Shown: one piece after another, positions 1-64,000 of the stretch | Layout: every line of letters begins with the position of its first letter | Position numbering within the stretch: position 1 is the stretch's first letter | Source: Bacteroidota bacterium | Lineage (GTDB): Bacteria; Bacteroidota; Bacteroidia; Bacteroidales; JABHKC01 | DNA length: 64,000 nt | Assembly: GCA_018692315.1 (NCBI GenBank) | Contig: JABHKC010000045.1 | Coordinates: 1 to 64,000, forward strand | Reading direction: 5' to 3' | Made by a program: the position numbers and the translations under genes | Notes under the pieces: model-generated | Database searches by the model: none | What the model was told of the DNA's origin: nothing | Seen by the model: only the letters and a program-made list of their open reading frames with translations

Positions 1-132
1 AGTTTATTCAGGCACTTCTTAGCAAGAATGAGAAGAAAAAGCAAGTGCTATACTAAAAAGTTAGAAATGTTGAAACAAGCTGTAATGATGCTCATGTTGA
101 AATGGAATAATCAATTAAGTATACTTTGTTAA
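1..132 (+). CDS. C-terminal fragment of an IS1-family transposase (window-edge partial)
   Basis: Frame 1 is open from the first base and ends with TAA at 130-132, giving 43 residues. The residue pattern H-F-L-A-R-M-R-R-K-S near the start, then C-Y-T-K and E-M-L, resembles the end of IS1-type (InsB-like) transposases, which finish with HLARLGRKSLSFSKS and an EL step. The 5' part lies outside the window, so completeness cannot be judged. I could not recognise a right-hand inverted repeat in the 50 bases between the stop and the next gene. The family call is from memory of the motif and is moderately sure. Confidence 0.55.
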   Translation, partial: SLFRHFLARMRRKSKCYTKKLEMLKQAVMMLMLKWNNQLSILC

Positions 133-182
133 CAATGCCAGTTTTATTAATTGTCTTTTTTCTACTCCCTTTGATATTTTAG
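1..182. mobile_element. Probable right end of an IS1-type insertion sequence
   Basis: The transposase tail at 1-132 implies that the window begins inside an insertion sequence whose right boundary lies somewhere between 133 and 182. No terminal repeat or target duplication can be shown, because the left end is missing. Confidence 0.35.
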
Positions 183-1625
183 CTAAATCTTAATAAATTT
201 GATAGAATTCTTATTTGAAGGAGTTACAATATTTAAATAATAAATACCTGATTTCAGGGCATCGCCAGCAAAAGAGATTTTGTATGAACCGGTCTCCATA
301 TTCCTATTAATAAGTCTGAGTACAACTTTCCCTTCTACATTAAATATCTCCATTGATACATGTTCGTGAGCTGCAATAGAAAACTCGACTGTACCTTGCG
401 TGGATACTGGATTTGGAAATATATTGTCAATTCTGCTCTCGCTTGCTTCATTTGCCAATGTTTCTATATCTGTAACAACAATTCCATGTGGTCCTGGCAT
501 ATTTGGGGTTATGCTATGGCAAACACTACACTGAGAAAGTGTACCTGCAAATCCTTGTAGTCCAATGTTTTGAACATTATCATTTGCTTGCTGAGACGGG
601 AAAATGGCATGAGGAGAACCATGACAGGCGCTACAATATAATCCGCCATGACCTTTAGACTGACGGTATAAAAGCCCCGGTTCCTCAGCATAAATAGAAG
701 TATGACAGCCAGATGTTGCACACGAAGGTTCGTCAAGCCATGGCTCGCGCCCATTGCTAATTGATTCTCCAACATTTTCGGTGTCTCCATGACAATCAAT
801 GCATGTGAATCCTACGCTATTCATAACACCTCTATGGCATTGTGTGTTAGACCCGGGATGACATTTATAACAATTATTAGTATTATCATGTTCTTTGTGA
901 ATTACCTCCGATAACGATTCCAAACCCGGTTGTCCTGTTGTTCCCAATGCGTTTGAGGAGTGACAGCTTGCGCATAAAACAGGTCCATTCTGATTAAAAC
1001 CGCTAACATTGTCGTGTTCGTTAAGAATGTTTTGTTGGCTTGGATGGCAATTATTACTAACGCAGCCAATTTCTCCTGAAACAGGAATAACCGGCTGTGT
1101 TGTAGCCAAAAGCGTTCCGTTTGTATCATAAAGAGAAAGAAGAGCCAATTGATAAGGATTCTCGGTAGTTAAATTACTATCTGTAAAAGGAGTGATTGGA
1201 ATGCCTTCTACAACAAAATGATCAGTACTTGGGGTGAGTGTTCCTGATAGCCCAACACCTGTCAGGCCTGTATCGTTGGGTAAGTTTACACCAAAAAGCT
1301 GATCTTCGTAACTCCAGAAATTTGTCTTTCCAACAGAATAGGTATTACCCGGAATTTCATAATTCAATGTTAAATCAGATGTTACCAATTGCGGCAAAGA
1401 AGTGGCCGAACCTTTTTTTACAACTTGTGCAATAAGATTATTATATGGAGGAAGTACAACTACTTTCGAGAAATCTATATTTGTACAGTGCATTCCAAGA
1501 TCGTTCCAGCTAATGAGAACATAATCCGGATTAGTTGATAATGACTTATTGCTTATTCTGGCACCAATGACACCAATGAGTATTAACTCAACTACAATAA
1601 AAATAAAAAAGTTTCTCGTTTTCAT
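183..1625 (-). CDS. T9SS-exported multihaem c-type cytochrome
   Basis: The 480-residue protein starts with a basic-hydrophobic signal peptide (residues 1-25). Near residue 40 it has the segment SWNDLGMHC. The middle carries five CxxCH haem sites (CASCH, CYKCH, CIDCH, CSACH, CSVCH), two C-x4-CH variants (CVSNNCH, CATSGCH) and one orphan QCH, so about seven or eight haems are possible. The last 80 residues are a T9SS type A sorting domain with PNP, FNVEGK and SGIYYL motifs. It is therefore likely exported across the outer membrane and anchored or released at the surface, where it could take part in electron transfer or bind haem or metal. It stands alone, divergent from ruvB. Its redox partner is not visible in the window. 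Confidence 0.8.
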   Translation of the reverse strand: MKTRNFFIFIVVELILIGVIGARISNKSLSTNPDYVLISWNDLGMHCTNIDFSKVVVLPPYNNLIAQVVKKGSATSLPQLVTSDLTLNYEIPGNTYSVGKTNFWSYEDQLFGVNLPNDTGLTGVGLSGTLTPSTDHFVVEGIPITPFTDSNLTTENPYQLALLSLYDTNGTLLATTQPVIPVSGEIGCVSNNCHPSQQNILNEHDNVSGFNQNGPVLCASCHSSNALGTTGQPGLESLSEVIHKEHDNTNNCYKCHPGSNTQCHRGVMNSVGFTCIDCHGDTENVGESISNGREPWLDEPSCATSGCHTSIYAEEPGLLYRQSKGHGGLYCSACHGSPHAIFPSQQANDNVQNIGLQGFAGTLSQCSVCHSITPNMPGPHGIVVTDIETLANEASESRIDNIFPNPVSTQGTVEFSIAAHEHVSMEIFNVEGKVVLRLINRNMETGSYKISFAGDALKSGIYYLNIVTPSNKNSIKFIKI

Positions 1626-1650
1626 AGCAAAAAATTTAATTCAAAAAATT

Positions 1651-1658
1651 CAAATTTA
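1651..1658 (-). promoter_or_regulatory. Candidate -7 box for the multihaem cytochrome gene
   Basis: Read on the minus strand this is TAAATTTG, matching the Bacteroidota -7 consensus TAnnTTTG. It lies 25 bases upstream of the ATG at 1625. No well-spaced -33 TTTG was found, so the call is tentative. Confidence 0.4.
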
Positions 1659-1831
1659 AGAATTTTGTTCAATTATAAAAGCTCATGTATAAAATTTACG
1701 GATTTTTTAACTATTTTTTAACCATTCGATTGAATTGTTTTTGAATTGTTTTCTGCTGATTTTGAAAAAACACATGTTGTAATCTTATCTTTATTAATAA
1801 TTTTACAAACTTTTTGCAAAGGAAATAGAAA

Positions 1832-2851
1832 ATGGATAGAAATTTTGAATTTAGTACTGAAAGCCAGACTTCCGACAAGGAATTTGACAGAAAACTTCGT
1901 CCTTTGGAATTTGGCGATTTTAGCGGACAACAGAAGATTGTTGAAAATCTGAAGATATTTGTTCAGGCTGCAAAAATGCGGAACGAAGCTCTCGACCATA
2001 CTTTGCTACACGGACCTCCCGGATTAGGGAAAACTACGCTTGCCAATATTATTTCGAAAGAATTGAACGTAAATCTGAAACTTAGTTCCGGGCCTGTTCT
2101 TGACAAACCCGGCGATCTCGCAGGACTTTTAACCAATCTTGATAAGCACGATGTTCTGTTCATCGACGAAATTCATCGCCTGAGTCCGGTTGTTGAAGAA
2201 TATTTGTATTCGGCAATGGAAGATTACAGAATCGACATAATGATTGATAAGGGCCCGAGTGCTCGTTCTGTTCAAATAGAATTAAATCCATTTACACTTG
2301 TAGGGGCTACAACACGTTCGGGATTGCTAACAAGCCCGCTCCGTGCACGATTCGGAATAAAAGCACATCTCGAATATTACGATAGTAAGATTTTAACGAA
2401 AATTGTGAAACGCTCTTCGGAAATCTTAAATGTAGAGATTTCTGATAAAGCTGCAGTAGAGATTGCCTCTCGTAGCCGAGGGACACCACGAATTGCAAAT
2501 GCTCTTTTACGAAGAGTAAGAGATTTTGCTCAGGTAAAAGGCGATGGAAATATTGATTTGAATATTACGCAATTTTCGCTCGAAGCTCTAAATATTGACA
2601 AATACGGATTGGACGATATGGATAATAAAATCCTGACTACAATTATTGACAAATTTAAGGGCGGACCTGTCGGAATTTCTACAATTTCAACTGCAGTTGG
2701 CGAAGATGGCGGGACAATTGAAGAAGTTTACGAACCATTTTTAATAAAGGAAGGTTTCATAAAAAGAACTCCACGCGGACGTGAAGTTACAGAACTGGCA
2801 TATACGCATTTGGGGAAAACGGTTCTGGGGAGGGAGAATTTGCTTTTTTAG
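1832..2851 (+). CDS. ruvB: Holliday junction branch migration helicase RuvB
   Basis: RuvB is the hexameric AAA+ motor that drives Holliday junction migration with RuvA during recombinational repair. The 339-residue product is the usual family length. After the N-terminal [12 protein letters not shown] segment comes Walker [13 protein letters not shown] (about residues 60-71) and Walker [10 protein letters not shown] (about 110). Sensor 1 GATTRSGLL follows, then the C-terminal winged helix with [16 protein letters not shown] and [11 protein letters not shown]. The ATG at 1832 gives the expected N-terminus. ruvA and ruvC are not beside it. An accessory island begins directly downstream, so ruvB marks its left edge. 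Confidence 0.97.
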
Positions 2852-2964
2852 GATATTTGGGCAAAGCAGAGTAGGACGATGGGACAAAAAGGAAATTTGT
2901 AGAAATACTATATGAAAATAAAAATGTATTTTTAAAGGGTCGTTCTGCTCATCTTCGCCAATTT

Positions 2965-2985
2965 AGATTTGTAAAATACAAATCT
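2965..2985. terminator. Hairpin downstream of ruvB, weak terminator candidate
   Basis: AGATTTGTA and TACAAATCT form a perfect 9-bp stem with an AAA loop, 114 bases after the ruvB stop. The following sequence is GATTGTTTT rather than a clean U-tract, so termination efficiency is uncertain. The remaining 2852-3126 interval holds only this hairpin and the short ORF at its end. Confidence 0.4.
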
Positions 2986-3079
2986 GATTGTTTTAAATAA
3001 CTGAGAAGAAACAGCCTGCTTTGCAAACGACCAACATAAAGAGTTGAAAGATAGGAATAAACCGTTTTATACTGTTTTG

Positions 3080-3130
3080 ATGTGTGAGGTTGTGGAGGAA
3101 ATGGAAACTGTAAAAGAGAAGGTGTTATGA
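3080..3130 (+). CDS. Short ORF coupled to the gajA-like gene (16 codons, possibly a remnant)
   Basis: An ATG at 3080 opens MCEVVEEMETVKEKVL, and its TGA (3128-3130) overlaps the ATG of the next gene (3127) in an ATGA arrangement. The same frame is open back to 3005 and reads like protein (NKPFYTVL just upstream), so this may be the tail of a decayed gene or may start at a TTG (3044). ATGA overlaps often couple translation. I recognise no family, and it may not be expressed. Confidence 0.25.
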   Translation: MCEVVEEMETVKEKVL

Positions 3131-4743
3131 AAATAAAAAAAGTAAATATTGAAAATTTAAAATGTTTTAAAGGAAAATTTACTATAGGGTTAAATGATGG
3201 TATTAATATTTTAGTAGGTAATAATGAAGCTGGAAAATCAACAATTCTTGAAGCAATTCATTTAGCATTGACTGGATTATTATATGGTCGATATTTACGA
3301 AATGAACTTTCTCAATATCTCTTTAATATTGATATTATAAATAATTTTTTGGAAAAGATAAACAATGACAAAGAATGTGATCTGCCTCATATTTTAATTG
3401 AAGTATTCTTTTATGGTAATGACAACCCTATACTTGAAGGAAATAATAATAGTGATAAAGAAAAAGCAGAAGGTGTTTCATGTAAAATAGAATTTGATGA
3501 AAACTATAAAGAGGAATATGAAAATTTAATTAAAAATAAGATTTCAACAATTCCAATTGAATATTACAAAATAACATGGAAATCATTTGCAAGAGAAACA
3601 ATAACTTCACGAAGTATCCCAATAAAATCAGTAATAATAGATTCATCATCATATCGTTTTCAAAATGGTTCTGATATTTATATTGCTCGAATAATTAAAG
3701 ATAATTTGGATAACAAACAAAAAGCATCAATTTCACAAGCATACAGAAAACTAAAAGAAATATTTATGGAAGATGAATCCATAAAGGAAATAAATAAGAA
3801 AATACAAGAAACGCCAAATATTACAGAAAAGGATGTAAAAATTTCAGTTGATTTATCAACAAAAAATGCTTGGGAAACAACTTTAATGACATATTTAAAC
3901 GAAATACCTTTTCATCAAATTGGAAAAGGTGAGCAATGCATTATAAAAACAAATCTTGCATTGTCGCATAAAAAAAATAGTGAAGCAAATTTAATCTTAC
4001 TTGAAGAACCTGAAAATCATCTTTCACACGCAAAACTCAATGAATTTGTTTATAGCATAATAAGTAATCACGATAACAAGCAAATAATAATTTCCACTCA
4101 CAGCAGTTTTGTTGCAAATAAATTAGGTTTAGAAAACTTATTATTGCTGAACAATAGAAATATTTCAAGACTGAATGATTTGTCAGTAGACACATATGAA
4201 TTTTTTAAAAAATTATCAGGATTTGAAACTTTGCGATTAGTTTTGAGTAAAAAAACAATTCTTGTAGAAGGTCCTTCCGATGAGCTAATTGTTCAAAAAG
4301 CTTATCAGGAAAAACACGGAAAGCTGCCCATAGAAGATGAAATAGATATTATCTCAGTTAAATTAACATTTAAGAGATTTCTTGAAATAGCAAAAATAAT
4401 TGAAAAACCAGTTGCAGTAGTTACCGATAATGATGGCAAATACGAAAAAAAGATAACAAATAAATATAAGGATTATAGCGAAATAGAATGTATTACAATT
4501 TTTGCGGATGATAGAAATACTTTAAATACATTGGAGCCTCAATTTGTAGACGCTAATAAAAGTCAATTAGAAACATTGTGTAATACAATAGATATCGATT
4601 TTTTAGAATATGATACAATAGATAAGATTTCAGAATATATGCAAAAGAACAAAACAGATTGGGCTTTATCTGTCTTTGAATCAGCAATAAAACTAAATTA
4701 TCCTGATTATATTAACAGAGTTATTGAGTGGTGTAATGAATAA
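3127..4743 (+). CDS. OLD-family ATPase/TOPRIM nuclease, Gabija GajA-like
   Basis: The 538-residue protein has an N-terminal SMC/ABC-like ATPase half. Walker A is GNNEAGKST at residues 31-39, a GKGEQ signature lies near 278, and Walker B LILLEEPENHL has acidic residues E293/E294, followed by an STHSSF switch. The C-terminal TOPRIM half shows LVEGPSDE (E381) and VVTDNDG (D434, D436), the metal-binding set expected of an active nuclease. OLD ATPase-TOPRIM plus an adjacent UvrD-like helicase is the gene pair of Gabija anti-phage systems. Typical GajA is about 580 residues, so this one is slightly short but complete in its motifs. It overlaps the helicase gene by 8 bases. It could instead be a non-Gabija class 2 OLD protein; context favours Gabija. 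Confidence 0.8.
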   Translation: MKIKKVNIENLKCFKGKFTIGLNDGINILVGNNEAGKSTILEAIHLALTGLLYGRYLRNELSQYLFNIDIINNFLEKINNDKECDLPHILIEVFFYGNDNPILEGNNNSDKEKAEGVSCKIEFDENYKEEYENLIKNKISTIPIEYYKITWKSFARETITSRSIPIKSVIIDSSSYRFQNGSDIYIARIIKDNLDNKQKASISQAYRKLKEIFMEDESIKEINKKIQETPNITEKDVKISVDLSTKNAWETTLMTYLNEIPFHQIGKGEQCIIKTNLALSHKKNSEANLILLEEPENHLSHAKLNEFVYSIISNHDNKQIIISTHSSFVANKLGLENLLLLNNRNISRLNDLSVDTYEFFKKLSGFETLRLVLSKKTILVEGPSDELIVQKAYQEKHGKLPIEDEIDIISVKLTFKRFLEIAKIIEKPVAVVTDNDGKYEKKITNKYKDYSEIECITIFADDRNTLNTLEPQFVDANKSQLETLCNTIDIDFLEYDTIDKISEYMQKNKTDWALSVFESAIKLNYPDYINRVIEWCNE

Positions 4744-5977
4744 TAATTTATTAACTATAGCGGCGGCAGGTTCAGGGAAAACCACCTATTTAATAGATGA
4801 AGCTTTAAACAAAGATTCGTCAAAAAAAATACTTATTACAACATATACTGAAGCAAATGAGAAAGAAATCAGAAAAAAGATAATTAAAAAGAAAGGTTAT
4901 ATTCCATCAAATATTACTGTTCAAACTTGGTTTTCATTTTTATTGCAACACGGTGTTCGACCATTTCAAGGTTCTATAAATAGTATTTTATTTAACTCTG
5001 ATATTAAAGGAATGATTTTGGTTAATCAAAAATCTGGCGTTAAATATCAGGGGAAGTTTGGATCAGTTATATATAAAGAAGATACCGAATTTGAGAAACA
5101 TTATTTTACAAAATCTTGGAAAATATATTCTGATAAAATTTCAAAATTTGCTGTAACATGTGATGACGCTTCAAATGGCAATGTAATTGATAGAATTTCA
5201 AAGATTTATAGTCATATTCTTGTAGATGAAGTTCAGGACTTGGCAGGATATGATTTGGAAATTTTAAAATTTCTTTTTAAGACAAAAACATTTATTTTTT
5301 TGGTTGGAGACCCTAGGCAGGTTACTTACTTAACACATATAGAGAGTAAATATAAAAAATATCGGGATGGGAGAATAAAAGATTTTGTTTCAAATGAATT
5401 AGGAAAAAAGGTAGTATGTGAGATTGATGAGAATACATTAAAGGTTTCACATAGAAATAACAAAGCAATCTGTGACTTTTCAGTAAAACTTTTTCCAGAA
5501 TTTCCTAAAATAGAACCATGCAATTGTGAAACATGTAGAAATTATTCTATTGAACACGAAGGTGTTTTCATTATTAAAACTGCGAATATTGAAGAATATA
5601 TTGAAAAGTTTAAACCTATTCAATTGAGATGGAGCAGAAATATAGAAGTTAGTAATAAAACTAATGTTTATAATTTTGGTGAATCAAAAGGATTGACATT
5701 TAACAGAGTATTGTTATATCCAACTTCAAATATGATAGAATGGATAAAAGATAACAATTATAACTTTACAAAATTTGTAAGAGGAAAAGAGAAAAAACTT
5801 GAAGGTGTCAAAGACAAATTTTATGTTGCTATTACAAGGGCAAAATATAGTGTAGCAATAGTTTTTGATTATGATGAAACAAAAGAATATGACGAAATTA
5901 TAAAATACAATGAAAACCAACCAACTAATATTCTACCAAACCGAAGACGGAAAAGTCAAAATAGAGACCCATTTTGA
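4736..5977 (+). CDS. UvrD/PcrA-like superfamily 1 helicase, Gabija GajB-like
   Basis: I chose the ATG at 4736, which overlaps the stop of the nuclease gene, over an in-frame TTG at 4724; the product is 413 residues. SF1A helicase motifs are in order: Walker A AAGSGKTT (residues 9-16), motif II DEVQD (164-168), motif III LVGDPRQ, motif IV SHRNN, motif V NFGESKGLTF and motif VI YVAITRAK (about 365). It is shorter than B. cereus GajB (about 494 residues). In Gabija the helicase-like subunit acts with GajA to sense or process DNA and nucleotides. The last 22 codons are the out-of-frame shadow of the following rhuM gene, so the native 3' end may have been lost by recombination. The catalytic core looks intact. 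Confidence 0.8.
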   Translation: MNNNLLTIAAAGSGKTTYLIDEALNKDSSKKILITTYTEANEKEIRKKIIKKKGYIPSNITVQTWFSFLLQHGVRPFQGSINSILFNSDIKGMILVNQKSGVKYQGKFGSVIYKEDTEFEKHYFTKSWKIYSDKISKFAVTCDDASNGNVIDRISKIYSHILVDEVQDLAGYDLEILKFLFKTKTFIFLVGDPRQVTYLTHIESKYKKYRDGRIKDFVSNELGKKVVCEIDENTLKVSHRNNKAICDFSVKLFPEFPKIEPCNCETCRNYSIEHEGVFIIKTANIEEYIEKFKPIQLRWSRNIEVSNKTNVYNFGESKGLTFNRVLLYPTSNMIEWIKDNNYNFTKFVRGKEKKLEGVKDKFYVAITRAKYSVAIVFDYDETKEYDEIIKYNENQPTNILPNRRRKSQNRDPF

Positions 5978-6893
5978 GAATGAAACTGTATGGCTAAATC
6001 AGGCTCAGATTTCAGAATTGTTTCAAAAAGAGAGAAGTGTAATAACTAAACACATTGGCAATATATTTAAAGATGAAGAATTGGTTGAAAAAAGCAATGT
6101 GCAATTTTTGCACATTAGTGGTTCTGATAAACCTATAAAATATTACAATCTCGATGTAGTTATTTCGGTTGGTTACAGAGTAAAATCGCACAGAGGGGTA
6201 CATTTTAGAAAATGGGCAACGGCACTTATCAAAGAGTACTTGATAAAAGGCTTTGCAATGAACGATGAACTACTAAAAGAGGCAGGAGGCGGAAACTATT
6301 TTGATGAACTATTGGCTCGCATTCGGGATATTCGTTCATCAGAAAAAGTGTTTTGGCGTAAGGTTTTAGATGTTTATTCCACAAGTATCGACTACGACCC
6401 CAAAACCGAACAATCGGTAATGGTGTTTAAAACCATACAAAACAAAATGCACTGGGCAAGCCACGGAGAAACAGCAGCCGAAACAGTTTATCGCAGAGTT
6501 GATTCGTCAAAAGAAAATATTGGACTAACAAATTTTAAAGGTGAAATCCCAACAAAAAAAGAAGTTGAAATTGCTAAAAACTATCTTGCTGAAGATGAAT
6601 TGAATATTTTGAACAGAATGGTAACAGCATTTTTAGAAATTGCTGAAATACAAGCATTAGACCGCACACCAATGTATATGGCAGATTGGATTAAGCAGTT
6701 AGATACTTTCTTGAAAATGACCAATAAAGAGATTCTGCAACATTCCGGTACGGTTAGTCATCAAAAAGCAATAGAAAAAGCTCACGGTGAATATGAAATT
6801 TATAAAGAGAAAATAAAGAATAGAATCACACAAGTTGAAAAGGATTTTATCAAGCAGCTTGAAAGTTGGCAGGTAATGTATCCAAAAGAGTAA
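5910..6893 (+). CDS. RhuM family protein
   Basis: The 327-residue protein has the Virulence_RhuM pattern. It opens with IFYQTEDGKVKIE, then ETVWLNQAQISELF, ERSVITKHI, a YNLDVVISVGYRV segment and GVHFRKWAT. The C-terminal half includes DYDPKT, FKTIQNKMHWASHGETAAE and ADWIKQLDTFL. RhuM proteins are common in defence islands and often sit inside type I restriction-modification operons; their biochemical role is not settled. The length is full for the family. The ATG at 5910 fits the family N-terminus, so the 68-base overlap with the preceding helicase gene is real and unusual. Confidence 0.85.
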   Translation: MKTNQLIFYQTEDGKVKIETHFENETVWLNQAQISELFQKERSVITKHIGNIFKDEELVEKSNVQFLHISGSDKPIKYYNLDVVISVGYRVKSHRGVHFRKWATALIKEYLIKGFAMNDELLKEAGGGNYFDELLARIRDIRSSEKVFWRKVLDVYSTSIDYDPKTEQSVMVFKTIQNKMHWASHGETAAETVYRRVDSSKENIGLTNFKGEIPTKKEVEIAKNYLAEDELNILNRMVTAFLEIAEIQALDRTPMYMADWIKQLDTFLKMTNKEILQHSGTVSHQKAIEKAHGEYEIYKEKIKNRITQVEKDFIKQLESWQVMYPKE

Positions 6894-6900
6894 TTTAACT

Positions 6901-7029
6901 ATGAAATTCGCCAAAGAACGATTAGAAAAAGTAATAATACAACTCCTTAAAAATGCGGATTATCCTTATGTAAAGGGCGAAATTGTTGAGCGTAAAAAAG
7001 ATGATGTTCTTATTAAAGAAAACTCCTAA
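6901..7029 (+). pseudogene. N-terminal stub of a type I restriction HsdR-like gene (42 codons)
   Basis: A short ORF starts 8 bases after the rhuM stop and ends with TAA at 7027-7029. Its pattern (MKFAKERLEKVIIQLL, then Y-x-Y-V-K-G-E-I-V-E-R, then DDVLIKE) resembles the opening of HsdR-type restriction subunits, which read roughly LEKAFIELL...Y..LG..I.R..DEVLIEEDL. The rest of such a gene (about 900 codons) is absent, and the mfd start codon follows after only 7 bases. With rhuM beside it, this looks like the scar of a lost type I R-M operon. It might alternatively be a genuine micro-protein. The match is from memory. Confidence 0.5.
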
Positions 7030-7036
7030 AGCCACC

Positions 7037-10000
7037 ATGAAAATAAAAGACCTAAACAAAATATTCGAAAATCACAAAAAAGTTGAAGAACTCAGGGGCG
7101 AAATTCTCGAAAACAAAAATGTGTTTTTGAAAGGAGTCGCCGGCTCGGCGATGGGGATGATTTTTGCAAATTTAGATGCACACCGGCAAAATCTAATTGT
7201 TCTGAACGACCGCGAAGAAGCTGCATATTTTGCAAACGACCTGGAAAATATTACACAATCAGATAATATTCTTTTATTTCCTTCATCATTCAAACGGTCG
7301 ATTCAATATGAACAAATAGATACAGGTAGTGTAGTTTTACGTACAAATGTTTTAAACAAGCTAAGTTCAAATCCCAAAAAATTTACAATTGTTACTTATG
7401 CAGATGCTTTAATAGAGAAAGTTATCAGTAAAAAAAATCTGAAAACCAATTCGCTGGAAGTAAAAGTTGGGAATACCATTTCAACGGATTTTTTAATTGA
7501 AGTTCTGTTTGAATATAATTTTGAGCGAAACGACTTTGTGCTGGAGCCCGGACAATTTTCGGTGAGAGGAAGTATTATTGATGTTTTTTCGTTTTCAAAC
7601 GACTTACCTTATCGTATCGACTTTTTTGGCGATGATGTAGATTCTATTAGAAGTTTCGATATTGAAAATCAACTTTCTATCGATAATTTTAAGAAAATTA
7701 ATATCATCCCAAACATTCAGGACGAGGCTCTGGTAGAAGAAAAAGTTACTTTTCTCGATTTTATTCCGCAAAAAACTATTATCTGGCTGAAAGATACTGC
7801 AATAACTCTTAGTAGAATTAGCGATTTATATAAAAAAGCTCTAATAAAATTTCATTCTGAAGAAAATGAAAAGCAGCAAAACATTGAAGAAATAATTGTA
7901 AAGAGTAACTTTATTTCTGAGAAACTTCAGGATTTCACGAAAGTGGAATTTGGATTAAAACAGTATTTCCCCAGCGAAACAATTATTGAATTTAAGACAA
8001 GCCCTCAACCAAGGTTCTCTAAGGATTTCAGCCGATTAAGCAAACATCTTTACGAAAATTATGAGAAAGCATATACAAATATTATCCTTTCGGAAAGCCA
8101 AAAACAAATAGACCGGCTACAATCTATTTTTAATGAATTAAATCAGGATGTTGAAGAATTTGGCTATATATTGACAACTCTGCATGAGGGATTTGTCGAT
8201 TACGATTTGCTGATTTGTTGTTACACAGATCACCAGATTTTTGAACGCTACCATAAATTTAAAATCAAAAGCAGATTCAAAAAGAAAGAAGCAGTTACAA
8301 TTAAAGAAATAACAGGTTTTAATCCGGGCGATTATGTCGTGCATTCCGACCACGGAATTGGGCAATTTGGGGGATTAGAAAGAATTGAGATAAACGGCAA
8401 AATTCAGGAATCTGTTCGTTTAATTTATAGAGACGGCGATATAATTTTTGTGAATATTCACTCTTTACATCGAATTTCAAAATATAAAGGGAAAGATAGC
8501 GATGCTCCAAAAATTTATAAATTAGGCGGAAGTGCATGGAAAAATCTAAAGCAAAAAACCAAAAGTAAAATAAAAGACATTGCCAAAGATTTAATTAGCC
8601 TTTACGCAATGCGAAAAACAAAAAAAGGTTTTGAGTTTTCTGCCGATACCTATATGCAGGAAGAGTTGGAAGCATCTTTTATCTACGAAGACACTACCGA
8701 CCAACTTAAATCTACGCTTGATGTAAAAAAAGATATGGAATCGAACGTGCCAATGGACAGGCTCATTTGTGGCGATGTTGGTTTCGGGAAAACCGAAGTT
8801 GCTATTCGGGCAGCATTCAAGGCTGTTGCCGATAGCAAACAAGTTGCACTTTTAGTTCCAACTACAATTTTGGCATTACAGCATTTCAATACTTTTTCGG
8901 AACGTTTAAGGGAGTTTCCATGTACGACTGATTATATTAGCCGGTTCAGAACGGCAAAAGAGCAGAAAGAAATTATTGAAAAATCGAAGAATGGTAAAAT
9001 TGATATTCTTATTGGAACCCACCGTATTGCAGGAAAAGATATTGAATTTAAAGATTTAGGATTGCTGATTATTGATGAAGAACAAAAATTTGGAGTTGCT
9101 GTAAAAGAAAAACTTAAAAAACTAAAACTTAATGTTGATACATTGACGCTAACTGCTACACCGATTCCACGAACTATGCAATTTTCTATGATGGGTGCTC
9201 GCGATCTTTCAATAATTAATACTCCACCACCAAACAGATATCCAATTTCTACCGAACTTGTTACTTTCAATGAAGAAATATTTAAGGAAGCCATTGAATA
9301 CGAAATAGATAGAGGCGGGCAGGTTTTTGTAATAAACAATCGTATTCAAAATATTTATGAAGTTGAAGCGATGATAAATAAAATATGCCCTTCGGTGAAA
9401 ACCGTGGTTGGGCACGGGCAAATGGAAGGCAGGAAGCTCGAAAAAACTATGCTTGATTTTATTGAAGGCGACTACGGAGTACTGATTGCTACAACAATAA
9501 TTGAAAGTGGGCTCGATATTCCTAATGTGAATACGATAATTATAAATAACGCACATAATTTCGGATTGAGCGATTTGCATCAGTTGCGTGGGCGTGTTGG
9601 CCGTTCCAACAAAAAAGCATTTTGTTATTTAATCACTCCGCCAATTCATCTGCTAACTTCTGATGCAAGAAGAAGAATTAAGGCTATTGCCGAATTTTCG
9701 GAGCTTGGTAGTGGATTTAATATTGCTTTGCAAGATTTGGATATTCGTGGAGCCGGAAACTTGCTTGGTGGCGAACAAAGCGGATTTATTGCCGATATTG
9801 GTTTCGATACATATAACAAAATATTGAACGAAGCAATTCGGGAATTAAAGGAAAATGAGTTGAAACACCTGTTCACAAAAGAAGAAAAAAAGGACAAGAA
9901 ACAAGCAATCGCACAGTTTGCCAACCAACACAAATTTGTTTCGGATAGCATAATAGATACAGATCTCGAACTTCTGTTTCCTGAAACATATATTGAAAAT

Positions 10001-10390
10001 ATTTCCGAACGTATGAGTTTATATAGAGAGTTAGACAATCTGAAAAACGAAACTGAATTAGAAAAATTCAAAATCAACTTGATAGATAGGTTTGGGCAAA
10101 TTCCCGACGAAACAATTCAGTTGATTAATGTTGTAAAATTACGCTGGCTTGCTATAAAACTGGGATTTGAAAAAATAGTTCTCAAAAAGAGCAAAATGAT
10201 TGCATATTTTATTTCCGATCAAGATTCCGTTTTTTATCAATCCAGCAGATTTACTTCAATTTTGAATTATATAGGAAGAAAAGGCAAGAAATGGAGAATA
10301 AAAGAAGGAAATAAATTAAGCGTAGTAGTCGAAAATATTGATTCTGTTGAGGATGCAATAAATACTATGTCTGAAATTGAGTTTGAATAA
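7037..10390 (+). CDS. mfd: Transcription-repair coupling factor Mfd
   Basis: Mfd is the SF2 translocase that removes RNA polymerase stalled at DNA lesions and recruits UvrA. The product is 1117 residues from the ATG at 7037; an upstream in-frame start at 6983 would run through the preceding stub ORF and is unlikely. The N-terminal UvrB-like region includes FVLEPGQFSVRGSIIDVF. The CarD-like RNA polymerase interaction domain starts at GDYVVHSDHGIGQF. The motor has Walker A CGDVGFGKTEVA and motif II DEEQKFGV. Next come TATPIPRT and IIESGLDIPN, with QLRGRVGRS as motif VI. The TRCF C-terminal domain ends the protein. It forms the right border of the accessory block that starts after ruvB. Confidence 0.97.
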   Translation: MKIKDLNKIFENHKKVEELRGEILENKNVFLKGVAGSAMGMIFANLDAHRQNLIVLNDREEAAYFANDLENITQSDNILLFPSSFKRSIQYEQIDTGSVVLRTNVLNKLSSNPKKFTIVTYADALIEKVISKKNLKTNSLEVKVGNTISTDFLIEVLFEYNFERNDFVLEPGQFSVRGSIIDVFSFSNDLPYRIDFFGDDVDSIRSFDIENQLSIDNFKKINIIPNIQDEALVEEKVTFLDFIPQKTIIWLKDTAITLSRISDLYKKALIKFHSEENEKQQNIEEIIVKSNFISEKLQDFTKVEFGLKQYFPSETIIEFKTSPQPRFSKDFSRLSKHLYENYEKAYTNIILSESQKQIDRLQSIFNELNQDVEEFGYILTTLHEGFVDYDLLICCYTDHQIFERYHKFKIKSRFKKKEAVTIKEITGFNPGDYVVHSDHGIGQFGGLERIEINGKIQESVRLIYRDGDIIFVNIHSLHRISKYKGKDSDAPKIYKLGGSAWKNLKQKTKSKIKDIAKDLISLYAMRKTKKGFEFSADTYMQEELEASFIYEDTTDQLKSTLDVKKDMESNVPMDRLICGDVGFGKTEVAIRAAFKAVADSKQVALLVPTTILALQHFNTFSERLREFPCTTDYISRFRTAKEQKEIIEKSKNGKIDILIGTHRIAGKDIEFKDLGLLIIDEEQKFGVAVKEKLKKLKLNVDTLTLTATPIPRTMQFSMMGARDLSIINTPPPNRYPISTELVTFNEEIFKEAIEYEIDRGGQVFVINNRIQNIYEVEAMINKICPSVKTVVGHGQMEGRKLEKTMLDFIEGDYGVLIATTIIESGLDIPNVNTIIINNAHNFGLSDLHQLRGRVGRSNKKAFCYLITPPIHLLTSDARRRIKAIAEFSELGSGFNIALQDLDIRGAGNLLGGEQSGFIADIGFDTYNKILNEAIRELKENELKHLFTKEEKKDKKQAIAQFANQHKFVSDSIIDTDLELLFPETYIENISERMSLYRELDNLKNETELEKFKINLIDRFGQIPDETIQLINVVKLRWLAIKLGFEKIVLKKSKMIAYFISDQDSVFYQSSRFTSILNYIGRKGKKWRIKEGNKLSVVVENIDSVEDAINTMSEIEFE

Positions 10391-10443
10391 GTTTATATCT
10401 GTAAAATGACATTTTTTTTTGTTTTGAAATGCGGATTTTATAA

Positions 10444-11661
10444 TTATTGGAAAACTTCAGCAATTTTTTTTACAAATTCTGTAATAATATTATCCATATT
10501 TTCTAATAAATGATAATTTAATCTATCATCATAAAAAGCGCAGTCGTAACCATCAATTTTATATTCAGTGCAAAGCCAAAATGGTTCCGAATCTGACAAA
10601 CTATTTTTATATACTTTTTTCTGATTTTCGTTAGGATTAAATATCCCAAATATTAGTCTATTATAATTTTGTACTTCGATATGAAAAGTGCTTTTTCCTT
10701 CTGTTTCTATTCTAATACCAAAATTAACAATATGTCCATTTGAATTTAATACATCATCTATATTGTCAACCTTATTATCAATACTATGAACAAAATCAAT
10801 TTTCTTTCCATAAATTTCTTTTGGTAATTTTTCTTGAAGTTTTATGAAAAATTTCTTCCTGATTTCATCTCTAACCTCTCGAATGTCATTCTCGGACACA
10901 ACCTTTAGTATCTCTCTATACTTCTGTTCTAATAACAAGTTCTTGTTTATTGATTCCATTTTATTTGTAAGTTCTTTTAAAGTGTTTATATATTGTTCAA
11001 CTATTATTTTAACAGGATTGTTCATGTTTTCAACTTTAAGACATTTATCTAACCAATTTAAAACATGCACAGAATACGATATTAAATTTATATCATCAAT
11101 ATTAATTTTATATTCTTCATTTTCTGGAGTTGAATCATAATCAGGTCCTAAATATGTTTGATAATCAGGTTTTTTGCCATCCAAGGTAAGATAATACAAA
11201 TCATATTTTTCATATGTATCTTTTGCATAATTATTATACCTAATTAATTGTATGGGTTGGTCGGGTGCATAAATTTTATTCTCAATGACAAGAGCTTTTT
11301 TTTCTTTTTTGTTTTCTATAAGTAAATCTATTCTTCCCCAATACGTATTTTCCAATTTTTCATTTTCTTCTTTATTGCCAATAAAAAACTCATCGTAAAC
11401 TTTAATGTTGCTTGCATCACTTAACCACTCATAATCTTTACTGTTGGCTAATCCTAATTCGTCAATAAATAATTTATAGAAAACATCTCCCATTCCGTGT
11501 TTTCCATTTGGTGTTAAGAGGCTTTTTATCATTAACGAATGTTTAACTTCTTTTGTGTTAATTGTTAATTCATTAAAAACATTGAATAATTCACCATTCT
11601 TTAACTTCTTTTGAGTGAGATTTTCACTTTCTTTTACAAATTCATTTATTATATTTTCCAT
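10444..11661 (-). CDS. PD-(D/E)XK nuclease superfamily protein
   Basis: The start is taken as the ATG at 11661 (405 residues), because the 12 extra upstream codons look non-coding. The core motif is visible around residues 120-160: GRIDLLIE (catalytic Asp) followed by ALVIENKIYAPDQPIQLIRY, the E-x-K pair plus downstream Q-x-x-R-Y seen in the PDDEXK_4 group of putative nucleases. No fused helicase or methylase domain is visible. It converges with mfd and diverges from the antitoxin gene. Position beside a toxin-antitoxin remnant and near the Gabija-like genes suggests a defence or mobile-element origin; its substrate cannot be read from sequence. Confidence 0.75.
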   Translation of the reverse strand: MENIINEFVKESENLTQKKLKNGELFNVFNELTINTKEVKHSLMIKSLLTPNGKHGMGDVFYKLFIDELGLANSKDYEWLSDASNIKVYDEFFIGNKEENEKLENTYWGRIDLLIENKKEKKALVIENKIYAPDQPIQLIRYNNYAKDTYEKYDLYYLTLDGKKPDYQTYLGPDYDSTPENEEYKINIDDINLISYSVHVLNWLDKCLKVENMNNPVKIIVEQYINTLKELTNKMESINKNLLLEQKYREILKVVSENDIREVRDEIRKKFFIKLQEKLPKEIYGKKIDFVHSIDNKVDNIDDVLNSNGHIVNFGIRIETEGKSTFHIEVQNYNRLIFGIFNPNENQKKVYKNSLSDSEPFWLCTEYKIDGYDCAFYDDRLNYHLLENMDNIITEFVKKIAEVFQ

Positions 11662-11859
11662 AATTAAATTAATTGAACTGTGAAGTACCTCCATCAATAG
11701 GACAAAAAAATCTTAAAAATCAAGGTGTAATATTTTTTAAACTTTGGCCAAAGTTAATAACTAAATTTCACTTATAATAGTTTTATTTATAAAAAACAGA
11801 TTTCTTTTCTACATTTTTTTTGATGCTTTGACATACAAATAGTCCTAAATAAAAATAAA

Positions 11860-11892
11860 GTTTCCCTATGTGAAACATTTATACTATCTTTG
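11860..11892 (+). promoter_or_regulatory. Promoter and candidate operator of the higBA remnant
   Basis: TATCTTTG at 11885-11892 fits the TAnnTTTG -7 consensus and lies 11 bases before the higB remnant ATG. Just upstream, 11860-11876 is an inverted repeat, GTTTC-N7-GAAAC, placed over the -33 region. HigA-type antitoxins repress their own operon by binding palindromes like this, so it is a plausible operator. Binding is inferred, not shown. Confidence 0.55.
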
Positions 11893-11903
11893 TATCAGAA
11901 AAT

Positions 11904-11954
11904 ATGAAAGTACATTTAATAAAAAAGCAGTCTATTGGAAACTTTAAAATATAA
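11904..11954 (+). pseudogene. higB: N-terminal remnant of a HigB toxin
   Basis: The ATG at 11904 opens MKVHLIKKQSIGNFKI and then stops. The first eleven residues match the typical start of Bacteroidota HigB mRNA interferases (MKVHLIKKQTI...). The rest, normally about 90 residues, is missing, and the reading runs out of frame into the start of the antitoxin gene. This indicates a deletion that removed almost the whole toxin while leaving the promoter and the antitoxin. Confidence 0.6.
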
Positions 11955-12402
11955 AATCATAAAAGACAAAGAACAATATAAACAGTATTGTGATATACTT
12001 GAAGAACTAATAATTTCTGAGAAAAAAGCAGATGAAGACGAAATTGAATTATTGACTCTACTAATTGAAAAATGGGATAAAGAGAACAATTCGCTAAATG
12101 AGTTAAATCCTATTGAAATATTAAAGGCTCTTATGTATGAGAATAATTTGAAATCAAAAGATTTGGTAGATATTTTGGGAATATCTAAAGGAACTGTTTC
12201 TAAAATATTGAACTATCATAAAGGATTGTCAAAGGAAACTATCAGAAAACTTGCTGATTATTTTCATGTATCTCAAGAGACATTCAATAGACCTTATAAA
12301 TTGATAAACGCAGTTAATCGACATTTCCGAAATGCTTCTTTGATGAATACTAGAAAGAATATTGCTCAACATATAGTAAGCAACATTTGCCAAACTTCAT
12401 AG
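11935..12402 (+). CDS. higA: HigA-type antitoxin (orphan, toxin deleted)
   Basis: The 155-residue protein begins ETLKYKIIKDKEQY and continues with an acidic helix, DEIELLTLLIEKWD. It then has a HTH_3/XRE domain (about residues 65-115) with LKSKDLVDILGISKGTVSKILNYHKGLS and TIRKLADYF. This is the HigA architecture of Bacteroidota HigBA modules. The start codon is TTG (11935), where relatives have ATG; the base change coincides with the deletion junction that removed higB. The extreme C-terminus (after MNTRKN) may also be altered relative to the family. It probably still represses its own promoter. Whether it is translated efficiently from TTG is unclear. Confidence 0.8.
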   Translation: METLKYKIIKDKEQYKQYCDILEELIISEKKADEDEIELLTLLIEKWDKENNSLNELNPIEILKALMYENNLKSKDLVDILGISKGTVSKILNYHKGLSKETIRKLADYFHVSQETFNRPYKLINAVNRHFRNASLMNTRKNIAQHIVSNICQTS

Positions 12403-12430
12403 AGTTTTAAATCTTGTTGAAAACTCTATG
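12398..12430. terminator. Perfect 11-bp hairpin overlapping the higA stop
   Basis: CATAGAGTTTT and AAAACTCTATG pair perfectly around an 11-base loop. The higA TAG lies in the left arm. With A and T runs in both arms it could act as a terminator between higA and the convergent TPR gene, although no strong U-tract follows. Confidence 0.5.
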
Positions 12431-12469
12431 CTGGTACTACGAAATTGCTTGCCGGGCTTCCACAAATCC

Positions 12470-13528
12470 TTAATATGAAGTAGAATTTAATTTATTGCAA
12501 ATTTTATTGTCTAAACTTAGACTGTCGTTAAATCCCATATAATTAGCCCGATACAAATATATGCACGCTTCAACAGTATCTGATAATTCTAATAGAATTT
12601 TGGCTTTGTTATAATAAGCTTCGGCAAAAAGTGAATCTAAAATTATTGTTCGTTCGAAGTCTTCTAAAGCTCCAAAAATGTCCCCAACCTTTTGCTTTGC
12701 CAAACCTCTTTGATTATGTGCTATAATATGATTTTTACTAATATTAATTGTTTCATTTAAGATTTTAATTGATCCATTATAATCTCCCATATGTGATTTT
12801 ACTAAGGCTTTTCCAACTAAAGCACGTACATATTTTGGATTGTGTTTTAAAGAATTATCATAATCTTCTGAGGCTTTGGAGATTTTCCCGCATTTATAAT
12901 ACGAGTCTCCCCGAAAAGCATATGCACTGGAATGATTTGGTTTTATTTTTAGGGTATTTGAAAAATAGTCTATAGCTTCCTCATAATCAGATAACTTAAA
13001 TAGTACAATTGCTTTATTATAATAGGCATTCGCAAAATTAGAATCAAGAATTATTGCTTGTTCAAAATCTTTTAAAGCTCCATAAATATCCCCAATCTTT
13101 TGTTTTGCTAAACCTCTTTGATTATGTGCTGTAATGTGATTTTTGTTTACTGTAATTGTTTTATTGAAATAAATAATTGAACCAATATAATCACCGATAT
13201 AATATTTTGCATTAGCATTTCCAAATAAACCCCGCACATATTTTGGGTTGTACTTTAAGGAATTATTATAATCTATGAAAGCGTTAGATATTTTCCCACA
13301 TTTAAAATAAGAATCGCCCCGAAATGCATATGCACCGGAGTGATCTGGAGCAATTTTAACAGTTTTTGAAAAATATTCTATGGCAAGTTCATAGTTTTGA
13401 TTACAATACTCCTTTTTCCCTTTTTTATAAAACTCCTTATATGATTCTTCACTATGCTGACAGGAAACTATAATGCTTACAAGATTAATATTTATTAAAA
13501 TAGTTATAATAATAAATATCTTCCTCAT
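12470..13528 (-). CDS. TPR-repeat lipoprotein with internal duplication
   Basis: The 352-residue protein has a hydrophobic leader with a lipobox-like IIVSC (Cys 23), then about eight tetratricopeptide repeats. An almost exact internal copy is visible: YAFRGDSY at residues 67-74 recurs at 203-210, and AHNQRGLAKQK and YVRxL recur at the same spacing. The period is 136 residues, exactly four 34-residue TPRs. It is probably an outer- or inner-membrane-anchored scaffold for protein interaction. The gene converges with higA and has its own well-formed promoter upstream. No specific function can be assigned. Confidence 0.8.
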   Translation of the reverse strand: MRKIFIIITILININLVSIIVSCQHSEESYKEFYKKGKKEYCNQNYELAIEYFSKTVKIAPDHSGAYAFRGDSYFKCGKISNAFIDYNNSLKYNPKYVRGLFGNANAKYYIGDYIGSIIYFNKTITVNKNHITAHNQRGLAKQKIGDIYGALKDFEQAIILDSNFANAYYNKAIVLFKLSDYEEAIDYFSNTLKIKPNHSSAYAFRGDSYYKCGKISKASEDYDNSLKHNPKYVRALVGKALVKSHMGDYNGSIKILNETINISKNHIIAHNQRGLAKQKVGDIFGALEDFERTIILDSLFAEAYYNKAKILLELSDTVEACIYLYRANYMGFNDSLSLDNKICNKLNSTSY

Positions 13529-13574
13529 AAATAGAACTTTAATAAGTATTGTATTGAACTTTTTATTATGAAAG

Positions 13575-13605
13575 CAAAATTATTATATTATTTTGAATCA
13601 TCAAA
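13575..13605 (-). promoter_or_regulatory. Promoter of the TPR lipoprotein gene
   Basis: On the minus strand TTTG (13602-13605), 19 bases, then TAATTTTG (13575-13582) matches the Bacteroidota -33/-7 consensus with ideal spacing. The start codon lies 46 bases downstream. Confidence 0.7.
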
Positions 13606-13684
13606 ATGATTGAACAAAATATTAAAATTTCAGCTTAAAAAAAATTATTGCTATAAACCAGCATTGCTAAAATGTCAGGCTTTT

Positions 13685-15361
13685 TTAATGATACAAATAT
13701 CTTTTAATTTTCTGAGTAGCAGTTTTCTGAAAAGGATCAGGATGGACAACAAGTAGTTGAATTCGGGAAAATTTATTTACTCTTGCATTTATATAGTATT
13801 GAAGTTCTGCCGAAAGTTCATCAATTCTTTCATCAACTTTTTTTGTAAGCTCTTCGAGTTTTTCATCCATTTTGTGAGTAAATTCTTCCTTCATTTCTTT
13901 CAACTTCAGTTCTAATTCTTCTCTGTTGAAATGCACTAAAGCCACCAATTTCCCTTTTTTTTCAACCACAATAGATTCAATTACATGTCGAAAATTATTT
14001 ATTAAAGATTCAATTTCTTCAGGATAAATATTTTCTCCATTGGCACCAACTATCAGATTTTTTAATCTGCCTTTGTGGCTAAGCCAACCATCTTTGTCGA
14101 AAACTCCAAGATCGCCGGTTTTGAACCAGCCATCTTCGGTCATAACTTCGCGGGTGTTTGCTTCATTTTTATAATAACCCAACATAATGTTTGGACCTTT
14201 CCCCCAAATTTCGCCTTCTCCGGTTTTCGGATCCGGATTGTTAATTTTTAATTCGCAATGCTGAACTACCGGACCTATTGCTTGATATCTTGTCATGCTC
14301 GGATTTGAACCGGCAAGCATAGGAGAAGTTTCAGTCAAACCATAACCAATGGCATATGGAAATTTTGCATCTACCAAAAATTGTTCTACTACCGGATCTA
14401 ATTTTGCACCACCAATTCCGAAAAACTTTAAGTTGCCACCAAAAGTTTGATATAATTTTTTGCCGGCAATTCTATAAAGTAATTTGCGAGTAGGAGAGAA
14501 TCTGTGTAAAAAGCGAGTAATGGGCTTTTTCTGTATTTCAGGAAGTATTTTGTTTTTATAAACTTTTTCTATTATTAATGGCACAGTCAGCATTAAATGT
14601 GGTTTAAGCTTTTGCATAGCCGGAATCAAAACGCTGGCAGTGGGAGGTTTGCGCAAATAATGAACATTAGCACCTTTCAGAATTGGCAAAATTAGTCCTA
14701 AAGTATTTTCGAATGTATGTGACAATGGCAATACCGAAAGGAATCTGTCATCTTCAAGAATTGTTTGAACTGCGTCAGCTTGCAATGCATTTGTGATTAC
14801 ATTTTTTTGCGAAAGCATCACTCCTTTGGAATTTCCGGTAGTACCTGATGTGTAAAGCAATATTGCCAATTTGTTTTCATTAGGACTAAAAGAATTGCTG
14901 CATTGAGTATTTTCATTAAAAACAACATTAGGTCTTTTCCCTTCTATAATATCAAAATTGTCGATACTTATTATTGTTTCAACTAAGTCTTTTTTCGTTT
15001 CAGAGAGTTTGTATTCAAGACTTTCAGAAACGAAAATTGCTTTAGCTTCGGAATGATGAAGAACATTTTGCAATTCGTGTTTGTTGAAATCGGGCAAAAC
15101 CGGAACTACAACTACTCCCATGCAATGCAATGCAAAATATACTATGCCCCAGTTTGGCATGTTCTGGCTATAAATAACAACTTTGTCGTCGGGTCTAATC
15201 CCCAATTCAGTAAGAAAAGCTTTGACGGCAGAAATTCGGGTTCCCATCTGAGAATAAGTTATTGCTTCTTCTTCCATAAAACCCAATGCTTTTTTATCTG
15301 CATATTTGGAGATTACTATTGGCAAAATTTCAGCAAAACTAAACTGTTTGTATGATTCCAT
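13685..15361 (-). CDS. Long-chain fatty acid-CoA ligase (AMP-binding enzyme)
   Basis: The enzyme activates fatty acids with ATP and CoA. Motifs of the ANL superfamily are LLYTSGTTGNSKGVMLS (P-loop-like A3), GYGLTETSPML (A5) and WFKTGDLGVFDKDGWL (A7), then GRLKNLIVGANGENIYPEEIE (A8). The product is 558 residues from the ATG at 15361. A longer reading from a TTG at 15379 is rejected because that codon lies inside the -7 box. Between the C-terminal domain strand VALVHFN and the final QKTATQKIKRYLYH there is a charged coiled-coil insert of about 40 residues (KMDEKLEELTKKVDERIDEL). No partner genes are adjacent. Confidence 0.9.
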   Translation of the reverse strand: MESYKQFSFAEILPIVISKYADKKALGFMEEEAITYSQMGTRISAVKAFLTELGIRPDDKVVIYSQNMPNWGIVYFALHCMGVVVVPVLPDFNKHELQNVLHHSEAKAIFVSESLEYKLSETKKDLVETIISIDNFDIIEGKRPNVVFNENTQCSNSFSPNENKLAILLYTSGTTGNSKGVMLSQKNVITNALQADAVQTILEDDRFLSVLPLSHTFENTLGLILPILKGANVHYLRKPPTASVLIPAMQKLKPHLMLTVPLIIEKVYKNKILPEIQKKPITRFLHRFSPTRKLLYRIAGKKLYQTFGGNLKFFGIGGAKLDPVVEQFLVDAKFPYAIGYGLTETSPMLAGSNPSMTRYQAIGPVVQHCELKINNPDPKTGEGEIWGKGPNIMLGYYKNEANTREVMTEDGWFKTGDLGVFDKDGWLSHKGRLKNLIVGANGENIYPEEIESLINNFRHVIESIVVEKKGKLVALVHFNREELELKLKEMKEEFTHKMDEKLEELTKKVDERIDELSAELQYYINARVNKFSRIQLLVVHPDPFQKTATQKIKRYLYH

Positions 15362-15376
15362 AAAAAATATTTTTTG

Positions 15377-15384
15377 CAAATGTA
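15377..15384 (-). promoter_or_regulatory. -7 box of the acyl-CoA ligase gene
   Basis: TACATTTG on the minus strand matches TAnnTTTG and ends 15 bases before the ATG at 15361. It implies a very short 5' leader and decides the start codon. Confidence 0.6.
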
Positions 15385-15490
15385 TTTAAATTTTTTATAT
15401 GCAAAAATCTACATATTTCATTTTTTGAATATGATGTTTTCAAATAAGGAATAAAATGTAGAATTTGTAAAAAATATATATTCCCACACC

Positions 15491-15515
15491 TGCCGCAAGT
15501 TTGCAACTTGTGGCA
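15491..15515. repeat. Inverted repeat, TGCCGCAAGTT / AACTTGTGGCA
   Basis: Eleven-base arms with one C/T difference around a 3-base loop. It is much richer in G+C than its surroundings and lies between divergent genes, 35 bases from a second palindrome. This suggests a mobile or repeated hairpin element rather than a terminator of either gene. Confidence 0.55.
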
Positions 15516-15549
15516 AAATATACATTTGATGAAGAAAGTATGTTTTTAC

Positions 15550-15577
15550 CCGTGCCACCGCTGAAGCGGTGGCACGG
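15550..15577. repeat. Perfect 13-bp GC-rich palindrome
   Basis: CCGTGCCACCGCT and AGCGGTGGCACGG form a perfect stem with a two-base GA loop. It stands out sharply in AT-rich intergenic DNA between two divergent genes, where a terminator is not expected. It resembles REP-type repeated hairpins. The rest of the 15385-15616 interval shows no gene. Confidence 0.65.
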
Positions 15578-15616
15578 ATGAGTTACCAGAAGAAAAAAAA
15601 TGTTAATTTTTTAAAT

Positions 15617-15712
15617 ATGATAATAAGCACAAGAAAAACCGAAAATAGAGAACTTGCAAAAAAATTATATTTTCGTGCTGATAAAAATTTAGAAATTAGA
15701 GCTTGTTTATGA
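15617..15712 (+). CDS. Small ORF coupled to metF (31 codons)
   Basis: The ATG at 15617 opens MIISTRKTENRELAKKLYF and the frame ends in a TGA overlapping the metF ATG (ATGA). It could be a leader peptide that couples translation to metF, or chance. Its composition (charged N-terminus, no low complexity) is compatible with a peptide, but I recognise no family. Confidence 0.3.
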   Translation: MIISTRKTENRELAKKLYFRADKNLEIRACL

Positions 15713-16665
15713 AAGTTATTGATAATTTAAGAAATGCAAAAGAAACATTATTCTCATTTGAATTGTTACCACCTTTGAAAGGCAAAAACATTAACGCTAT
15801 ATATCAGGCAATAGATCCTTTAATGGAATTTAACCCGAGCAATATTAATGTAACATACCATCAGGAGGAGGTAGTTTATAAAAAGCACAAAACCGGATTG
15901 TTAGAGAAAAAAACTGTTAGGAAAAGGCCGGGAACAGTGGCTATTTCCGCAGCAATAAAATATAAGTATCCTTCGGTAGAAGTTGTTCCACACCTTATTT
16001 GTGGAGGTTTCACTAAAGAAGAAACGGAATATGCGCTTATCGATTTTCATTTTTTGGGAATAAATAATATCCTTGTGCTAAGAGGCGATCCTTTGAAATC
16101 TCAGCGAATTTTTAAACCAGAGAAAAACGGACATTCACATACCGATTCTTTGATTGAACAAATTGTGAATATGAATAATGGCCAATATCTTGACGAGGAA
16201 TTAGAAAATTCGGCTGCTACAGATTTTTCGGTTGGAGTTGCCGGCTATCCTGAGAAACACTACGAATCGCCGAATATGAATTCGGATTTGAAATATTTGA
16301 AACAGAAAATTGATGCTGGTGCCGAATATATTGTTACTCAAATGTTTTTCGATAATAAAAAGTATTTCGATTTTGTGAAATCTTGCCGAGAAATTGGTAT
16401 AGAAGTTCCGATAATTCCTGGCATAAAACCTATTTCGCGATTAAATGATTTGATTTTGCTTCCGCAGACTTTTTATATAGATATTCCGGAAGATCTTGAA
16501 AAAGAGCTAAATAAATGCAAAAACGATAAAGATGCATTTCAAGTTGGCGTTGAATGGGGAATTATGCAATCAAAAGAATTGAAAAAGAACAATGTACCGG
16601 CACTACATTATTTTACTATTGGTCTTTCGGAAAGTGTGAAACGGATTGCTAAAGAGGTTTTCTAA
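15709..16665 (+). CDS. metF: 5,10-methylenetetrahydrofolate reductase
   Basis: MetF reduces methylene-THF to methyl-THF for methionine synthesis using FAD. The 318-residue product is of family length and shows FSFELLPPLKG at the N-terminus and VEVVPHLICGG. It also has the conserved NILVLRGDP, VGVAGYPEKH, the FAD-site segment GAEYIVTQMFFDN and VPIIPGIKPIS. The ATG at 15709 is preferred to an in-frame TTG six bases upstream. It converges closely with the next gene (15 bases between stops). No SAM riboswitch was recognised upstream. Confidence 0.93.
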   Translation: MKVIDNLRNAKETLFSFELLPPLKGKNINAIYQAIDPLMEFNPSNINVTYHQEEVVYKKHKTGLLEKKTVRKRPGTVAISAAIKYKYPSVEVVPHLICGGFTKEETEYALIDFHFLGINNILVLRGDPLKSQRIFKPEKNGHSHTDSLIEQIVNMNNGQYLDEELENSAATDFSVGVAGYPEKHYESPNMNSDLKYLKQKIDAGAEYIVTQMFFDNKKYFDFVKSCREIGIEVPIIPGIKPISRLNDLILLPQTFYIDIPEDLEKELNKCKNDKDAFQVGVEWGIMQSKELKKNNVPALHYFTIGLSESVKRIAKEVF

Positions 16666-16680
16666 CGATCTTTAAAATAT

Positions 16681-17625
16681 CTACAAATCAGCAAAATGCA
16701 AGCGATAAATAAAATTAAGTTCAAAAATTAATCCATCGCTAAAATCTTTGTTTAGTTGAATTCTTTCCTCACCGAAATTGAAAGCTGCAATTTTAAAATC
16801 TAATTTATCGTCTTCTGCAAAAACACGATATGATCTTCCTATTGTAGCTCCACATTTTAAGTTTAATACAATATTTCTCGTAATATAATAGTCTAAAAAT
16901 AGAGAAATTTCCTGAGTTGTTTTATGGATATATGCATTTGGAAACTTTATATTTTCAGTGTCCATAATACTATTTTCCGGTACAGTAAAATTTTCGTTCA
17001 TGCGAAATGAGCCTGCCGGAGCTTGAAAAAACAAACCGGCAGAAAATTTATTATTCAATTTGTACATTAAAGTTGCATTGATTGGCAAATTTCCGAATGC
17101 CTGCAATTTATCGTTTGGCTGCCAGTCGAAGCCTATGATTGGCACAAGAAATGAACCCCAATATTCCTGATTGTAGTATAATCCGAATTTGTATTTAAAT
17201 TTTTCGCTTTTTGTGAATGTAAAAAGTGCAATTCCGCCAAGTTGAAAATCGTTTTTCGAAACGTCTTCCAAATCGCTACTAATTTTTGGGAGTGCCATCA
17301 AAAGCAACTGCGATTTTGAATTTAGTTTTTTCGTATATCCGAAAAGTAAAGTGGAGGAATATATTAGCGGATACTCAAAGTCATTATTCGATGAAGAAAT
17401 TTTGAAAGTGCTCCCGTTTAATCCGAAAATAGCAAGATCGCCATTTTCCCTTTTGATGGGTAATTTTGCATTTAATGAAGCCACCGAAAGACTAGCATCG
17501 CCATCAAGGCTCCAATAATTGTTTGGAGAAATTGCATAGGAAGCATTTGCTAAATCTACAAAATTTTGACTTTGTGTGTTTTGAAATAAAAAAAGAAGAA
17601 TGATGAAAGGGAAAAATTTATTCAT
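16681..17625 (-). CDS. DUF6268-like outer-membrane beta-barrel protein
   Basis: The 314-residue protein has a signal peptide ending near SQNF (residues 1-20). It is followed by alternating hydrophobic/polar strands with aromatic ends typical of a beta-barrel and a C-terminal IYRLHFADL strand. Internal landmarks such as QAFGNLPINATLMYKLN and RSYRVFAEDDKL fit the DUF6268 group of Bacteroidota, a recognition I hold with moderate confidence. Function and cargo are unknown. It converges with metF. Confidence 0.65.
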   Translation of the reverse strand: MNKFFPFIILLFLFQNTQSQNFVDLANASYAISPNNYWSLDGDASLSVASLNAKLPIKRENGDLAIFGLNGSTFKISSSNNDFEYPLIYSSTLLFGYTKKLNSKSQLLLMALPKISSDLEDVSKNDFQLGGIALFTFTKSEKFKYKFGLYYNQEYWGSFLVPIIGFDWQPNDKLQAFGNLPINATLMYKLNNKFSAGLFFQAPAGSFRMNENFTVPENSIMDTENIKFPNAYIHKTTQEISLFLDYYITRNIVLNLKCGATIGRSYRVFAEDDKLDFKIAAFNFGEERIQLNKDFSDGLIFELNFIYRLHFADL

Positions 17626-17640
17626 AGGTTTGTATTAAAA

Positions 17641-17672
17641 AATTAGAAATTAGAAATTGGAAATTGGAAATT
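17641..17672. repeat. Heptanucleotide tandem repeat (about 4.5 copies)
   Basis: AATTAGA occurs twice, then AATTGGA twice, then AATT: a period-7 array lying between two minus-strand genes, just upstream of the beta-barrel gene start at 17625. Copy number could vary by slippage and alter promoter spacing. Confidence 0.6.
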
Positions 17673-17728
17673 CTTTGTCATCTCAAAAAAAAATAACTTT
17701 TACTTTATTAACTTTCAACTTTCAAAAT

Positions 17729-19114
17729 TTACAACTTCATTGACAATTGTTTAAGTTTTCTCTCCAACTGATTTACCGATAATGGTTTATCTAGAATTGT
17801 GCGATTTTCATCTATCAAGAACAAAGTTGGAGTTGCATAAATATGATAATCGTTTGCCGATTTGCTGTCCCAGCCTTTAAGTTCTGAACAATTGAACCAT
17901 TCATAATTATGTTTGTTTAGCGCCGAAATCCAATCATTTTTATCGGTATCAATAGAGATTGACAAAACTTCAAATTTAGGAACAGTTGGATTTTTATATA
18001 ATTTGTGTAGTTCCGGCAACAATTCGTTGCAATGTGGACACCAGCTTGCCCAAAATATTATTACTTTAAATTTTTCAGGAATTTCCGAAAGTTTAACAAA
18101 ATTGTTGTTGATATCGTAAATTTCTAAAGGTGGTGCAATTTCTCCAATCGCCATTTTGCGGAAGCTGTCTAAACGTTTTTGGAGCTCACTTTTACGCTCT
18201 TCGTCTTCGCACGATTTGTTGTTCAAATAATTGTCGGCAATGTGCAGCAACACTCTTTCAAAACCATATTTTTGAAAACCATTTACTAAAAATGAAACAA
18301 GTGTTTTATAGATTTTTTCGTTCTGGTCGGCTCTGAAAAGAATTTCATCGACTGCTTTAATAAACTCATTTTCTAATTGTTCTTGCGATAATTTATTGTT
18401 GCCGTAAAGCGAAAGGTATTCTAAAATTTTATTAGCATATAAATCGCTATATATCAGGAATGTATCAGTAAAACAAAGTTTGTCTAAAAAATGGCTTTTC
18501 AAGTATTCCTGACTTTTTTCGAAAGAAAGTTCTGGATTGATATATGGTTTTTGAAAATTGCTAATTAACAGATAGGCAAATGTATAGGAGTTTTTTTCTG
18601 CTGTTTTTTCTACAAATTTTGAAAGTGCTTTTTGAGCATTATCGAATTCAGAACATGTGGCTTCGTAAAATTTTTCTGATTTTGGATAATAAAAAACTAG
18701 AGGTGCGAGAAGCTCTAATTTACGATTTGTTTGGTGCTCAAGTCTTAAATATTCGTAAAATATTTTGTTTTCTTCCGAATGGATAACTTCAAGGCTGTCC
18801 ATCGGAAATTGGTAAATAGTTGATAATTCGACATTTTCGTAATTGAAAATTACATCAGAAAAAACATTTTTATCAATCAGAATTGTATATTTTCCTTTAT
18901 GGTTTGTTTTGTCTAATGAAAAAATGAATTTGTTATTATCCTTGCGTTTTGCTGTGTCAACTATATTAGTTTTATCTAAATAGATTTCGGCAAGATAGAT
19001 TTCATTTTTGTCGAAATTTTCAATGGAAATTATTATGGAATAATTTTGCGAATACAAAATTGAACAAAAAAATAGGAAAAGTGAAAAAAGTATTGTTTTT
19101 GCCATTTTTATCAT
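17729..19114 (-). CDS. TlpA-like thiol-disulfide oxidoreductase with N-terminal DUF4369-type domain
   Basis: The 461-residue protein has a signal peptide (residues 1-25), then a beta-rich domain resembling DUF4369 (YLAEIYLDKTNIVDTAK). A long helical region follows, and a C-terminal thioredoxin fold carries FWASWCPHCNELLPEL, the CPHC redox site. ISIDTDKNDW and YATPTLFLIDENRTI complete the AhpC/TSA-like core. Such proteins act in the periplasm in disulfide reduction, cytochrome maturation or stress. A second possible start is the Met at 19105. Its redox partner is not in the neighbourhood. Confidence 0.85.
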   Translation of the reverse strand: MIKMAKTILFSLFLFFCSILYSQNYSIIISIENFDKNEIYLAEIYLDKTNIVDTAKRKDNNKFIFSLDKTNHKGKYTILIDKNVFSDVIFNYENVELSTIYQFPMDSLEVIHSEENKIFYEYLRLEHQTNRKLELLAPLVFYYPKSEKFYEATCSEFDNAQKALSKFVEKTAEKNSYTFAYLLISNFQKPYINPELSFEKSQEYLKSHFLDKLCFTDTFLIYSDLYANKILEYLSLYGNNKLSQEQLENEFIKAVDEILFRADQNEKIYKTLVSFLVNGFQKYGFERVLLHIADNYLNNKSCEDEERKSELQKRLDSFRKMAIGEIAPPLEIYDINNNFVKLSEIPEKFKVIIFWASWCPHCNELLPELHKLYKNPTVPKFEVLSISIDTDKNDWISALNKHNYEWFNCSELKGWDSKSANDYHIYATPTLFLIDENRTILDKPLSVNQLERKLKQLSMKL

Positions 19115-19173
19115 TTTATGATTTATGCTTGATTTCAGATTTTGACTTTTGTATTTTCTTAAAATAGTCTATT

Positions 19174-19935
19174 CTAAAATTTCATTCCCATTCTGTTTTC
19201 TATATCAGCTTTATATAATTCTTCAATTGGGATTACTTTCATAATGTCTGATATTATCAAATCGGGATATTTTATTGTAAAAATCTTTTTTATATTAACA
19301 ATCATAGAAATACGCACATTTGCAAATTCGTCGTAAGGCAAAAGAGTGACAATTTCAGTTAATGGTTTCTTAACAATATAGCTCATTTCTTTAGATTGAA
19401 TAAATGTGCTTTCCTGAAGTGATTCGAGATAATATATATCTGAAAATAAAATGTTTACAATTTCATTTTCCGGAATCGACACTAATTGTATAGAGTTGTC
19501 GGGATTGTCGGAATGATTTAAATTGTATTGTTTTTCAGATTCAGATTTTGTTGTTGAGTCGGTTTTGTGTTTGCTCAATGCCAGCTCAATAGCTGTCTGT
19601 AATTCGTTGATTTTGTATGGTTTAACAATATATCCATAGGGTTGCGAAAGTTTGGCTTTCGAAATAGTATTATCGTCTGAATATGCTGTAAGAAAAATCA
19701 GAGGAATATTTCTTTTTTCAAGAACTTTAATCGCTGCATCTGTTCCTGTCATTTCGCCTTTCAGCATAATGTCCATTAAAATAAGGTCTGGATTATGTTT
19801 TTCCATCATTTCGACAACTTGTTCTCCATAGGCAATAGTTACCGGCACTTTGTAGCCTCTTTTTTTTAGGCTGTTCTGAATGTCTTTTGCAACTAAAAAC
19901 TCATCTTCAACAACTAAAATTTTAGCATTTCCCAT
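19174..19935 (-). CDS. LytTR-type response regulator
   Basis: The 253-residue protein has a receiver domain (residues 5-120) with VVEDE, phospho-acceptor D in LILMDIML, and the conserved LTAYSD and GYIVKPYK. The C-terminal region (about 150-250) reads as a LytTR DNA-binding domain: DIYYLESLQESTFI, YIVKKPLTEIVTLLP, then ANVRISMIVNIKKI. It follows the PAS/HisKA_2 kinase by 65 bases on the same strand, so the two probably form a two-component pair. Target promoters are unknown. Confidence 0.88.
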   Translation of the reverse strand: MGNAKILVVEDEFLVAKDIQNSLKKRGYKVPVTIAYGEQVVEMMEKHNPDLILMDIMLKGEMTGTDAAIKVLEKRNIPLIFLTAYSDDNTISKAKLSQPYGYIVKPYKINELQTAIELALSKHKTDSTTKSESEKQYNLNHSDNPDNSIQLVSIPENEIVNILFSDIYYLESLQESTFIQSKEMSYIVKKPLTEIVTLLPYDEFANVRISMIVNIKKIFTIKYPDLIISDIMKVIPIEELYKADIENRMGMKF

Positions 19936-20000
19936 ATTAGTATTTTATTAATATATATTGTAAATTTATTGACATAAAGAATTCATAATTTGTTGATATG

Positions 20001-21497
20001 TCATATTTTGTCTTTAAAAATTATTGTGAATTTCGTACCATTTGAATTGTCTATTTCAATTTCTCCATCGATCTGACTTACAAGTGCACTTACAATTTGT
20101 AAGCCTAATGTTTCGCTTTCTTCAATATTTAAATCGTTGCTGACACCTATGCCGTTGTCGCTAATAATAAGTTCTAAATTTTTGTTTTTAAGCTTTTTAA
20201 GCGAAATATACACGATCCCATCCGGTTTGTTTGCAAATGCATATTTCATGGAGTTTGACACAATTTCATTTATTATCAATCCGCATGGAACTCCCAGATC
20301 TATTGATAAGAAAATGTCCTCAATATCGTTGTTAAAGCTTACAGAAGAATTCATTGTATAAGAATGAAATAGGTTGGTTATAAGCGTCTTGACATATTCT
20401 TTGAAATTGATTTTGTCAACATTTTTCGTTTTGTAGATATTTTCATGAACCAATGACATTGATTTTATCCTATCCTGACTTTCTTCGAAAAGTTTGGCCA
20501 TAAGCGGATCGTCTATAGTATTTAATTGTAAGTTTAAAATGCTTGAAATTATCTGCATATTGTTTTTTACACGATGATGTAGTTCTTTAAACAATATTTT
20601 TTTTTCATAAATTGTTTGGCGAAGTTTTTTCTCGGTAGTTTTTCTGATTTCCATTTCTTGCAAAAGTTGGGCATTATTTTCTTCTGCCGTTTTTGCTCTT
20701 AGTTTTTCTTGCAACAACTTTTTCTCTACAGAAATATCCTTAAATATAATCTGCAGTACCTGTTCTCCATTATAATTGAGTGGGCTCATTTTATACTCAA
20801 GTTCAATTGATTCTTTCGATTTAGGATTTATGAGTTTTATTTCTAAAAAGGGTATTTCGCTACCAAAATTAATTTCATTAGATGTATTTTTATAGTCCTC
20901 AATATCTTCTTTTGCAATTAAGTCAATAAAAGAAAGAGTTTTTATGTCTTCGAAATTAACTCTTAAATATTTTAGAAATTTTTTGTTGGAATAAACTAAT
21001 TTGTTGTCTTTTAATATAACTATACCATTTGGAGAATATTCGACTAAGTTTTTGTAATTTTTTTCGCTTCTTTCTATTGATTCTTGCATTCTTTGCTTCT
21101 CAAGCTTCCCTTGATATATTTTATAAACTTTTTCGATTTTTAGCGGAAGTTCATCAATCAAGGTCATGTCTTTTGGAAGGAAGTCAATAGCACCTGCTTT
21201 CATTGCCTTCAGAGCATTATCTACACTAGAATCTACCGTAAAAAATATTATTGGTAAAGATTTATTGTTTTTATCAAGTTTTTGAAGAATTTCTAATCCA
21301 TCAATACTAGGTAAGTGATAATCTAATAATATGATATCATGTTTTTCAGGATTTTCTATTAAATAATTATAAGCATCAAAACCATCTTCAATAACTTTTA
21401 CTTGAAATCCTTCTTTTGTTAAAATAGTTTTTATCAGTAAAGATTGGCTATAATCGTCTTCAACAACTAAGATTTTTATTTCATTTTTCTCAAGCAT
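20001..21497 (-). CDS. Receiver-PAS-HisKA_2 sensor histidine kinase
   Basis: The 498-residue cytoplasmic protein begins with a receiver domain (LLDYHLPSIDG with phospho-Asp, and FLPKD), then a PAS domain (about 150-260). The coiled-coil linker leads to a HisKA_2 phosphoacceptor helix, LFKELHHRVKNNMQIISSILNLQ near residue 305, and an HATPase_c domain with IINEIVSNSMKYAF, DNGIGV and LGLQIVSAL. No membrane segment is seen, so it must receive its input from another receiver-phosphorylating kinase or through PAS. It is cotranscribed with the LytTR regulator and divergent from the hybrid kinases. Confidence 0.9.
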   Translation of the reverse strand: MLEKNEIKILVVEDDYSQSLLIKTILTKEGFQVKVIEDGFDAYNYLIENPEKHDIILLDYHLPSIDGLEILQKLDKNNKSLPIIFFTVDSSVDNALKAMKAGAIDFLPKDMTLIDELPLKIEKVYKIYQGKLEKQRMQESIERSEKNYKNLVEYSPNGIVILKDNKLVYSNKKFLKYLRVNFEDIKTLSFIDLIAKEDIEDYKNTSNEINFGSEIPFLEIKLINPKSKESIELEYKMSPLNYNGEQVLQIIFKDISVEKKLLQEKLRAKTAEENNAQLLQEMEIRKTTEKKLRQTIYEKKILFKELHHRVKNNMQIISSILNLQLNTIDDPLMAKLFEESQDRIKSMSLVHENIYKTKNVDKINFKEYVKTLITNLFHSYTMNSSVSFNNDIEDIFLSIDLGVPCGLIINEIVSNSMKYAFANKPDGIVYISLKKLKNKNLELIISDNGIGVSNDLNIEESETLGLQIVSALVSQIDGEIEIDNSNGTKFTIIFKDKI

Positions 21498-21642
21498 TAT
21501 ATAGATTTTTAAGTCTCAAAAATAGAAATATTATTTAATAATGGCTATTAATAATAATTGCTTTTTTGATAAACTTAATCAAAATATTACTTTTGATGAT
21601 TGGTTATCTTTTTTTTATTAGACTCAGGAAATAGTTGATTAA

Positions 21643-24297
21643 ATGAGAATTAGAGAATGGTTTGTTAGTAGTATAGAGAATAAGTTATTGGTAATAGTCG
21701 TTGTTATATTAAGTTTTTCGATTTTGGCAATTGCAACTACTTCGATATATTCTGTAAGTTCTTTCAGCGATATTACTATTGAAAGAAATACCGAAAATAT
21801 CAAGAAACAAGCATTTTACCTGATTTCTAATGCTACTCGCGAATAGGCTACACGCCACGATGTACTTTTCGAAAAATACATTAACTTTTCTAATATTATT
21901 TCAAATGAAATTGAAATAAATCTCAGAAAAGCAAATAAATCTTTGACGAGAAATTTTAGCTACAAATTTGAAAGTTTTTCTGTAGAACTATCAGATACTT
22001 TTTTTTCAGATAAAGCAAATAAAGAAATCAATACTAGACAGCAAAAAGTACTTAAAAGTTCAATTTACAATATGAAACCATTGATGGCGGAAATAATAAA
22101 TAGTTCGCAATCTATTGAAGCCATCTGGATGCAATTCCATTCTTCTATTTATTATTTATTTGCTAAAACCTTAAATATTAGTGATAGTGTAAATTTGAAA
22201 ATATTTTATAATAAAAAATCTAAGTTAATTGAAAACTATAAGAATGATTATCATAAAAATCAAATATACAGAAGTAGCCTAATTGATAAAAACGCCAATT
22301 CGACATCGATAATTACAGTTTTGTCTCCAGTCTATATCGAAGATGGAATTTTCTTAGGTATGATAGGGGTTGATATTAAGATTGACGATTTTTTTAATGA
22401 ATTATTATTTTCGAGCAGTTTGGAAATCAATAAAATTCAAAAATCAGAACTAATACCAGAAAGATTTGGAGATGAATTTTCTTTTCTTGTTGATCATTAT
22501 GGGGAAATTGTTGCTCTTCCATACGAGTTTTTGAATTTGTTAGGAATTGAAATTAAAGACGAAAACGCAGGTGATGTAAACAATTATAATATTTTAGAAA
22601 CCAAAAACCATCAATTTAAAGAAATAGCGAATAAAATTGTCAAAGGTGAAAACGATTTTGTAAAATTCGATTCAAACAATGAATATTATTATACATCCTA
22701 TTATCCAATAAAATCTATGGGTTGGAGTATTTGTAGAATTGTCCCAGAAAAGAATATTTTATCTTCAATCTTTGAAACACAAAGTGCAGTGTATAAAACA
22801 CTTAGAAGAATTATTTTAAACTTTCTTTTAATCACTGTTGTTTTCTGGATGATTTCTTTTACAATATTTAAATTATTTTTGAATAGAAATTTACACACAC
22901 CACTAAAAACTATAACAAATTCATTTAAAATAATTGCAAATGGAAATTTGAATCATAGAATAAACCTCAATCAAAAAGATGAAATTGGAAATATTGCAAA
23001 CTCATTCAATTCGATGACTCTAAAACTTAATTTATCGCAAAAAGAATTACAGGAACATAAAGATAATCTCGAAATAATTGTAGAAGGGCGAACCAACGAA
23101 TTGATTGAATCTAATTTAAAACTGGTTGAAGAAATTAATGAAAGAAAAGAAACAGAACAAAAACTAAAAAATGCAAAAATAATTGCTGAAGAGGCTAATA
23201 ATCTGAAAACTACTTTTTTGTCGAATATGACTCACGAAATTCGAACTCCAATGAATTCTATAATTGGATTTTCGCGAATGCTTACAAAAACAGACTTTGA
23301 AGATTGCGACAAAGAAAAGTTTCTCGAACTAATTATCGAAAATGGAAAGAGTTTATTAAAAACCGTGAACGATATTCTTGAAGCATCAAAAATTGAAGCC
23401 GGACTGGTTGCAGTTAGCTTAAAACCTTGCAATATCTCTAAACTAATAAATGAGATATTTACATCAATAAAATCAAATAAATATTATCAAAACGGACATA
23501 TTGAATTTATTTTAAAACAAAGGGAAAAAGAAATTATTACATTTTCTGATACTATACGTTTACAACAAGTTATTACAACATTAATTGAAAACGCCTTTAA
23601 ATTTACAAAATCAGGATTTGTAGAATTAGGAAGTTACATAAAAAAAATTGATGATGAAAAAAAGGTTGTTATATATGTAAAAGACAGTGGAATAGGGATT
23701 GAAGAAAATAAAATGAAACAAATTTTCGACAGGTTCAGGCAAGGAGATGATTCTCGTACACGAGGATTTGGAGGTACAGGATTAGGATTATCTATTTCCA
23801 AGAAACTCGGAAAATTGCTTGGGGGAGAAATAAATGTTGAATCTAAAATTAATGAAGGCTCATGTTTTTCTATAGAAATTCCATACGATCAAAATAGAAA
23901 TGGAGCTTCACAAACCATAGAATTTGAAAATATTTGGAAAGATAAATCAATAATCGTTGCTGATGATGTAAAATCGAATTTTGACTTTATTTGTGAAATA
24001 TTAAGGCCTACAAAAGCGAAAGTACATTGGGCAGAAAACGGAAAAGAATGTATTGATATTTTGAAAAGAAATAAGAAAACACACTTAATATTAATGGATA
24101 TACAAATGCCGGTTCTCAATGGAATTGATGCTACAAAATATATTAAAGGTATAGACCCAAAAATTCCGATAATTGCACAAACAGCTTTTGCACTTTCCAA
24201 AGACATAGACGAAATTTACAAAGCCGGCTGCATAGATTATTTAATAAAACCCATATTTCCAAGAGATTTAATTAATAAAATTAACAAGCTATTCTGA
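21643..24297 (+). pseudogene. Membrane hybrid sensor kinase interrupted by an in-frame TAG
   Basis: An ATG at 21643 opens 67 codons with one membrane helix (about residues 12-38) and then TAG at 21844-21846. The same frame continues without any shift (ATRHDVLFEKY right after the stop) through a periplasmic sensor region and a second membrane helix (FLLITVVFWMISFTIF). HAMP, coiled coil, HisKA (NMTHEIRTPMNSIIGFS), HATPase_c (LGLSISKKLG) and a receiver (LILMDIQMPVLNG) follow. A single CAG-to-TAG change would explain it. TAG is an ordinary terminator here (ruvB and yifB end in it). The downstream part could restart at a TTG (21943) but would lack the first helix. A sequencing error is the alternative. 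Confidence 0.85.
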
Positions 24298-24415
24298 AAG
24301 TTCAAATCCGATTAATAAAATATTTGTTTATAGTTCTAATTTTTTTCTAACTTGCAAAAAAATTGGATATTTTCTAAAGTTTTATTAGAAATGAATGTTG
24401 TAAGGTAATTAACTG

Positions 24416-26743
24416 ATGTTTGTACAAAAGGAATCTAAAGTAAGCAAATTCGAAATTCATCCGATAAACCTGTCATTTCAAGGGGAATCAAAAGATCTGG
24501 AAAAAGAATTTATTGCTGATTACACCAGTAAATCTTTACAAACAATTCGCATTACTCTTTTAATAGCATCAGTTTTTTATGCAATTTTCGGATTCTTAGA
24601 CGCAAAATTAATTCCAGAGATGAAAAATCTTCTTTGGCTAATTCGATACGCTTTCGTAATTCCATTCATAATCGGTGTTATTTTGTTTTCATATTCAAAA
24701 CACTTTAAAAATTGGATACAACCTATATTATCTTTTACCATGGTTGTAAGTGGAATAGGAATTATTATAATGATAATAATTGCACCTACTCCAATTAATT
24801 ATGCCTACTATGCCGGACTGATATTAATTTTTATGTTCGGTTATATTCTGATAAGATTAAGATTTATATGGGCAAGTTTGGCAGGATGGACAATTGTGAT
24901 TATATACGAACTTATTGCCATAGATAATACTCCTTACGAAATATTTTTAAACAATAATTTCTTTTTTATCAGTGCAAATATTATTGGAATGGCAGTTTGT
25001 TATTATTTCGAATATTATTTAAGAAGAGATTTCTTTCTCGTTAATAAATTAAAAAAGGAGCAAAAGAAAGTCCTGCAAATTAATAATGAATTAGAACAAA
25101 GAGTTGTTGAACGAACAGAACAACTAAAAGTTAGCAACGATGAATTATTGATTGAAGTCAGGAATAAAAGAATTGCTGAGGTTGAGCTTAAAAAAAGCCA
25201 GAAATTTCTGGAAACAATAATAGACAATATACCTGCAATGATTTTTGTGAAAGACACAAAAAATCTTAAATTTATTATATTCAATAAAATTAGCGAAACC
25301 ATTTTAGGATTGAAACGCGAAGAGGTGATAAACAAATCGAATAGTGAAATATTTGCTACAGATTCAGCAGATATTTTTTCGAAGGAAGACCAAAAAATCA
25401 TAGAAGGAGATTGCGAAATAATTGTAGTTGAGGAATATTTCGAAACAAAAAACCACGAAAAAAGACTGTTTCACACAAAAAAACTACCCATACTTTTTGA
25501 AGAGGGCAAACCAGAATACATTTTAGGTATTTCAGAAGATATCACCGACAGAAATCAAAACGAAGAAAATCTGAGAAGTGCTAAAATAAAAGCCGAAGAG
25601 TCCGACAAATTGAAGACAGCATTTCTTTCAAATATGAGCCACGAAATTCGGACCCCAATGAATGCAATAATTGGTTTTGCAGGTCTATTGACCGACCATG
25701 AAATTACGGCAGAAGAAAAAGAATCCTACATTTTTCAGATAAATCAAAACAGTAATGCTTTATTGAATTTAATTGAAGATATTGTTGATATTTCAAAAAT
25801 TGAATCAGGGCAGCTGAAAATCAATATCGACGAATGTTTGATAAACAAAATCATTTTAGACATTTATTCTACATTTTCCGAAAATCAGCAGCTTTTTTCC
25901 GAAAAAAATGTTGAGTTAAAATGGTCAATGGCAAATAGTAATCCAGATTTTTCGATTCGGACCGACACATTCAGGTTACATCAAATTCTGAACAACCTTG
26001 TCGGGAATGCAATAAAATTTACAGAAAAAGGGTCAATAGAATTTGGATATATTCTAAAAGATTCAGATACAATTTTGTTCTACGTAAAAGATACAGGGAT
26101 TGGCATTGCCGATGATAAAATTAGTTATATTTTCGATAGATTCGGAAAAGTTGAATCAGACAAATCCAGACTTTATAGAGGAGCAGGCTTAGGATTAACA
26201 ATTTCAAAGAGCTTAATAGAATTATTGGATGGAGAAATTTGGGTTGAGTCTTCCCTTGGAAAAGGCTCAACTTTTCATTTTACAATTCCAATAAATAAAA
26301 TCGTTATAGTTGAAGGAAAGGCAAAAATATTAGATTTTAAAACCAAGTTTGTTGAAAATACTGATAGTGTTGTTAACATTTGGAACGAAAAACGAATACT
26401 TATAGCAGAAGATGTTGCTTCAAATTTTCAATATGCTAAAGCCGTTTTGAGTCCTACAGGAGCAAATATTGTATGGGCAAAAAATGGCTTCGAAGCAGTT
26501 GAAATTTGTAAAGCCGATGATAGTATTGATTTGATACTCATGGATATACAAATGCCTGAAATAAATGGTTATGAAGCTACTCACAGAATAAAATCCTTTA
26601 GAAAACAACTTCCAATTATTGCTCTGACTGCTTTCGCATTATCTTCTGAAAGAGATGATTGTTTTGCGGAAGGTTGCGACGATTATATGGCAAAACCAAT
26701 CAAAGCTAACAAGCTAATTTCCATTATTAAAAAGTATATATAG
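24416..26743 (+). CDS. Multi-pass membrane PAS hybrid sensor kinase
   Basis: The 775-residue protein starts with an N-terminal block of about six membrane helices (residues 40-200). A coiled coil (ERVVERTEQLKVSNDEL) and a PAS domain with PAC end (about 255-385, FVKDTKNLKFIIFNKISETILG, ILGISEDITDRN) follow. HisKA has phosphoacceptor H409 in SNMSHEIRTPMNAIIGFAGLL, and HATPase_c has NNLVGNAIKFTEKG, DTGIGI and GLGLTISKSL. The C-terminal receiver has D710 in LILMDIQMPEINGYEAT. It lies 118 bases after the broken kinase and is similar in its catalytic part, suggesting paralogues. No output protein is encoded downstream, so phosphorelay partners lie elsewhere. Confidence 0.93.
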   Translation: MFVQKESKVSKFEIHPINLSFQGESKDLEKEFIADYTSKSLQTIRITLLIASVFYAIFGFLDAKLIPEMKNLLWLIRYAFVIPFIIGVILFSYSKHFKNWIQPILSFTMVVSGIGIIIMIIIAPTPINYAYYAGLILIFMFGYILIRLRFIWASLAGWTIVIIYELIAIDNTPYEIFLNNNFFFISANIIGMAVCYYFEYYLRRDFFLVNKLKKEQKKVLQINNELEQRVVERTEQLKVSNDELLIEVRNKRIAEVELKKSQKFLETIIDNIPAMIFVKDTKNLKFIIFNKISETILGLKREEVINKSNSEIFATDSADIFSKEDQKIIEGDCEIIVVEEYFETKNHEKRLFHTKKLPILFEEGKPEYILGISEDITDRNQNEENLRSAKIKAEESDKLKTAFLSNMSHEIRTPMNAIIGFAGLLTDHEITAEEKESYIFQINQNSNALLNLIEDIVDISKIESGQLKINIDECLINKIILDIYSTFSENQQLFSEKNVELKWSMANSNPDFSIRTDTFRLHQILNNLVGNAIKFTEKGSIEFGYILKDSDTILFYVKDTGIGIADDKISYIFDRFGKVESDKSRLYRGAGLGLTISKSLIELLDGEIWVESSLGKGSTFHFTIPINKIVIVEGKAKILDFKTKFVENTDSVVNIWNEKRILIAEDVASNFQYAKAVLSPTGANIVWAKNGFEAVEICKADDSIDLILMDIQMPEINGYEATHRIKSFRKQLPIIALTAFALSSERDDCFAEGCDDYMAKPIKANKLISIIKKYI

Positions 26744-26895
26744 TGCTTCGCTAAGGGTTTACAAACCCTAAACTCAACATTTTGGAATGGAGTTTCTTAT
26801 TGCCTCAAAATAGCTTTCAAGAAAATCGGATTAAACCTAATTTCAAATACGGTATTTATGATATTATAATGGTAGTATAATTTAAAATCTATATC

Positions 26896-27738
26896 ATGAA
26901 AAAACTTAGTTTCCTTTATCCAATTATTGTTTTAGCGAGTTGCGTTTTCATTTTTATAGCTTGCGAAAAAGAAAAAGCCGACTATTCTATTTTATCAGCT
27001 CAAGACAATGCTATTGCAAATAATATTTTCGATGATGTTTTCAGTCAGGCTGACGAAGCAACTAAAAATGCTGATTTGCAACTATACGAAACAAGCAACA
27101 AAATGATTGATACAGGTGGATGCTCAAGCCTTACTATAACACCATTTGACATAATTACATGGCCAAAATACATTACAATCGACTTTGGAAACGCAAATTG
27201 TTTATGCTCCGATTTGAATTACAGACGAGGAAAAATATTGATTGAACTTTCAGACAGATACAAAAATGTAGGAGCAACACATACAATAACTTTCGATGAT
27301 TATTACATTAACAACAATCATGTTGAAGGAGTAAAAACCATTATAAATAATGGAGAAAACACAGATGGAAACTATTTTTTTACTGTGAATGTCTCAAATG
27401 CAGAAATTACAAAACCTGATAGTACAATAATTTACTGGAATGCAAACAGGATAAGAGAATGGATAAATGGTAGCACAACATCCTTGTGGATTTGGGACGA
27501 TGAATATTTAATTTCCGGAATATCATCGGGAATAAATACAGATGGCAAAGAATTTACAATTACAATTATTGAAGATTTAAATATTGCACTTTCATGTCCA
27601 TGGATACGAAGTGGAAGTTTAGAAATTGAGGTTAATAATTCTTCTCCAACAATTACTGTAGATTATGGAAATGGTGATTGTGATGCAAATGCAACAGCAA
27701 TAATTGATGGGAATAATTATCCATTTGTTATGAACTAA
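26896..27738 (+). CDS. Hypothetical lipoprotein
   Basis: The 280-residue protein has a lipoprotein signal with lipobox FIFIAC (Cys 23) followed by EKEKADYS. The body contains repeated beta-rich segments; the pattern WPKYITIDFGNANC is echoed near the end by PTITVDYGNGDC, hinting at two related halves. About six cysteines are present. I recognise no family. It is followed by a strong bidirectional terminator shared with the convergent transporter gene. Confidence 0.7.
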   Translation: MKKLSFLYPIIVLASCVFIFIACEKEKADYSILSAQDNAIANNIFDDVFSQADEATKNADLQLYETSNKMIDTGGCSSLTITPFDIITWPKYITIDFGNANCLCSDLNYRRGKILIELSDRYKNVGATHTITFDDYYINNNHVEGVKTIINNGENTDGNYFFTVNVSNAEITKPDSTIIYWNANRIREWINGSTTSLWIWDDEYLISGISSGINTDGKEFTITIIEDLNIALSCPWIRSGSLEIEVNNSSPTITVDYGNGDCDANATAIIDGNNYPFVMN

Positions 27739-27816
27739 TTTTTGTCTTATAAAGCTGGTTTTTAGCTCCGAAGAGTTTTTTGAGATTAGAATTTCCGGTA
27801 TTATATTTTTAACAAT

Positions 27817-27851
27817 AAAAAAGGGAATAAATTAAATTTATTCCCTTTTTT
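27817..27851. terminator. Strong bidirectional terminator
   Basis: A perfect 16-bp stem (27817-27832 with 27836-27851) around a three-base loop carries a run of six As on the left and six Ts on the right, so it can work in both directions. It lies between the convergent lipoprotein gene and the peptide transporter gene. Confidence 0.9.
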
Positions 27852-27876
27852 CAATATATAAAAATATCTAAGATTC

Positions 27877-29691
27877 TTAGTTTGTTTTCTCTAATCTTTT
27901 CATAATTGCAAAGATAAATGCTGCTGATACGAGACAACATGCAACGAAAATTAACCATAATTGCCATAGGTCTATCTTTCCCCAGAAGCTACTTCCAATA
28001 AATAGAAGCTTATTACCTACCGCTGTTGCCAGTAACCAACCTCCTTGCATCAATCCCTGGAATCTGCCAGGAGCTACTTTTGAAACAAATGATAATCCCA
28101 TTGGACTTAGGAATAGTTCTGCAACAGTTAATATCAGGTAGGTCGAAATTAGCCAGTAAGGCATCACTCTGGATGAGTCAGGAACTGGATTTGATCTGAC
28201 AATTTCTCCAGTCGCTTGATCAACTACTTGGAGTTCATGAGGTGATACCAAATTCAGCGAGCCAACTAACATCACCACAAAACCAACAGCTGCTATAATC
28301 ATACCGTATCCAATCTTTCTTGGGGTGGATGGTTCCTTTCCTTTTTTATTGAGCCATGAGAACACTCCCATTACAAGAAATGTAAGCGTAACAATGAACA
28401 ATGGATTAAAGGATTGGAAAACCTCAGGTGCAATTGGATTGCTGTCAGGATCTGCTTTTGTAAACAGATAGTACACAGAAGAACCTCCAGCTACCAATAA
28501 AGCTCCACCAATTAGGCGTGTATTAAGTTTCTTCCCTTTTCCTAAGACAAGCACTATTCCGGCTAAGAATGCGATAACAGAAAGGATATTTTCTAGCTCA
28601 AAGAACATATAGGTAGCAGGATCAACAGCCTTTGCCGTATAATCTCTTGCGAAGAATGTTAATGTAAGACCATTTTGATGGAATGCCATCCAGAAAAAGA
28701 TTACGACAAAGAATACTAGCAATAATGCTGAAACTCTTGATTTTTCTTCTTTTGTTGAGATTGTTATGATCCAAGTAACAAAAGCAGCAAAAAGTCCGAT
28801 AGCTGCACCTGTTTCAATATCTTTTAAAAGGCTTACACCAAAGGCAACAACGATACCAACCACAACTGCTATAGGAATAGCGAAAGGTTTTTCACTAAAT
28901 GTAATTTTAGATTCAGTAGCTGAGGTTTCTTTTTTTGGTAGGTGCTTGTTGAACACGATATAAACAACCAGAGAAATTACCATTGCAATCGCAGCAACTC
29001 CAAAAGCATAATTATATCCATGTGAGAAAGCATCAAGATAATTATGTGAAAATGAACTTAGATCAGTTACCGGCCCACTCAAACTAACCTGGTCAGCCAA
29101 AGCCTGAAATTGATTTGTATTGTCAAGGCTACCATTCTGGAACTGGTGACACAATGCGGGAAGAGATCCGTCATGTAAGAAATCTTGTGTTTTTAAGAAC
29201 CAATTTCTCATTCCTGTTGCCACAAAAGGAGCAAAAAATGCCCCAACATTGATTCCCATATAGAAAATCATGTATGCAGTGTCTCTTACTTTGTCATACT
29301 TTGGGTTGTCGTACATCTGGCCAACAACAGCTTGTAGATTACCTTTAAACAACCCATTACCAAAGGCTATTATACCTAGTGCAGTAAATGTAATCACTTG
29401 AGGTAAATCAGGAACGGCCATAATAATGTAGCCACCAAACATGATAATTTGTCCAGCCATAATAACAGTCTTGTACTTACGGGTGGCATCTGCCAAAATA
29501 CCGCCAACCAATGCTAATGCATAGATTGCAAAATAAAACCAACTGTAAACATCTCCGGCAATGTCTTCACTCAGACCATATTTGGCCTGAAGAAAAAGTA
29601 CGAGAATTGCCATCATAGTATAAAAACCAAATCGCTCGCCCATGTTGGTAAAAAAAGCTACTAACAAACCCTTCGGGTGTCCTTTCAACAT
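27877..29691 (-). CDS. POT/PTR family proton-dependent peptide transporter
   Basis: The 604-residue inner-membrane protein has the MFS peptide-transporter plan with about 12-14 helices. The N-terminus reads GHPKGLLVAFFTNMGERFGFYTM, the POT motif in helix 1. FGNGLFKGNLQAVVGQMYD, the second PTR signature, and the GINVGAFFAP helix follow. The C-terminal half includes VAELFLSPMGLSFVSKVAP and FQGLMQGGWLLATAVGN. Substrates are presumably di- and tripeptides. In helix 1 the usual ExxER reads NxxER, which may be a clade trait. A promoter with both consensus boxes lies upstream. Confidence 0.92.
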   Translation of the reverse strand: MLKGHPKGLLVAFFTNMGERFGFYTMMAILVLFLQAKYGLSEDIAGDVYSWFYFAIYALALVGGILADATRKYKTVIMAGQIIMFGGYIIMAVPDLPQVITFTALGIIAFGNGLFKGNLQAVVGQMYDNPKYDKVRDTAYMIFYMGINVGAFFAPFVATGMRNWFLKTQDFLHDGSLPALCHQFQNGSLDNTNQFQALADQVSLSGPVTDLSSFSHNYLDAFSHGYNYAFGVAAIAMVISLVVYIVFNKHLPKKETSATESKITFSEKPFAIPIAVVVGIVVAFGVSLLKDIETGAAIGLFAAFVTWIITISTKEEKSRVSALLLVFFVVIFFWMAFHQNGLTLTFFARDYTAKAVDPATYMFFELENILSVIAFLAGIVLVLGKGKKLNTRLIGGALLVAGGSSVYYLFTKADPDSNPIAPEVFQSFNPLFIVTLTFLVMGVFSWLNKKGKEPSTPRKIGYGMIIAAVGFVVMLVGSLNLVSPHELQVVDQATGEIVRSNPVPDSSRVMPYWLISTYLILTVAELFLSPMGLSFVSKVAPGRFQGLMQGGWLLATAVGNKLLFIGSSFWGKIDLWQLWLIFVACCLVSAAFIFAIMKRLEKTN

Positions 29692-29739
29692 AATTATTAA
29701 TTTAAGTTAATATTAAGTAAATTCTCATTTCAAAGTGGG

Positions 29740-29769
29740 CAAATATATAAAGCTTTTTTAAATCTTCAA
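29740..29769 (-). promoter_or_regulatory. Promoter of the peptide transporter gene
   Basis: On the minus strand TTG (29767-29769), 19 bases, then TATATTTG (29740-29747). Spacing and boxes match the Bacteroidota consensus. The ATG is 48 bases downstream. The rest of the 390-base gap to nnr holds only the nnr promoter. Confidence 0.65.
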
Positions 29770-30033
29770 TGAGTTTGATGATATTATCTTGCTTTTGAAA
29801 ATCAACAATTGTTGTATCTCTTCATTAAAGTTTAGATTTGTTCGATATTATGAAAGTTTTTGTAATTTAATCATTATTAGAGCAATAATTCAGAAAGTTC
29901 TCTAATTCAATTAAGCGAGACTTGATTGTTCCTTATGCCAAATGAGCATTTCATAAAATAGAATATGTTTTTTTCAACTATGATAAATAATCTTCACCGT
30001 TAGCCAATTTCAATTAAAAAAACAATCATACTA

Positions 30034-30064
30034 TTGTAAAAACCTGTTAATTTGTTTACATTTG
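30034..30064 (+). promoter_or_regulatory. Promoter of nnr
   Basis: TTG (30034-30036), 20 bases, then TACATTTG (30057-30064), ending 17 bases before the ATG. The -7 box is a perfect TAnnTTTG; the -33 element is minimal. Confidence 0.6.
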
Positions 30065-30081
30065 TGAAAAAAATATGAAAG

Positions 30082-31593
30082 ATGAAAATTTTAGGAACTA
30101 AACAAACCAGAGATGCCGACAAATTTACAATAGAAAACGAACCTATCAAATCGATTGATTTGATGGAAAGGGCGGCTACAAAATGCACAGAATGGATAGT
30201 TAAAAGATTTGATAATCAAAATCGGATAAAGATTTTTGCGGGTAGCGGAAACAATGGAGGAGACGGGCTGGTAATTGCCAGGCAATTAGATGCTTTGAAT
30301 TATCATGTAGAATTATTTTTTATTAAATTTTCGGACCATATTTCTGAAGATTGTTCAGTAAACCTCTCAAGGCTTAGAGAACAAACAAATATAAATATTG
30401 ATGAAATAGAGGAGAATTCTGAATTGCCGCAAATTCTTGATTCCGACATATTAATTGATGCAATCTTTGGTTCAGGATTATCCAAATCTATTGAAGATTT
30501 TCCTGCAAATGTTGTAACGCATTTAAACAAAACCAAAGCAATAATTATTTCTATTGACATCCCATCAGGTTTGTTTGGCGAAGACAATTCCGAAAACTAC
30601 TTTAAAAATATTATTGAAGCAGATTACACACTAACTTTCGAAAGTCCAAAACTATCGTTTCTTTTCTCCGAAAACGAAAGATATGTTGGAGAATGGGAGG
30701 TTTTACCAATAGGTTTGAGCAAAGAATATATTTCGCAAATCGACACAGAATTTTCGTTAATATCAAAAGAGCAGATAAAACCAAAAATTAAAAGAAGAAA
30801 AACATTTGCTCACAAAGGACATTTTGGCCATGCACTTCTCATTGCCGGTGGCTACGGAAAAATTGGAGCTGCTGTTTTAGCTGCCAAAGGATGTTTGCGT
30901 GCAGGAGCAGGATTGTTGACCACTCATATCCCTCGCTATGGCTACGAGATACTTCAAACTTCAGTTCCGGAATCTATGCTTAGCGTTGACAAATACGATA
31001 AAGTAATTTCAAAAGTTAGCATAATCGACAATTTTACAACCATTGGAATTGGACCAGGAATTGGCAGGTCCAGAAATACGCAAATAGCAATAAGAGAACT
31101 TATTGAGCAAGCTAAAGTCCCTATGGTAATAGATGCAGATGCAATAAATATTATTTCTGACAATAAAGACCTTCTTGAAAAAATACCAGAGGAAAGTATT
31201 TTCACACCACACCCAAAAGAATTTGAAAGAATTGCTGGCACGGCTTACGATAATTATTCCAGAATTCAACTTCAAAAAGAATTTGCTCAGAAACAAAAAG
31301 TTTATGTAGTACTTAAAGGTGCATACACTTCTGTTGCCTGCCCCGATGGTTCCTGTTTTTTCAATCCTACCGGAAATCCGGGAATGGCTACCGGCGGTAG
31401 TGGCGATGTGCTGACTGGAATAATATTATCGCTACTTGCTCAACGATATTCTTCGAAAGATGCTGCACTAATCGGTGTCTTTCTTCACGGATTAGCCGGA
31501 GATTTTGCTACCAGCCAGCATGGACAGGAAGCAGTTATTGCCAGTGATATTATCGATAATTTGGGCAAAGCTTTTCAAGAAATAAAAAAATAA
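30082..31593 (+). CDS. nnr: Bifunctional NAD(P)H-hydrate epimerase / ADP-dependent dehydratase
   Basis: This enzyme repairs hydrated NADH/NADPH. The N-terminal YjeF_N epimerase (residues 1-210) shows FAGSGNNGGDGLVIARQL and the conserved ISIDIPSGL. The C-terminal carbohydrate-kinase-like dehydratase (about 225-503) shows GHFGHALLIAGGYGKIGAA, VIDADAINI, FTPHPKEFERI and the catalytic GNPGMATGGSGDVLTGII. Length (503) is standard for the fused form. It begins a co-oriented run with DUF4831, DUF4290 and murA, though gaps of 116-197 bases suggest separate promoters. Confidence 0.95.
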   Translation: MKILGTKQTRDADKFTIENEPIKSIDLMERAATKCTEWIVKRFDNQNRIKIFAGSGNNGGDGLVIARQLDALNYHVELFFIKFSDHISEDCSVNLSRLREQTNINIDEIEENSELPQILDSDILIDAIFGSGLSKSIEDFPANVVTHLNKTKAIIISIDIPSGLFGEDNSENYFKNIIEADYTLTFESPKLSFLFSENERYVGEWEVLPIGLSKEYISQIDTEFSLISKEQIKPKIKRRKTFAHKGHFGHALLIAGGYGKIGAAVLAAKGCLRAGAGLLTTHIPRYGYEILQTSVPESMLSVDKYDKVISKVSIIDNFTTIGIGPGIGRSRNTQIAIRELIEQAKVPMVIDADAINIISDNKDLLEKIPEESIFTPHPKEFERIAGTAYDNYSRIQLQKEFAQKQKVYVVLKGAYTSVACPDGSCFFNPTGNPGMATGGSGDVLTGIILSLLAQRYSSKDAALIGVFLHGLAGDFATSQHGQEAVIASDIIDNLGKAFQEIKK

Positions 31594-31709
31594 ATCAAGC
31601 TTTTAGGAATTATTGCTAATTGAAATAATCTTTCTCAAATTAATAAATAGCTATTATTTTAAAAGTGTACATACAAAAAGTTAGGCTTTAACTCATTAGA
31701 ATCAATACA

Positions 31710-32912
31710 ATGAATCAAATCAAAAAATATTTTCAAAAAAAAATACGTAAGAAACCACTTTTCGGAATTCTGCTATTAATTGCCTTTTCGGGATGTTCAC
31801 CACAAATAAATGTCATAAATATAAAAGACGCAAAAATATCTGAAATTGAGGACAATGTATTTTTCTATTTTTTACCAAAAACAACAATAAAAGTAGAAGT
31901 TGAGGCAGAAAAAACAGATTTTATTGCAGGACCTTATGCAAAATTTGCTGAGAAACTTCTCGGAATAAAAAATATTGACACAACAAATCACTCCGAATGG
32001 AAAATAAATGATTTACAAATTAGTGATTTCAGTAGCCCCGATACCAGCCAAATATATTTGATAGTTTCAAAAAAGAAATCCATTGCCAATAAGATTAATT
32101 TATCTGAGGATGGGCTTATTAAATCTATTAATAGCGAAAACAACACAGAAAATTTTACACGAAGTAATGATGTTTTTCTTGATGAGACAATTGAAAAGAA
32201 AGTTTATTTTACAAAACTTTCGAATACAGAGAATTTTTTCGAAAAAACTCTCAATTCATACAAAACAATAAAAACTGATAGTTCATTTATTCGTGTTCCG
32301 GTTTCAAAAACAGAAATCCACCAAAAAACAGACGAGCAAAAGGCTGAGGAAGTTGTTAAATTGATATTAAAATTGCGAGAAGAAAAAATTGCCTTACTAA
32401 TCGGAGAATACGATATTTTCCCTGAAGGGGCAGCAATGTCAGCAATTATTAATGAATTAAATTCGCTCGAAAAGGACTATATTTCATTATTCACCGGTTA
32501 TACTATTAGCAATGCAGGAACTCAAAAAAGAGTTTACGAAATTTGTCCAAATTCAGCTTTCGAAAACGAAAGATTGTTATTCAAATTTTCTTCAAAAGAT
32601 GGCATTTTAGAGCCAAATAGCAATAATGGTAAAGAAGTGAAAATTGCGTTAGAGGCAATACAATGCAATGAAATATTTGAAGATTATTATTTCAAACAAG
32701 ACACACTGGTAGAGCAAAACAATGGCTTATTCTACAGATTCCCGGCAACTACTAAAGTGAAAATTTCTTACGAACAAAAAGTGATAGCATCAGCAAAACT
32801 TTTGGTTTCGCAATTTGGGGCCGTTTGCAAACTCCCATCATATTTATTATATGAAAACAAAAGTAAGATTGAATTTTATCCTAAATTTGGTTCTTTAAAA
32901 AGCATAAAATAG
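31710..32912 (+). CDS. DUF4831 family lipoprotein
   Basis: The 400-residue protein has a lipoprotein signal (LLLIAFSGC, Cys 31). The body has the DUF4831 landmarks: VFFYFLPKTTIKVEVE, PYAKFAEKLLG, SEDGLIKSIN, a helical VVKLILKLREEKIALLIGEYDIFPEGAAM, and LFTGYT. The family is almost confined to Bacteroidota and its role is unknown; a cell-envelope position is implied by the lipobox. An unusually long positively charged segment (residues 1-16) precedes the hydrophobic core. Confidence 0.75.
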   Translation: MNQIKKYFQKKIRKKPLFGILLLIAFSGCSPQINVINIKDAKISEIEDNVFFYFLPKTTIKVEVEAEKTDFIAGPYAKFAEKLLGIKNIDTTNHSEWKINDLQISDFSSPDTSQIYLIVSKKKSIANKINLSEDGLIKSINSENNTENFTRSNDVFLDETIEKKVYFTKLSNTENFFEKTLNSYKTIKTDSSFIRVPVSKTEIHQKTDEQKAEEVVKLILKLREEKIALLIGEYDIFPEGAAMSAIINELNSLEKDYISLFTGYTISNAGTQKRVYEICPNSAFENERLLFKFSSKDGILEPNSNNGKEVKIALEAIQCNEIFEDYYFKQDTLVEQNNGLFYRFPATTKVKISYEQKVIASAKLLVSQFGAVCKLPSYLLYENKSKIEFYPKFGSLKSIK

Positions 32913-33026
32913 TTAGGGTTTTAAAATTGCATTTTTGAAATTTTAACTCAAATGAAACGCAAATAGTTTATTATCCGAAAATTATTCAAGGAGTTGATTT
33001 TTATTTATTTATTATAATATTCTTAT

Positions 33027-33034
33027 TACTTTTG
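33027..33034 (+). promoter_or_regulatory. -7 box of the DUF4290 gene
   Basis: TACTTTTG fits TAnnTTTG and ends 21 bases before the ATG at 33056. No TTTG is found at the right distance upstream. Confidence 0.5.
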
Positions 33035-33055
33035 CACTACTAAAATTGAATATAT

Positions 33056-33766
33056 ATGGAAAATATGGATTATAATACGTCAAGACCAAAAATTACTGTT
33101 CCTGAATACGGCAGAAATGTTCAACACCTTATCGACAAAATAAAACTAATAGAAACCAAAGAAGAAAGAACAAAAGCAGCTTTTGCAGTAATTCAAGTTA
33201 TGAAAAATATGAATCCCGGTGTGAAAGATACCACCGATTTTCAGCACAAATTGTGGGATCATTTAACCATTATTTCCGATTTCGATTTAGATATTGATGC
33301 TCCATTCGAACTTCCTACAAGAGAAAAAATATATGATAAGCCTGCAAAACTTGACTATTACGAATCAAAAGTCAAGGTAAAGCACTATGGCAAAACCTTG
33401 CAGTTGCTCATCGAAAAAGTTTCGGAATGGGAAGATGGTCCTGAAAGAGAAGAATTGATAAGGGTAATCTGCAATCAGATGAAAAAGAATTATTTAATGT
33501 GGAACAGAGAGTCAATTACAGATTCTATAATTTTTAAGGACTTAAAATATTTGTCGAAAGGAAGACTTATCCCCAAAGAACATATTGTTTTGCTGGATAC
33601 TCAAGAAATATTAGTTAAAGTGAGGAAAAGGAAAAAGCGAATGGAAGCTGAAAAAAAGCCCTCCAAATATAACAAAGAAAGAAGAACTGATAAAGTTATT
33701 TCTGTAGAAAAAGTAATAGATATTACAAATGGCAATTCAGAAAAAAAAGCTGAAAACGCAATGTAA
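33056..33766 (+). CDS. DUF4290 protein, murA neighbour
   Basis: The 236-residue soluble protein has the DUF4290 core: YNTSRPKITVPEYGRNVQ, HKLWDHLTIISDFDLDID, PAKLDYYESKVKVKHYGK and QMKKNYLMWNRE. A basic C-terminal tail (RKRKKRMEAEKKPSKYNKERR) may bind nucleic acid or the membrane. In Bacteroidota the gene regularly precedes murA, as here, suggesting a link to envelope synthesis, but no activity is known. A Met at 33065 could be the true start, since MDYN is a common beginning. Confidence 0.85.
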   Translation: MENMDYNTSRPKITVPEYGRNVQHLIDKIKLIETKEERTKAAFAVIQVMKNMNPGVKDTTDFQHKLWDHLTIISDFDLDIDAPFELPTREKIYDKPAKLDYYESKVKVKHYGKTLQLLIEKVSEWEDGPEREELIRVICNQMKKNYLMWNRESITDSIIFKDLKYLSKGRLIPKEHIVLLDTQEILVKVRKRKKRMEAEKKPSKYNKERRTDKVISVEKVIDITNGNSEKKAENAM

Positions 33767-33963
33767 ATCATAAATTTTGCCTTTTCAAAATGAAAGAAGT
33801 TTTGATAAATTGTTTCAAAAAAATGCGAAATGTCAGGACCTATTTGTAAAATAATTAGTGATTTCTTAAAATATAATATTGCTTTAGATTCAAAAAATAT
33901 TTAATAGAAAGCTATAAAATATATAAAACTCTATATTCATTCTTGTTATAATATTCCAAATTA

Positions 33964-35283
33964 ATGGCTACATTTGAAATACAAGGCTCAAACAAGCTAA
34001 AAGGCGATTTGTTTCCTCAAGGTGCAAAAAATGAAGCCCTTCAGGTAATTTGTGTTTGTTTACTAACTCCCGAAGAAGTAATTATCGATAATATTCCAAA
34101 TATTCAGGATGTGCGAAAACTCATCGAACTACTTGAAAACTTAGGTGTTAAGGTAATCAAACTTGGAGAATCTAAGTTTTCCTTCCAGGCAAAAGAAATC
34201 AATATAGACTATTTAACCTCAGATGATTTTAAAAATAAAGGCTCGAAACTGCGAGGTTCTATAATGATTATTGGGCCACTTTTAGCACGATTTGGTAAAG
34301 GATTTATTCCCCAGCCCGGGGGCGACAAAATCGGACGACGAAGGTTAGATACTCATTTCATCGGTTTTCAAAAACTCGGAGCAAGTTTTACTTACAACCA
34401 AAAGGAAAATTTCTATCAAGTAAGTGCAGAAAAACTTACCGGTGCACATATGCTTCTCGACGAAGCTTCAGTTACCGGAACTGCAAATATTCTTATGGCT
34501 TCCGTTTTTGCTGAAGGAAAAACAACCATTTACAATGCAGCCTGCGAACCATATGTTCAGCAATTGTGCAAAATGCTAAATAGCATGGGAGCAAAAATTT
34601 CGGGCATTGGATCAAATTTGCTAACCATCGATGGAGTTTCAGAACTCTCGGGCTGTTCGCACAGAATTTTGCCAGATATGATAGAAATTGGCAGTTTTAT
34701 TGGATTAGCTGCAATGACACATTCAGAAATTACGATTAAAAATGTTGCATACAACGAACTTGGCATTATTCCAGATTCATTTAGAAAATTGGGCATAAAT
34801 TTCGAATTAGTAAACGATGATATTTTCATTCCTGAACAAAAAAGTTATGAAATAGAAAAATTCATCGACGGTTCAATTCTTACCATTGCTGATGCTATTT
34901 GGCCAGGACTGACACCTGATTTATTAAGCGTGCTTTTGGTGGTAGCTACTCAGGCAAAAGGCAGTGTTTTGATTCATCAAAAAATGTTCGAAAGCCGCCT
35001 CTTTTTTGTCGATAAACTTATTGATATGGGAGCACAAATAATTCTTTGCGACCCTCACCGTGCAACTATTATCGGAATAAACAACGAATATAAACTAAGA
35101 GCTACACGGATGATATCGCCCGATATTCGTGCCGGTGTAGCTTTGCTTATAGCTGCACTTTCGGCAGAAGGTACGAGCGTGATCCAAAACATTGAGCAAA
35201 TTGACAGAGGTTACCAAAATATTGATGCCAGACTAAATAAAATAGGTGCTAAAATAAAAAGAATTGATACCGATTGCATGTAG
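33964..35283 (+). CDS. murA: UDP-N-acetylglucosamine 1-carboxyvinyltransferase MurA (Cys-to-Asp type)
   Basis: MurA transfers enolpyruvate from PEP to UDP-GlcNAc, the first committed step of peptidoglycan synthesis. The 439-residue protein has the KNEALQVI substrate loop (residues 22-29), LRGSIMIIGPLLARFG and the catalytic loop PGGDKIGRR. Here D121 replaces the Cys that fosfomycin alkylates (Cys115 in E. coli). Further on are VTGTANILMA, the PDMIEIGSFI segment and DIRAGVALLIAAL. Cys-to-Asp MurA enzymes remain active and are intrinsically resistant to fosfomycin. A compound hairpin separates it from the convergent protease gene. Confidence 0.95.
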   Translation: MATFEIQGSNKLKGDLFPQGAKNEALQVICVCLLTPEEVIIDNIPNIQDVRKLIELLENLGVKVIKLGESKFSFQAKEINIDYLTSDDFKNKGSKLRGSIMIIGPLLARFGKGFIPQPGGDKIGRRRLDTHFIGFQKLGASFTYNQKENFYQVSAEKLTGAHMLLDEASVTGTANILMASVFAEGKTTIYNAACEPYVQQLCKMLNSMGAKISGIGSNLLTIDGVSELSGCSHRILPDMIEIGSFIGLAAMTHSEITIKNVAYNELGIIPDSFRKLGINFELVNDDIFIPEQKSYEIEKFIDGSILTIADAIWPGLTPDLLSVLLVVATQAKGSVLIHQKMFESRLFFVDKLIDMGAQIILCDPHRATIIGINNEYKLRATRMISPDIRAGVALLIAALSAEGTSVIQNIEQIDRGYQNIDARLNKIGAKIKRIDTDCM

Positions 35284-35289
35284 ATTTGT

Positions 35290-35345
35290 CTGTTAGCCCT
35301 TAGCTATTGTCTTTTGGCTAAAAGCAATTGGCTAAGGACTAACAG
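35290..35345. terminator. Compound hairpin between murA and the convergent T9SS protease gene
   Basis: Arms 35290-35304 and 35331-35345 pair over 15 bases with one mismatch (CTGTTAGCCCTTAGC with GCTAAGGACTAACAG). The loop contains a smaller hairpin, CTTTTGG/CTAAAAG. There is no U-tract, so it may be a structured repeat or a weak bidirectional terminator. Confidence 0.5.
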
Positions 35346-35352
35346 CTAAAAT

Positions 35353-37011
35353 CTACCTATTTTGCAAAACACACTTTCTTTCAATATAATAATCCTCAGA
35401 TTTTAGTCGGATAAAATAAATTCCTGAACTTAAATTCTCGGCATTCCATTCAAAACTATTTTTTCCGGCAGGTATATTTCCATTAAAAATTGTTTGAACT
35501 TTTTGCCCCGAAATATTAAATAGCTCGACAGAAGCTTCGGTATTTTTTGAATTTTCTACCTCAATTGTGAGCAGCTCGTTAAATGGATTTGGAAAACTCG
35601 AAAGTTCAATATTCTTAATAATATTTATTTCAATGGAAGAAATGTCAATATCGTTTCCAAAAATGAAATATTCATAATCGTCATGAGACATATCGTTGCA
35701 AGATACGCACAGAACCAAACGAGACAATACGTAATCAGTTGGTTGCTTAAACGAAACCATGTCTTGCCAATTTGATGAAATTACTTCTTCTAAAGTATCG
35801 TTTTCAAAAGCCAGCAATACAATATTCCATGTTCCGTAATCGTATAAAACTTCCATATCAATTGTATCAAAAACAAGAGGTAAATCATAATAATGACATC
35901 CATATGGATACATCATTTCAGTTTCATCAACAGGAAAAGCATTTGGAGAGGCTTCAATACTAAATTGTGGAAGGTCGAAATATTCGTATCCGTATTGCCC
36001 GCTCGAAAGGCTGGTATCGTCTAAGAAATTGGCAATTGTCCAATTCAAAAACACACTGTCGAAATTTATCTGAAAACCCGATGAAACAAGAGCATCTTCA
36101 ATTCCTTGAATGCTTGTTGTAGTTTCCGAAACAATTTGTTTGATAAATGCTGCTCCTCCAAATTGTTCGGAAAGATATGTAAAGAAAAGCTGTGTCTGAA
36201 CATAATCAGCAAATTCGCTATCCCAAACAGTTAGTCCATTGCCGGGGTTTTGCGGAAAACCAGTTAGAGGATCAGGATGCCCGAACAAAACCATTGCATA
36301 TTCTGCACAACCTTCGTCAACCCATGATTCTTCATAAGGATCTATTTCGAAATGAATTAAATGCTCTAATTCGTGAGCCATAACCGACAACATTGCAGGT
36401 CCCACAGGATCAACCTGATTTTTGTCGCAATTCAGATATAACATTTCACATTCGTTGCTATGCTCACCATAAGTCATGGCTTCTGCTTCCGTAATTTGAT
36501 TAAATGAGGAAAAATATCCGTCGAAAACAGTTCCCATAAATGAAGCAATTGACGAAAAGAAAAATATAACTTTTGGGTCGCTATCTAAAACATCGGGGAT
36601 AGGCCCAAAGTTTGTCTCATCCATTTCAACAATTCCCATAGTCGAAGAGCTGAATGTTGCATTTTCGAGATAGTGCATAATAGTATCAACATCGTCCTGT
36701 GTCATTTCTGTAAGCCAATCGTCGTCGGCAACAAAAACATATGAACGGTCGCCCACAGCTCTACAAGTGGCAGAAACCAAAATATTTTGCGGTGGCATAC
36801 CGCTTAAATCCCATTTCCAGAAACTTGTTGAATCACCCACAGCGTATGCCTGAGTACTTTTTTGCAATTTTCTCATTTTTACAATATCGGAACCTACATA
36901 TTTTTTGCAAATCTCTTTTGCACGATTTGTATATTTTGTAAGCAAAGTGTCGCTAGCATTTACACTTAGGTAAATTACTGAAACTAAAAGTAATAGAACT
37001 AATTTTTTCAT
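35353..37011 (-). CDS. T9SS-secreted zinc metalloprotease-like protein
   Basis: The 552-residue protein has a signal peptide (residues 1-19). A catalytic domain follows with AHELEHLIHFEIDPYEESWVDEGCAEYA near residues 210-240; HELEH is an HExxH zinc motif and EGCAEYA supplies the third ligand in gluzincin style, reminiscent of M30-like peptidases. The C-terminus is a T9SS sorting domain (SSFPNPFNELLTIE, LFNISGQKV, SGIYFIRL). The protein should be exported to the surface or medium as a peptidase. Its substrate is unknown. A -7 box lies upstream at 37057-37064. Confidence 0.8.
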   Translation of the reverse strand: MKKLVLLLLVSVIYLSVNASDTLLTKYTNRAKEICKKYVGSDIVKMRKLQKSTQAYAVGDSTSFWKWDLSGMPPQNILVSATCRAVGDRSYVFVADDDWLTEMTQDDVDTIMHYLENATFSSSTMGIVEMDETNFGPIPDVLDSDPKVIFFFSSIASFMGTVFDGYFSSFNQITEAEAMTYGEHSNECEMLYLNCDKNQVDPVGPAMLSVMAHELEHLIHFEIDPYEESWVDEGCAEYAMVLFGHPDPLTGFPQNPGNGLTVWDSEFADYVQTQLFFTYLSEQFGGAAFIKQIVSETTTSIQGIEDALVSSGFQINFDSVFLNWTIANFLDDTSLSSGQYGYEYFDLPQFSIEASPNAFPVDETEMMYPYGCHYYDLPLVFDTIDMEVLYDYGTWNIVLLAFENDTLEEVISSNWQDMVSFKQPTDYVLSRLVLCVSCNDMSHDDYEYFIFGNDIDISSIEINIIKNIELSSFPNPFNELLTIEVENSKNTEASVELFNISGQKVQTIFNGNIPAGKNSFEWNAENLSSGIYFIRLKSEDYYIERKCVLQNR

Positions 37012-37056
37012 CTAAATAAAATTAATTAATAAATATAAACATTTTCAATACTTGTA

Positions 37057-37064
37057 CAAAAATA
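37057..37064 (-). promoter_or_regulatory. -7 box of the T9SS metalloprotease gene
   Basis: TATTTTTG on the minus strand fits TAnnTTTG, 45 bases upstream of the ATG at 37011. No clear -33 element. Confidence 0.4.
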
Positions 37065-37220
37065 CATTTTTCTTTTAAATATAATTTTCTGAAAGCTTCC
37101 CAAAAAGCTAAGTGTTTGTAAATAAATAAACTATCCTGTTTTTAACACCCATACTGTCAGCCCCAAAAGTTTTAAGGACTTTTTGGTCAAACTTTCGTAA
37201 AGTTCCTAAATCATTCACAA

Positions 37221-37248
37221 CTATTTCATATCTTTGATTGTCAATTTT
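37221..37248 (+). repeat. 28-bp direct repeat, copy 1, carrying a promoter box
   Basis: The 28 bases recur exactly at 40798-40825. The unit contains TATCTTTG (37229-37236), a TAnnTTTG -7 box 15 bases before the ATG at 37252. Weaker similarity extends about 18 bases upstream (GTTCCTAAAT against GTTTCTAAAT). Confidence 0.8.
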
Positions 37249-37251
37249 GTA

Positions 37252-40200
37252 ATGAAATATCGTATAATGCTTAGTAAAACAAAATATATAATTGGTTCTT
37301 CATACTTACTTATACTATTTCTATTTTTACAACCAAACACCTTCGCCCAAAAAGAAACTGCAAACTGGATTTTTGGGATGTACGACAATTGGGTAATCTT
37401 TACAGATAGTGGGCCAATTCCATATAGCCCACCAAACAATATCCAATGGCAGCCCGATTTTTTTGAATCTGGTGGCTGTGCATCTACAATTAGTGATAAA
37501 GAAGGCAATTTAATTCTTTATACAAATGCGGAATCTGTTTGGAATGGGCAACTTCAATATTTAGGATATCCGAATGGTCATTGGTGGGGTTCCACAATTA
37601 TTATCCCGTCTCCTGGTAACTCAACTAGGTTTTATATTATTACAACTTTATATGCAGGTTTAACTGGATTAAAAATCTATCAAGTAGATATGTCCTTAAA
37701 CAGTGGTTCCGGGGGGAATGTTTACAATGAATCCTTTGGAACAAATTTAGTTCCCAAAATTGCCACAACCTATCATTCCAACCAAAAAGACATTTGGCTA
37801 ATTGCTCACGATTGGAACAGCAATTCTTTTCGTTCAGTTCTGATTACAGAACAAATTCCTGGAGCTTCTCCATTTATAACAACTACGCCGGTAATAAGCA
37901 ATGTAGGGCTAATCCAGCAAGATACTGCAGTGGTCGATTTATGGAATAGTGCTTCGGTTGGTAAAATGAAGATATCACCGGGAGGCAATCATATTGCTAT
38001 GAGTAGCAATGGACTAAATGCTGTTGAAATATTCGATTATGATAAAGAAACAGGTATAGTTTCAAATCCAAGAACCATAAATATAGACAGACCATTTTGT
38101 CTTGAGTTTTCGCCAAACGGCACACTATTGTATATCGGACAACTTTATAAATGCTTTCTCAGCGGATGTACTCTACCAAATGTAACTAAACATGTATATC
38201 AGCTTGATTTAATGGCAGGTACAGGAAGTGAAACTGATATTCAAAATTCAATGACTATTGTCTCATCTTATTTGCAATCATCAGATCCTCCAACTGGCCC
38301 ACAATTTCAGTTGGCTTCCGATATGAAAATATATGTCGATGTAGTAAGTTGGGAGGTTCCGGTTATTAGCAATCCTAATCTATTAGGGACAAACTGCAAT
38401 TGGACACCTGATGGTATTGTTTTTCCCAATGGTTGGCCTGGAACTGGTCCAATTCAACTTTTCCCAGACTTTTTTACACCATTTCTCGATTTTAATATCC
38501 TTTTCGAAAATGCCTGTTTTGAAGATTCTACTATGATTTACACCAAAACAAATCAAGGTTTTGATTCTATATGCTGGGATTTTAGTGATCCTACACTTGG
38601 AAATTTTAGTTTTCCAAATCAGGATACTATTTTTTATAAATTTTCGCTTGCCGGAAATTATCCAATAACCCTTAAACGCTACCGCAACGGTAATCTTGAT
38701 GAGCTAACTAAACTTCTGAAAGTTCTGCCAAAGGTTAATATTAATTTGAATATCGACACGATGCTATGTCAGGGTGCAGAGCTTGAAGTTTCTGTATCAG
38801 ATAGTTTGTGCGAGTTTGTTTGGCTTAGCAGTCTCTCATACGACAGCATTTTTTCCGACACAATCCAAATTTCGCAAAATGGCACTTACTGGCCAATTGT
38901 AACAAATTTCGATGGAATTTGCGGTAGTATTGATACTGTTCAGGTTCAGTATGCTGAAATTAATTCTGAACTTGGAGTCGATTTAAATGACTGTATTTCA
39001 AATCCTTTAATTTTATCTCCAACTTTTCAATATGCCGACAGCCTTCTTTGGTCAACTGGCGAAAGCACCGACAGCATTTTTGCAAATCAAGCCGGTTTGT
39101 ATTTTGTAAGTGTTTATTATGCAGGCTGCTATGATTACGATTCTATAAATGTGGATTATGAATATCCTTTAAATCCTCATTTGGGTTCTGATGTTTTTCT
39201 TTGCCTTGATGATTCTGTAAACCTTTTTGGAGGAAGTTTTTTGAATACTGATTATTTTTGGTTGCCATCATTTGAGACAACTGAGCAGATTTTTGTAAGC
39301 AATTCAGGCGAATACATTCTTTCAGTTTCAAATATTTGTGGAACATATTCAGATTCAATTTTGGTAAATGATTTAAATCCACCGGTAGTAAATCTCGGAA
39401 ATGATACAATACTTTGTATCGGCGACAGCTTGATTTTAGATGCTACAAATCCACAATCCATCTATTCATGGATGGATGTTTTCTACGATAGCGCAGTAAC
39501 AGTTTGGACAACAAACAATTATTGGGTAATTGTTGAAAATCAATGCGGCTCAGCTACTGATAGCATTTCGGTCGAATTTCATATCCCTTTGGAAATTAAT
39601 CTTGGGAATGATACTACAATTTGCAACAGCGACAGCCTTCAATTGTCTATTGATAATTTTTTATTTTTTATTGCAAACTGGTCAACTGGAGAAACTGGAT
39701 TAGAAATTTTTGTACAAGATTCAGGAAATTATTGGGTAGAAGTTGAAAATGCTTGTGGAATTTTTTCCGATACAATCAATCTGAATTTGGATTTTCCTAT
39801 AGAAGTAAATCTCGGAAACGACACTACAATTTGCGCAAGCGACAGCCTCCAATTATCCATAGCCAATAATCAATCATCATTTGCAAACTGGTCAACAGGA
39901 GATACTGTCCCAGAAATTTTTGTTCAGGATTCAGGAAATTATTGGGTGCAAATTGAAAATGCCTGCGGAATTTTTTCCGATTCAATCAATCTGAATTTAG
40001 ATTTCCCTTTGGAATTAAATCTCGGCAACGACACCATAATTTGCCACAGCGACAGCCTCCAATTATCAATTAACAATTATCAATCATCAATTGCAAACTG
40101 GTCAACAGGAGAAACAAGCTCAGAAATTTTCGTTTCCGATTCAGGAATTTATTGGGTGAATATAGAAAACGCTTGCGGATTTTTTTCCGATACTATGGAA

Positions 40201-40716
40201 CTTTTTGTTAGCAATCCGCAATTTAGTTTTCCTGTCGATACACTTGGAATGTATTCAGGCTATATCGAACTTATGGCTGACTCTGGCTGGATTTCATATC
40301 TTTGGGAAAACGGCGAAACAACGAATCAAACAGTTGTGAGTGATACAGGCTGGTTTTCTTTGCAAGTTTTCGATAGTCTCGCTTGCTCCACTTCCGATTC
40401 CATATATATATTGGATATTTCTGCAATTCCTGAAAACGATGAAATTATTGTTTCCAACGATTTTATATTAATTCTATATCCAAATCCCGGAACAGGAATA
40501 TTTAATTTAAAAATATTTGCACCTGATGATGATTATTGTTCTGTGGATATTTTCAATATCAATGGCCAAAATGTTTTTTATCAGAATAAATTAGACCTAT
40601 TAAAAGGTTGGCAGGAACATCAAATTGACTTGTCAACAAATTCTGATGGAGTTTATAATATTTTATTAAATTCTGATAAATTTGAGATACAAACTAAACT
40701 TGTATTAATAAAATAA
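37252..40716 (+). CDS. Large T9SS surface protein with beta-propeller-like N-terminus and 70-residue tandem repeats
   Basis: I take the ATG at 37252 (1154 residues), since the upstream TTG lies in the -7 box. After a signal peptide (LILFLFLQPNTFAQ) the first 400 residues have WD40/YVTN-like propeller motifs (MKISPGGNHIAMSSNGLNAVEIFDYD, LEFSPNGTLLYIG). A PKD-like segment follows (CWDFSDPTLG, AGNYPITLKRY). Then come repeats built on LGNDTTIC-x-SDSLQLS; three near-identical 70-residue units occupy 39601-40230. The end is a T9SS sorting domain (LYPNPGTGIFNLKI, FNINGQNV). It is probably a surface adhesin or scaffold. Confidence 0.85.
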   Translation: MKYRIMLSKTKYIIGSSYLLILFLFLQPNTFAQKETANWIFGMYDNWVIFTDSGPIPYSPPNNIQWQPDFFESGGCASTISDKEGNLILYTNAESVWNGQLQYLGYPNGHWWGSTIIIPSPGNSTRFYIITTLYAGLTGLKIYQVDMSLNSGSGGNVYNESFGTNLVPKIATTYHSNQKDIWLIAHDWNSNSFRSVLITEQIPGASPFITTTPVISNVGLIQQDTAVVDLWNSASVGKMKISPGGNHIAMSSNGLNAVEIFDYDKETGIVSNPRTINIDRPFCLEFSPNGTLLYIGQLYKCFLSGCTLPNVTKHVYQLDLMAGTGSETDIQNSMTIVSSYLQSSDPPTGPQFQLASDMKIYVDVVSWEVPVISNPNLLGTNCNWTPDGIVFPNGWPGTGPIQLFPDFFTPFLDFNILFENACFEDSTMIYTKTNQGFDSICWDFSDPTLGNFSFPNQDTIFYKFSLAGNYPITLKRYRNGNLDELTKLLKVLPKVNINLNIDTMLCQGAELEVSVSDSLCEFVWLSSLSYDSIFSDTIQISQNGTYWPIVTNFDGICGSIDTVQVQYAEINSELGVDLNDCISNPLILSPTFQYADSLLWSTGESTDSIFANQAGLYFVSVYYAGCYDYDSINVDYEYPLNPHLGSDVFLCLDDSVNLFGGSFLNTDYFWLPSFETTEQIFVSNSGEYILSVSNICGTYSDSILVNDLNPPVVNLGNDTILCIGDSLILDATNPQSIYSWMDVFYDSAVTVWTTNNYWVIVENQCGSATDSISVEFHIPLEINLGNDTTICNSDSLQLSIDNFLFFIANWSTGETGLEIFVQDSGNYWVEVENACGIFSDTINLNLDFPIEVNLGNDTTICASDSLQLSIANNQSSFANWSTGDTVPEIFVQDSGNYWVQIENACGIFSDSINLNLDFPLELNLGNDTIICHSDSLQLSINNYQSSIANWSTGETSSEIFVSDSGIYWVNIENACGFFSDTMELFVSNPQFSFPVDTLGMYSGYIELMADSGWISYLWENGETTNQTVVSDTGWFSLQVFDSLACSTSDSIYILDISAIPENDEIIVSNDFILILYPNPGTGIFNLKIFAPDDDYCSVDIFNINGQNVFYQNKLDLLKGWQEHQIDLSTNSDGVYNILLNSDKFEIQTKLVLIK
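39601..40230 (+). repeat. Three 210-bp in-frame tandem repeats
   Basis: LGNDTTIC-type units begin at 39601, 39811 and 40021, exactly 210 bases (70 codons) apart, with NWSTG, DSGNYW and ENACG recurring at the same places. More diverged copies precede them. The near-identity indicates recent expansion. Confidence 0.85.
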
Positions 40717-40732
40717 TATTCATCTTTGCACA

Positions 40733-40765
40733 AGACCTGACAGGTTTTGAAAACCTGTCAGGTCT
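40733..40765. terminator. Perfect 16-bp palindrome after the T9SS gene
   Basis: AGACCTGACAGGTTTT and AAAACCTGTCAGGTCT flank a single G. It sits 16 bases after the stop at 40716 and so may end transcription. There is no U-tract. Hairpins with this ACCTGACAGGT core are, from memory, a common repeated element in Bacteroidota genomes. Confidence 0.65.
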
Positions 40766-40797
40766 GGATTTTGGATAGTTTCTAAATGTACAAACAC

Positions 40798-40825
40798 CTA
40801 TTTCATATCTTTGATTGTCAATTTT
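40798..40825 (+). repeat. 28-bp direct repeat, copy 2
   Basis: Exact copy of 37221-37248, including the TATCTTTG box (40806-40813), 57 bases upstream of the proline dehydrogenase ATG. It sits just after the palindrome that follows the T9SS gene. Confidence 0.8.
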
Positions 40826-40858
40826 CAAAAAAATAATAAATAGAAATTCTATTCTTTA

Positions 40859-40866
40859 TATCTTTG
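40859..40866 (+). promoter_or_regulatory. -7 box of the proline dehydrogenase gene
   Basis: TATCTTTG ends 16 bases before the ATG at 40883. A second TATCTTTG lies 53 bases upstream inside the direct repeat, so transcription may start at either. Confidence 0.5.
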
Positions 40867-40882
40867 AAAAAATATTTTGATT

Positions 40883-42049
40883 ATGTTCAATAACACAAAA
40901 ATTGCATTTATAAGCAAATCTGACAAAGACCTAAAAAGAGCGTATTTTTTGTTTAAAACGCTATCTAATACTTTTTTAAGTAAGGCAGGTACATTATTAA
41001 CAAATATTGCAATTAGCATTAAATTTCCTATTAATTGGATTATTAAACCTACAATTTATGAACATTTTGTAGGTGGCGAAAGTATCGAGGAATGTAGCAA
41101 AACAGTAGGTTTACTCGAAAAATATAAAGTCCGGGCAATTCTGGATTATTCTGTAGAAGGAAAAGAAAGTTCCGCTGACATTCAGAAGGCTTTGGATGAA
41201 ACAATTATGTCGATAAAAAATGCAGGCAAAGATAAAAATATACCTTTCGCTGTTTTTAAGCCCACTGCATTTGCCAGGGCTGCAATTTTAGAAAGAGCTA
41301 GCCTGACCGATCATCTCAATTCAGAAGAAAAAGAAGAAGCAGAAAATTTCAGAAAACGAGTAAATATTTTGTGCCAAACTGCTTTTGATTCCGATATTCC
41401 AATACTTATTGATGCTGAGGATTCCTGGTTTCAAAATTTTGTTGATGAAGTTGTAACAGAAATGATGGAGAAATTCAATAAAGAAAAAGCCATAGTTTTC
41501 AATACCTTGCAAATGTATAGGCACGATAGACTTGAATTTCTGAAAACTTCTTTGCAAAAATCCATTGAAGGAAATTATTTTCTGGGGATGAAATTTGTCA
41601 GAGGTGCCTATATGGAAAAGGAGAGGCTACGTGCCGAGAAAATGAACTATTCAGATCCAATTCAGCCGAACAAGGAAGCAACAGATAATGACTACAACGC
41701 AGCCCTAAAATTTTCAATAGAGAACATAGACAGAATTTCCATTTTTAATGGAACCCATAACGAAAAAAGTTCGAAATATCTATGCGAATTGATGCAGGAA
41801 CATTCGTTGCAGAAAAATGATAAACGGATATATTTTGCACAACTTTATGGGATGAGTGACCATATCAGTTTCAATTCGGCTGATGCAGGATATAATGTTG
41901 CAAAATATGTTCCGTACGGACCAGTAAAATTCGTAATGCCATATTTGCTACGAAGAGCCGAAGAAAATACCTCGGTTGCCGGACAAACCAGTATAGAACT
42001 TGAGTTACTACAAACCGAAATGCAGCGAAGGAAAAACCTTAAAAAGTAA
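40883..42049 (+). CDS. Proline dehydrogenase (monofunctional PutA domain)
   Basis: The 388-residue FAD enzyme oxidises proline to pyrroline-5-carboxylate and passes electrons to quinone. A TIM-barrel PRODH domain is indicated by RAILDYSVEG, PFAVFKPTAFAR, PILIDAEDSW, FNTLQMYRHDR, LGMKFVRGAYMEKER and FAQLYGMSDHISF. The final YGPVKFVMPYLLRRAEENTS includes the conserved substrate-binding YLxRRxxEN. The ATG at 40883 is chosen over a TTG at 40877. The P5C dehydrogenase is not adjacent. Five bases separate it from the next small membrane protein gene. Confidence 0.94.
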   Translation: MFNNTKIAFISKSDKDLKRAYFLFKTLSNTFLSKAGTLLTNIAISIKFPINWIIKPTIYEHFVGGESIEECSKTVGLLEKYKVRAILDYSVEGKESSADIQKALDETIMSIKNAGKDKNIPFAVFKPTAFARAAILERASLTDHLNSEEKEEAENFRKRVNILCQTAFDSDIPILIDAEDSWFQNFVDEVVTEMMEKFNKEKAIVFNTLQMYRHDRLEFLKTSLQKSIEGNYFLGMKFVRGAYMEKERLRAEKMNYSDPIQPNKEATDNDYNAALKFSIENIDRISIFNGTHNEKSSKYLCELMQEHSLQKNDKRIYFAQLYGMSDHISFNSADAGYNVAKYVPYGPVKFVMPYLLRRAEENTSVAGQTSIELELLQTEMQRRKNLKK

Positions 42050-42054
42050 AAAAT

Positions 42055-42510
42055 ATGATTATTGATACAAGAAAACGAGGAACGAATATAAAACTTGGAT
42101 TTGTTTTGGGTGGAATTACTGCATTGGCACTACTTGGGTTTATCTGGTTTTCGGGAATATTTGTGAGCAATCATGCCCCATTGGCAATCACAATAATATT
42201 TGTTGTTACATATATTTTCGTATCAATACGCTCATACCAATTTATTTATTATTCCGATGAAGGCGATTTTATAATTTTCAGATATTTCAAAATTATTCCT
42301 ACAACTTTAGTTCATAGTTCAATAGAAATTAAAAAAAACTCGCTTTCGAAGTATGAATTGAAAAAATCTTTTTTCAACCTGCGAGAAGAAATTATTTTTT
42401 CGCAAAAAACGAAAAGAGGGATAGCTAAATTTCCGCCCGTAAGCATTGCAATTTTAGACCAAAAACAAAAAGAATATTTAATTAAATCGCTTAATAAAAT
42501 TTTAAACTAA
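42055..42510 (+). CDS. Small two-helix membrane protein of unknown function
   Basis: The 151-residue protein has two hydrophobic helices (about residues 14-35 and 42-60), then a soluble beta-rich domain (QFIYYSDEGDFIIFRYF, PPVSIAILDQKQKEYL) that resembles a PH-like fold, which is a guess. It starts 5 bases after the proline dehydrogenase stop and ends 11 bases before the barrel gene, so the three are probably one operon. I recognise no named family. Confidence 0.75.
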   Translation: MIIDTRKRGTNIKLGFVLGGITALALLGFIWFSGIFVSNHAPLAITIIFVVTYIFVSIRSYQFIYYSDEGDFIIFRYFKIIPTTLVHSSIEIKKNSLSKYELKKSFFNLREEIIFSQKTKRGIAKFPPVSIAILDQKQKEYLIKSLNKILN

Positions 42511-42521
42511 TTTTTACTATT

Positions 42522-43829
42522 ATGAAACACATTGTATTTTTAATTTTAGTTTCGTTTCTAATTTTCAGCACTACCGATTTGTTTTCGCAATTTGTAGTGA
42601 GCGGACAGTTTCGCCCAAGAGCAGAACTCGGAAACGGGTACAAAGTTTTACCTACAGAAGCTGACGACCCAGGGTTTTTTATTAGTCAGCGAACTCGATT
42701 GAATTTTAACTATTCAACTGAGAAAATGAAGACCCGTTTATCTTTTCAGGACATCAGGGTTTGGGGAGACGAAGATATTTATAACAAAAGCGGAGTCTGG
42801 GCAAAAGATGCTAAAAATCTGGACGTTTACGAAGCATGGTTCGAATTTAAGATTTTCGAAAACTCTATGCTAAGAATTGGAAAACAAGAACTTAAGTACG
42901 ATGACCAAAGACTAATTTCGTGGAGAAACTGGAGTCAATACGGACTTACCTACGATGCACTTCTGTATAGCTTCAATAAAAAAGGAATTCAAGCAGATGT
43001 GGGATTATCTTTCAACAATAAAAGTTCAAACTCTGTTAGAAAAGAATATTATTCTGATAACAATCGAATGAAAACCTTAAATTTTATTTATCTGAAAAAG
43101 AAATTCAACAAAGCCATGCACTTGTCGCTGATTGCAGTAGCCAGCGGATACGAAAAAGAAGGAAATCCTTCAATAATTTATTTGTCAGAAACAATGGGAG
43201 GAAATTTTGTTTTCAAAAATAAAATTGTGAATGCCTCAGCTACAGCGTATTATCAAATGGGTGAAAATCCAACAGGCCAAGATGTAAGTGCTTATTTGAT
43301 TGCTGCAAAAGTTTTAGGCACCTATGACAAGTTCACTTTTGGAGGAGGTATAGATATATACTCGGGGCACGATACTGAAAACACCGACGAAGATTATGTT
43401 AATACCGACCACACTTTCGACAATTTGTATGGTGCAAGATTTAGTTTAAACGGAAATATGAACCATTTCACATTGTTCGATGCACATACTAAAAATGGCG
43501 GCTTGACCGATATTTATGTGCATTTCAAATATGCTATAAGCAAAAAATCTACGGTAAAAACCGATTTTCATGCTTTTTCTTTAACAAAAGATGTTTTAAA
43601 TACTGTGAGCCTGGAAAACTATGATAAAGCGCTCAGTAACGAAATTGACATTGCCTATATCCATAAATTTAGCAAGGCAGTGAAACTAAATGCCGGTTTT
43701 TGCTATTCGCTACCAGGCGAAACTCTTGAAATGTTTAAAGGAGTTTATGTTGAAGGTGAAGATGTTATTAATCCGCTTTTTAGTTATTTGATGATTACTG
43801 TAAGCCCAACTTTTTTCAAGAGCAAATAA
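42522..43829 (+). CDS. Alginate-export-type outer-membrane beta-barrel
   Basis: The 435-residue protein has a signal peptide ending near LFSQF (residues 1-22). Barrel strands include GQFRPRAELGNGY, QRTRLNFNYS, RLSFQDIRVWGDE and VYEAWFEFKIFENSMLRIGKQELKYDDQRL. This WGD-to-GKQ pattern is typical of the Alginate_exp family. Such proteins are passive outer-membrane channels for anionic polysaccharides or other solutes. No polysaccharide synthesis genes are nearby, so the substrate is unknown. Likely co-transcribed with proline dehydrogenase. Confidence 0.8.
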   Translation: MKHIVFLILVSFLIFSTTDLFSQFVVSGQFRPRAELGNGYKVLPTEADDPGFFISQRTRLNFNYSTEKMKTRLSFQDIRVWGDEDIYNKSGVWAKDAKNLDVYEAWFEFKIFENSMLRIGKQELKYDDQRLISWRNWSQYGLTYDALLYSFNKKGIQADVGLSFNNKSSNSVRKEYYSDNNRMKTLNFIYLKKKFNKAMHLSLIAVASGYEKEGNPSIIYLSETMGGNFVFKNKIVNASATAYYQMGENPTGQDVSAYLIAAKVLGTYDKFTFGGGIDIYSGHDTENTDEDYVNTDHTFDNLYGARFSLNGNMNHFTLFDAHTKNGGLTDIYVHFKYAISKKSTVKTDFHAFSLTKDVLNTVSLENYDKALSNEIDIAYIHKFSKAVKLNAGFCYSLPGETLEMFKGVYVEGEDVINPLFSYLMITVSPTFFKSK

Positions 43830-43906
43830 TATTCAGAATATAGTCTAATTGTACATTTTACATATTTTACATATTTTAGCAAACTTTTAAAACAAAAATT
43901 TATAAA

Positions 43907-44578
43907 ATGAAAAATCAATTTTTAGCATTAATTATTATAGTAGTAAGTCTTGTTTTCAGTAATAAAGCGAATGCTCAAATATCAAGTAGCGACCGCATTT
44001 TCAGTTTAGGAACATCACTTGGATTTTATCCAAAATACGATGATGAATATAATAAAGATGCATACAAATTTACTTATTCAACACCAATTTTTATACAATA
44101 TGAAAAAGGTTATGGAGAAGGTTTTGAGATAGAAGAATTAGATAATTTACTGAGCTATGGTGTATATTTGGGCTACTGTAATAAAGAATACTCCAAAGAT
44201 ATTAATGATGGTGGATTGCAATATATGGTAAAAGGCTACAACAAATTTGATTACTTCATGGTAGGAATTGTTGCGAATTTGCATTATAAAGCATGGCTTG
44301 CTGAATATAATCTTCCTTCCTTGCCTGAAAAATTAGATTTGTATTTGTCAATTAAGGTAGGGGCAGTTATTAATTTGGAAAGGACAAATTACGAATACGT
44401 ATATCCAAATGATAATATTCTCCCAACAACCAAAAAAGATACAGAAGTAAATTTCTATGCGGCACCACAACTTGGAGTAAGATATTTAATTACAAAAAAT
44501 CTTGGAGTATTTACTGAAATAGGCCGCCAGAATTTATCGTGGTTTAGCTTAGGTTTGAGCTATAGCTTTGAGAAATAA
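43907..44578 (+). CDS. Small outer-membrane beta-barrel protein (porin-like)
   Basis: The 223-residue protein has a signal peptide (cleavage after ANAQ, residue 24). Barrel-like strands follow: FSLGTSLGFYPKYDD, YGVYLGYCNKEY, LYLSIKVGAVINL and YAAPQLGVRYLITKNLGVFTEIGR, ending with LSWFSLGLSYSFEK, a typical C-terminal barrel strand with terminal aromatic. Function unknown. Confidence 0.75.
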   Translation: MKNQFLALIIIVVSLVFSNKANAQISSSDRIFSLGTSLGFYPKYDDEYNKDAYKFTYSTPIFIQYEKGYGEGFEIEELDNLLSYGVYLGYCNKEYSKDINDGGLQYMVKGYNKFDYFMVGIVANLHYKAWLAEYNLPSLPEKLDLYLSIKVGAVINLERTNYEYVYPNDNILPTTKKDTEVNFYAAPQLGVRYLITKNLGVFTEIGRQNLSWFSLGLSYSFEK

Positions 44579-44601
44579 GATAGCATGTTAGCATTTTCTT
44601 T

Positions 44602-45714
44602 ATGATGGATCTTAATTTACTAAAGTACAAAATTGGGATTAGTTTAATTCCTGGAATAGGAAGTGTTATTGCAAAAAAATTGATTGCATACATTGGAGGT
44701 GTCGAAGCAGTTTTTAAAGAAAAGGAGAGTGTTTTACAAAAGATTCCGGGAGTAGGTTCCATCTTAGCTCGCAGCATAGTTAGACAAAACGTTCTTATTC
44801 AAGCAGAAAAAGAAACTAAGTTTATTGAAAAAGAAGGTATTAATGCCTTCTTTTATTTAGATGCAGATTATCCTAACAGACTGAAACAATGCAACGATGC
44901 TCCAATCATCTTGTATTCGAAAGGAAATGTCGATTTCAATCAAGAAAAAGTAATAAGTATAGTTGGCACTCGAAAAGCAAGTTCGCGTGGAAAAGAGGTT
45001 TGTAGCCAATTGGTTACAAAACTCAGGGAAAACAATCATAATCCAATAATTGTAAGTGGCTTTGCTTATGGTATCGACATTTCGGCACATAAGGCTGCAA
45101 TAAATAATAAATTGCCAACAGTGGCGGTTTTAGCTCATGGATTGAATACAATATATCCGGCATTGCACAAAAAATATTTAAACGATATTTTTGAAAATGG
45201 AGCAATTATTACAGAATTTTTGCACGAACAGTTGCCTGAAAGAGTAAATTTTGTAAAGCGAAACCGAATTATTGCCGGAATTTCGGATGCGACTATTGTA
45301 GTTGAATCTCCGGTAAAAGGCGGCTCTTTAATAACCGCAGAGATTGCAAACTCGTATTTTCGAGATGTTTTTGCTTTTCCGGGGCGAACAAATGATACAT
45401 ATTCAAAGGGATGCAATAAATTGATAAAATGCAATAAAGCAGCTTTGATTGAAGATGTTGAAGATCTTGAGTATATATTAAATTGGAATAAGAAAAAGGG
45501 AAATTCACATGCAATTCAACAAAAATTATTCAACGAATTGTCTGAAAACGAAACTATTATTTTAGATTTGCTCAAAGAAAATGGAGAATTAGAAATAGAT
45601 ACAATTAGCAGAATGTCGAAATTGCAAATAAGTAAGGTTTCGTCATTGTTGTTAAATCTAGAATTTGCAGGACTTATAAAAGCTTTACCGGGAAAGATTT
45701 TTACTCTATCATAA
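44602..45714 (+). CDS. dprA: DNA processing protein DprA
   Basis: DprA loads RecA onto incoming single-stranded DNA during natural transformation. The 370-residue protein has N-terminal helix-hairpin-helix-like segments (GIGSVIAKKLIAYIGG, KIPGVGSILARSI) and a Rossmann-type DprA core. The core shows SIVGTRKASSRG, VSGFAYGIDISAHKAA, AVLAHGLNTIYP, RNRIIAGISDATIVVESPVKGGSLITAE and DVFAFPGR. A C-terminal winged-helix (residues 315-368) ends it. The gene is co-oriented with gpsA and yifB (ComM-like, also linked to transformation). Confidence 0.95.
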   Translation: MMDLNLLKYKIGISLIPGIGSVIAKKLIAYIGGVEAVFKEKESVLQKIPGVGSILARSIVRQNVLIQAEKETKFIEKEGINAFFYLDADYPNRLKQCNDAPIILYSKGNVDFNQEKVISIVGTRKASSRGKEVCSQLVTKLRENNHNPIIVSGFAYGIDISAHKAAINNKLPTVAVLAHGLNTIYPALHKKYLNDIFENGAIITEFLHEQLPERVNFVKRNRIIAGISDATIVVESPVKGGSLITAEIANSYFRDVFAFPGRTNDTYSKGCNKLIKCNKAALIEDVEDLEYILNWNKKKGNSHAIQQKLFNELSENETIILDLLKENGELEIDTISRMSKLQISKVSSLLLNLEFAGLIKALPGKIFTLS

Positions 45715-45747
45715 GCCTTGCAAATTGAAATTTCAAAAAAAATAGAA

Positions 45748-46752
45748 ATGGAGAAAACAGCTCATAATAAAAAAATTGCAGTCTTAGGTGGCGGAAGTTG
45801 GGCTACCGCAATAGTAAAAATGCTTTTGAATAACGAATCAAAAGTAAATTGGTTTATGCGAAATCCAGACCTGATAGAGTCGATAAAAAGATTTCATAGA
45901 AATCCCAGATATTTAAGCTCTGCTTACCTCGAAATTAGCAAAATCAATTTTTCTTCTGATATTAACGAAATTGCAGAAAAATCTGATGTTCTTATTTTTG
46001 CCATTCCTTCTGCTTTTTTGAAACTGGCACTTGGTAAACTAAAAATCAATATTGAAGACAAAATTATTGTATCAGCAATCAAAGGGATTGTTCCGGACGA
46101 AAATATGATAATTGGCGATTTTTTTAATAATAAATATGATATTCCATTGCCTTCAATGGTAATAATCTCAGGCCCTTGTCATGCTGAAGAGGTTGCACTT
46201 GAGCGTTTGTCGTATCTAACTATAGCTTCGCAAAGTGAAGACAATGCAAAATATATTGCCAGCTCATTGCAGTCGAGATATATAAAAACACTCATCTCCG
46301 ACGATATTTTTGGCACAGAATATTCAGCAGTTTTGAAAAATATTTTTGCAATTGCCGCAGGAATTTGTCATGGTTTGCGTTATGGTGACAATTTTCAAGC
46401 AGTGCTGATTTCCAATGCCATTCGCGAAATCAAACGTTTCGTTGATACAGTCCACCCAATAACGAGAGACATCAAAGATTCTGCTTATCTTGGCGACTTG
46501 CTTGTTACTGCTTATTCCAAATTCAGCAGGAATAGAACTTTCGGAACAATGATTGGTCAGGGATATTCCGTAAAGACCGCCCAATTGGAAATGAACATGA
46601 TTGCAGAAGGCTATTATTCAACTTATTGTATATCAAAAATAAATGAAAAATATAAAGTAGAAATGCCTATTACAGAAGCTGTTTACAATATCATTTATCG
46701 AAAAAAATCGCCTGCTAATGAAATTAAATTATTAACCGATAAGTTGAACTAA
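45748..46752 (+). CDS. gpsA: NAD(P)-dependent glycerol-3-phosphate dehydrogenase
   Basis: GpsA reduces dihydroxyacetone phosphate to sn-glycerol 3-phosphate for phospholipids. From the ATG at 45748 the product is 334 residues; a TTG 30 bases upstream is in frame but less likely. Visible motifs are the dinucleotide loop IAVLGGGSWATAIVK, DVLIFAIPSAFL, VSAIKGI, VIISGPCHAEEVA, YSAVLKNIFAIAAGICHGL with the catalytic Lys, and SNAIREIKRF near the substrate site. It follows dprA by 33 bases and precedes yifB by 10. Confidence 0.93.
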   Translation: MEKTAHNKKIAVLGGGSWATAIVKMLLNNESKVNWFMRNPDLIESIKRFHRNPRYLSSAYLEISKINFSSDINEIAEKSDVLIFAIPSAFLKLALGKLKINIEDKIIVSAIKGIVPDENMIIGDFFNNKYDIPLPSMVIISGPCHAEEVALERLSYLTIASQSEDNAKYIASSLQSRYIKTLISDDIFGTEYSAVLKNIFAIAAGICHGLRYGDNFQAVLISNAIREIKRFVDTVHPITRDIKDSAYLGDLLVTAYSKFSRNRTFGTMIGQGYSVKTAQLEMNMIAEGYYSTYCISKINEKYKVEMPITEAVYNIIYRKKSPANEIKLLTDKLN

Positions 46753-46762
46753 AACAAAAAAA

Positions 46763-48301
46763 ATGTTAGTAAAAGCATACGGTTCTGCTGTTTACGGAGT
46801 TTCAGCCACGACTATTACCATTGAGGTGAACGTATCGCAGGGAATAAATTTTTTTCTTGTCGGATTGCCTGATAGTGCTGTAAAAGAAAGCCAGCAAAGA
46901 ATAGATTCAGCTTTACGTACCAACGGATATAAAATACCTGGGAAAAAGGTTGTTATAAACATGGCGCCTGCAGATATTCGCAAAGAAGGCTCTGCCTACG
47001 ATTTACCTCTCGCTATTGGTATTATGGCAGCATCTGAACAAATAAAATCCGAAAAAGTTGGGGATTATGTAATTATGGGCGAGCTTTCTCTTGACGGAAG
47101 TTTGCAGCCAATAAAAGGAGTATTGCCAATTGCAATTCAAGCACGAGAAGAAGGTTTCAAAGGATTTATTTTGCCAAATCAAAATGCAAAAGAAGCCGCC
47201 GTAGTCAATAATTTGGAGATTTATGGTGTTGATAATATCAAAGAAGTAATTGATTTTTTCAATGAAGAAATTGAATTAGAGCCAACTGTGGTTAATACTC
47301 GCGACGAGTTTTATAAGAATATTAATATTTGCGATTTCGATTTTTCCGATGTAAAAGGTCAGGAAAATGTGAAGCGTGCTTTGGAAGTTGCTGCCGCCGG
47401 AGGGCACAATATAATTATGATAGGACCTCCGGGTGCCGGAAAAACTATGTTGGCAAAACGTATCCCTACGATAATTCCTCCACTGACTTTGCATGAATCA
47501 TTAGAAACAACAAAAATACATTCGGTTGTAGGGAAAATTTCGCGTGAAACTTCTTTGATTACAAGTCGTCCTTTCAGGTCGCCACACCACACAATTTCTG
47601 ATGTTGCACTTGTTGGAGGCGGACAATTTCCGCAGCCCGGAGAAATTTCCTTAGCTCACAATGGCGTTTTATTTTTAGATGAATTGCCCGAATTTAAGCG
47701 TACAGTTTTGGAGGTTATGCGTCAGCCGCTGGAAGACCGAGTCATTACCATTTCTCGAGCAAAATTTTCGGTAGAATATCCAGCAAGTTTTATGCTTGTT
47801 TCTTCTATGAATCCCTGTCCTTGCGGATATTATAATCATCCAGAAAAAAATTGTGTTTGTTCGCCGGGAGTTGTCCAAAAATATTTGAACAAAATTTCAG
47901 GACCTTTGCTAGATAGGATAGATATTCATATTGAAGTAATTCCTGTTTCGTTTAAAAAACTTTCGGAAACGAAAATGTCTGAAAATAGCATAGAAATAAG
48001 GCAAAGGGTGATAACCGCAAGAGAAACTCAGGAGAGGAGGTTTGCAGAAAATAAGGAAGTTCATTCAAATTCGCAGATGAGTTCAAAACAAATCAGAAAA
48101 TATTGCGAAATAGATGAGACAGGCAAAACATTGTTGAAAAATGCTCTGGAAAAATTAGGGCTTTCAGCTCGGGCTTATGATAGAATCTTGAAAGTTTCGA
48201 GAACTATAGCAGACCTTGAAGGTTACGAAGATATTCTATCTGACCATCTGGCGGAAGCAATACAATATAGAAGTTTGGATAGGGAAAATTGGGCTGGGTA
48301 G
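46763..48301 (+). CDS. yifB: YifB/ComM family Mg-chelatase-like AAA ATPase
   Basis: The 512-residue protein has an N-terminal Lon-like fold (GINFFLVGLPDSAVKESQQR) and VVINMAPADIRKEG. Walker A is GPPGAGKTMLAKR (about residues 217-229) and Walker B is GVLFLDELPEF. A Cys-rich MNPCPCGYYNHP...CVCSPG site and the Mg_chelatase C-terminal lid with LSARAYDRILKVSRTIADLEG complete it. ComM homologues are branch-migrating hexameric helicases that aid integration of transforming DNA, which fits the nearby dprA. Confidence 0.94.
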   Translation: MLVKAYGSAVYGVSATTITIEVNVSQGINFFLVGLPDSAVKESQQRIDSALRTNGYKIPGKKVVINMAPADIRKEGSAYDLPLAIGIMAASEQIKSEKVGDYVIMGELSLDGSLQPIKGVLPIAIQAREEGFKGFILPNQNAKEAAVVNNLEIYGVDNIKEVIDFFNEEIELEPTVVNTRDEFYKNINICDFDFSDVKGQENVKRALEVAAAGGHNIIMIGPPGAGKTMLAKRIPTIIPPLTLHESLETTKIHSVVGKISRETSLITSRPFRSPHHTISDVALVGGGQFPQPGEISLAHNGVLFLDELPEFKRTVLEVMRQPLEDRVITISRAKFSVEYPASFMLVSSMNPCPCGYYNHPEKNCVCSPGVVQKYLNKISGPLLDRIDIHIEVIPVSFKKLSETKMSENSIEIRQRVITARETQERRFAENKEVHSNSQMSSKQIRKYCEIDETGKTLLKNALEKLGLSARAYDRILKVSRTIADLEGYEDILSDHLAEAIQYRSLDRENWAG

Positions 48302-48316
48302 AAATTTGTAATTGAT

Positions 48317-49168
48317 TTACATACACCAAGTCAACAAAACAGATCCGCCAATATATGAAAATGCTTCAATTAATGCAGCACCGATATTTGGTTTTTCCTG
48401 ATTTATAATTTCGTCAGTAAGTTTTTGTCCGGGCAATAAAATTTTATCACTTAAGAATCTTACAACTGGTAATAGAATTATTCCAATTAAAACCTCAATA
48501 CCTACAAATGACAGGGTAGTAGCCCAACTTTCGAAATCGTCCATTAGGGCAAAGCGAATAAGATTTCCGATTGCTATTATTGCCCCTGCAAATCCAATTC
48601 CAACAGCTACATTGTCTTTTTCTATATGTTCGTGAATGTTATATGGAGTAATCAAATCGTAAACAAAACTAATAAGTAAAATCACGATTTGACCGATTGC
48701 CCAGAAAACCAATGCTGTCATAATACCACCACCTTCTCCGGAAACTGCTCCGAGAATTATTAGACCTGTAGCAATAGAATTTGCAGCTTCTACAACTCCT
48801 GTACCGGCATTTTGGTCATCTATTATTTCTTTTCTTACAGAAAACTTCCGTAGAATAATCTTATCGTTGATTATTATAGAAATATTTAGAAGCAAAATTG
48901 CTATAAAGCCATAAATGAAAATATCTGCTAAATCGATGAGTAAGCCATTCGAAGGTCCAATTATTGCACTTCCAATTGCCAACAATAAACCAACAAAATA
49001 TCCGGTATGTGAAATGGCAAATGCAAAATTGTCTTTATGTACAAGTTCGTCTTTTATATTAATATTTCTATGAAATAGCTGGTAAACCATTTTGCCAATA
49101 AAAAACAATATAAATCCACTTGCAAGATAAACTACTGTCGTGATTGCTAGGTCTAAGATATGTGTCAT
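48317..49168 (-). CDS. DUF350 (YjfL-like) membrane protein
   Basis: The 283-residue protein has about eight membrane helices in two DUF350 halves. Each half carries the pattern D-N-x-A-x-[AG]-I-x-x-[AT]-G (DNFAFAISHTGYFVG and DNVAVGIGFAGAIIAIG). It is the last gene of a five-gene minus-strand operon. In E. coli yjfL (DUF350) belongs to yjfIJKLMC with a PspA homologue, so a role in membrane stress or envelope modification is plausible. No enzymatic residues are evident. Confidence 0.85.
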   Translation of the reverse strand: MTHILDLAITTVVYLASGFILFFIGKMVYQLFHRNINIKDELVHKDNFAFAISHTGYFVGLLLAIGSAIIGPSNGLLIDLADIFIYGFIAILLLNISIIINDKIILRKFSVRKEIIDDQNAGTGVVEAANSIATGLIILGAVSGEGGGIMTALVFWAIGQIVILLISFVYDLITPYNIHEHIEKDNVAVGIGFAGAIIAIGNLIRFALMDDFESWATTLSFVGIEVLIGIILLPVVRFLSDKILLPGQKLTDEIINQEKPNIGAALIEAFSYIGGSVLLTWCM

Positions 49169-49211
49169 TTGGTTATTTTTTTAATAGTTAAAATAGCTTG
49201 AAAAATAAATA

Positions 49212-49955
49212 TTATTTGCCACTTCCGCCGCCTCGCGAGCGAGATCTTGAGCTGCTATACCTTGAGCTAGATCTGCTTGTTTTAGACGTACTGGAACTTC
49301 TCGAAACTTTGCTTTGCACTTTGTTCCTGAAATTTGAGCTATTTGTATATTTCGAATTACTTCTCGATTTTGTATTATTGTCGCTATATGTACCATAGTA
49401 CGATTTTCCGTTCGAGCTGGGCCCATAGTACGATTTTCTTCCGTAATAGTTTGAATGATAGTCGTTCCAATGGGTTCTGTTGGCAGGATAAGAAATCATA
49501 TGAAACATACTCGAAAGCATGGCATATTTTCCATAAAATTCCCAAAAACTACTGCCGCCTCTATCGGACCATTTTCCGTATTTTTCGTTGCCAACATAGT
49601 TGGAATAGCCGGCCGGACTTGCAGTTTTGTTAAGTTTTCCATCAGCATTTCGCGAAATAATTTCCATCCCCATATTGTTTTCGTGAAGATAAAAGAAGTC
49701 TTTGCCTACTTCTATCCAATCGGTTTTTGTATCGGAAATATTTTCATTTTTTTCAGTAACTATTTGGTATTGATGTTTGTAGGTTTTTGCAAATGTTCCT
49801 TCAACACCCATATCGTATAAAACTATTGAAAAAACTGCATCGCTGGGCAAGTCTCTTACGAGAACATCAACAGGGTTTTTTACAAATTCCTTGCTGCTGC
49901 ACGACATCAAGATTATTATCAGTAATAGGCTGAAAGATAGATGAATATTTTTCAT
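49212..49955 (-). CDS. Lipoprotein with Ser/Arg/Gly-rich tail, in the PspA operon
   Basis: The 247-residue protein has lipobox IILMSC (Cys 19). The middle has VGKDFFYLHENNMGMEI and a Tyr/Trp/Gly-rich stretch (GKYAMLSSMFHM, HSNYYGRKSYYG). The C-terminal 60 residues are almost all Ser, Arg, Lys, Asn and Gly, ending GGGSGK. Its place between DUF4178 and DUF350 corresponds roughly to the E. coli YjfM lipoprotein. The tail may contact acidic lipid or lipopolysaccharide, which is inference. Confidence 0.7.
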   Translation of the reverse strand: MKNIHLSFSLLLIIILMSCSSKEFVKNPVDVLVRDLPSDAVFSIVLYDMGVEGTFAKTYKHQYQIVTEKNENISDTKTDWIEVGKDFFYLHENNMGMEIISRNADGKLNKTASPAGYSNYVGNEKYGKWSDRGGSSFWEFYGKYAMLSSMFHMISYPANRTHWNDYHSNYYGRKSYYGPSSNGKSYYGTYSDNNTKSRSNSKYTNSSNFRNKVQSKVSRSSSTSKTSRSSSRYSSSRSRSRGGGSGK

Positions 49956-50021
49956 TTCTTTATTTTTTATAAAAGGAAATATTTAGTTTATTTTGTTTTT
50001 TCGATGGTCAAAAGTATGAAT

Positions 50022-50567
50022 TTATCCGGGCAATATATTCGATATTTCAAATTCTTTAATTACAGTACCTACTGAAGATTCAAAATCATCGTCTCCCCAT
50101 TGTTCAATATTTAGGATATTTTCGTCTGTTTCATCATAATAAGTCCAGGAAATTACTTCTGCCCAATCGTCTGTTTTATTCTCGCAATCCTTAAAAAATC
50201 CGGGATTTTCACCGTCAAGAAAATACTTTATATTTTTATATATCAACGATTTAGGAGGTTTGTCATTTTCAGAAATATATTCGGGAATATCTTCACTGAT
50301 GGTTCTGATTTTTATTTTTTTACTGATTGATATTGAAATTTCGTCGTCGTTTTCTACACTAAGAAAAAACTGTTGTTCGCCATCGTCAATTTTATATTCT
50401 CTCGAAAAAAAATTGTTTCCCCAATCGTAATCGTAAGCAGCTTTCACTATCCAGGTCTTAAGGTCGTATTCAAAAACAAAACCTTTTTGCAAGTCTAAAA
50501 CACTTATGTTGGTAGGATCGTACTCAGGTTTTTTTTCTTTTTTTTTGAACACATCAAAAATTCCCAT
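50022..50567 (-). CDS. DUF4178 protein in the PspA operon
   Basis: The 181-residue soluble protein starts MGIFDVFKKKEKKPEYDP. It continues as a beta-rich DUF4178 domain (LQKGFVFEYDLKTWIVKAAYDYDWGN, then WAEVISWTYYDETDENILNIEQWGDD). DUF4178 occurs with PspA and DUF350 genes in several phyla, often with polyamine or ATP-grasp enzymes. Its activity is unknown. The basic Lys-rich start may aid membrane association. Confidence 0.8.
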   Translation of the reverse strand: MGIFDVFKKKEKKPEYDPTNISVLDLQKGFVFEYDLKTWIVKAAYDYDWGNNFFSREYKIDDGEQQFFLSVENDDEISISISKKIKIRTISEDIPEYISENDKPPKSLIYKNIKYFLDGENPGFFKDCENKTDDWAEVISWTYYDETDENILNIEQWGDDDFESSVGTVIKEFEISNILPG

Positions 50568-50677
50568 ATTTCTTTTTTTTAAATAATCAAATTATCATTT
50601 TGTCGGAAAGCACAAACCACAAATTCATAGATAAATTATCTGTGAATTTGTGGGATTTTCTTTTACATACCGAAATG

Positions 50678-51379
50678 CTAAATTTTCATTTTTGCTTTTA
50701 GTTCAGCAAGAGCATCGGAGGCTTCAATAGATTTATCGTCTGAAAGTACAGAGTCAATTTCGTCGTCGAGGCTTTTGTTTTCGTTTGAGATATCGCCATA
50801 AGCTTGTGCCAATGCCTCATCTTGCTCCACTTTTTCTTTCATTCGTTCTAAGGTTGAAATTGTTCCACCGCTATCAATCTGAGACATTTGCTTATTGAGT
50901 TTTTTGGTAGTAGCACTAACTTTTGCTCTTGCCTTCAGAGTTTTTAGTTCGTTTTCGTAATGCGAAATATTCGACTTTAATTTTTTAACATTTGCATCAA
51001 TCTGAGAAATATTTTGTTCAAAATTCTTTGAGTTGGCTTCAGCAGTAGTTCCCTGCTTTGCGGCTTCTTCTTTTTTCAACAGAGCTTCGCTTGCTAATCT
51101 GTCGGCTTCGGCAGGTTCAATTTTTCCTTCTTGAGCTCTTTTTAAAACTAACATTGCCTTTTTTTCGTAGTCGGCAGCTTTGTTTTTATAGCTTGAAGCT
51201 TCGTTTTTCGATCTTATTGACATTGCTTTGACTTCTGCCAATGCTTGAAGACTTTTGTCGAGGTCGTTTTTCAAATCGCGTATTCCTTGCTCTGTCAACC
51301 GAATTGGGTTTTCGAGCTTATCAATTGCTGCATGGGCTTCTGCTTCACCCATCTTAAATAATCTTTGGAAAAAATTCAT
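50678..51379 (-). CDS. PspA/IM30 family membrane-stress protein
   Basis: The 233-residue protein is almost wholly coiled coil, as in PspA/Vipp1. It starts MNFFQRLFKMGEAEAHAAIDKLENP, an amphipathic helix plus hairpin. It continues with IRLTEQGIRDLKNDLDKSL, long heptad-rich helices, and DEALAQAYGDISNE near the end. PspA proteins form ESCRT-III-like rods on damaged inner membrane. The gene is second in the five-gene operon and matches YjfJ of E. coli by position. Confidence 0.88.
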   Translation of the reverse strand: MNFFQRLFKMGEAEAHAAIDKLENPIRLTEQGIRDLKNDLDKSLQALAEVKAMSIRSKNEASSYKNKAADYEKKAMLVLKRAQEGKIEPAEADRLASEALLKKEEAAKQGTTAEANSKNFEQNISQIDANVKKLKSNISHYENELKTLKARAKVSATTKKLNKQMSQIDSGGTISTLERMKEKVEQDEALAQAYGDISNENKSLDDEIDSVLSDDKSIEASDALAELKAKMKI

Positions 51380-51423
51380 TTCTATTTATTTAAATTTTAA
51401 TAATATTATATAATTCGTATGGC

Positions 51424-51819
51424 TTATTGTCTTGAAAAATTTAACATTTCATCTGTGTATTCGCTCAAAAGTAAAACTAATGAATTTAATGAGCCTTGAA
51501 TTTCGTTTATGTCAAGATTTTCTAATTGAAGTGTATCGCGAAAAATGATTTTTTTGCCCGATTCGTCGATTACGAATGCTCCATGAACGATATTCCTGTT
51601 TATTTGAAGTAGTTTTTTATATGTATCGCAATTTTCAGATTCAACATCAAATAGGTATTGCTCTATTATCAAAATAGGATCATCGCAAGCAATCATCAAA
51701 TTTTTAATGCCATCTTCTTCTTTTTGTATTACAAAAACTGAATCGTCAATGTTTTCCGAAACTATTTCGTATTCTAATTCTATAAGGTAGTTTTTTACTT
51801 TCAAAAAATAATTGTCCAT
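51424..51819 (-). CDS. YbjN/CesT-like small protein leading the PspA operon
   Basis: The 131-residue acidic protein (FVIQKEEDGIKNLMIACDDPILIIEQYLF, LLQINRNIVHGAFVIDESGKKIIFRDTLQLENLD) has the alpha-beta pattern of YbjN or type III chaperone-like folds. The phrase NRNIVHGAF...D with FRDTL resembles YjfI (DUF2170), which heads the equivalent E. coli operon. It probably acts as a chaperone or adaptor for its neighbours. The family call is moderate. Confidence 0.65.
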   Translation of the reverse strand: MDNYFLKVKNYLIELEYEIVSENIDDSVFVIQKEEDGIKNLMIACDDPILIIEQYLFDVESENCDTYKKLLQINRNIVHGAFVIDESGKKIIFRDTLQLENLDINEIQGSLNSLVLLLSEYTDEMLNFSRQ

Positions 51820-51885
51820 TATTGTGTTTATTTAATTAATAATTCAATTCCAAACGGCAAGAAACTAATAAATATTTTACTTTTT

Positions 51886-51893
51886 CAAAGATA
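51886..51893 (-). promoter_or_regulatory. -7 box for the PspA-DUF350 operon
   Basis: TATCTTTG on the minus strand matches TAnnTTTG and lies 66 bases upstream of the first ATG (51819). No clear -33 TTTG is visible. Confidence 0.45.
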
Positions 51894-52091
51894 TAAAATT
51901 AAAATTGTTTTAGGTGATATTAGCAAATAATTGTTTAATAAATGAAAAGATTGAATTTATATCATAACTTAAATGTTAGATACATAATATGTTAAGAAGA
52001 TATTTCAAATTGTAATTTATAATATTTGATTTTTGGCACACATCTTGGAAACAAGTCATCAATTATTTTAATTAACTGAGGAGGATAAATC

Positions 52092-52829
52092 ATGAAACGC
52101 ACATTTTTAACATTAGCAGTAAGTTTTTTACTAAGTTTTTCTTTGTTGGCATATACAACATCCGGCAGATCGAAATTAAACATAAAAACATGGAACGGAG
52201 AAAAATTTTCATTAATAATTGATAATAAATCATATTCAAAACCACAAAGCATATATAATATCGAAAATCTTCTTCCGGGAAAACACCATATAATTGTTAA
52301 AAGAAAAGTTCATAAACGACGAGGTGGTTCTCATACACGTACAATATACAATGGTTATATAAACATTCCGGCAAGCTCAAAAGTGAAAGCAACAGTTCAA
52401 AGACATCAGAAACTCTCAATTGTTGATATAGATCCAATAGTTAGTGTTACACCTGTGGTGGTTCATGGAAATGTTGCAATAAACAACCATGGTAAGCACA
52501 ACACAGCAATAAACAGTCATGGACAACATGTTGTACCGGCAGGAATTTCATCACGCAGTTTTCAAAACTTGAAACATACGATTGTTCGCACAAGCTTTGA
52601 TGATGAAAAATTGATAGTTGCCCAACAAGCAATTGCCTCTCACAGAGTTAGTTCTCAACAAGTTCTCGAACTGATGAAATTATTTAGTTTCGATTCAAAG
52701 AAATTAGAATTAGCAAAATTTGCATACGCATACACTTTAGATAAACAAAATTACTACATCGTAAATAGCGGTTTTACTTTTAGCAGTAGTGTAAGAAAGT
52801 TAAACAGCTATACCTCATCATTCCATTAA
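52092..52829 (+). CDS. DUF4476 domain protein, secreted
   Basis: The 245-residue protein has a signal peptide (residues 1-20) and a beta-rich PEGA-like N-terminal region (LNIKTWNGEKFSLIIDNKSY, IENLLPGKHHIIVKR). A histidine/asparagine-rich linker (NNHGKHNTAINSHGQH) precedes the DUF4476 domain (about residues 150-245: FDDEKLIVAQQAI, SSQQVLELMKLFSFDSKKLELAKFAYAYTLDKQNYYIV). It has an unusually strong Shine-Dalgarno, GAGGAGG at 52078-52084, seven bases before the ATG, rare in this window. The domain's role is unknown. Confidence 0.8.
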   Translation: MKRTFLTLAVSFLLSFSLLAYTTSGRSKLNIKTWNGEKFSLIIDNKSYSKPQSIYNIENLLPGKHHIIVKRKVHKRRGGSHTRTIYNGYINIPASSKVKATVQRHQKLSIVDIDPIVSVTPVVVHGNVAINNHGKHNTAINSHGQHVVPAGISSRSFQNLKHTIVRTSFDDEKLIVAQQAIASHRVSSQQVLELMKLFSFDSKKLELAKFAYAYTLDKQNYYIVNSGFTFSSSVRKLNSYTSSFH

Positions 52830-52860
52830 TAAGCAATTTAATTATTGACCCAAAATTAAA

Positions 52861-52890
52861 GCCGTACATAAGCATGTACGGCTTTTTTTT
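52861..52890 (+). terminator. Intrinsic terminator of the DUF4476 gene
   Basis: GCCGTACAT and ATGTACGGC form a perfect 9-bp stem around AAGC, followed by eight Ts. It is preceded by AAA, so it may also serve the convergent gene weakly. Confidence 0.92.
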
Positions 52891-52933
52891 ATAACTTTAG
52901 TTAACTTATATTTTGCAAAAACTTTGGAATTTT

Positions 52934-55663
52934 CTATTTTGTAAGAACAATTTTTCTGGTGTATATTTTATCGCCAACAATAATATTCAAAAAATAAATC
53001 CCACTTTTTAGATTATTTAAATTGATAGTATGCAGGTATTTATCGATATTGTATTCCTCAAATATTTTCTTTCCAAAGACATCAAAAACCTGAATTCCTT
53101 CAAGAGTAGAAAAATTATTTGACTGAATATTTAGAAAATTGGAAGTTGGATTCGGATAAACTGTAAGATAATCGTTGTATAAATTTTCATTGACACTCAC
53201 ATCATTCATAGTTGTAAATTTCCATGAATCGCACCACGAGCTATTTGTAATTACAGAAGAAACAGCTTTTACGTGCCAGAAATAGTCAGTTTCAAAATCT
53301 AAACCGCCAATCAGCAAAAAAGTATCGCTGGTATTTTGAGTATAAACCATACTTACAAAATTTGAATCAGTTGTGTATTGAATATAGTAGTCTTCGCTAT
53401 CTGCAACAGGGTGCCATTGCAGCATGACATTGTTTGTTGGTAGATTTATACTTAGATTTGGCGGACTTGTCAAAAATGGTGCTGCCAGCCCTACCTCACT
53501 TGTCGTGAAATGACTTGTATATGTCCAGTCGGAAACAAAATTACCATCATATGTGCGAACTCTCCAATAATATGTTGTATTAAAATTTAAGTTTAAAATA
53601 TCGGCAAATGAAACAGGGCTAAATTGTTCTGTTGCATTTGTCAAATCAGGATTTGTGCTTATTTGGAAATGGTATCCTGTGGCTCCATTTATGTCAGTCC
53701 AATCTAATTGTGGGTCGATATCTACCTCAATTTCGCTAAGAAGTGGAGAAACTAAAACTGGAGGGATTGGTAATTCAAGCATTTGATTTCCAGTACTGAA
53801 CCATCTTGTTTCCCAAATAGCAGTATCAATGGTATTACTCATTCTTACGCGCCAAAAATAAAATCGGTTTGCAGCGAGAGGTCCGGTAAAGTATTCGGTA
53901 TCAGAGCTGTCGTTACTTGCATATAGATAAGGTATGGTTTCCTGAATTAAAAATGGAGTATTAAAAGCATTGCTTGTATCAACTTCTAAATAATAAAAAT
54001 TTGCTCCCTCGTGAGCCCACCAATCTAAAGTAATGCCGGCAAGATCTTGATTTAGAGCTTCGTTTTGCGGACTGTACAAACCTACTTGTTGAAGAGTATA
54101 AAAATTCCAGGGAGTTGTCCATTTTGTTGTGTCTTCATCATTTCGTGCTCTAATTCGCCAATAATAATATTCGCCGAAATACAAATTTTCTAAATATTTT
54201 TCTGTATCAATATTTAAGCTACTTGAATTTATGTAATCGTTTATGCCTTCGTAAAATATTGGCGAATTAAAATTTATGGAAGTATCTATTTGATAATCGT
54301 AATAATTCACACCAGTGTGAGCATCCCAATCGATGGTAGTTGAAGTAAAAGTACTTGAAAATGAAATTGGAGCATTCATAAATAATGTATCGTGAATTGT
54401 AAAACTCCAGATATCAGACCAAACTGTTGTATCTACTGCATTGCGTGCTCTGACACGCCAAAAATATTTTTTGCCAAAAAACAAATTGAAAAGATAGTAT
54501 TCTGTATCTTGATTGCTGCTGAATTGATTAATGTAAGATGTAGTCCCAATGAAAATGGCAGAGGTATTAAATTGAGAGCTTGTATCTATTTGAAAATCAT
54601 AAAAATCGACACCACTATATGCATCCCAATCTATAGTTGTTCCTGTGAAAGAAAACGAATTATTTGCTGGACTGCTTAAAAACATTTCGTCTTTTGTGGT
54701 AAAATTTCTTGTAGCCGACCAGCTTGATGTATCAACTGCATTTATAGCCCGAACTCGCCAAAAATGCTGTTTCCCAAAAAATAAATCATCTACAAATTCT
54801 TCGGTATCGGAATTATTGTTCAGAAAAAATTGAAAAGTATCGATTCCTGTTTGATAGGCACCAGAATTAAAGTTTGGAGTAGTATCAACAGCAAATTGAT
54901 AAAGCTCAATTCCATCGAATGCAAACCAATCGAGTGTAATGCCAGCATAAACAAGGCTCCCATTGACTGGTTCATAGAGAGTAACATAATCGTATGTGTT
55001 GAAATTCCACGCAATTGACCAACCCGATGTATCAACTAAATTTCTGGCTCTTACTCTCCAATAGTAGGTTTTTCCAAAATATAAGTTCTCAATAAATTCT
55101 TCGCTATCAGAAAAATTATTCAAATAGCTTAAATATGCAGTGCTACCCTGGACAAGTGCTACTGAATTAAAATTTGGGCTTGTATCTAATTCAAAATCGT
55201 AATTATCAACTCCCTCGTGAGCATTCCAGTCTAATAATATTCCTGTGAAATTATAAGTTCCCGAGAAGGGCAACGATAAATTGACATAATTTCTTGTAAT
55301 GAAAGCCATATTTGAAGACCACGCAGAGGTATCTGTTGCGGAAAGTGTCCGAACTCGCCAGTAATAGGTTTCACCAAAGAACAAATCATCGACGAAATGT
55401 TCGGTGTCACCCCAAGTATTTGCTGTACCTAATGATGCCTCAAGTGTATCGAACAGAAATGGAGAATTGAAGCTGGTAACTGAATCAATCTGGAGTTGAT
55501 AGTAGCTGGCTCCTGCAACAGCATTCCAATCTAACATTACACCTGCCCATGTAAGTGAAGAGTTAAACGGCGAGACCAGAACTGGGGCATCTATTGCAAA
55601 GTTCATTCTGAAACAGAGCATTAGTACTATATAAAGGCTTAAGAATTTCGAAGTTTTTAACAT
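52934..55663 (-). CDS. T9SS-secreted protein with about eight fibronectin-like repeats
   Basis: The 909-residue protein has a signal peptide and then about six units of roughly 95-100 residues. Each has I-x-L-D-W-x-A-x-x-G-x-x-x-Y-x-x-x-x-D-T-S-x-x-F-N-S near the start and F-G-K-x-Y-Y-W-R-V-R-A-x-N-x-x-D-T-x-x-W near the end. Two more diverged FN3-like units follow (TDINGATGYHFQIS, WHPVADSEDYYIQY). The end is a T9SS sorting domain (VYPNPTSNFLNIQ, VFDVFGKKI, SGIYFLNI). It is likely a surface adhesin or structural protein. Confidence 0.85.
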   Translation of the reverse strand: MLKTSKFLSLYIVLMLCFRMNFAIDAPVLVSPFNSSLTWAGVMLDWNAVAGASYYQLQIDSVTSFNSPFLFDTLEASLGTANTWGDTEHFVDDLFFGETYYWRVRTLSATDTSAWSSNMAFITRNYVNLSLPFSGTYNFTGILLDWNAHEGVDNYDFELDTSPNFNSVALVQGSTAYLSYLNNFSDSEEFIENLYFGKTYYWRVRARNLVDTSGWSIAWNFNTYDYVTLYEPVNGSLVYAGITLDWFAFDGIELYQFAVDTTPNFNSGAYQTGIDTFQFFLNNNSDTEEFVDDLFFGKQHFWRVRAINAVDTSSWSATRNFTTKDEMFLSSPANNSFSFTGTTIDWDAYSGVDFYDFQIDTSSQFNTSAIFIGTTSYINQFSSNQDTEYYLFNLFFGKKYFWRVRARNAVDTTVWSDIWSFTIHDTLFMNAPISFSSTFTSTTIDWDAHTGVNYYDYQIDTSINFNSPIFYEGINDYINSSSLNIDTEKYLENLYFGEYYYWRIRARNDEDTTKWTTPWNFYTLQQVGLYSPQNEALNQDLAGITLDWWAHEGANFYYLEVDTSNAFNTPFLIQETIPYLYASNDSSDTEYFTGPLAANRFYFWRVRMSNTIDTAIWETRWFSTGNQMLELPIPPVLVSPLLSEIEVDIDPQLDWTDINGATGYHFQISTNPDLTNATEQFSPVSFADILNLNFNTTYYWRVRTYDGNFVSDWTYTSHFTTSEVGLAAPFLTSPPNLSINLPTNNVMLQWHPVADSEDYYIQYTTDSNFVSMVYTQNTSDTFLLIGGLDFETDYFWHVKAVSSVITNSSWCDSWKFTTMNDVSVNENLYNDYLTVYPNPTSNFLNIQSNNFSTLEGIQVFDVFGKKIFEEYNIDKYLHTINLNNLKSGIYFLNIIVGDKIYTRKIVLTK

Positions 55664-55685
55664 ATTTTTATTTTATTATTTTTCA

Positions 55686-55693
55686 CAAAACTA
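55686..55693 (-). promoter_or_regulatory. Candidate -7 box for the FN3-repeat protein gene
   Basis: TAGTTTTG on the minus strand, 22 bases upstream of the ATG at 55663. The nearest TTTG is closer than the usual 19 bases. Confidence 0.4.
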
Positions 55694-55774
55694 TAATTTT
55701 TATTTTCAAATTTGTGTTATCTTCAATTATAAAATATTTTTGTCGTTTAAAAATTTGGCAATAACAGATAGATT

Positions 55775-56221
55775 ATGAATACACTTTCTGCAGAAAAAAA
55801 GGAAAAACAAATTCAATTTGACAAATTGTATCTTGAAATGGCTAAAGTTTGGGCAAAAAATTCTTATTGCACTCGGCGAAAAGTTGGTGCTTTATTAGTT
55901 AAAGATCGGATGATAATTTCCGATGGATTCAATGGAACACCTTCTGGTTTTGAAAACATTTGCGAAGACAGCAATAACAAAACCAAACCTTATGTGCTTC
56001 ATGCCGAAGCAAATGCAATAACTAAAGTAGCTAAATCGAACAATAGTAGCCAGGGTGCAACTTTATATATTACCTCTTCTCCTTGTCTCGAATGCTCGAA
56101 ATTAATAATTCAGGCAGGAATAAGTAGGGTTGTGTATGCCGAGAATTATAGAAAAAATGAAGGATTGCAGTTGTTGGAAAGAGCCAATATAGAATTGCTT
56201 TATTTGGATATTTTAGAATAA
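55775..56221 (+). CDS. dCMP deaminase (ComEB-type cytidine/deoxycytidylate deaminase)
   Basis: The 148-residue zinc enzyme should convert dCMP to dUMP for dTTP synthesis. It has SYCTRRKVGALLVKDRMIISDGFNGTPSGFEN. The zinc motif HAEANAI (His, Glu proton shuttle) and the second zinc site SSPCLECSKLI (two Cys) follow, then VVYAENYRKNEGLQLL. Length and order fit the dCMP deaminase family rather than tRNA or CMP/dCMP kinase relatives. It is divergent from the FN3-repeat gene. Confidence 0.92.
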   Translation: MNTLSAEKKEKQIQFDKLYLEMAKVWAKNSYCTRRKVGALLVKDRMIISDGFNGTPSGFENICEDSNNKTKPYVLHAEANAITKVAKSNNSSQGATLYITSSPCLECSKLIIQAGISRVVYAENYRKNEGLQLLERANIELLYLDILE

Positions 56222-56290
56222 TATTATTGAGTTATTAAATTTTATATTATTCTATTTGGAAAGAATTTTTGAAAAATGGTTCTATATTCC

Positions 56291-57310
56291 TTAAAGGCTT
56301 TTTTCGATTGTGTCGATCTGTTTTTTTAGTTGTGGAAGATTCTTGAATATAACTAATGATTTTTGATAATCGATGATTTTAAAAGCGGGCGAGCCTTGAT
56401 AAATTGCACCTTTCTCTTTTATACTTTTAGCAATTCCCGACTGAGCTGCAATTTTCACTTCATCAGCAATAGTCAGATGACCAATTATCCCAACCTGACC
56501 GCCTATCATGCATGCTTTGCCAATTTTGGTTGAACCTGCAATTCCGCTTTGTGCAGCAATTACAGTATTTTCTCCAATTTCAACATTATGCCCAATTTGA
56601 ATTAAATTGTCTAATTTAACTCCCTTTCTAATAATTGTTGAACCAATTGTTGCTCTGTCTATTGTTGTATTTGCCCCAACTTCAACATTATCTTCAATAA
56701 TAACATTTCCAATTTGCGGAACTTTTTTATAATCATTATTTTTTTGTGGAGCGAAGCCAAATCCGTCGCTTCCTATTACCACTCCACTGTGGAATGTGCA
56801 ATCTGAACCTATTTTACATTCGGAATAAATTCTTACACCTGAATTTATTATTGTGTTTTCTTTTATTTCAACATTGTCAGCAATATAGCAATTTGGGTAA
56901 ATTTTTACATTATTGCCAATTTTTACATTTTGTCCGATGTAGGTGAAAGCACCAACATACACATTATCAGGAATTTCTATATCTTGAGAAATAAAAGATG
57001 GCTGCTCAATTCCTTGTTGGTTTTTTTTAAGACTTTCGTAGATAGTTAATAATTCAGCAAAAGATTCATAGGCATTTTCAACTCGAATAAGAGTTGGCGA
57101 AACCTCTTTTTCAATTTCAAAATCTTTATTAATAATAACTATATTTGATTCTGTTGTATAAAGATATTTGTTATATTTTGGGTTTGCAAGAAAACTTAAA
57201 GTACCTGTTTTACCATCTTCGATTCTTGAAAAATCTGAAACAGTTACATTTCCATCTCCTTCAACATTACCCTTCAATATTTGTGCTAAATAATTTGCAG
57301 TAAATTCCAT
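56291..57310 (-). CDS. lpxD: UDP-3-O-(3-hydroxyacyl)glucosamine N-acyltransferase LpxD
   Basis: LpxD adds the second acyl chain in lipid A synthesis. From the ATG at 57310 the product is 339 residues. The N-terminal LpxD domain ([34 protein letters not shown]-like) precedes a left-handed beta-helix of hexapeptide repeats ([21 protein letters not shown]). The acyltransferase signature [11 protein letters not shown] and [25 protein letters not shown] with the catalytic His follow. The TTG at 57328 is rejected as a start because it is part of the promoter. It confirms a lipid A outer membrane. Confidence 0.94.
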
Positions 57311-57325
57311 AAAAAATGATTTTTG

Positions 57326-57333
57326 CAAATGTA
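57326..57333 (-). promoter_or_regulatory. -7 box of lpxD
   Basis: TACATTTG on the minus strand, ending 15 bases before the ATG at 57310. The box and spacing are the same as at the acyl-CoA ligase gene, and the spacer in both contains GCAAAAA followed by a T-run. Confidence 0.6.
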
Positions 57334-57500
57334 ATATTATATTTAATAGCTCACTAATTTTGCATTATTTTATTGAAGAATAGGGCTAAAATGCAAAATT
57401 AAAGCATATGAATATTTTTATTTTGAATTCAAGCTATGTTCGAAACAATGGTTTTTTCGACAAAAGAATTCATAGATTGAATATTTCAATTTGAGAATAA

Positions 57501-58748
57501 TCAAATAAGATCTTTCGGATAATACAAAAAATGCTTCACAACATTTTTACTGAAAGCAGTTAGATTTTGCATATCAGAAGCTTCTTCAAAATCGACTAAT
57601 TTTCCTGATTTGTAGATTACGTTTATTTTTTCAGAATTAAGGTTGTACGCACTGTTACTCAGTTTATTTGAAAAGACATAATAAGAAACATCGTTTTTTG
57701 AAATGCCGTATTTTTTCATTGCTAATTTCTCCAAATGGTCTATTTTATCAGGCATAAATTCAGTATTAGAAATTTCTACTTTAAATAAACGCCTATTAAT
57801 TAATCGTTTGCACTGGTCGGAAAGGATTTTGTCTTTGTGGTCTGACCAAACTTTTATAGAAGAAAAAACATCGCTATCGTCTAACTTTGAAAATATTTCT
57901 AAAATTGATTTTGAATTAGTTTTTTCAAAATCATTTTTAGATATTTTATTTTCTAATAGAAATGAAAATTCAGGAATTGAAAACAATTTTTCTCCAGATT
58001 GAGCCAGTTCTTTAGCGCGCATTAGAATTTTTGCAATCATAATTTCTGCCGACAGAACCGCTTTATGCAAATATACCTGCCAATACATAAACCGCCTGGC
58101 GATTAAATATTTTTCAACTGAATAAATTCCTTTTTCTTCAATAACTAATTCATTATCTACAACATTAAGCATTTTAATTATTCTGTCGGAACCAATAATT
58201 CCTTCCGAAACTCCTGAAAAAAAACTGTCGCGCCTCAAATAGTCTAATCTGTCAACATCCAATTGACTTGAAATTAGCTGATGTAGATACTTTTTGTGAT
58301 ATTGATTATTAAAAATCTTAATAGCATTTTCTAGTTTGTTATCAAAATAGTTATTTAAATCTACAAAATACTGACCTGTAATAAACTCATGATCAATATT
58401 ATCAATAATTATTCTTTCGAGCGAATGAGAAAATGGCCCATGCCCGATATCGTGCAGTAAAATTGCAATCATTGCAGACTGGGCTTCCTCTTCCGAAATT
58501 TCATGCCCCTTATGTTTTATCACTTCAATTGCCAATTTCATAAGATGCATAGAGCCAACTGCATGTTGAAAACGAGTGTGAGTAGTTCCCGGATAAACAT
58601 AAAAAGTCAAGCCTAATTGTTTTATTCGCCTCAATCGTTGAAAATATGGATGCTCAATTATGTTGAAAACCAATTCGCTTGGGATATTTATGAAGCCATA
58701 AACCGGATCGTTAATTATTTTTTGATAATATTTCTTTGCTTCTTTCAA
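57501..58748 (-). CDS. HD superfamily phosphohydrolase (SAMHD1/dGTPase-like)
   Basis: The core begins KIINDPVYGFINIPSELVFNIIEHPYFQRLRRIKQLG, followed by HTRFQHAVGSMHL, the metal site ILLHDIGHGPFSHSLE (HD), and SSQLDVDRLDYLRRDSFFSG. These are the HD-domain signatures of the YpgQ/dNTPase-like group. There is no ATG at the N-terminus. The frame is open to 58850, but that extension is Phe/Ile-rich and reads as non-coding, so I take the TTG at 58748 (415 residues). It probably hydrolyses nucleotides. It is divergent from rimP. Confidence 0.8.
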   Translation of the reverse strand: MKEAKKYYQKIINDPVYGFINIPSELVFNIIEHPYFQRLRRIKQLGLTFYVYPGTTHTRFQHAVGSMHLMKLAIEVIKHKGHEISEEEAQSAMIAILLHDIGHGPFSHSLERIIIDNIDHEFITGQYFVDLNNYFDNKLENAIKIFNNQYHKKYLHQLISSQLDVDRLDYLRRDSFFSGVSEGIIGSDRIIKMLNVVDNELVIEEKGIYSVEKYLIARRFMYWQVYLHKAVLSAEIMIAKILMRAKELAQSGEKLFSIPEFSFLLENKISKNDFEKTNSKSILEIFSKLDDSDVFSSIKVWSDHKDKILSDQCKRLINRRLFKVEISNTEFMPDKIDHLEKLAMKKYGISKNDVSYYVFSNKLSNSAYNLNSEKINVIYKSGKLVDFEEASDMQNLTAFSKNVVKHFLYYPKDLI

Positions 58749-58854
58749 TATTCTATATATTTCTATAAATGATAAACAATAAATAGAGCAAATTAAGTAA
58801 ATTTTGCATTCAATTTGAAAATAGAACAAAATATTTAAAAAAAACAGCAATTAC

Positions 58855-58884
58855 TTTGCATTTATAAAATATTGTGTACTTTTG
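58855..58884 (+). promoter_or_regulatory. Promoter of the rimP-nusA-infB operon
   Basis: TTTG (58855-58858), 18 bases, then TACTTTTG (58877-58884): a near-perfect Bacteroidota promoter, 61 bases upstream of the rimP ATG. Confidence 0.75.
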
Positions 58885-58907
58885 CAGCGATTAGCGAGGA
58901 AGATTTT

Positions 58908-58930
58908 AATAGGGGACGATGTCCCCTATT
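58908..58930 (+). promoter_or_regulatory. Leader hairpin upstream of rimP, attenuator candidate
   Basis: AATAGGGGAC and GTCCCCTATT pair perfectly over 10 bases around a GAT loop, inside the predicted leader and only 15 bases before the rimP ATG. The T-rich stretch that follows (TTATTAATATTTTTT) gives it the look of an intrinsic terminator. Because the operon encodes NusA, feedback by attenuation is plausible. An RNA-binding leader for RimP or IF2 is the alternative. Confidence 0.6.
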
Positions 58931-58945
58931 TTATTAATATTTTTT

Positions 58946-59413
58946 ATGATTGATATAGATTATCTGAAAAAAATTGTTGAAGAGGAAATTGCCAAAAAAG
59001 AAATATTTTTAGTAAGTGCAGATATTAGTTCGGACAGTAGTATAACTGTTAAAGTGGACAGTATGGCTGGAGTTTCGATAAAAGAATGTGTAGAACTGAG
59101 CAGATTTATTGAAAATAATTTCGACAGAGAAGACAATGATTATCAACTTCAAGTTACATCTCCTGGTTTAGATCAACCATTTCATGTGCTTGAGCAATAC
59201 AAAAAAAATATTGGAAAAGAAATTGAAATTTTGCTTTCTGATGGCAAAAAATTGAATGGAGCCCTAATATCGGCAACCGACATTGAAATTGAAATTGTAG
59301 AAGAAAAAAGAATAAAATTAGAGGGGAAAAAGAGAAAAGAATTAGTTAAAGAGCAAAAAACGATAAAATATAAAGATATGAAGTCAGCTAAATTAAAAAT
59401 TATGTTTAAATAA
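58946..59413 (+). CDS. rimP: Ribosome maturation factor RimP
   Basis: RimP assists 30S subunit maturation. From the ATG at 58946 (MIDIDYLKKIVEEEI) the product is 155 residues, the usual size. The earlier ATG at 58919 would place translation inside the leader hairpin and is rejected. Motifs are VKVDSMAGVSIKECVELSRFIE and the signature YQLQVTSPGLDQPF, then an SH3-like C-terminal domain (GKEIEILLSDGKKLNGALIS). It precedes nusA by 7 bases. Confidence 0.92.
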   Translation: MIDIDYLKKIVEEEIAKKEIFLVSADISSDSSITVKVDSMAGVSIKECVELSRFIENNFDREDNDYQLQVTSPGLDQPFHVLEQYKKNIGKEIEILLSDGKKLNGALISATDIEIEIVEEKRIKLEGKKRKELVKEQKTIKYKDMKSAKLKIMFK

Positions 59414-59420
59414 AGTCAAA

Positions 59421-60659
59421 ATGAAGAATTTAAACTTAATTGATACATTTTCAGAATTTAAAGAATTAAAAAACATAGATAGAACAACAATGATGAGTGT
59501 TCTTGAAGATGTTTTTAAGAGCTTAATTAGAAAAAAGTACGGCACTACCGAAAATTTCGATATCATTATAAATATCGATAAAGGTGATTTCGAGATATGG
59601 CGTAATAGAGAAATAGTTGATGATGAAGATTTTGAAGATGAAATACTTGAAATTCCTCTATCGAAGGCATTAAAAATCGATGCAGATTATGAAGTTGGGG
59701 AAGACTATACAGAGCGTGTTGAACTGAATGATTTTGGAAGAAGGTCTATTTTGTCTGTCCGTCAGAATCTAACTACAAGAATTCTCGAAATTGAAAAAGA
59801 TGGCATTTTCGGCAACTATAAAGATAAAATTGGAGAAATAATTACAGGAGAAGTTTATCAGGTCTGGAAAAAAGAAATATTAGTACTTGATGATGAAGGA
59901 AATGAACTAATACTTCCGAAACAGGAGCAAATACCATCAGATTATTTCAAAAAAGGCGATAGTATTCGTGCAGTAGTCATAAAAGTTGATATGCGAAATA
60001 ACAATCCTTTGATAATAATTTCACGCACTTCGCCAATTTTCCTTGAAAGACTTTTTGAATTAGAAGTTCCTGAAATTTTCGATGGACTTATTACCATTAA
60101 AAAAATTGTTAGAAAACCTGGAGAAAGAGCAAAAATTGCTGTAGAATCTTACGACGAAAGAATTGATCCGGTTGGTGCATGTGTTGGCATGAAAGGATCC
60201 AGAATACACGGAATTGTTAGAGAACTACGAAACGAAAATATTGATGTGATAAACTTTTCTCAGGACATTAAACTATTTATATCGAGAGCATTAAATCCTG
60301 CAAAAATTACATCAATAAACATTCTTGAAGAAGAAAAAAGAGCAGAAATATTCCTCAAACCAGATCAAGTATCACTTGCAATTGGGAAAAGTGGATTAAA
60401 TATTAAATTGGCTGGACAATTGGTTGATTTAGAGCTTGATGTATATCGCGATATTGATGTTGAAGACGACGAAGATGTTGATATTGAAGAATTTTCTGAC
60501 GAATTAGAAGGATGGATAATTGACGCACTAAAAGCAATAGGATGCGATACTGCAAAAAGTGTTTTAGAGCTGTCATTCGAAGATTTAGTTAAACGAACGG
60601 ATCTTGAAGAAGAAACGATTACATATGTTATGCAAATTATAAAAGCAGAATTTGAATAA
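59421..60659 (+). CDS. nusA: Transcription termination/antitermination factor NusA
   Basis: The 412-residue protein has the NusA N-terminal RNA polymerase domain (MMSVLEDVFKSLIRKKYG). An S1 domain (GEIITGEVYQVWKKEILVLDD, PKQEQIPSDYFKKGD) and KH domains (DPVGACVGMKGSRIHGIVRELRNENID and SLAIGKSGLNIKLAGQL) follow. A short acidic stretch (DVEDDEDVDIEEFSDE) and a helical end complete it. It is co-transcribed between rimP and infB, the classic arrangement. Confidence 0.96.
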   Translation: MKNLNLIDTFSEFKELKNIDRTTMMSVLEDVFKSLIRKKYGTTENFDIIINIDKGDFEIWRNREIVDDEDFEDEILEIPLSKALKIDADYEVGEDYTERVELNDFGRRSILSVRQNLTTRILEIEKDGIFGNYKDKIGEIITGEVYQVWKKEILVLDDEGNELILPKQEQIPSDYFKKGDSIRAVVIKVDMRNNNPLIIISRTSPIFLERLFELEVPEIFDGLITIKKIVRKPGERAKIAVESYDERIDPVGACVGMKGSRIHGIVRELRNENIDVINFSQDIKLFISRALNPAKITSINILEEEKRAEIFLKPDQVSLAIGKSGLNIKLAGQLVDLELDVYRDIDVEDDEDVDIEEFSDELEGWIIDALKAIGCDTAKSVLELSFEDLVKRTDLEEETITYVMQIIKAEFE

Positions 60660-60759
60660 ATAATACTTGTTCATTAGCTGATATAATTAATTTTAATATT
60701 TTATTTTTAACAATTATTGTTTGAAAAAGATTTTTAATAATCTGAGACGAAATTTAATT

Positions 60760-63700
60760 ATGGCAGAGGTTAAAAAGGCGAAAAGATTAAGTAAACTTGT
60801 TAAGGAATTTAACGTAGGAATGTCAACTATTGTTGAATTTCTTGAGAAAAAGGGCTTAAAGATTGAAGCCAAACCTACATCTAAAGTCCCTCCTGAATTT
60901 TTGGATATTCTTAATAAAGAGTACAGTTCTGATGTGCAAGCAAAAGAGCAATCTAAAGAATTTAGCAAAAAAACTAAAATTATTAGAAGCCAGTATTCGG
61001 CTAAAGATAAAACTGAAGAGTCTTTAGAAACTGAAATAATTGAAGAAAATGACGATCAGAAGGATATAGAAACCGAAACACAGCAAACAAAGGAAATTTC
61101 TAATGATATAATAGAAGAACAGGAAATTTCTCAGCAAGAAACTTTAGAAGATCTTTCAGAAGAAAAACATACTACTGAAGAGATTAATGAAATAATTGGC
61201 CAGGAAGTAGAGATTAAAACTATTGAAGTGGACAAAGTTGTTGAAACTCCAACTGAACAAGCTGTCGAGCAAGAGGTAGTATTGGAAGCTACCGAGTCTG
61301 ATAAAGCTGAAAGTATTGATGAGGAAATAAAACCTGAAACTGTAGAAGAAAAGCCTGAAGAAGTCATTGAACAAATACAGCCAATTGAGCAGGAGCTTGA
61401 CGAAATAATCCCAGAAGAACCGGTCGAACAAAAAACTCAGCCTGCTGAAGAAAAAATTAGTAAACCTTCCGTAGAAATTTCAGACGATTTGCCTGTTGTG
61501 GAAGAAAGTAGTTTTGAGGAAGATTCAAAAGTTGAATCAACAGAAGAAACTCAAGAAACCATAGCTTCAAAACCTGTTCCTGAAAAGGCTGAAGAGATTA
61601 TAGAAAGTAGCCCAGCAGTTGAAGAAACTATCGTACAGGAAAAAACAACAGAAGAGAAAGCCGATATAACAAAAGGTGGAAAAGAAAAAGAAATAAAGGT
61701 TGTAGGCAAAATCGATTTAGATTCAATAAATCAAAAAACACGACCTGGAAGGAAATCGTATGCCGAAAAAAGAGCAGAAAAGAAAGCCAAAGAAATTGAA
61801 AAATTGCAGGCAAAATCGAAACGGAAACCTGAAAAAGCTGATGGAGTAAAAGAATCGACAGTTCAGGCAGAAGAGACAAAAGTTGCTCAAAAACCAAGCA
61901 AAGAAAAACCTGAGGCTTCAAAGACTGAAGATGGAGTTTACAAGCCTGAAATTAGAAAACTTTCAGGACCTACTGTTGTCGGAAAAATAGATCTTGACAA
62001 AATTACTACCAAAAAAGTTAGCTCCGATAACAAAGAAGAACCAAAAAAGAGAAAGAAAAAACGAAAGAGAATAAAAAAGGAACGCGTTGATGTAGCTCAA
62101 AACATTCAGGTTCAGAAAAAAGAAAAGCAAAAAACTGACAATAGGAAGCATGATAAACAAAAGAAGAAAATTGTCAGAACTGAAATATTAGAAGTAGATG
62201 TTCAGAAGCAAATAAAAGATACATTAGCAAAACTCACAAGCAAAGGAAAATCGAAAGGTTCCAAGCACCGAAGGTTAAAAAGAGAAGCTGTTTCGCAAAA
62301 AAGCATTGATGATGCAATAAAAGTAGAAGCCGAAAAAAATGTTCTGAAAGTTACGGAATTTGTTTCGGTCAACGAAATTGCCACAATGATGGATATTCCA
62401 GTGAACAATATCATTTCTACTTGCATGAATTTGGGTTTGTTTGTTTCAATAAATCAAAGGCTCGATGCAGAAACTATTACCTTGGTTGCAGACGAGTTCG
62501 GTTTCAAAACAGAATTTATAAGTATAGATGTTCAGGAAGCAATCAATGAAACGCAGCCAGAAGAAGACGAAAAAAACCTAAAAAGTAGAGCACCTATTGC
62601 CACAGTTATGGGACATGTTGACCATGGAAAAACATCGCTGTTAGATTATGTAAGAAATGCAAATGTAATAGCAGGAGAAGCTGGAGGAATTACCCAACAT
62701 ATTGGAGCATACAATGTTACACTTTTCAACGATAAAGAAATTACTTTTTTGGATACTCCCGGGCACGAAGCATTTACAGCAATGCGTGCAAGAGGTGCAC
62801 AAGTAACTGATATTGCAATAATTGTAGTAGCCTCAGACGACAAGGTTATGCCTCAAACCGTTGAAGCAATTAATCATGCTACAGCAGCAGGTGTGCCAAT
62901 AGTTTTTGCTATCAACAAAATTGATAGACCAGGTGCAAATCCCGAAAAAATAAAGGAAGAATTAGCAAATCTGAATTTTATGGTCGAAGATTGGGGCGGA
63001 AAATATCAATCGCAAGAAATATCGGCAAAGTTTGGAAAGAATATAGAAGAACTTCTTGAAAAAGTCCTGTTAGAAGCCGAAATGCTGGAGCTTAAAGCAA
63101 ATGCCGACAGAAAAGCCACAGGAACTGTGATAGAATCGTCATTAGATAGAGGTAGAGGATATCTCGCAACAATTTTGGTTCAAAATGGCACTCTACGTAT
63201 TGGCGACACTCTCCTTGCCGGAATGTATTCCGGGAAAGTGAAAGCAATGTACAACGAACGCGGTGTAAAAGTTGAAATTGCAGGACCATCAAGCCCCGTA
63301 ATGATTTTAGGTTTAGATGGTGCTCCGCAAGCCGGCGATGGATTTAATGTAATGAAGAACGAAAGAGAAGCTCGCGAAATTGCAAATAAACGCCTTCAAC
63401 TTTTCAGAGAACAAGGATTAAGAACACAAAAACATATTACTCTCGATGAAATTGGTAGAAGACTTGCATTAGGTAATTTCCAGGAAATAAACATTATTGT
63501 AAAAGGTGATGTTGATGGAAGTATAGAAGCACTTTCAGACTCATTAATTAAACTATCTACAGAAAAATTCCAGGTAAATATTACTCATAAAGCTGTTGGT
63601 CAAATTTCCGAATCGGATGTAATGTTAGCTTCTGCCTCTAATGCTATAATTGTGGGATTTCAGGTACGACCATCGATAAATGCAAGAAAACTTGCCGAAA

Positions 63701-64000
63701 AGGAAGAAATCGATATTAGACTTTATTCGGTAATTTACGATGCCATAAACGACATGAAAGATGCAATGGAAGGAATGCTTTCCACCGAATTGAAAGAAGA
63801 TATTATAGGCTCTGTTGAAATTCGTGAGGTATTTAAAATTTCTAAAGTTGGAACAGTTGCAGGTTGTATGGTTAAAGAAGGCAGAATCGAACGTAATGCA
63901 AAAGTTAGGTTAATTCGTGAAGGAATTGTAATATACACAGGAGATTTAGCATCGCTTAAACGATTTAAAGAAGACGTAAAAGATGTCGCTTCTGGCTACG
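60760..64000 (+). CDS. infB: Translation initiation factor IF-2 (3' end beyond the window)
   Basis: The ATG at 60760 begins [21 protein letters not shown], the IF2_N-like helical domain. A very long Glu/Lys/Thr/Ser-rich low-complexity region (about residues 70-500) includes two GKIDLD motifs. A second IF2_N domain ([27 protein letters not shown]) precedes the GTPase. The G1 motif is [11 protein letters not shown] near residue 617, with [14 protein letters not shown] and SAKFGKN. Domains II and III and most of C2 follow (IVGFQVRPS). About 30 C-terminal residues are missing at the window edge, so the full length is roughly 1,110. Confidence 0.96.

What the first reader, a model, noticed from the sequence alone, without database searches (positions are those of the whole stretch)
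48317..51819. Five-gene PspA-DUF4178-lipoprotein-DUF350 operon, a yjf-like cassette
Gene order on the minus strand is YbjN/CesT-like, PspA, DUF4178, Ser/Arg/Gly-tailed lipoprotein, DUF350. It parallels E. coli yjfI, yjfJ (PspA), yjfK, yjfL (DUF350), yjfM (lipoprotein), but lacks an ATP-grasp (YjfC-like) enzyme. A cross-phylum unit of cytosolic chaperone, membrane-rod protein, DUF350 channel-like protein and outer lipoprotein suggests a membrane-repair machine of unknown mechanism.
Basis: partly seen in the sequence, partly recalled or inferred. Interest (0 to 1): 0.6.

Follow-up and report, generated by a model that had tools for sequence, protein, structure and literature searches.

The report
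Split aminopropyltransferase–PspA envelope operon, tail conserved
Five neighbouring membrane-stress genes turn out to be most of a known eight-gene bacterial operon whose enzyme genes have moved elsewhere in this genome, and the lipoprotein among them ends in an invariant lysine that may be the unknown target of that enzyme.

Summary
The five minus-strand genes at 48317-51819 are real and their order is conserved, but the comparison with E. coli yjf is only partial. The cassette is the CesT/Tir-PspA-DUF4178-lipoprotein-DUF350(x2) part of an operon already described (Ravi 2024, second PspA group). In relatives that operon continues with a 7TM-fused spermidine-synthase-like aminopropyltransferase (SpeE7TM), AdoMet decarboxylase and a K+ channel. 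The 'missing' enzymes are in this genome, at separate loci. All 18 DUF4178-bearing genomes of 395 Bacteroidota carry SpeE7TM (11 of 377 others do); only this genome has them unlinked. What looks new is the lipoprotein's disordered Ser/Arg/Gly tail, which ends in lysine in 84 of 84 homologues. In 26 of 26 other SpeE7TM operons, some from Proteobacteria and Gemmatimonadota, an unrelated membrane-anchored tail also ends in lysine. SpeE7TM is predicted to face the periplasm, as are the tails. Tails next to ATP-grasp peptide-spermidine ligases (the true yjf type) mostly end in Gly-Gly instead. I propose that the tail C-terminus is the acceptor for polyamine-type modification. Identity is near certain; the mechanism is inferred (about 0.4). 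A Braun-lipoprotein-like peptidoglycan link and a lipid substrate are the main rivals.

The parts
51424..51819 (-). CesT/Tir-like chaperone gene, 131 aa, first gene of the cassette
   Evidence: CesT_Tir_1 PF22550 5e-53 over 1-131; first gene in relatives' operons
50678..51379 (-). PspA/IM30 (ESCRT-III-like) gene, 233 aa
   Evidence: PF04012 1.1e-37; 74% identical to PspA of L111
50617..50653 (.). 17-bp inverted repeat with 3-nt loop between pspA and DUF4178; no other copy in the genome within 3 mismatches
50022..50567 (-). DUF4178 protein, 181 aa, no signal peptide, predicted cytosolic
   Evidence: PF13785 5.1e-20
49212..49955 (-). Lipoprotein, 247 aa, invariant lipobox Cys19; part of the same operon in relatives
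   Evidence: No Pfam hit; homologues in 8 of 395 Bacteroidota, all with SpeE7TM; Cys19 invariant in 39 sequences
49215..49490 (-). Disordered Ser/Arg/Gly-rich C-terminal tail (about residues 156-247) ending ..SRSRGGGSGK
   Evidence: pLDDT mostly under 50 over 156-247; in residues 178-247 only Gly178, Gly188, Arg239, Gly246 and Lys247 are invariant
49215..49217 (-). Codon of the C-terminal Lys247, proposed acceptor residue
   Evidence: Lys is the last residue in 84 of 84 complete homologues; background 17.5% of 565 ORFs
48317..49168 (-). Tandem DUF350 (8TM) membrane protein, 283 aa, last gene of the cassette here
   Evidence: PF03994 twice; in relatives the next gene is SpeE7TM

Best explanation
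The cassette is the 5' part of the CesT-PspA-DUF4178-lipoprotein-DUF350-SpeE7TM-AdoMetDC-(K+ channel) operon; in this genome the last three genes lie elsewhere and act in trans. Proposed mechanism: AdoMetDC makes decarboxylated AdoMet in the cytosol. SpeE7TM, a transporter-like 7TM domain fused to an aminopropyltransferase domain that is predicted to face the periplasm, transfers aminopropyl groups to the side chain of the C-terminal lysine (perhaps also other residues) of the membrane-anchored Ser/Arg/Gly tail carried by the lipoprotein. DUF350, the constant partner, would deliver the donor or hold the tail. PspA, its CesT-like chaperone and DUF4178 would couple the state of this polycationic tail, an envelope sensor or stabiliser, to the inner face of the membrane. 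Shown by sequence: gene content, orthologues in trans, linkage, invariant terminal Lys, predicted topology, aminopropyltransferase fold. Inferred: acceptor identity, donor export, physiological role. The identity of the cassette alone I would put at 0.95; the confidence below is for the whole, mechanism included.
For: (1) Own genome: one strong Spermine_synth hit, a 511-aa SpeE7TM at C57 (3.5e-40); one AdoMetDC at C28; K+-channel orthologue, 54% identical, at C82. (2) SpeE7TM in 18 of 18 DUF4178 genomes versus 11 of 377 others (Fisher 6e-24) and in 8 of 8 lipoprotein genomes. (3) The own SpeE7TM is mostly 59-66% identical to SpeE7TM inside the closest intact operons, against 34-42% for the other architecture. 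(4) Terminal Lys in 84 of 84 lipoproteins. (5) Lys-terminated membrane-anchored tails in 26 further SpeE7TM operons that lack this lipoprotein family, including Ensifer, Burkholderia, Tritonibacter, Alteromonas, Novosphingobium and Gemmatirosa. (6) Contrast: 11 tail proteins (DUF1190 or alike) next to ATP-grasp peptide-spermidine ligases or their homologues have no terminal Lys, and 9 of 11 end in Gly-Gly. (7) Topology: K/R are concentrated at the N-terminus and in loops 2-3, 4-5 and 6-7 of SpeE7TM, so 7 TM puts the enzyme domain outside (94 sequences); small tails are N-in/C-out in 15 of 16, none opposite. (8) Model pLDDT 90.6; enzyme domain Z 34.4, 2.9 A over 284 residues to 3anx; GGGDG and DxxDP motifs kept. 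(9) Literature: bacterial homologues of this kind of fusion are reported not to be involved in spermidine or spermine synthesis (PMC12803844, citing doi 10.1042/BCJ20190561).
Against: No modification has been observed. An enzyme domain outside the cytosol needs export of dcAdoMet, for which there is no direct evidence. The 84 lipoproteins are homologous and not independent; in four other loci (L040, L206, L208, L210) the tail protein was picked with its C-terminus in view. Two divergent SpeE7TM homologues (L202, L203) have no operon and no tail. YjfC-type ligases need ATP, so their tails would have to be modified before export, unlike the model here. A C-terminal Lys could serve another purpose. 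Spermidine synthesis by SpeE7TM in this organism is not excluded by my data alone.
Confidence: 0.42

Rival explanations
1. The C-terminal lysine is a peptidoglycan anchor, as in Braun lipoprotein Lpp, whose last Lys is joined by its side chain to meso-diaminopimelate by L,D-transpeptidases. The tail would tether the envelope, with PspA and DUF350 sensing tension; the aminopropyltransferase would act on something else.
For: A lipoprotein or single-TM protein with an exported disordered tail ending in invariant Lys is what Lpp looks like (own knowledge). L,D-transpeptidases are common in bacteria (own knowledge).
Against: Does not explain why every such tail found sits next to SpeE7TM or in a genome that has it, nor why tails next to ATP-grasp ligases end in Gly-Gly.
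Confidence: 0.15
2. SpeE7TM aminopropylates a lipid head group, LPS or peptidoglycan amine; the lipoprotein tail only senses or binds the modified envelope, and PspA responds to the changed membrane.
For: Membrane enzyme predicted to face the periplasm; homologues reported to act outside polyamine synthesis (PMC12803844); PspA binds membranes (own knowledge).
Against: Gives no reason for the strict C-terminal Lys or for the Gly-Gly end next to the other enzyme class.
Confidence: 0.22
3. A plain PSP-type membrane-repair operon: PspA rods with chaperone, DUF350 channel and lipoprotein, no enzymatic modification.
For: PspA and CesT are present; in this window no enzyme gene is adjacent.
Against: The enzymes are in the genome and are the most constant partners; PspA/CesT is missing from many otherwise intact operons.
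Confidence: 0.1
4. SpeE7TM and AdoMetDC simply make spermidine (or another free polyamine) in this organism, and the cassette responds to polyamines.
For: It is the only strong aminopropyltransferase hit in the genome, and no carboxyspermidine decarboxylase was found.
Against: No alanine-racemase-fold ornithine/arginine decarboxylase was found, so no putrescine route is evident (other decarboxylases and uptake untested); homologues are reported not to be involved in spermidine or spermine synthesis (PMC12803844).
Confidence: 0.08

Closest known systems
CesT/Tir-PspA operon with 7TM-spermine synthase, DUF350, DUF4178 and Ctha_1186 lipoprotein (second group of Ravi et al. 2024, PMC11237479; e.g. 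AAN56744-AAN56747)
   Same: Same gene set and, for the five genes present, the same kinds of proteins; orthologues of the remaining genes occur in this genome
   Different: Here the aminopropyltransferase, AdoMetDC and K+ channel are unlinked. The paper's main text says nothing of the terminal lysine or of a periplasmic enzyme domain (no 'lysine' or 'periplasm' in its text)
E. coli yjfIJKLMC and ygiBC (DUF2170, PspA, DUF2491, DUF350, DUF1190, peptide-spermidine ligase)
   Same: PspA and DUF350 homologues; a Ser/Arg/Gly-rich exported tail protein next to a polyamine-attaching enzyme
   Different: Other chaperone, cytosolic and lipoprotein families; single DUF350; ATP-grasp enzyme; tails end in Gly-Gly, not Lys
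AdoMetDC with a membrane protein-spermidine synthase fusion of 'polyamine-independent' role (Li et al. 2019, doi 10.1042/BCJ20190561)
   Same: SpeE7TM and AdoMetDC of this genome are of this kind; substrate unknown
   Different: That work, known to me only through citing papers and memory, does not to my knowledge name an acceptor
Braun lipoprotein Lpp
   Same: Lipoprotein ending in Lys (own knowledge)
   Different: No sequence relationship tested or apparent; next to an aminopropyltransferase; peptidoglycan linkage untested

Membership tests
Ravi 2024 second CesT/Tir-PspA operon group | CesT/Tir-PspA dyad | tested here: met
Ravi 2024 second CesT/Tir-PspA operon group | 8TM DUF350 (two copies in one protein) | tested here: met
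Ravi 2024 second CesT/Tir-PspA operon group | DUF4178 protein without signal peptide | tested here: met
   sequence
Ravi 2024 second CesT/Tir-PspA operon group | Ctha_1186-type lipoprotein | tested here: inconclusive
   Lipoprotein in the matching position with lipobox; the Ctha_1186 profile was not available
Ravi 2024 second CesT/Tir-PspA operon group | 7TM-fused spermine/spermidine synthase in the same operon | tested here: not met
   Absent from the cassette; orthologue unlinked at G000 C57. Hence described as a split variant, not a standard member
E. coli yjf-type operon (third group) | DUF2170 YjfI, DUF2491 YjfK and DUF1190 YjfM families | tested here: not met
E. coli yjf-type operon (third group) | ATP-grasp peptide-spermidine ligase next to the tail protein | tested here: not met
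   No such gene next to the cassette; the whole genome was not searched for it
E. coli yjf-type operon (third group) | PspA and DUF350 homologues | tested here: met
Aminopropyltransferase (for SpeE7TM) | Spermidine-synthase fold and dcAdoMet-site motifs | tested here: met
Aminopropyltransferase (for SpeE7TM) | Activity on a defined acceptor | not testable with these tools
   needs biochemistry
Braun lipoprotein-like anchor | C-terminal Lys joined to peptidoglycan | not testable with these tools
   terminal Lys present; linkage unknown

The most novel reading that the evidence does not exclude
A widespread bacterial system that attaches polyamine-type groups to the extreme C-terminus of exported, disordered, membrane-anchored tails, with the terminal residue matched to the enzyme: Lys for a periplasm-facing aminopropyltransferase, Gly-Gly for ATP-grasp peptide-spermidine ligases. 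DUF350 would be the common membrane partner and PspA an optional responder.
Probability: 0.38. Interest if true: 0.85.

Novelty: new variant of a known kind. Interest (0 to 1): 0.6.

Why it matters
The substrate of the AdoMetDC/membrane aminopropyltransferase pair, widespread in bacteria according to the literature as I remember it, has been unknown. An invariant lysine at the end of the neighbouring exported tail, kept across unrelated proteins and phyla, gives a concrete candidate that one mass-spectrometry experiment can test. It also gives DUF350, DUF4178, DUF1190 and these PspA operons one common theme, polyamine-type modification of an envelope protein tail, and shows that an 'enzyme-less' cassette such as this one can have its enzymes encoded elsewhere.

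Tried and rejected
Yjf membership was rejected by family and pairwise tests. The missing enzyme as a contig-end artefact was rejected: the cassette (C45, 76.5 kb), SpeE7TM (C57, 46.0 kb) and AdoMetDC (C28, 144 kb) all lie inside contigs; a chimeric assembly or binning error is not strictly excluded. The hairpin at 50617-50653 as a repeat element was rejected: it is the only copy. Anti-phage system: no PADLOC hit beyond coiled-coil noise. Lipoprotein fold: model weak (pLDDT 65.8) and no PDB match below E 0.1, so no fold is claimed. Promoter scans gave no more than chance; only a -7-like TATCTTTG 74 bp before the first gene was seen, without a clear -33 partner. Carboxyspermidine route: nspC not found. 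A Gammaproteobacteria genome sample could not be centred, so plasmid/chromid records were used instead. Pederick 2023 and Li 2019 could not be read here (Li 2019 not held; Pederick 2023 seen only as a citation), so I could not check whether either already proposed the tails as substrates.
Full report
OBSERVATION. The five ORFs are present where stated, on the minus strand: 131-aa CesT/Tir-like (51424-51819), 233-aa PspA (50678-51379), 181-aa DUF4178 (50022-50567), 247-aa lipoprotein (49212-49955) and 283-aa tandem DUF350 (48317-49168). Gaps are 43-110 bp. Downstream lies a convergent comM/yifB gene; upstream lies a divergent DUF4476 gene. PADLOC shows no defence link.

WHAT IT IS. Ravi et al. 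[quoted passage not shown] The window has everything except that enzyme. I therefore searched the rest of the genome (4.98 Mb, 248 contigs, 99.6% complete). One strong Spermine_synth hit is a 511-aa 7TM fusion ('SpeE7TM') at C57:30236-31771, far from the cassette and behind two small membrane-protein genes. One AdoMetDC lies at C28. A K+ channel, 54% identical to the channel that ends relatives' operons, lies at C82.

LINKAGE. In 395 Bacteroidota genomes DUF4178 occurs in 18, all of which have a full-length SpeE7TM; only 11 of the other 377 have one (Fisher 6e-24). In the 17 others the two genes lie within a few kilobases. The lipoprotein family occurs in 8 genomes, all with SpeE7TM. In 80 DUF350 loci from named genomes (mostly Bacteroidales, Marinilabiliales, Cytophagales and Flammeovirgaceae, but also Neomarinimicrobiota, Kapaibacterium and Brocadiaceae), 73 have SpeE7TM directly after DUF350, and many show the full order CesT-PspA-DUF4178-lipoprotein-DUF350-SpeE7TM-AdoMetDC-channel. 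The closest relative, L111 (Bacteroidales, DUF350 74% identical), has all eight genes together, so the window's arrangement is most simply a derived split after DUF350. Four other loci (L114, L157, L159, L188) also lack SpeE7TM next to DUF350 with at least 3 kb of sequence beyond.

CORE OF THE SYSTEM. PspA/CesT is dispensable for the arrangement: several loci have lipoprotein-DUF350-SpeE7TM without it, and L157 and L159 keep only lipoprotein-DUF350. In a second architecture (AdoMetDC, DUF4178 of about 410-490 aa, 45-83-aa single-TM protein, 71-98-aa DUF350, SpeE7TM, flavin amine-oxidase-like protein) no PspA was found near the genes.

THE TAIL. All 84 complete lipoproteins end in lysine (..R[SA]R[SG]..G[FYSG]GK in most); 17.5% of 565 unrelated ORFs do. 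In the disordered tail (pLDDT mostly below 50) only five positions between residues 178 and 247 are invariant in 39 sequences: Gly178, Gly188, Arg239, Gly246 and Lys247. The unrelated single-TM proteins of the second architecture also end in lysine (..FYHK..YYHK..QHK..SHK), and in L042 and L048 the tail is fused to DUF4178 (..RGFGK..SGSHK). As a test on other phyla I took SpeE7TM from plasmid and chromid records. Ensifer ends ..PESGK, Burkholderia ..YGSHK, Tritonibacter ..SNRVK, Alteromonas (510-aa lipoprotein) ..PSSGK, two Novosphingobium ..GPSHK and Gemmatirosa ..RFRHGK. That makes 26 of 26 operons outside the lipoprotein family (L035, L036, L039, L040, L042-L044, L046-L048, L193-L201, L205-L211). 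In four of them (L040, L206, L208, L210) the candidate was chosen with the C-terminus in view, so the count is partly post hoc. Two divergent SpeE7TM homologues without any operon partner (L202, L203) have no tail.

CONTRAST SET. E. coli YjfC and YgiC are peptide-spermidine ligases (Pederick 2023, doi 10.1021/acs.biochem.2c00592, known here through PMC12568646 and PMC10948618). Their neighbours YjfM and YgiB, and nine further exported tail proteins next to homologues of these ligases, carry the same kind of tail, but 9 of 11 end in Gly-Gly, one in CCG and one in SGS, and none in Lys. An amide ligase related to glutathionylspermidine synthetase uses a C-terminal glycine carboxylate; an aminopropyltransferase uses an amine (own knowledge). 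The terminal residue thus matches the chemistry of the neighbouring enzyme.

TOPOLOGY AND FOLD. Over 94 SpeE7TM sequences, K/R are concentrated at the N-terminus and in loops 2-3, 4-5 and 6-7 and nearly absent from the other loops. With seven TM segments this places the C-terminal enzyme domain outside. The model (pLDDT 90.6) has a spermidine-synthase fold (Z 34.4, 2.9 A over 284 residues to 3anx) and the sequence keeps the GGGDG and DxxDP motifs, while the loop after DxxDP differs. DSSP joins TM5 and TM6 into one helix in the model, so the count of seven rests on hydropathy, charge and the published '7TM' label. Small tails are predicted N-in/C-out in 15 of 16 cases, none opposite, so tail and enzyme would be on the same side.

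MECHANISM. Shown: components, linkage, trans-encoded enzymes, tail conservation, predicted topology. Inferred: that Lys247 is aminopropylated, that DUF350 or the 7TM part brings decarboxylated AdoMet across, and that the modified cationic tail acts as an envelope sensor or stabiliser read by PspA/CesT. The genome has no hit to alanine-racemase-fold ornithine/arginine decarboxylases or to nspC, so an ordinary putrescine-to-spermidine role is not obvious, and homologues of the fusion are reported not to be involved in spermidine or spermine synthesis (PMC12803844). Other polyamine routes and uptake were not tested.

VERDICT. The cassette is a split variant of a described operon. The mechanism suggested by the lysine-terminated tails appears new, with the caveat that two key papers could not be read here, and it is directly testable.

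Noticed in passing
window 50617-50653: 17-bp inverted repeat with a 3-nt loop between pspA and DUF4178, single copy in the genome; possible mRNA-processing or partial-termination hairpin.
   Followed up: partly
G000 whole genome: No hit to the Orn/Arg/DAP decarboxylase family PF02784, although 13 of 14 control genomes have one.
   Followed up: partly
L157:7212-8852, L159:7230-8852: Minimal lipoprotein-DUF350 pair behind a response-regulator gene, without PspA, CesT, DUF4178 or SpeE7TM nearby.
   Followed up: no
L114:8868-9803: A CHAD-domain gene directly follows DUF350 where SpeE7TM is expected.
   Followed up: no
L196:8233-9864 and similar genes in L043, L044, L193-L201, L211: A flavin amine-oxidase-like gene lies directly or shortly after SpeE7TM in the second architecture; it might oxidise an aminopropylated tail.
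   Followed up: no
L166, L173, L179, L182, L184, L187: A second, divergent SpeE7TM gene, in most cases with an adjacent K+ channel or AdoMetDC gene, lies a few kilobases from the first operon on the other strand.
   Followed up: no
L113: A contig labelled Desulfobacterales MAG carries a Bacteroidota-like operon (DUF350 70% identical): transfer or mis-binning.
   Followed up: no
window 52934-55663 (-): 909-aa repetitive fibronectin-like surface protein with a Por secretion C-terminal sorting domain.
   Followed up: no
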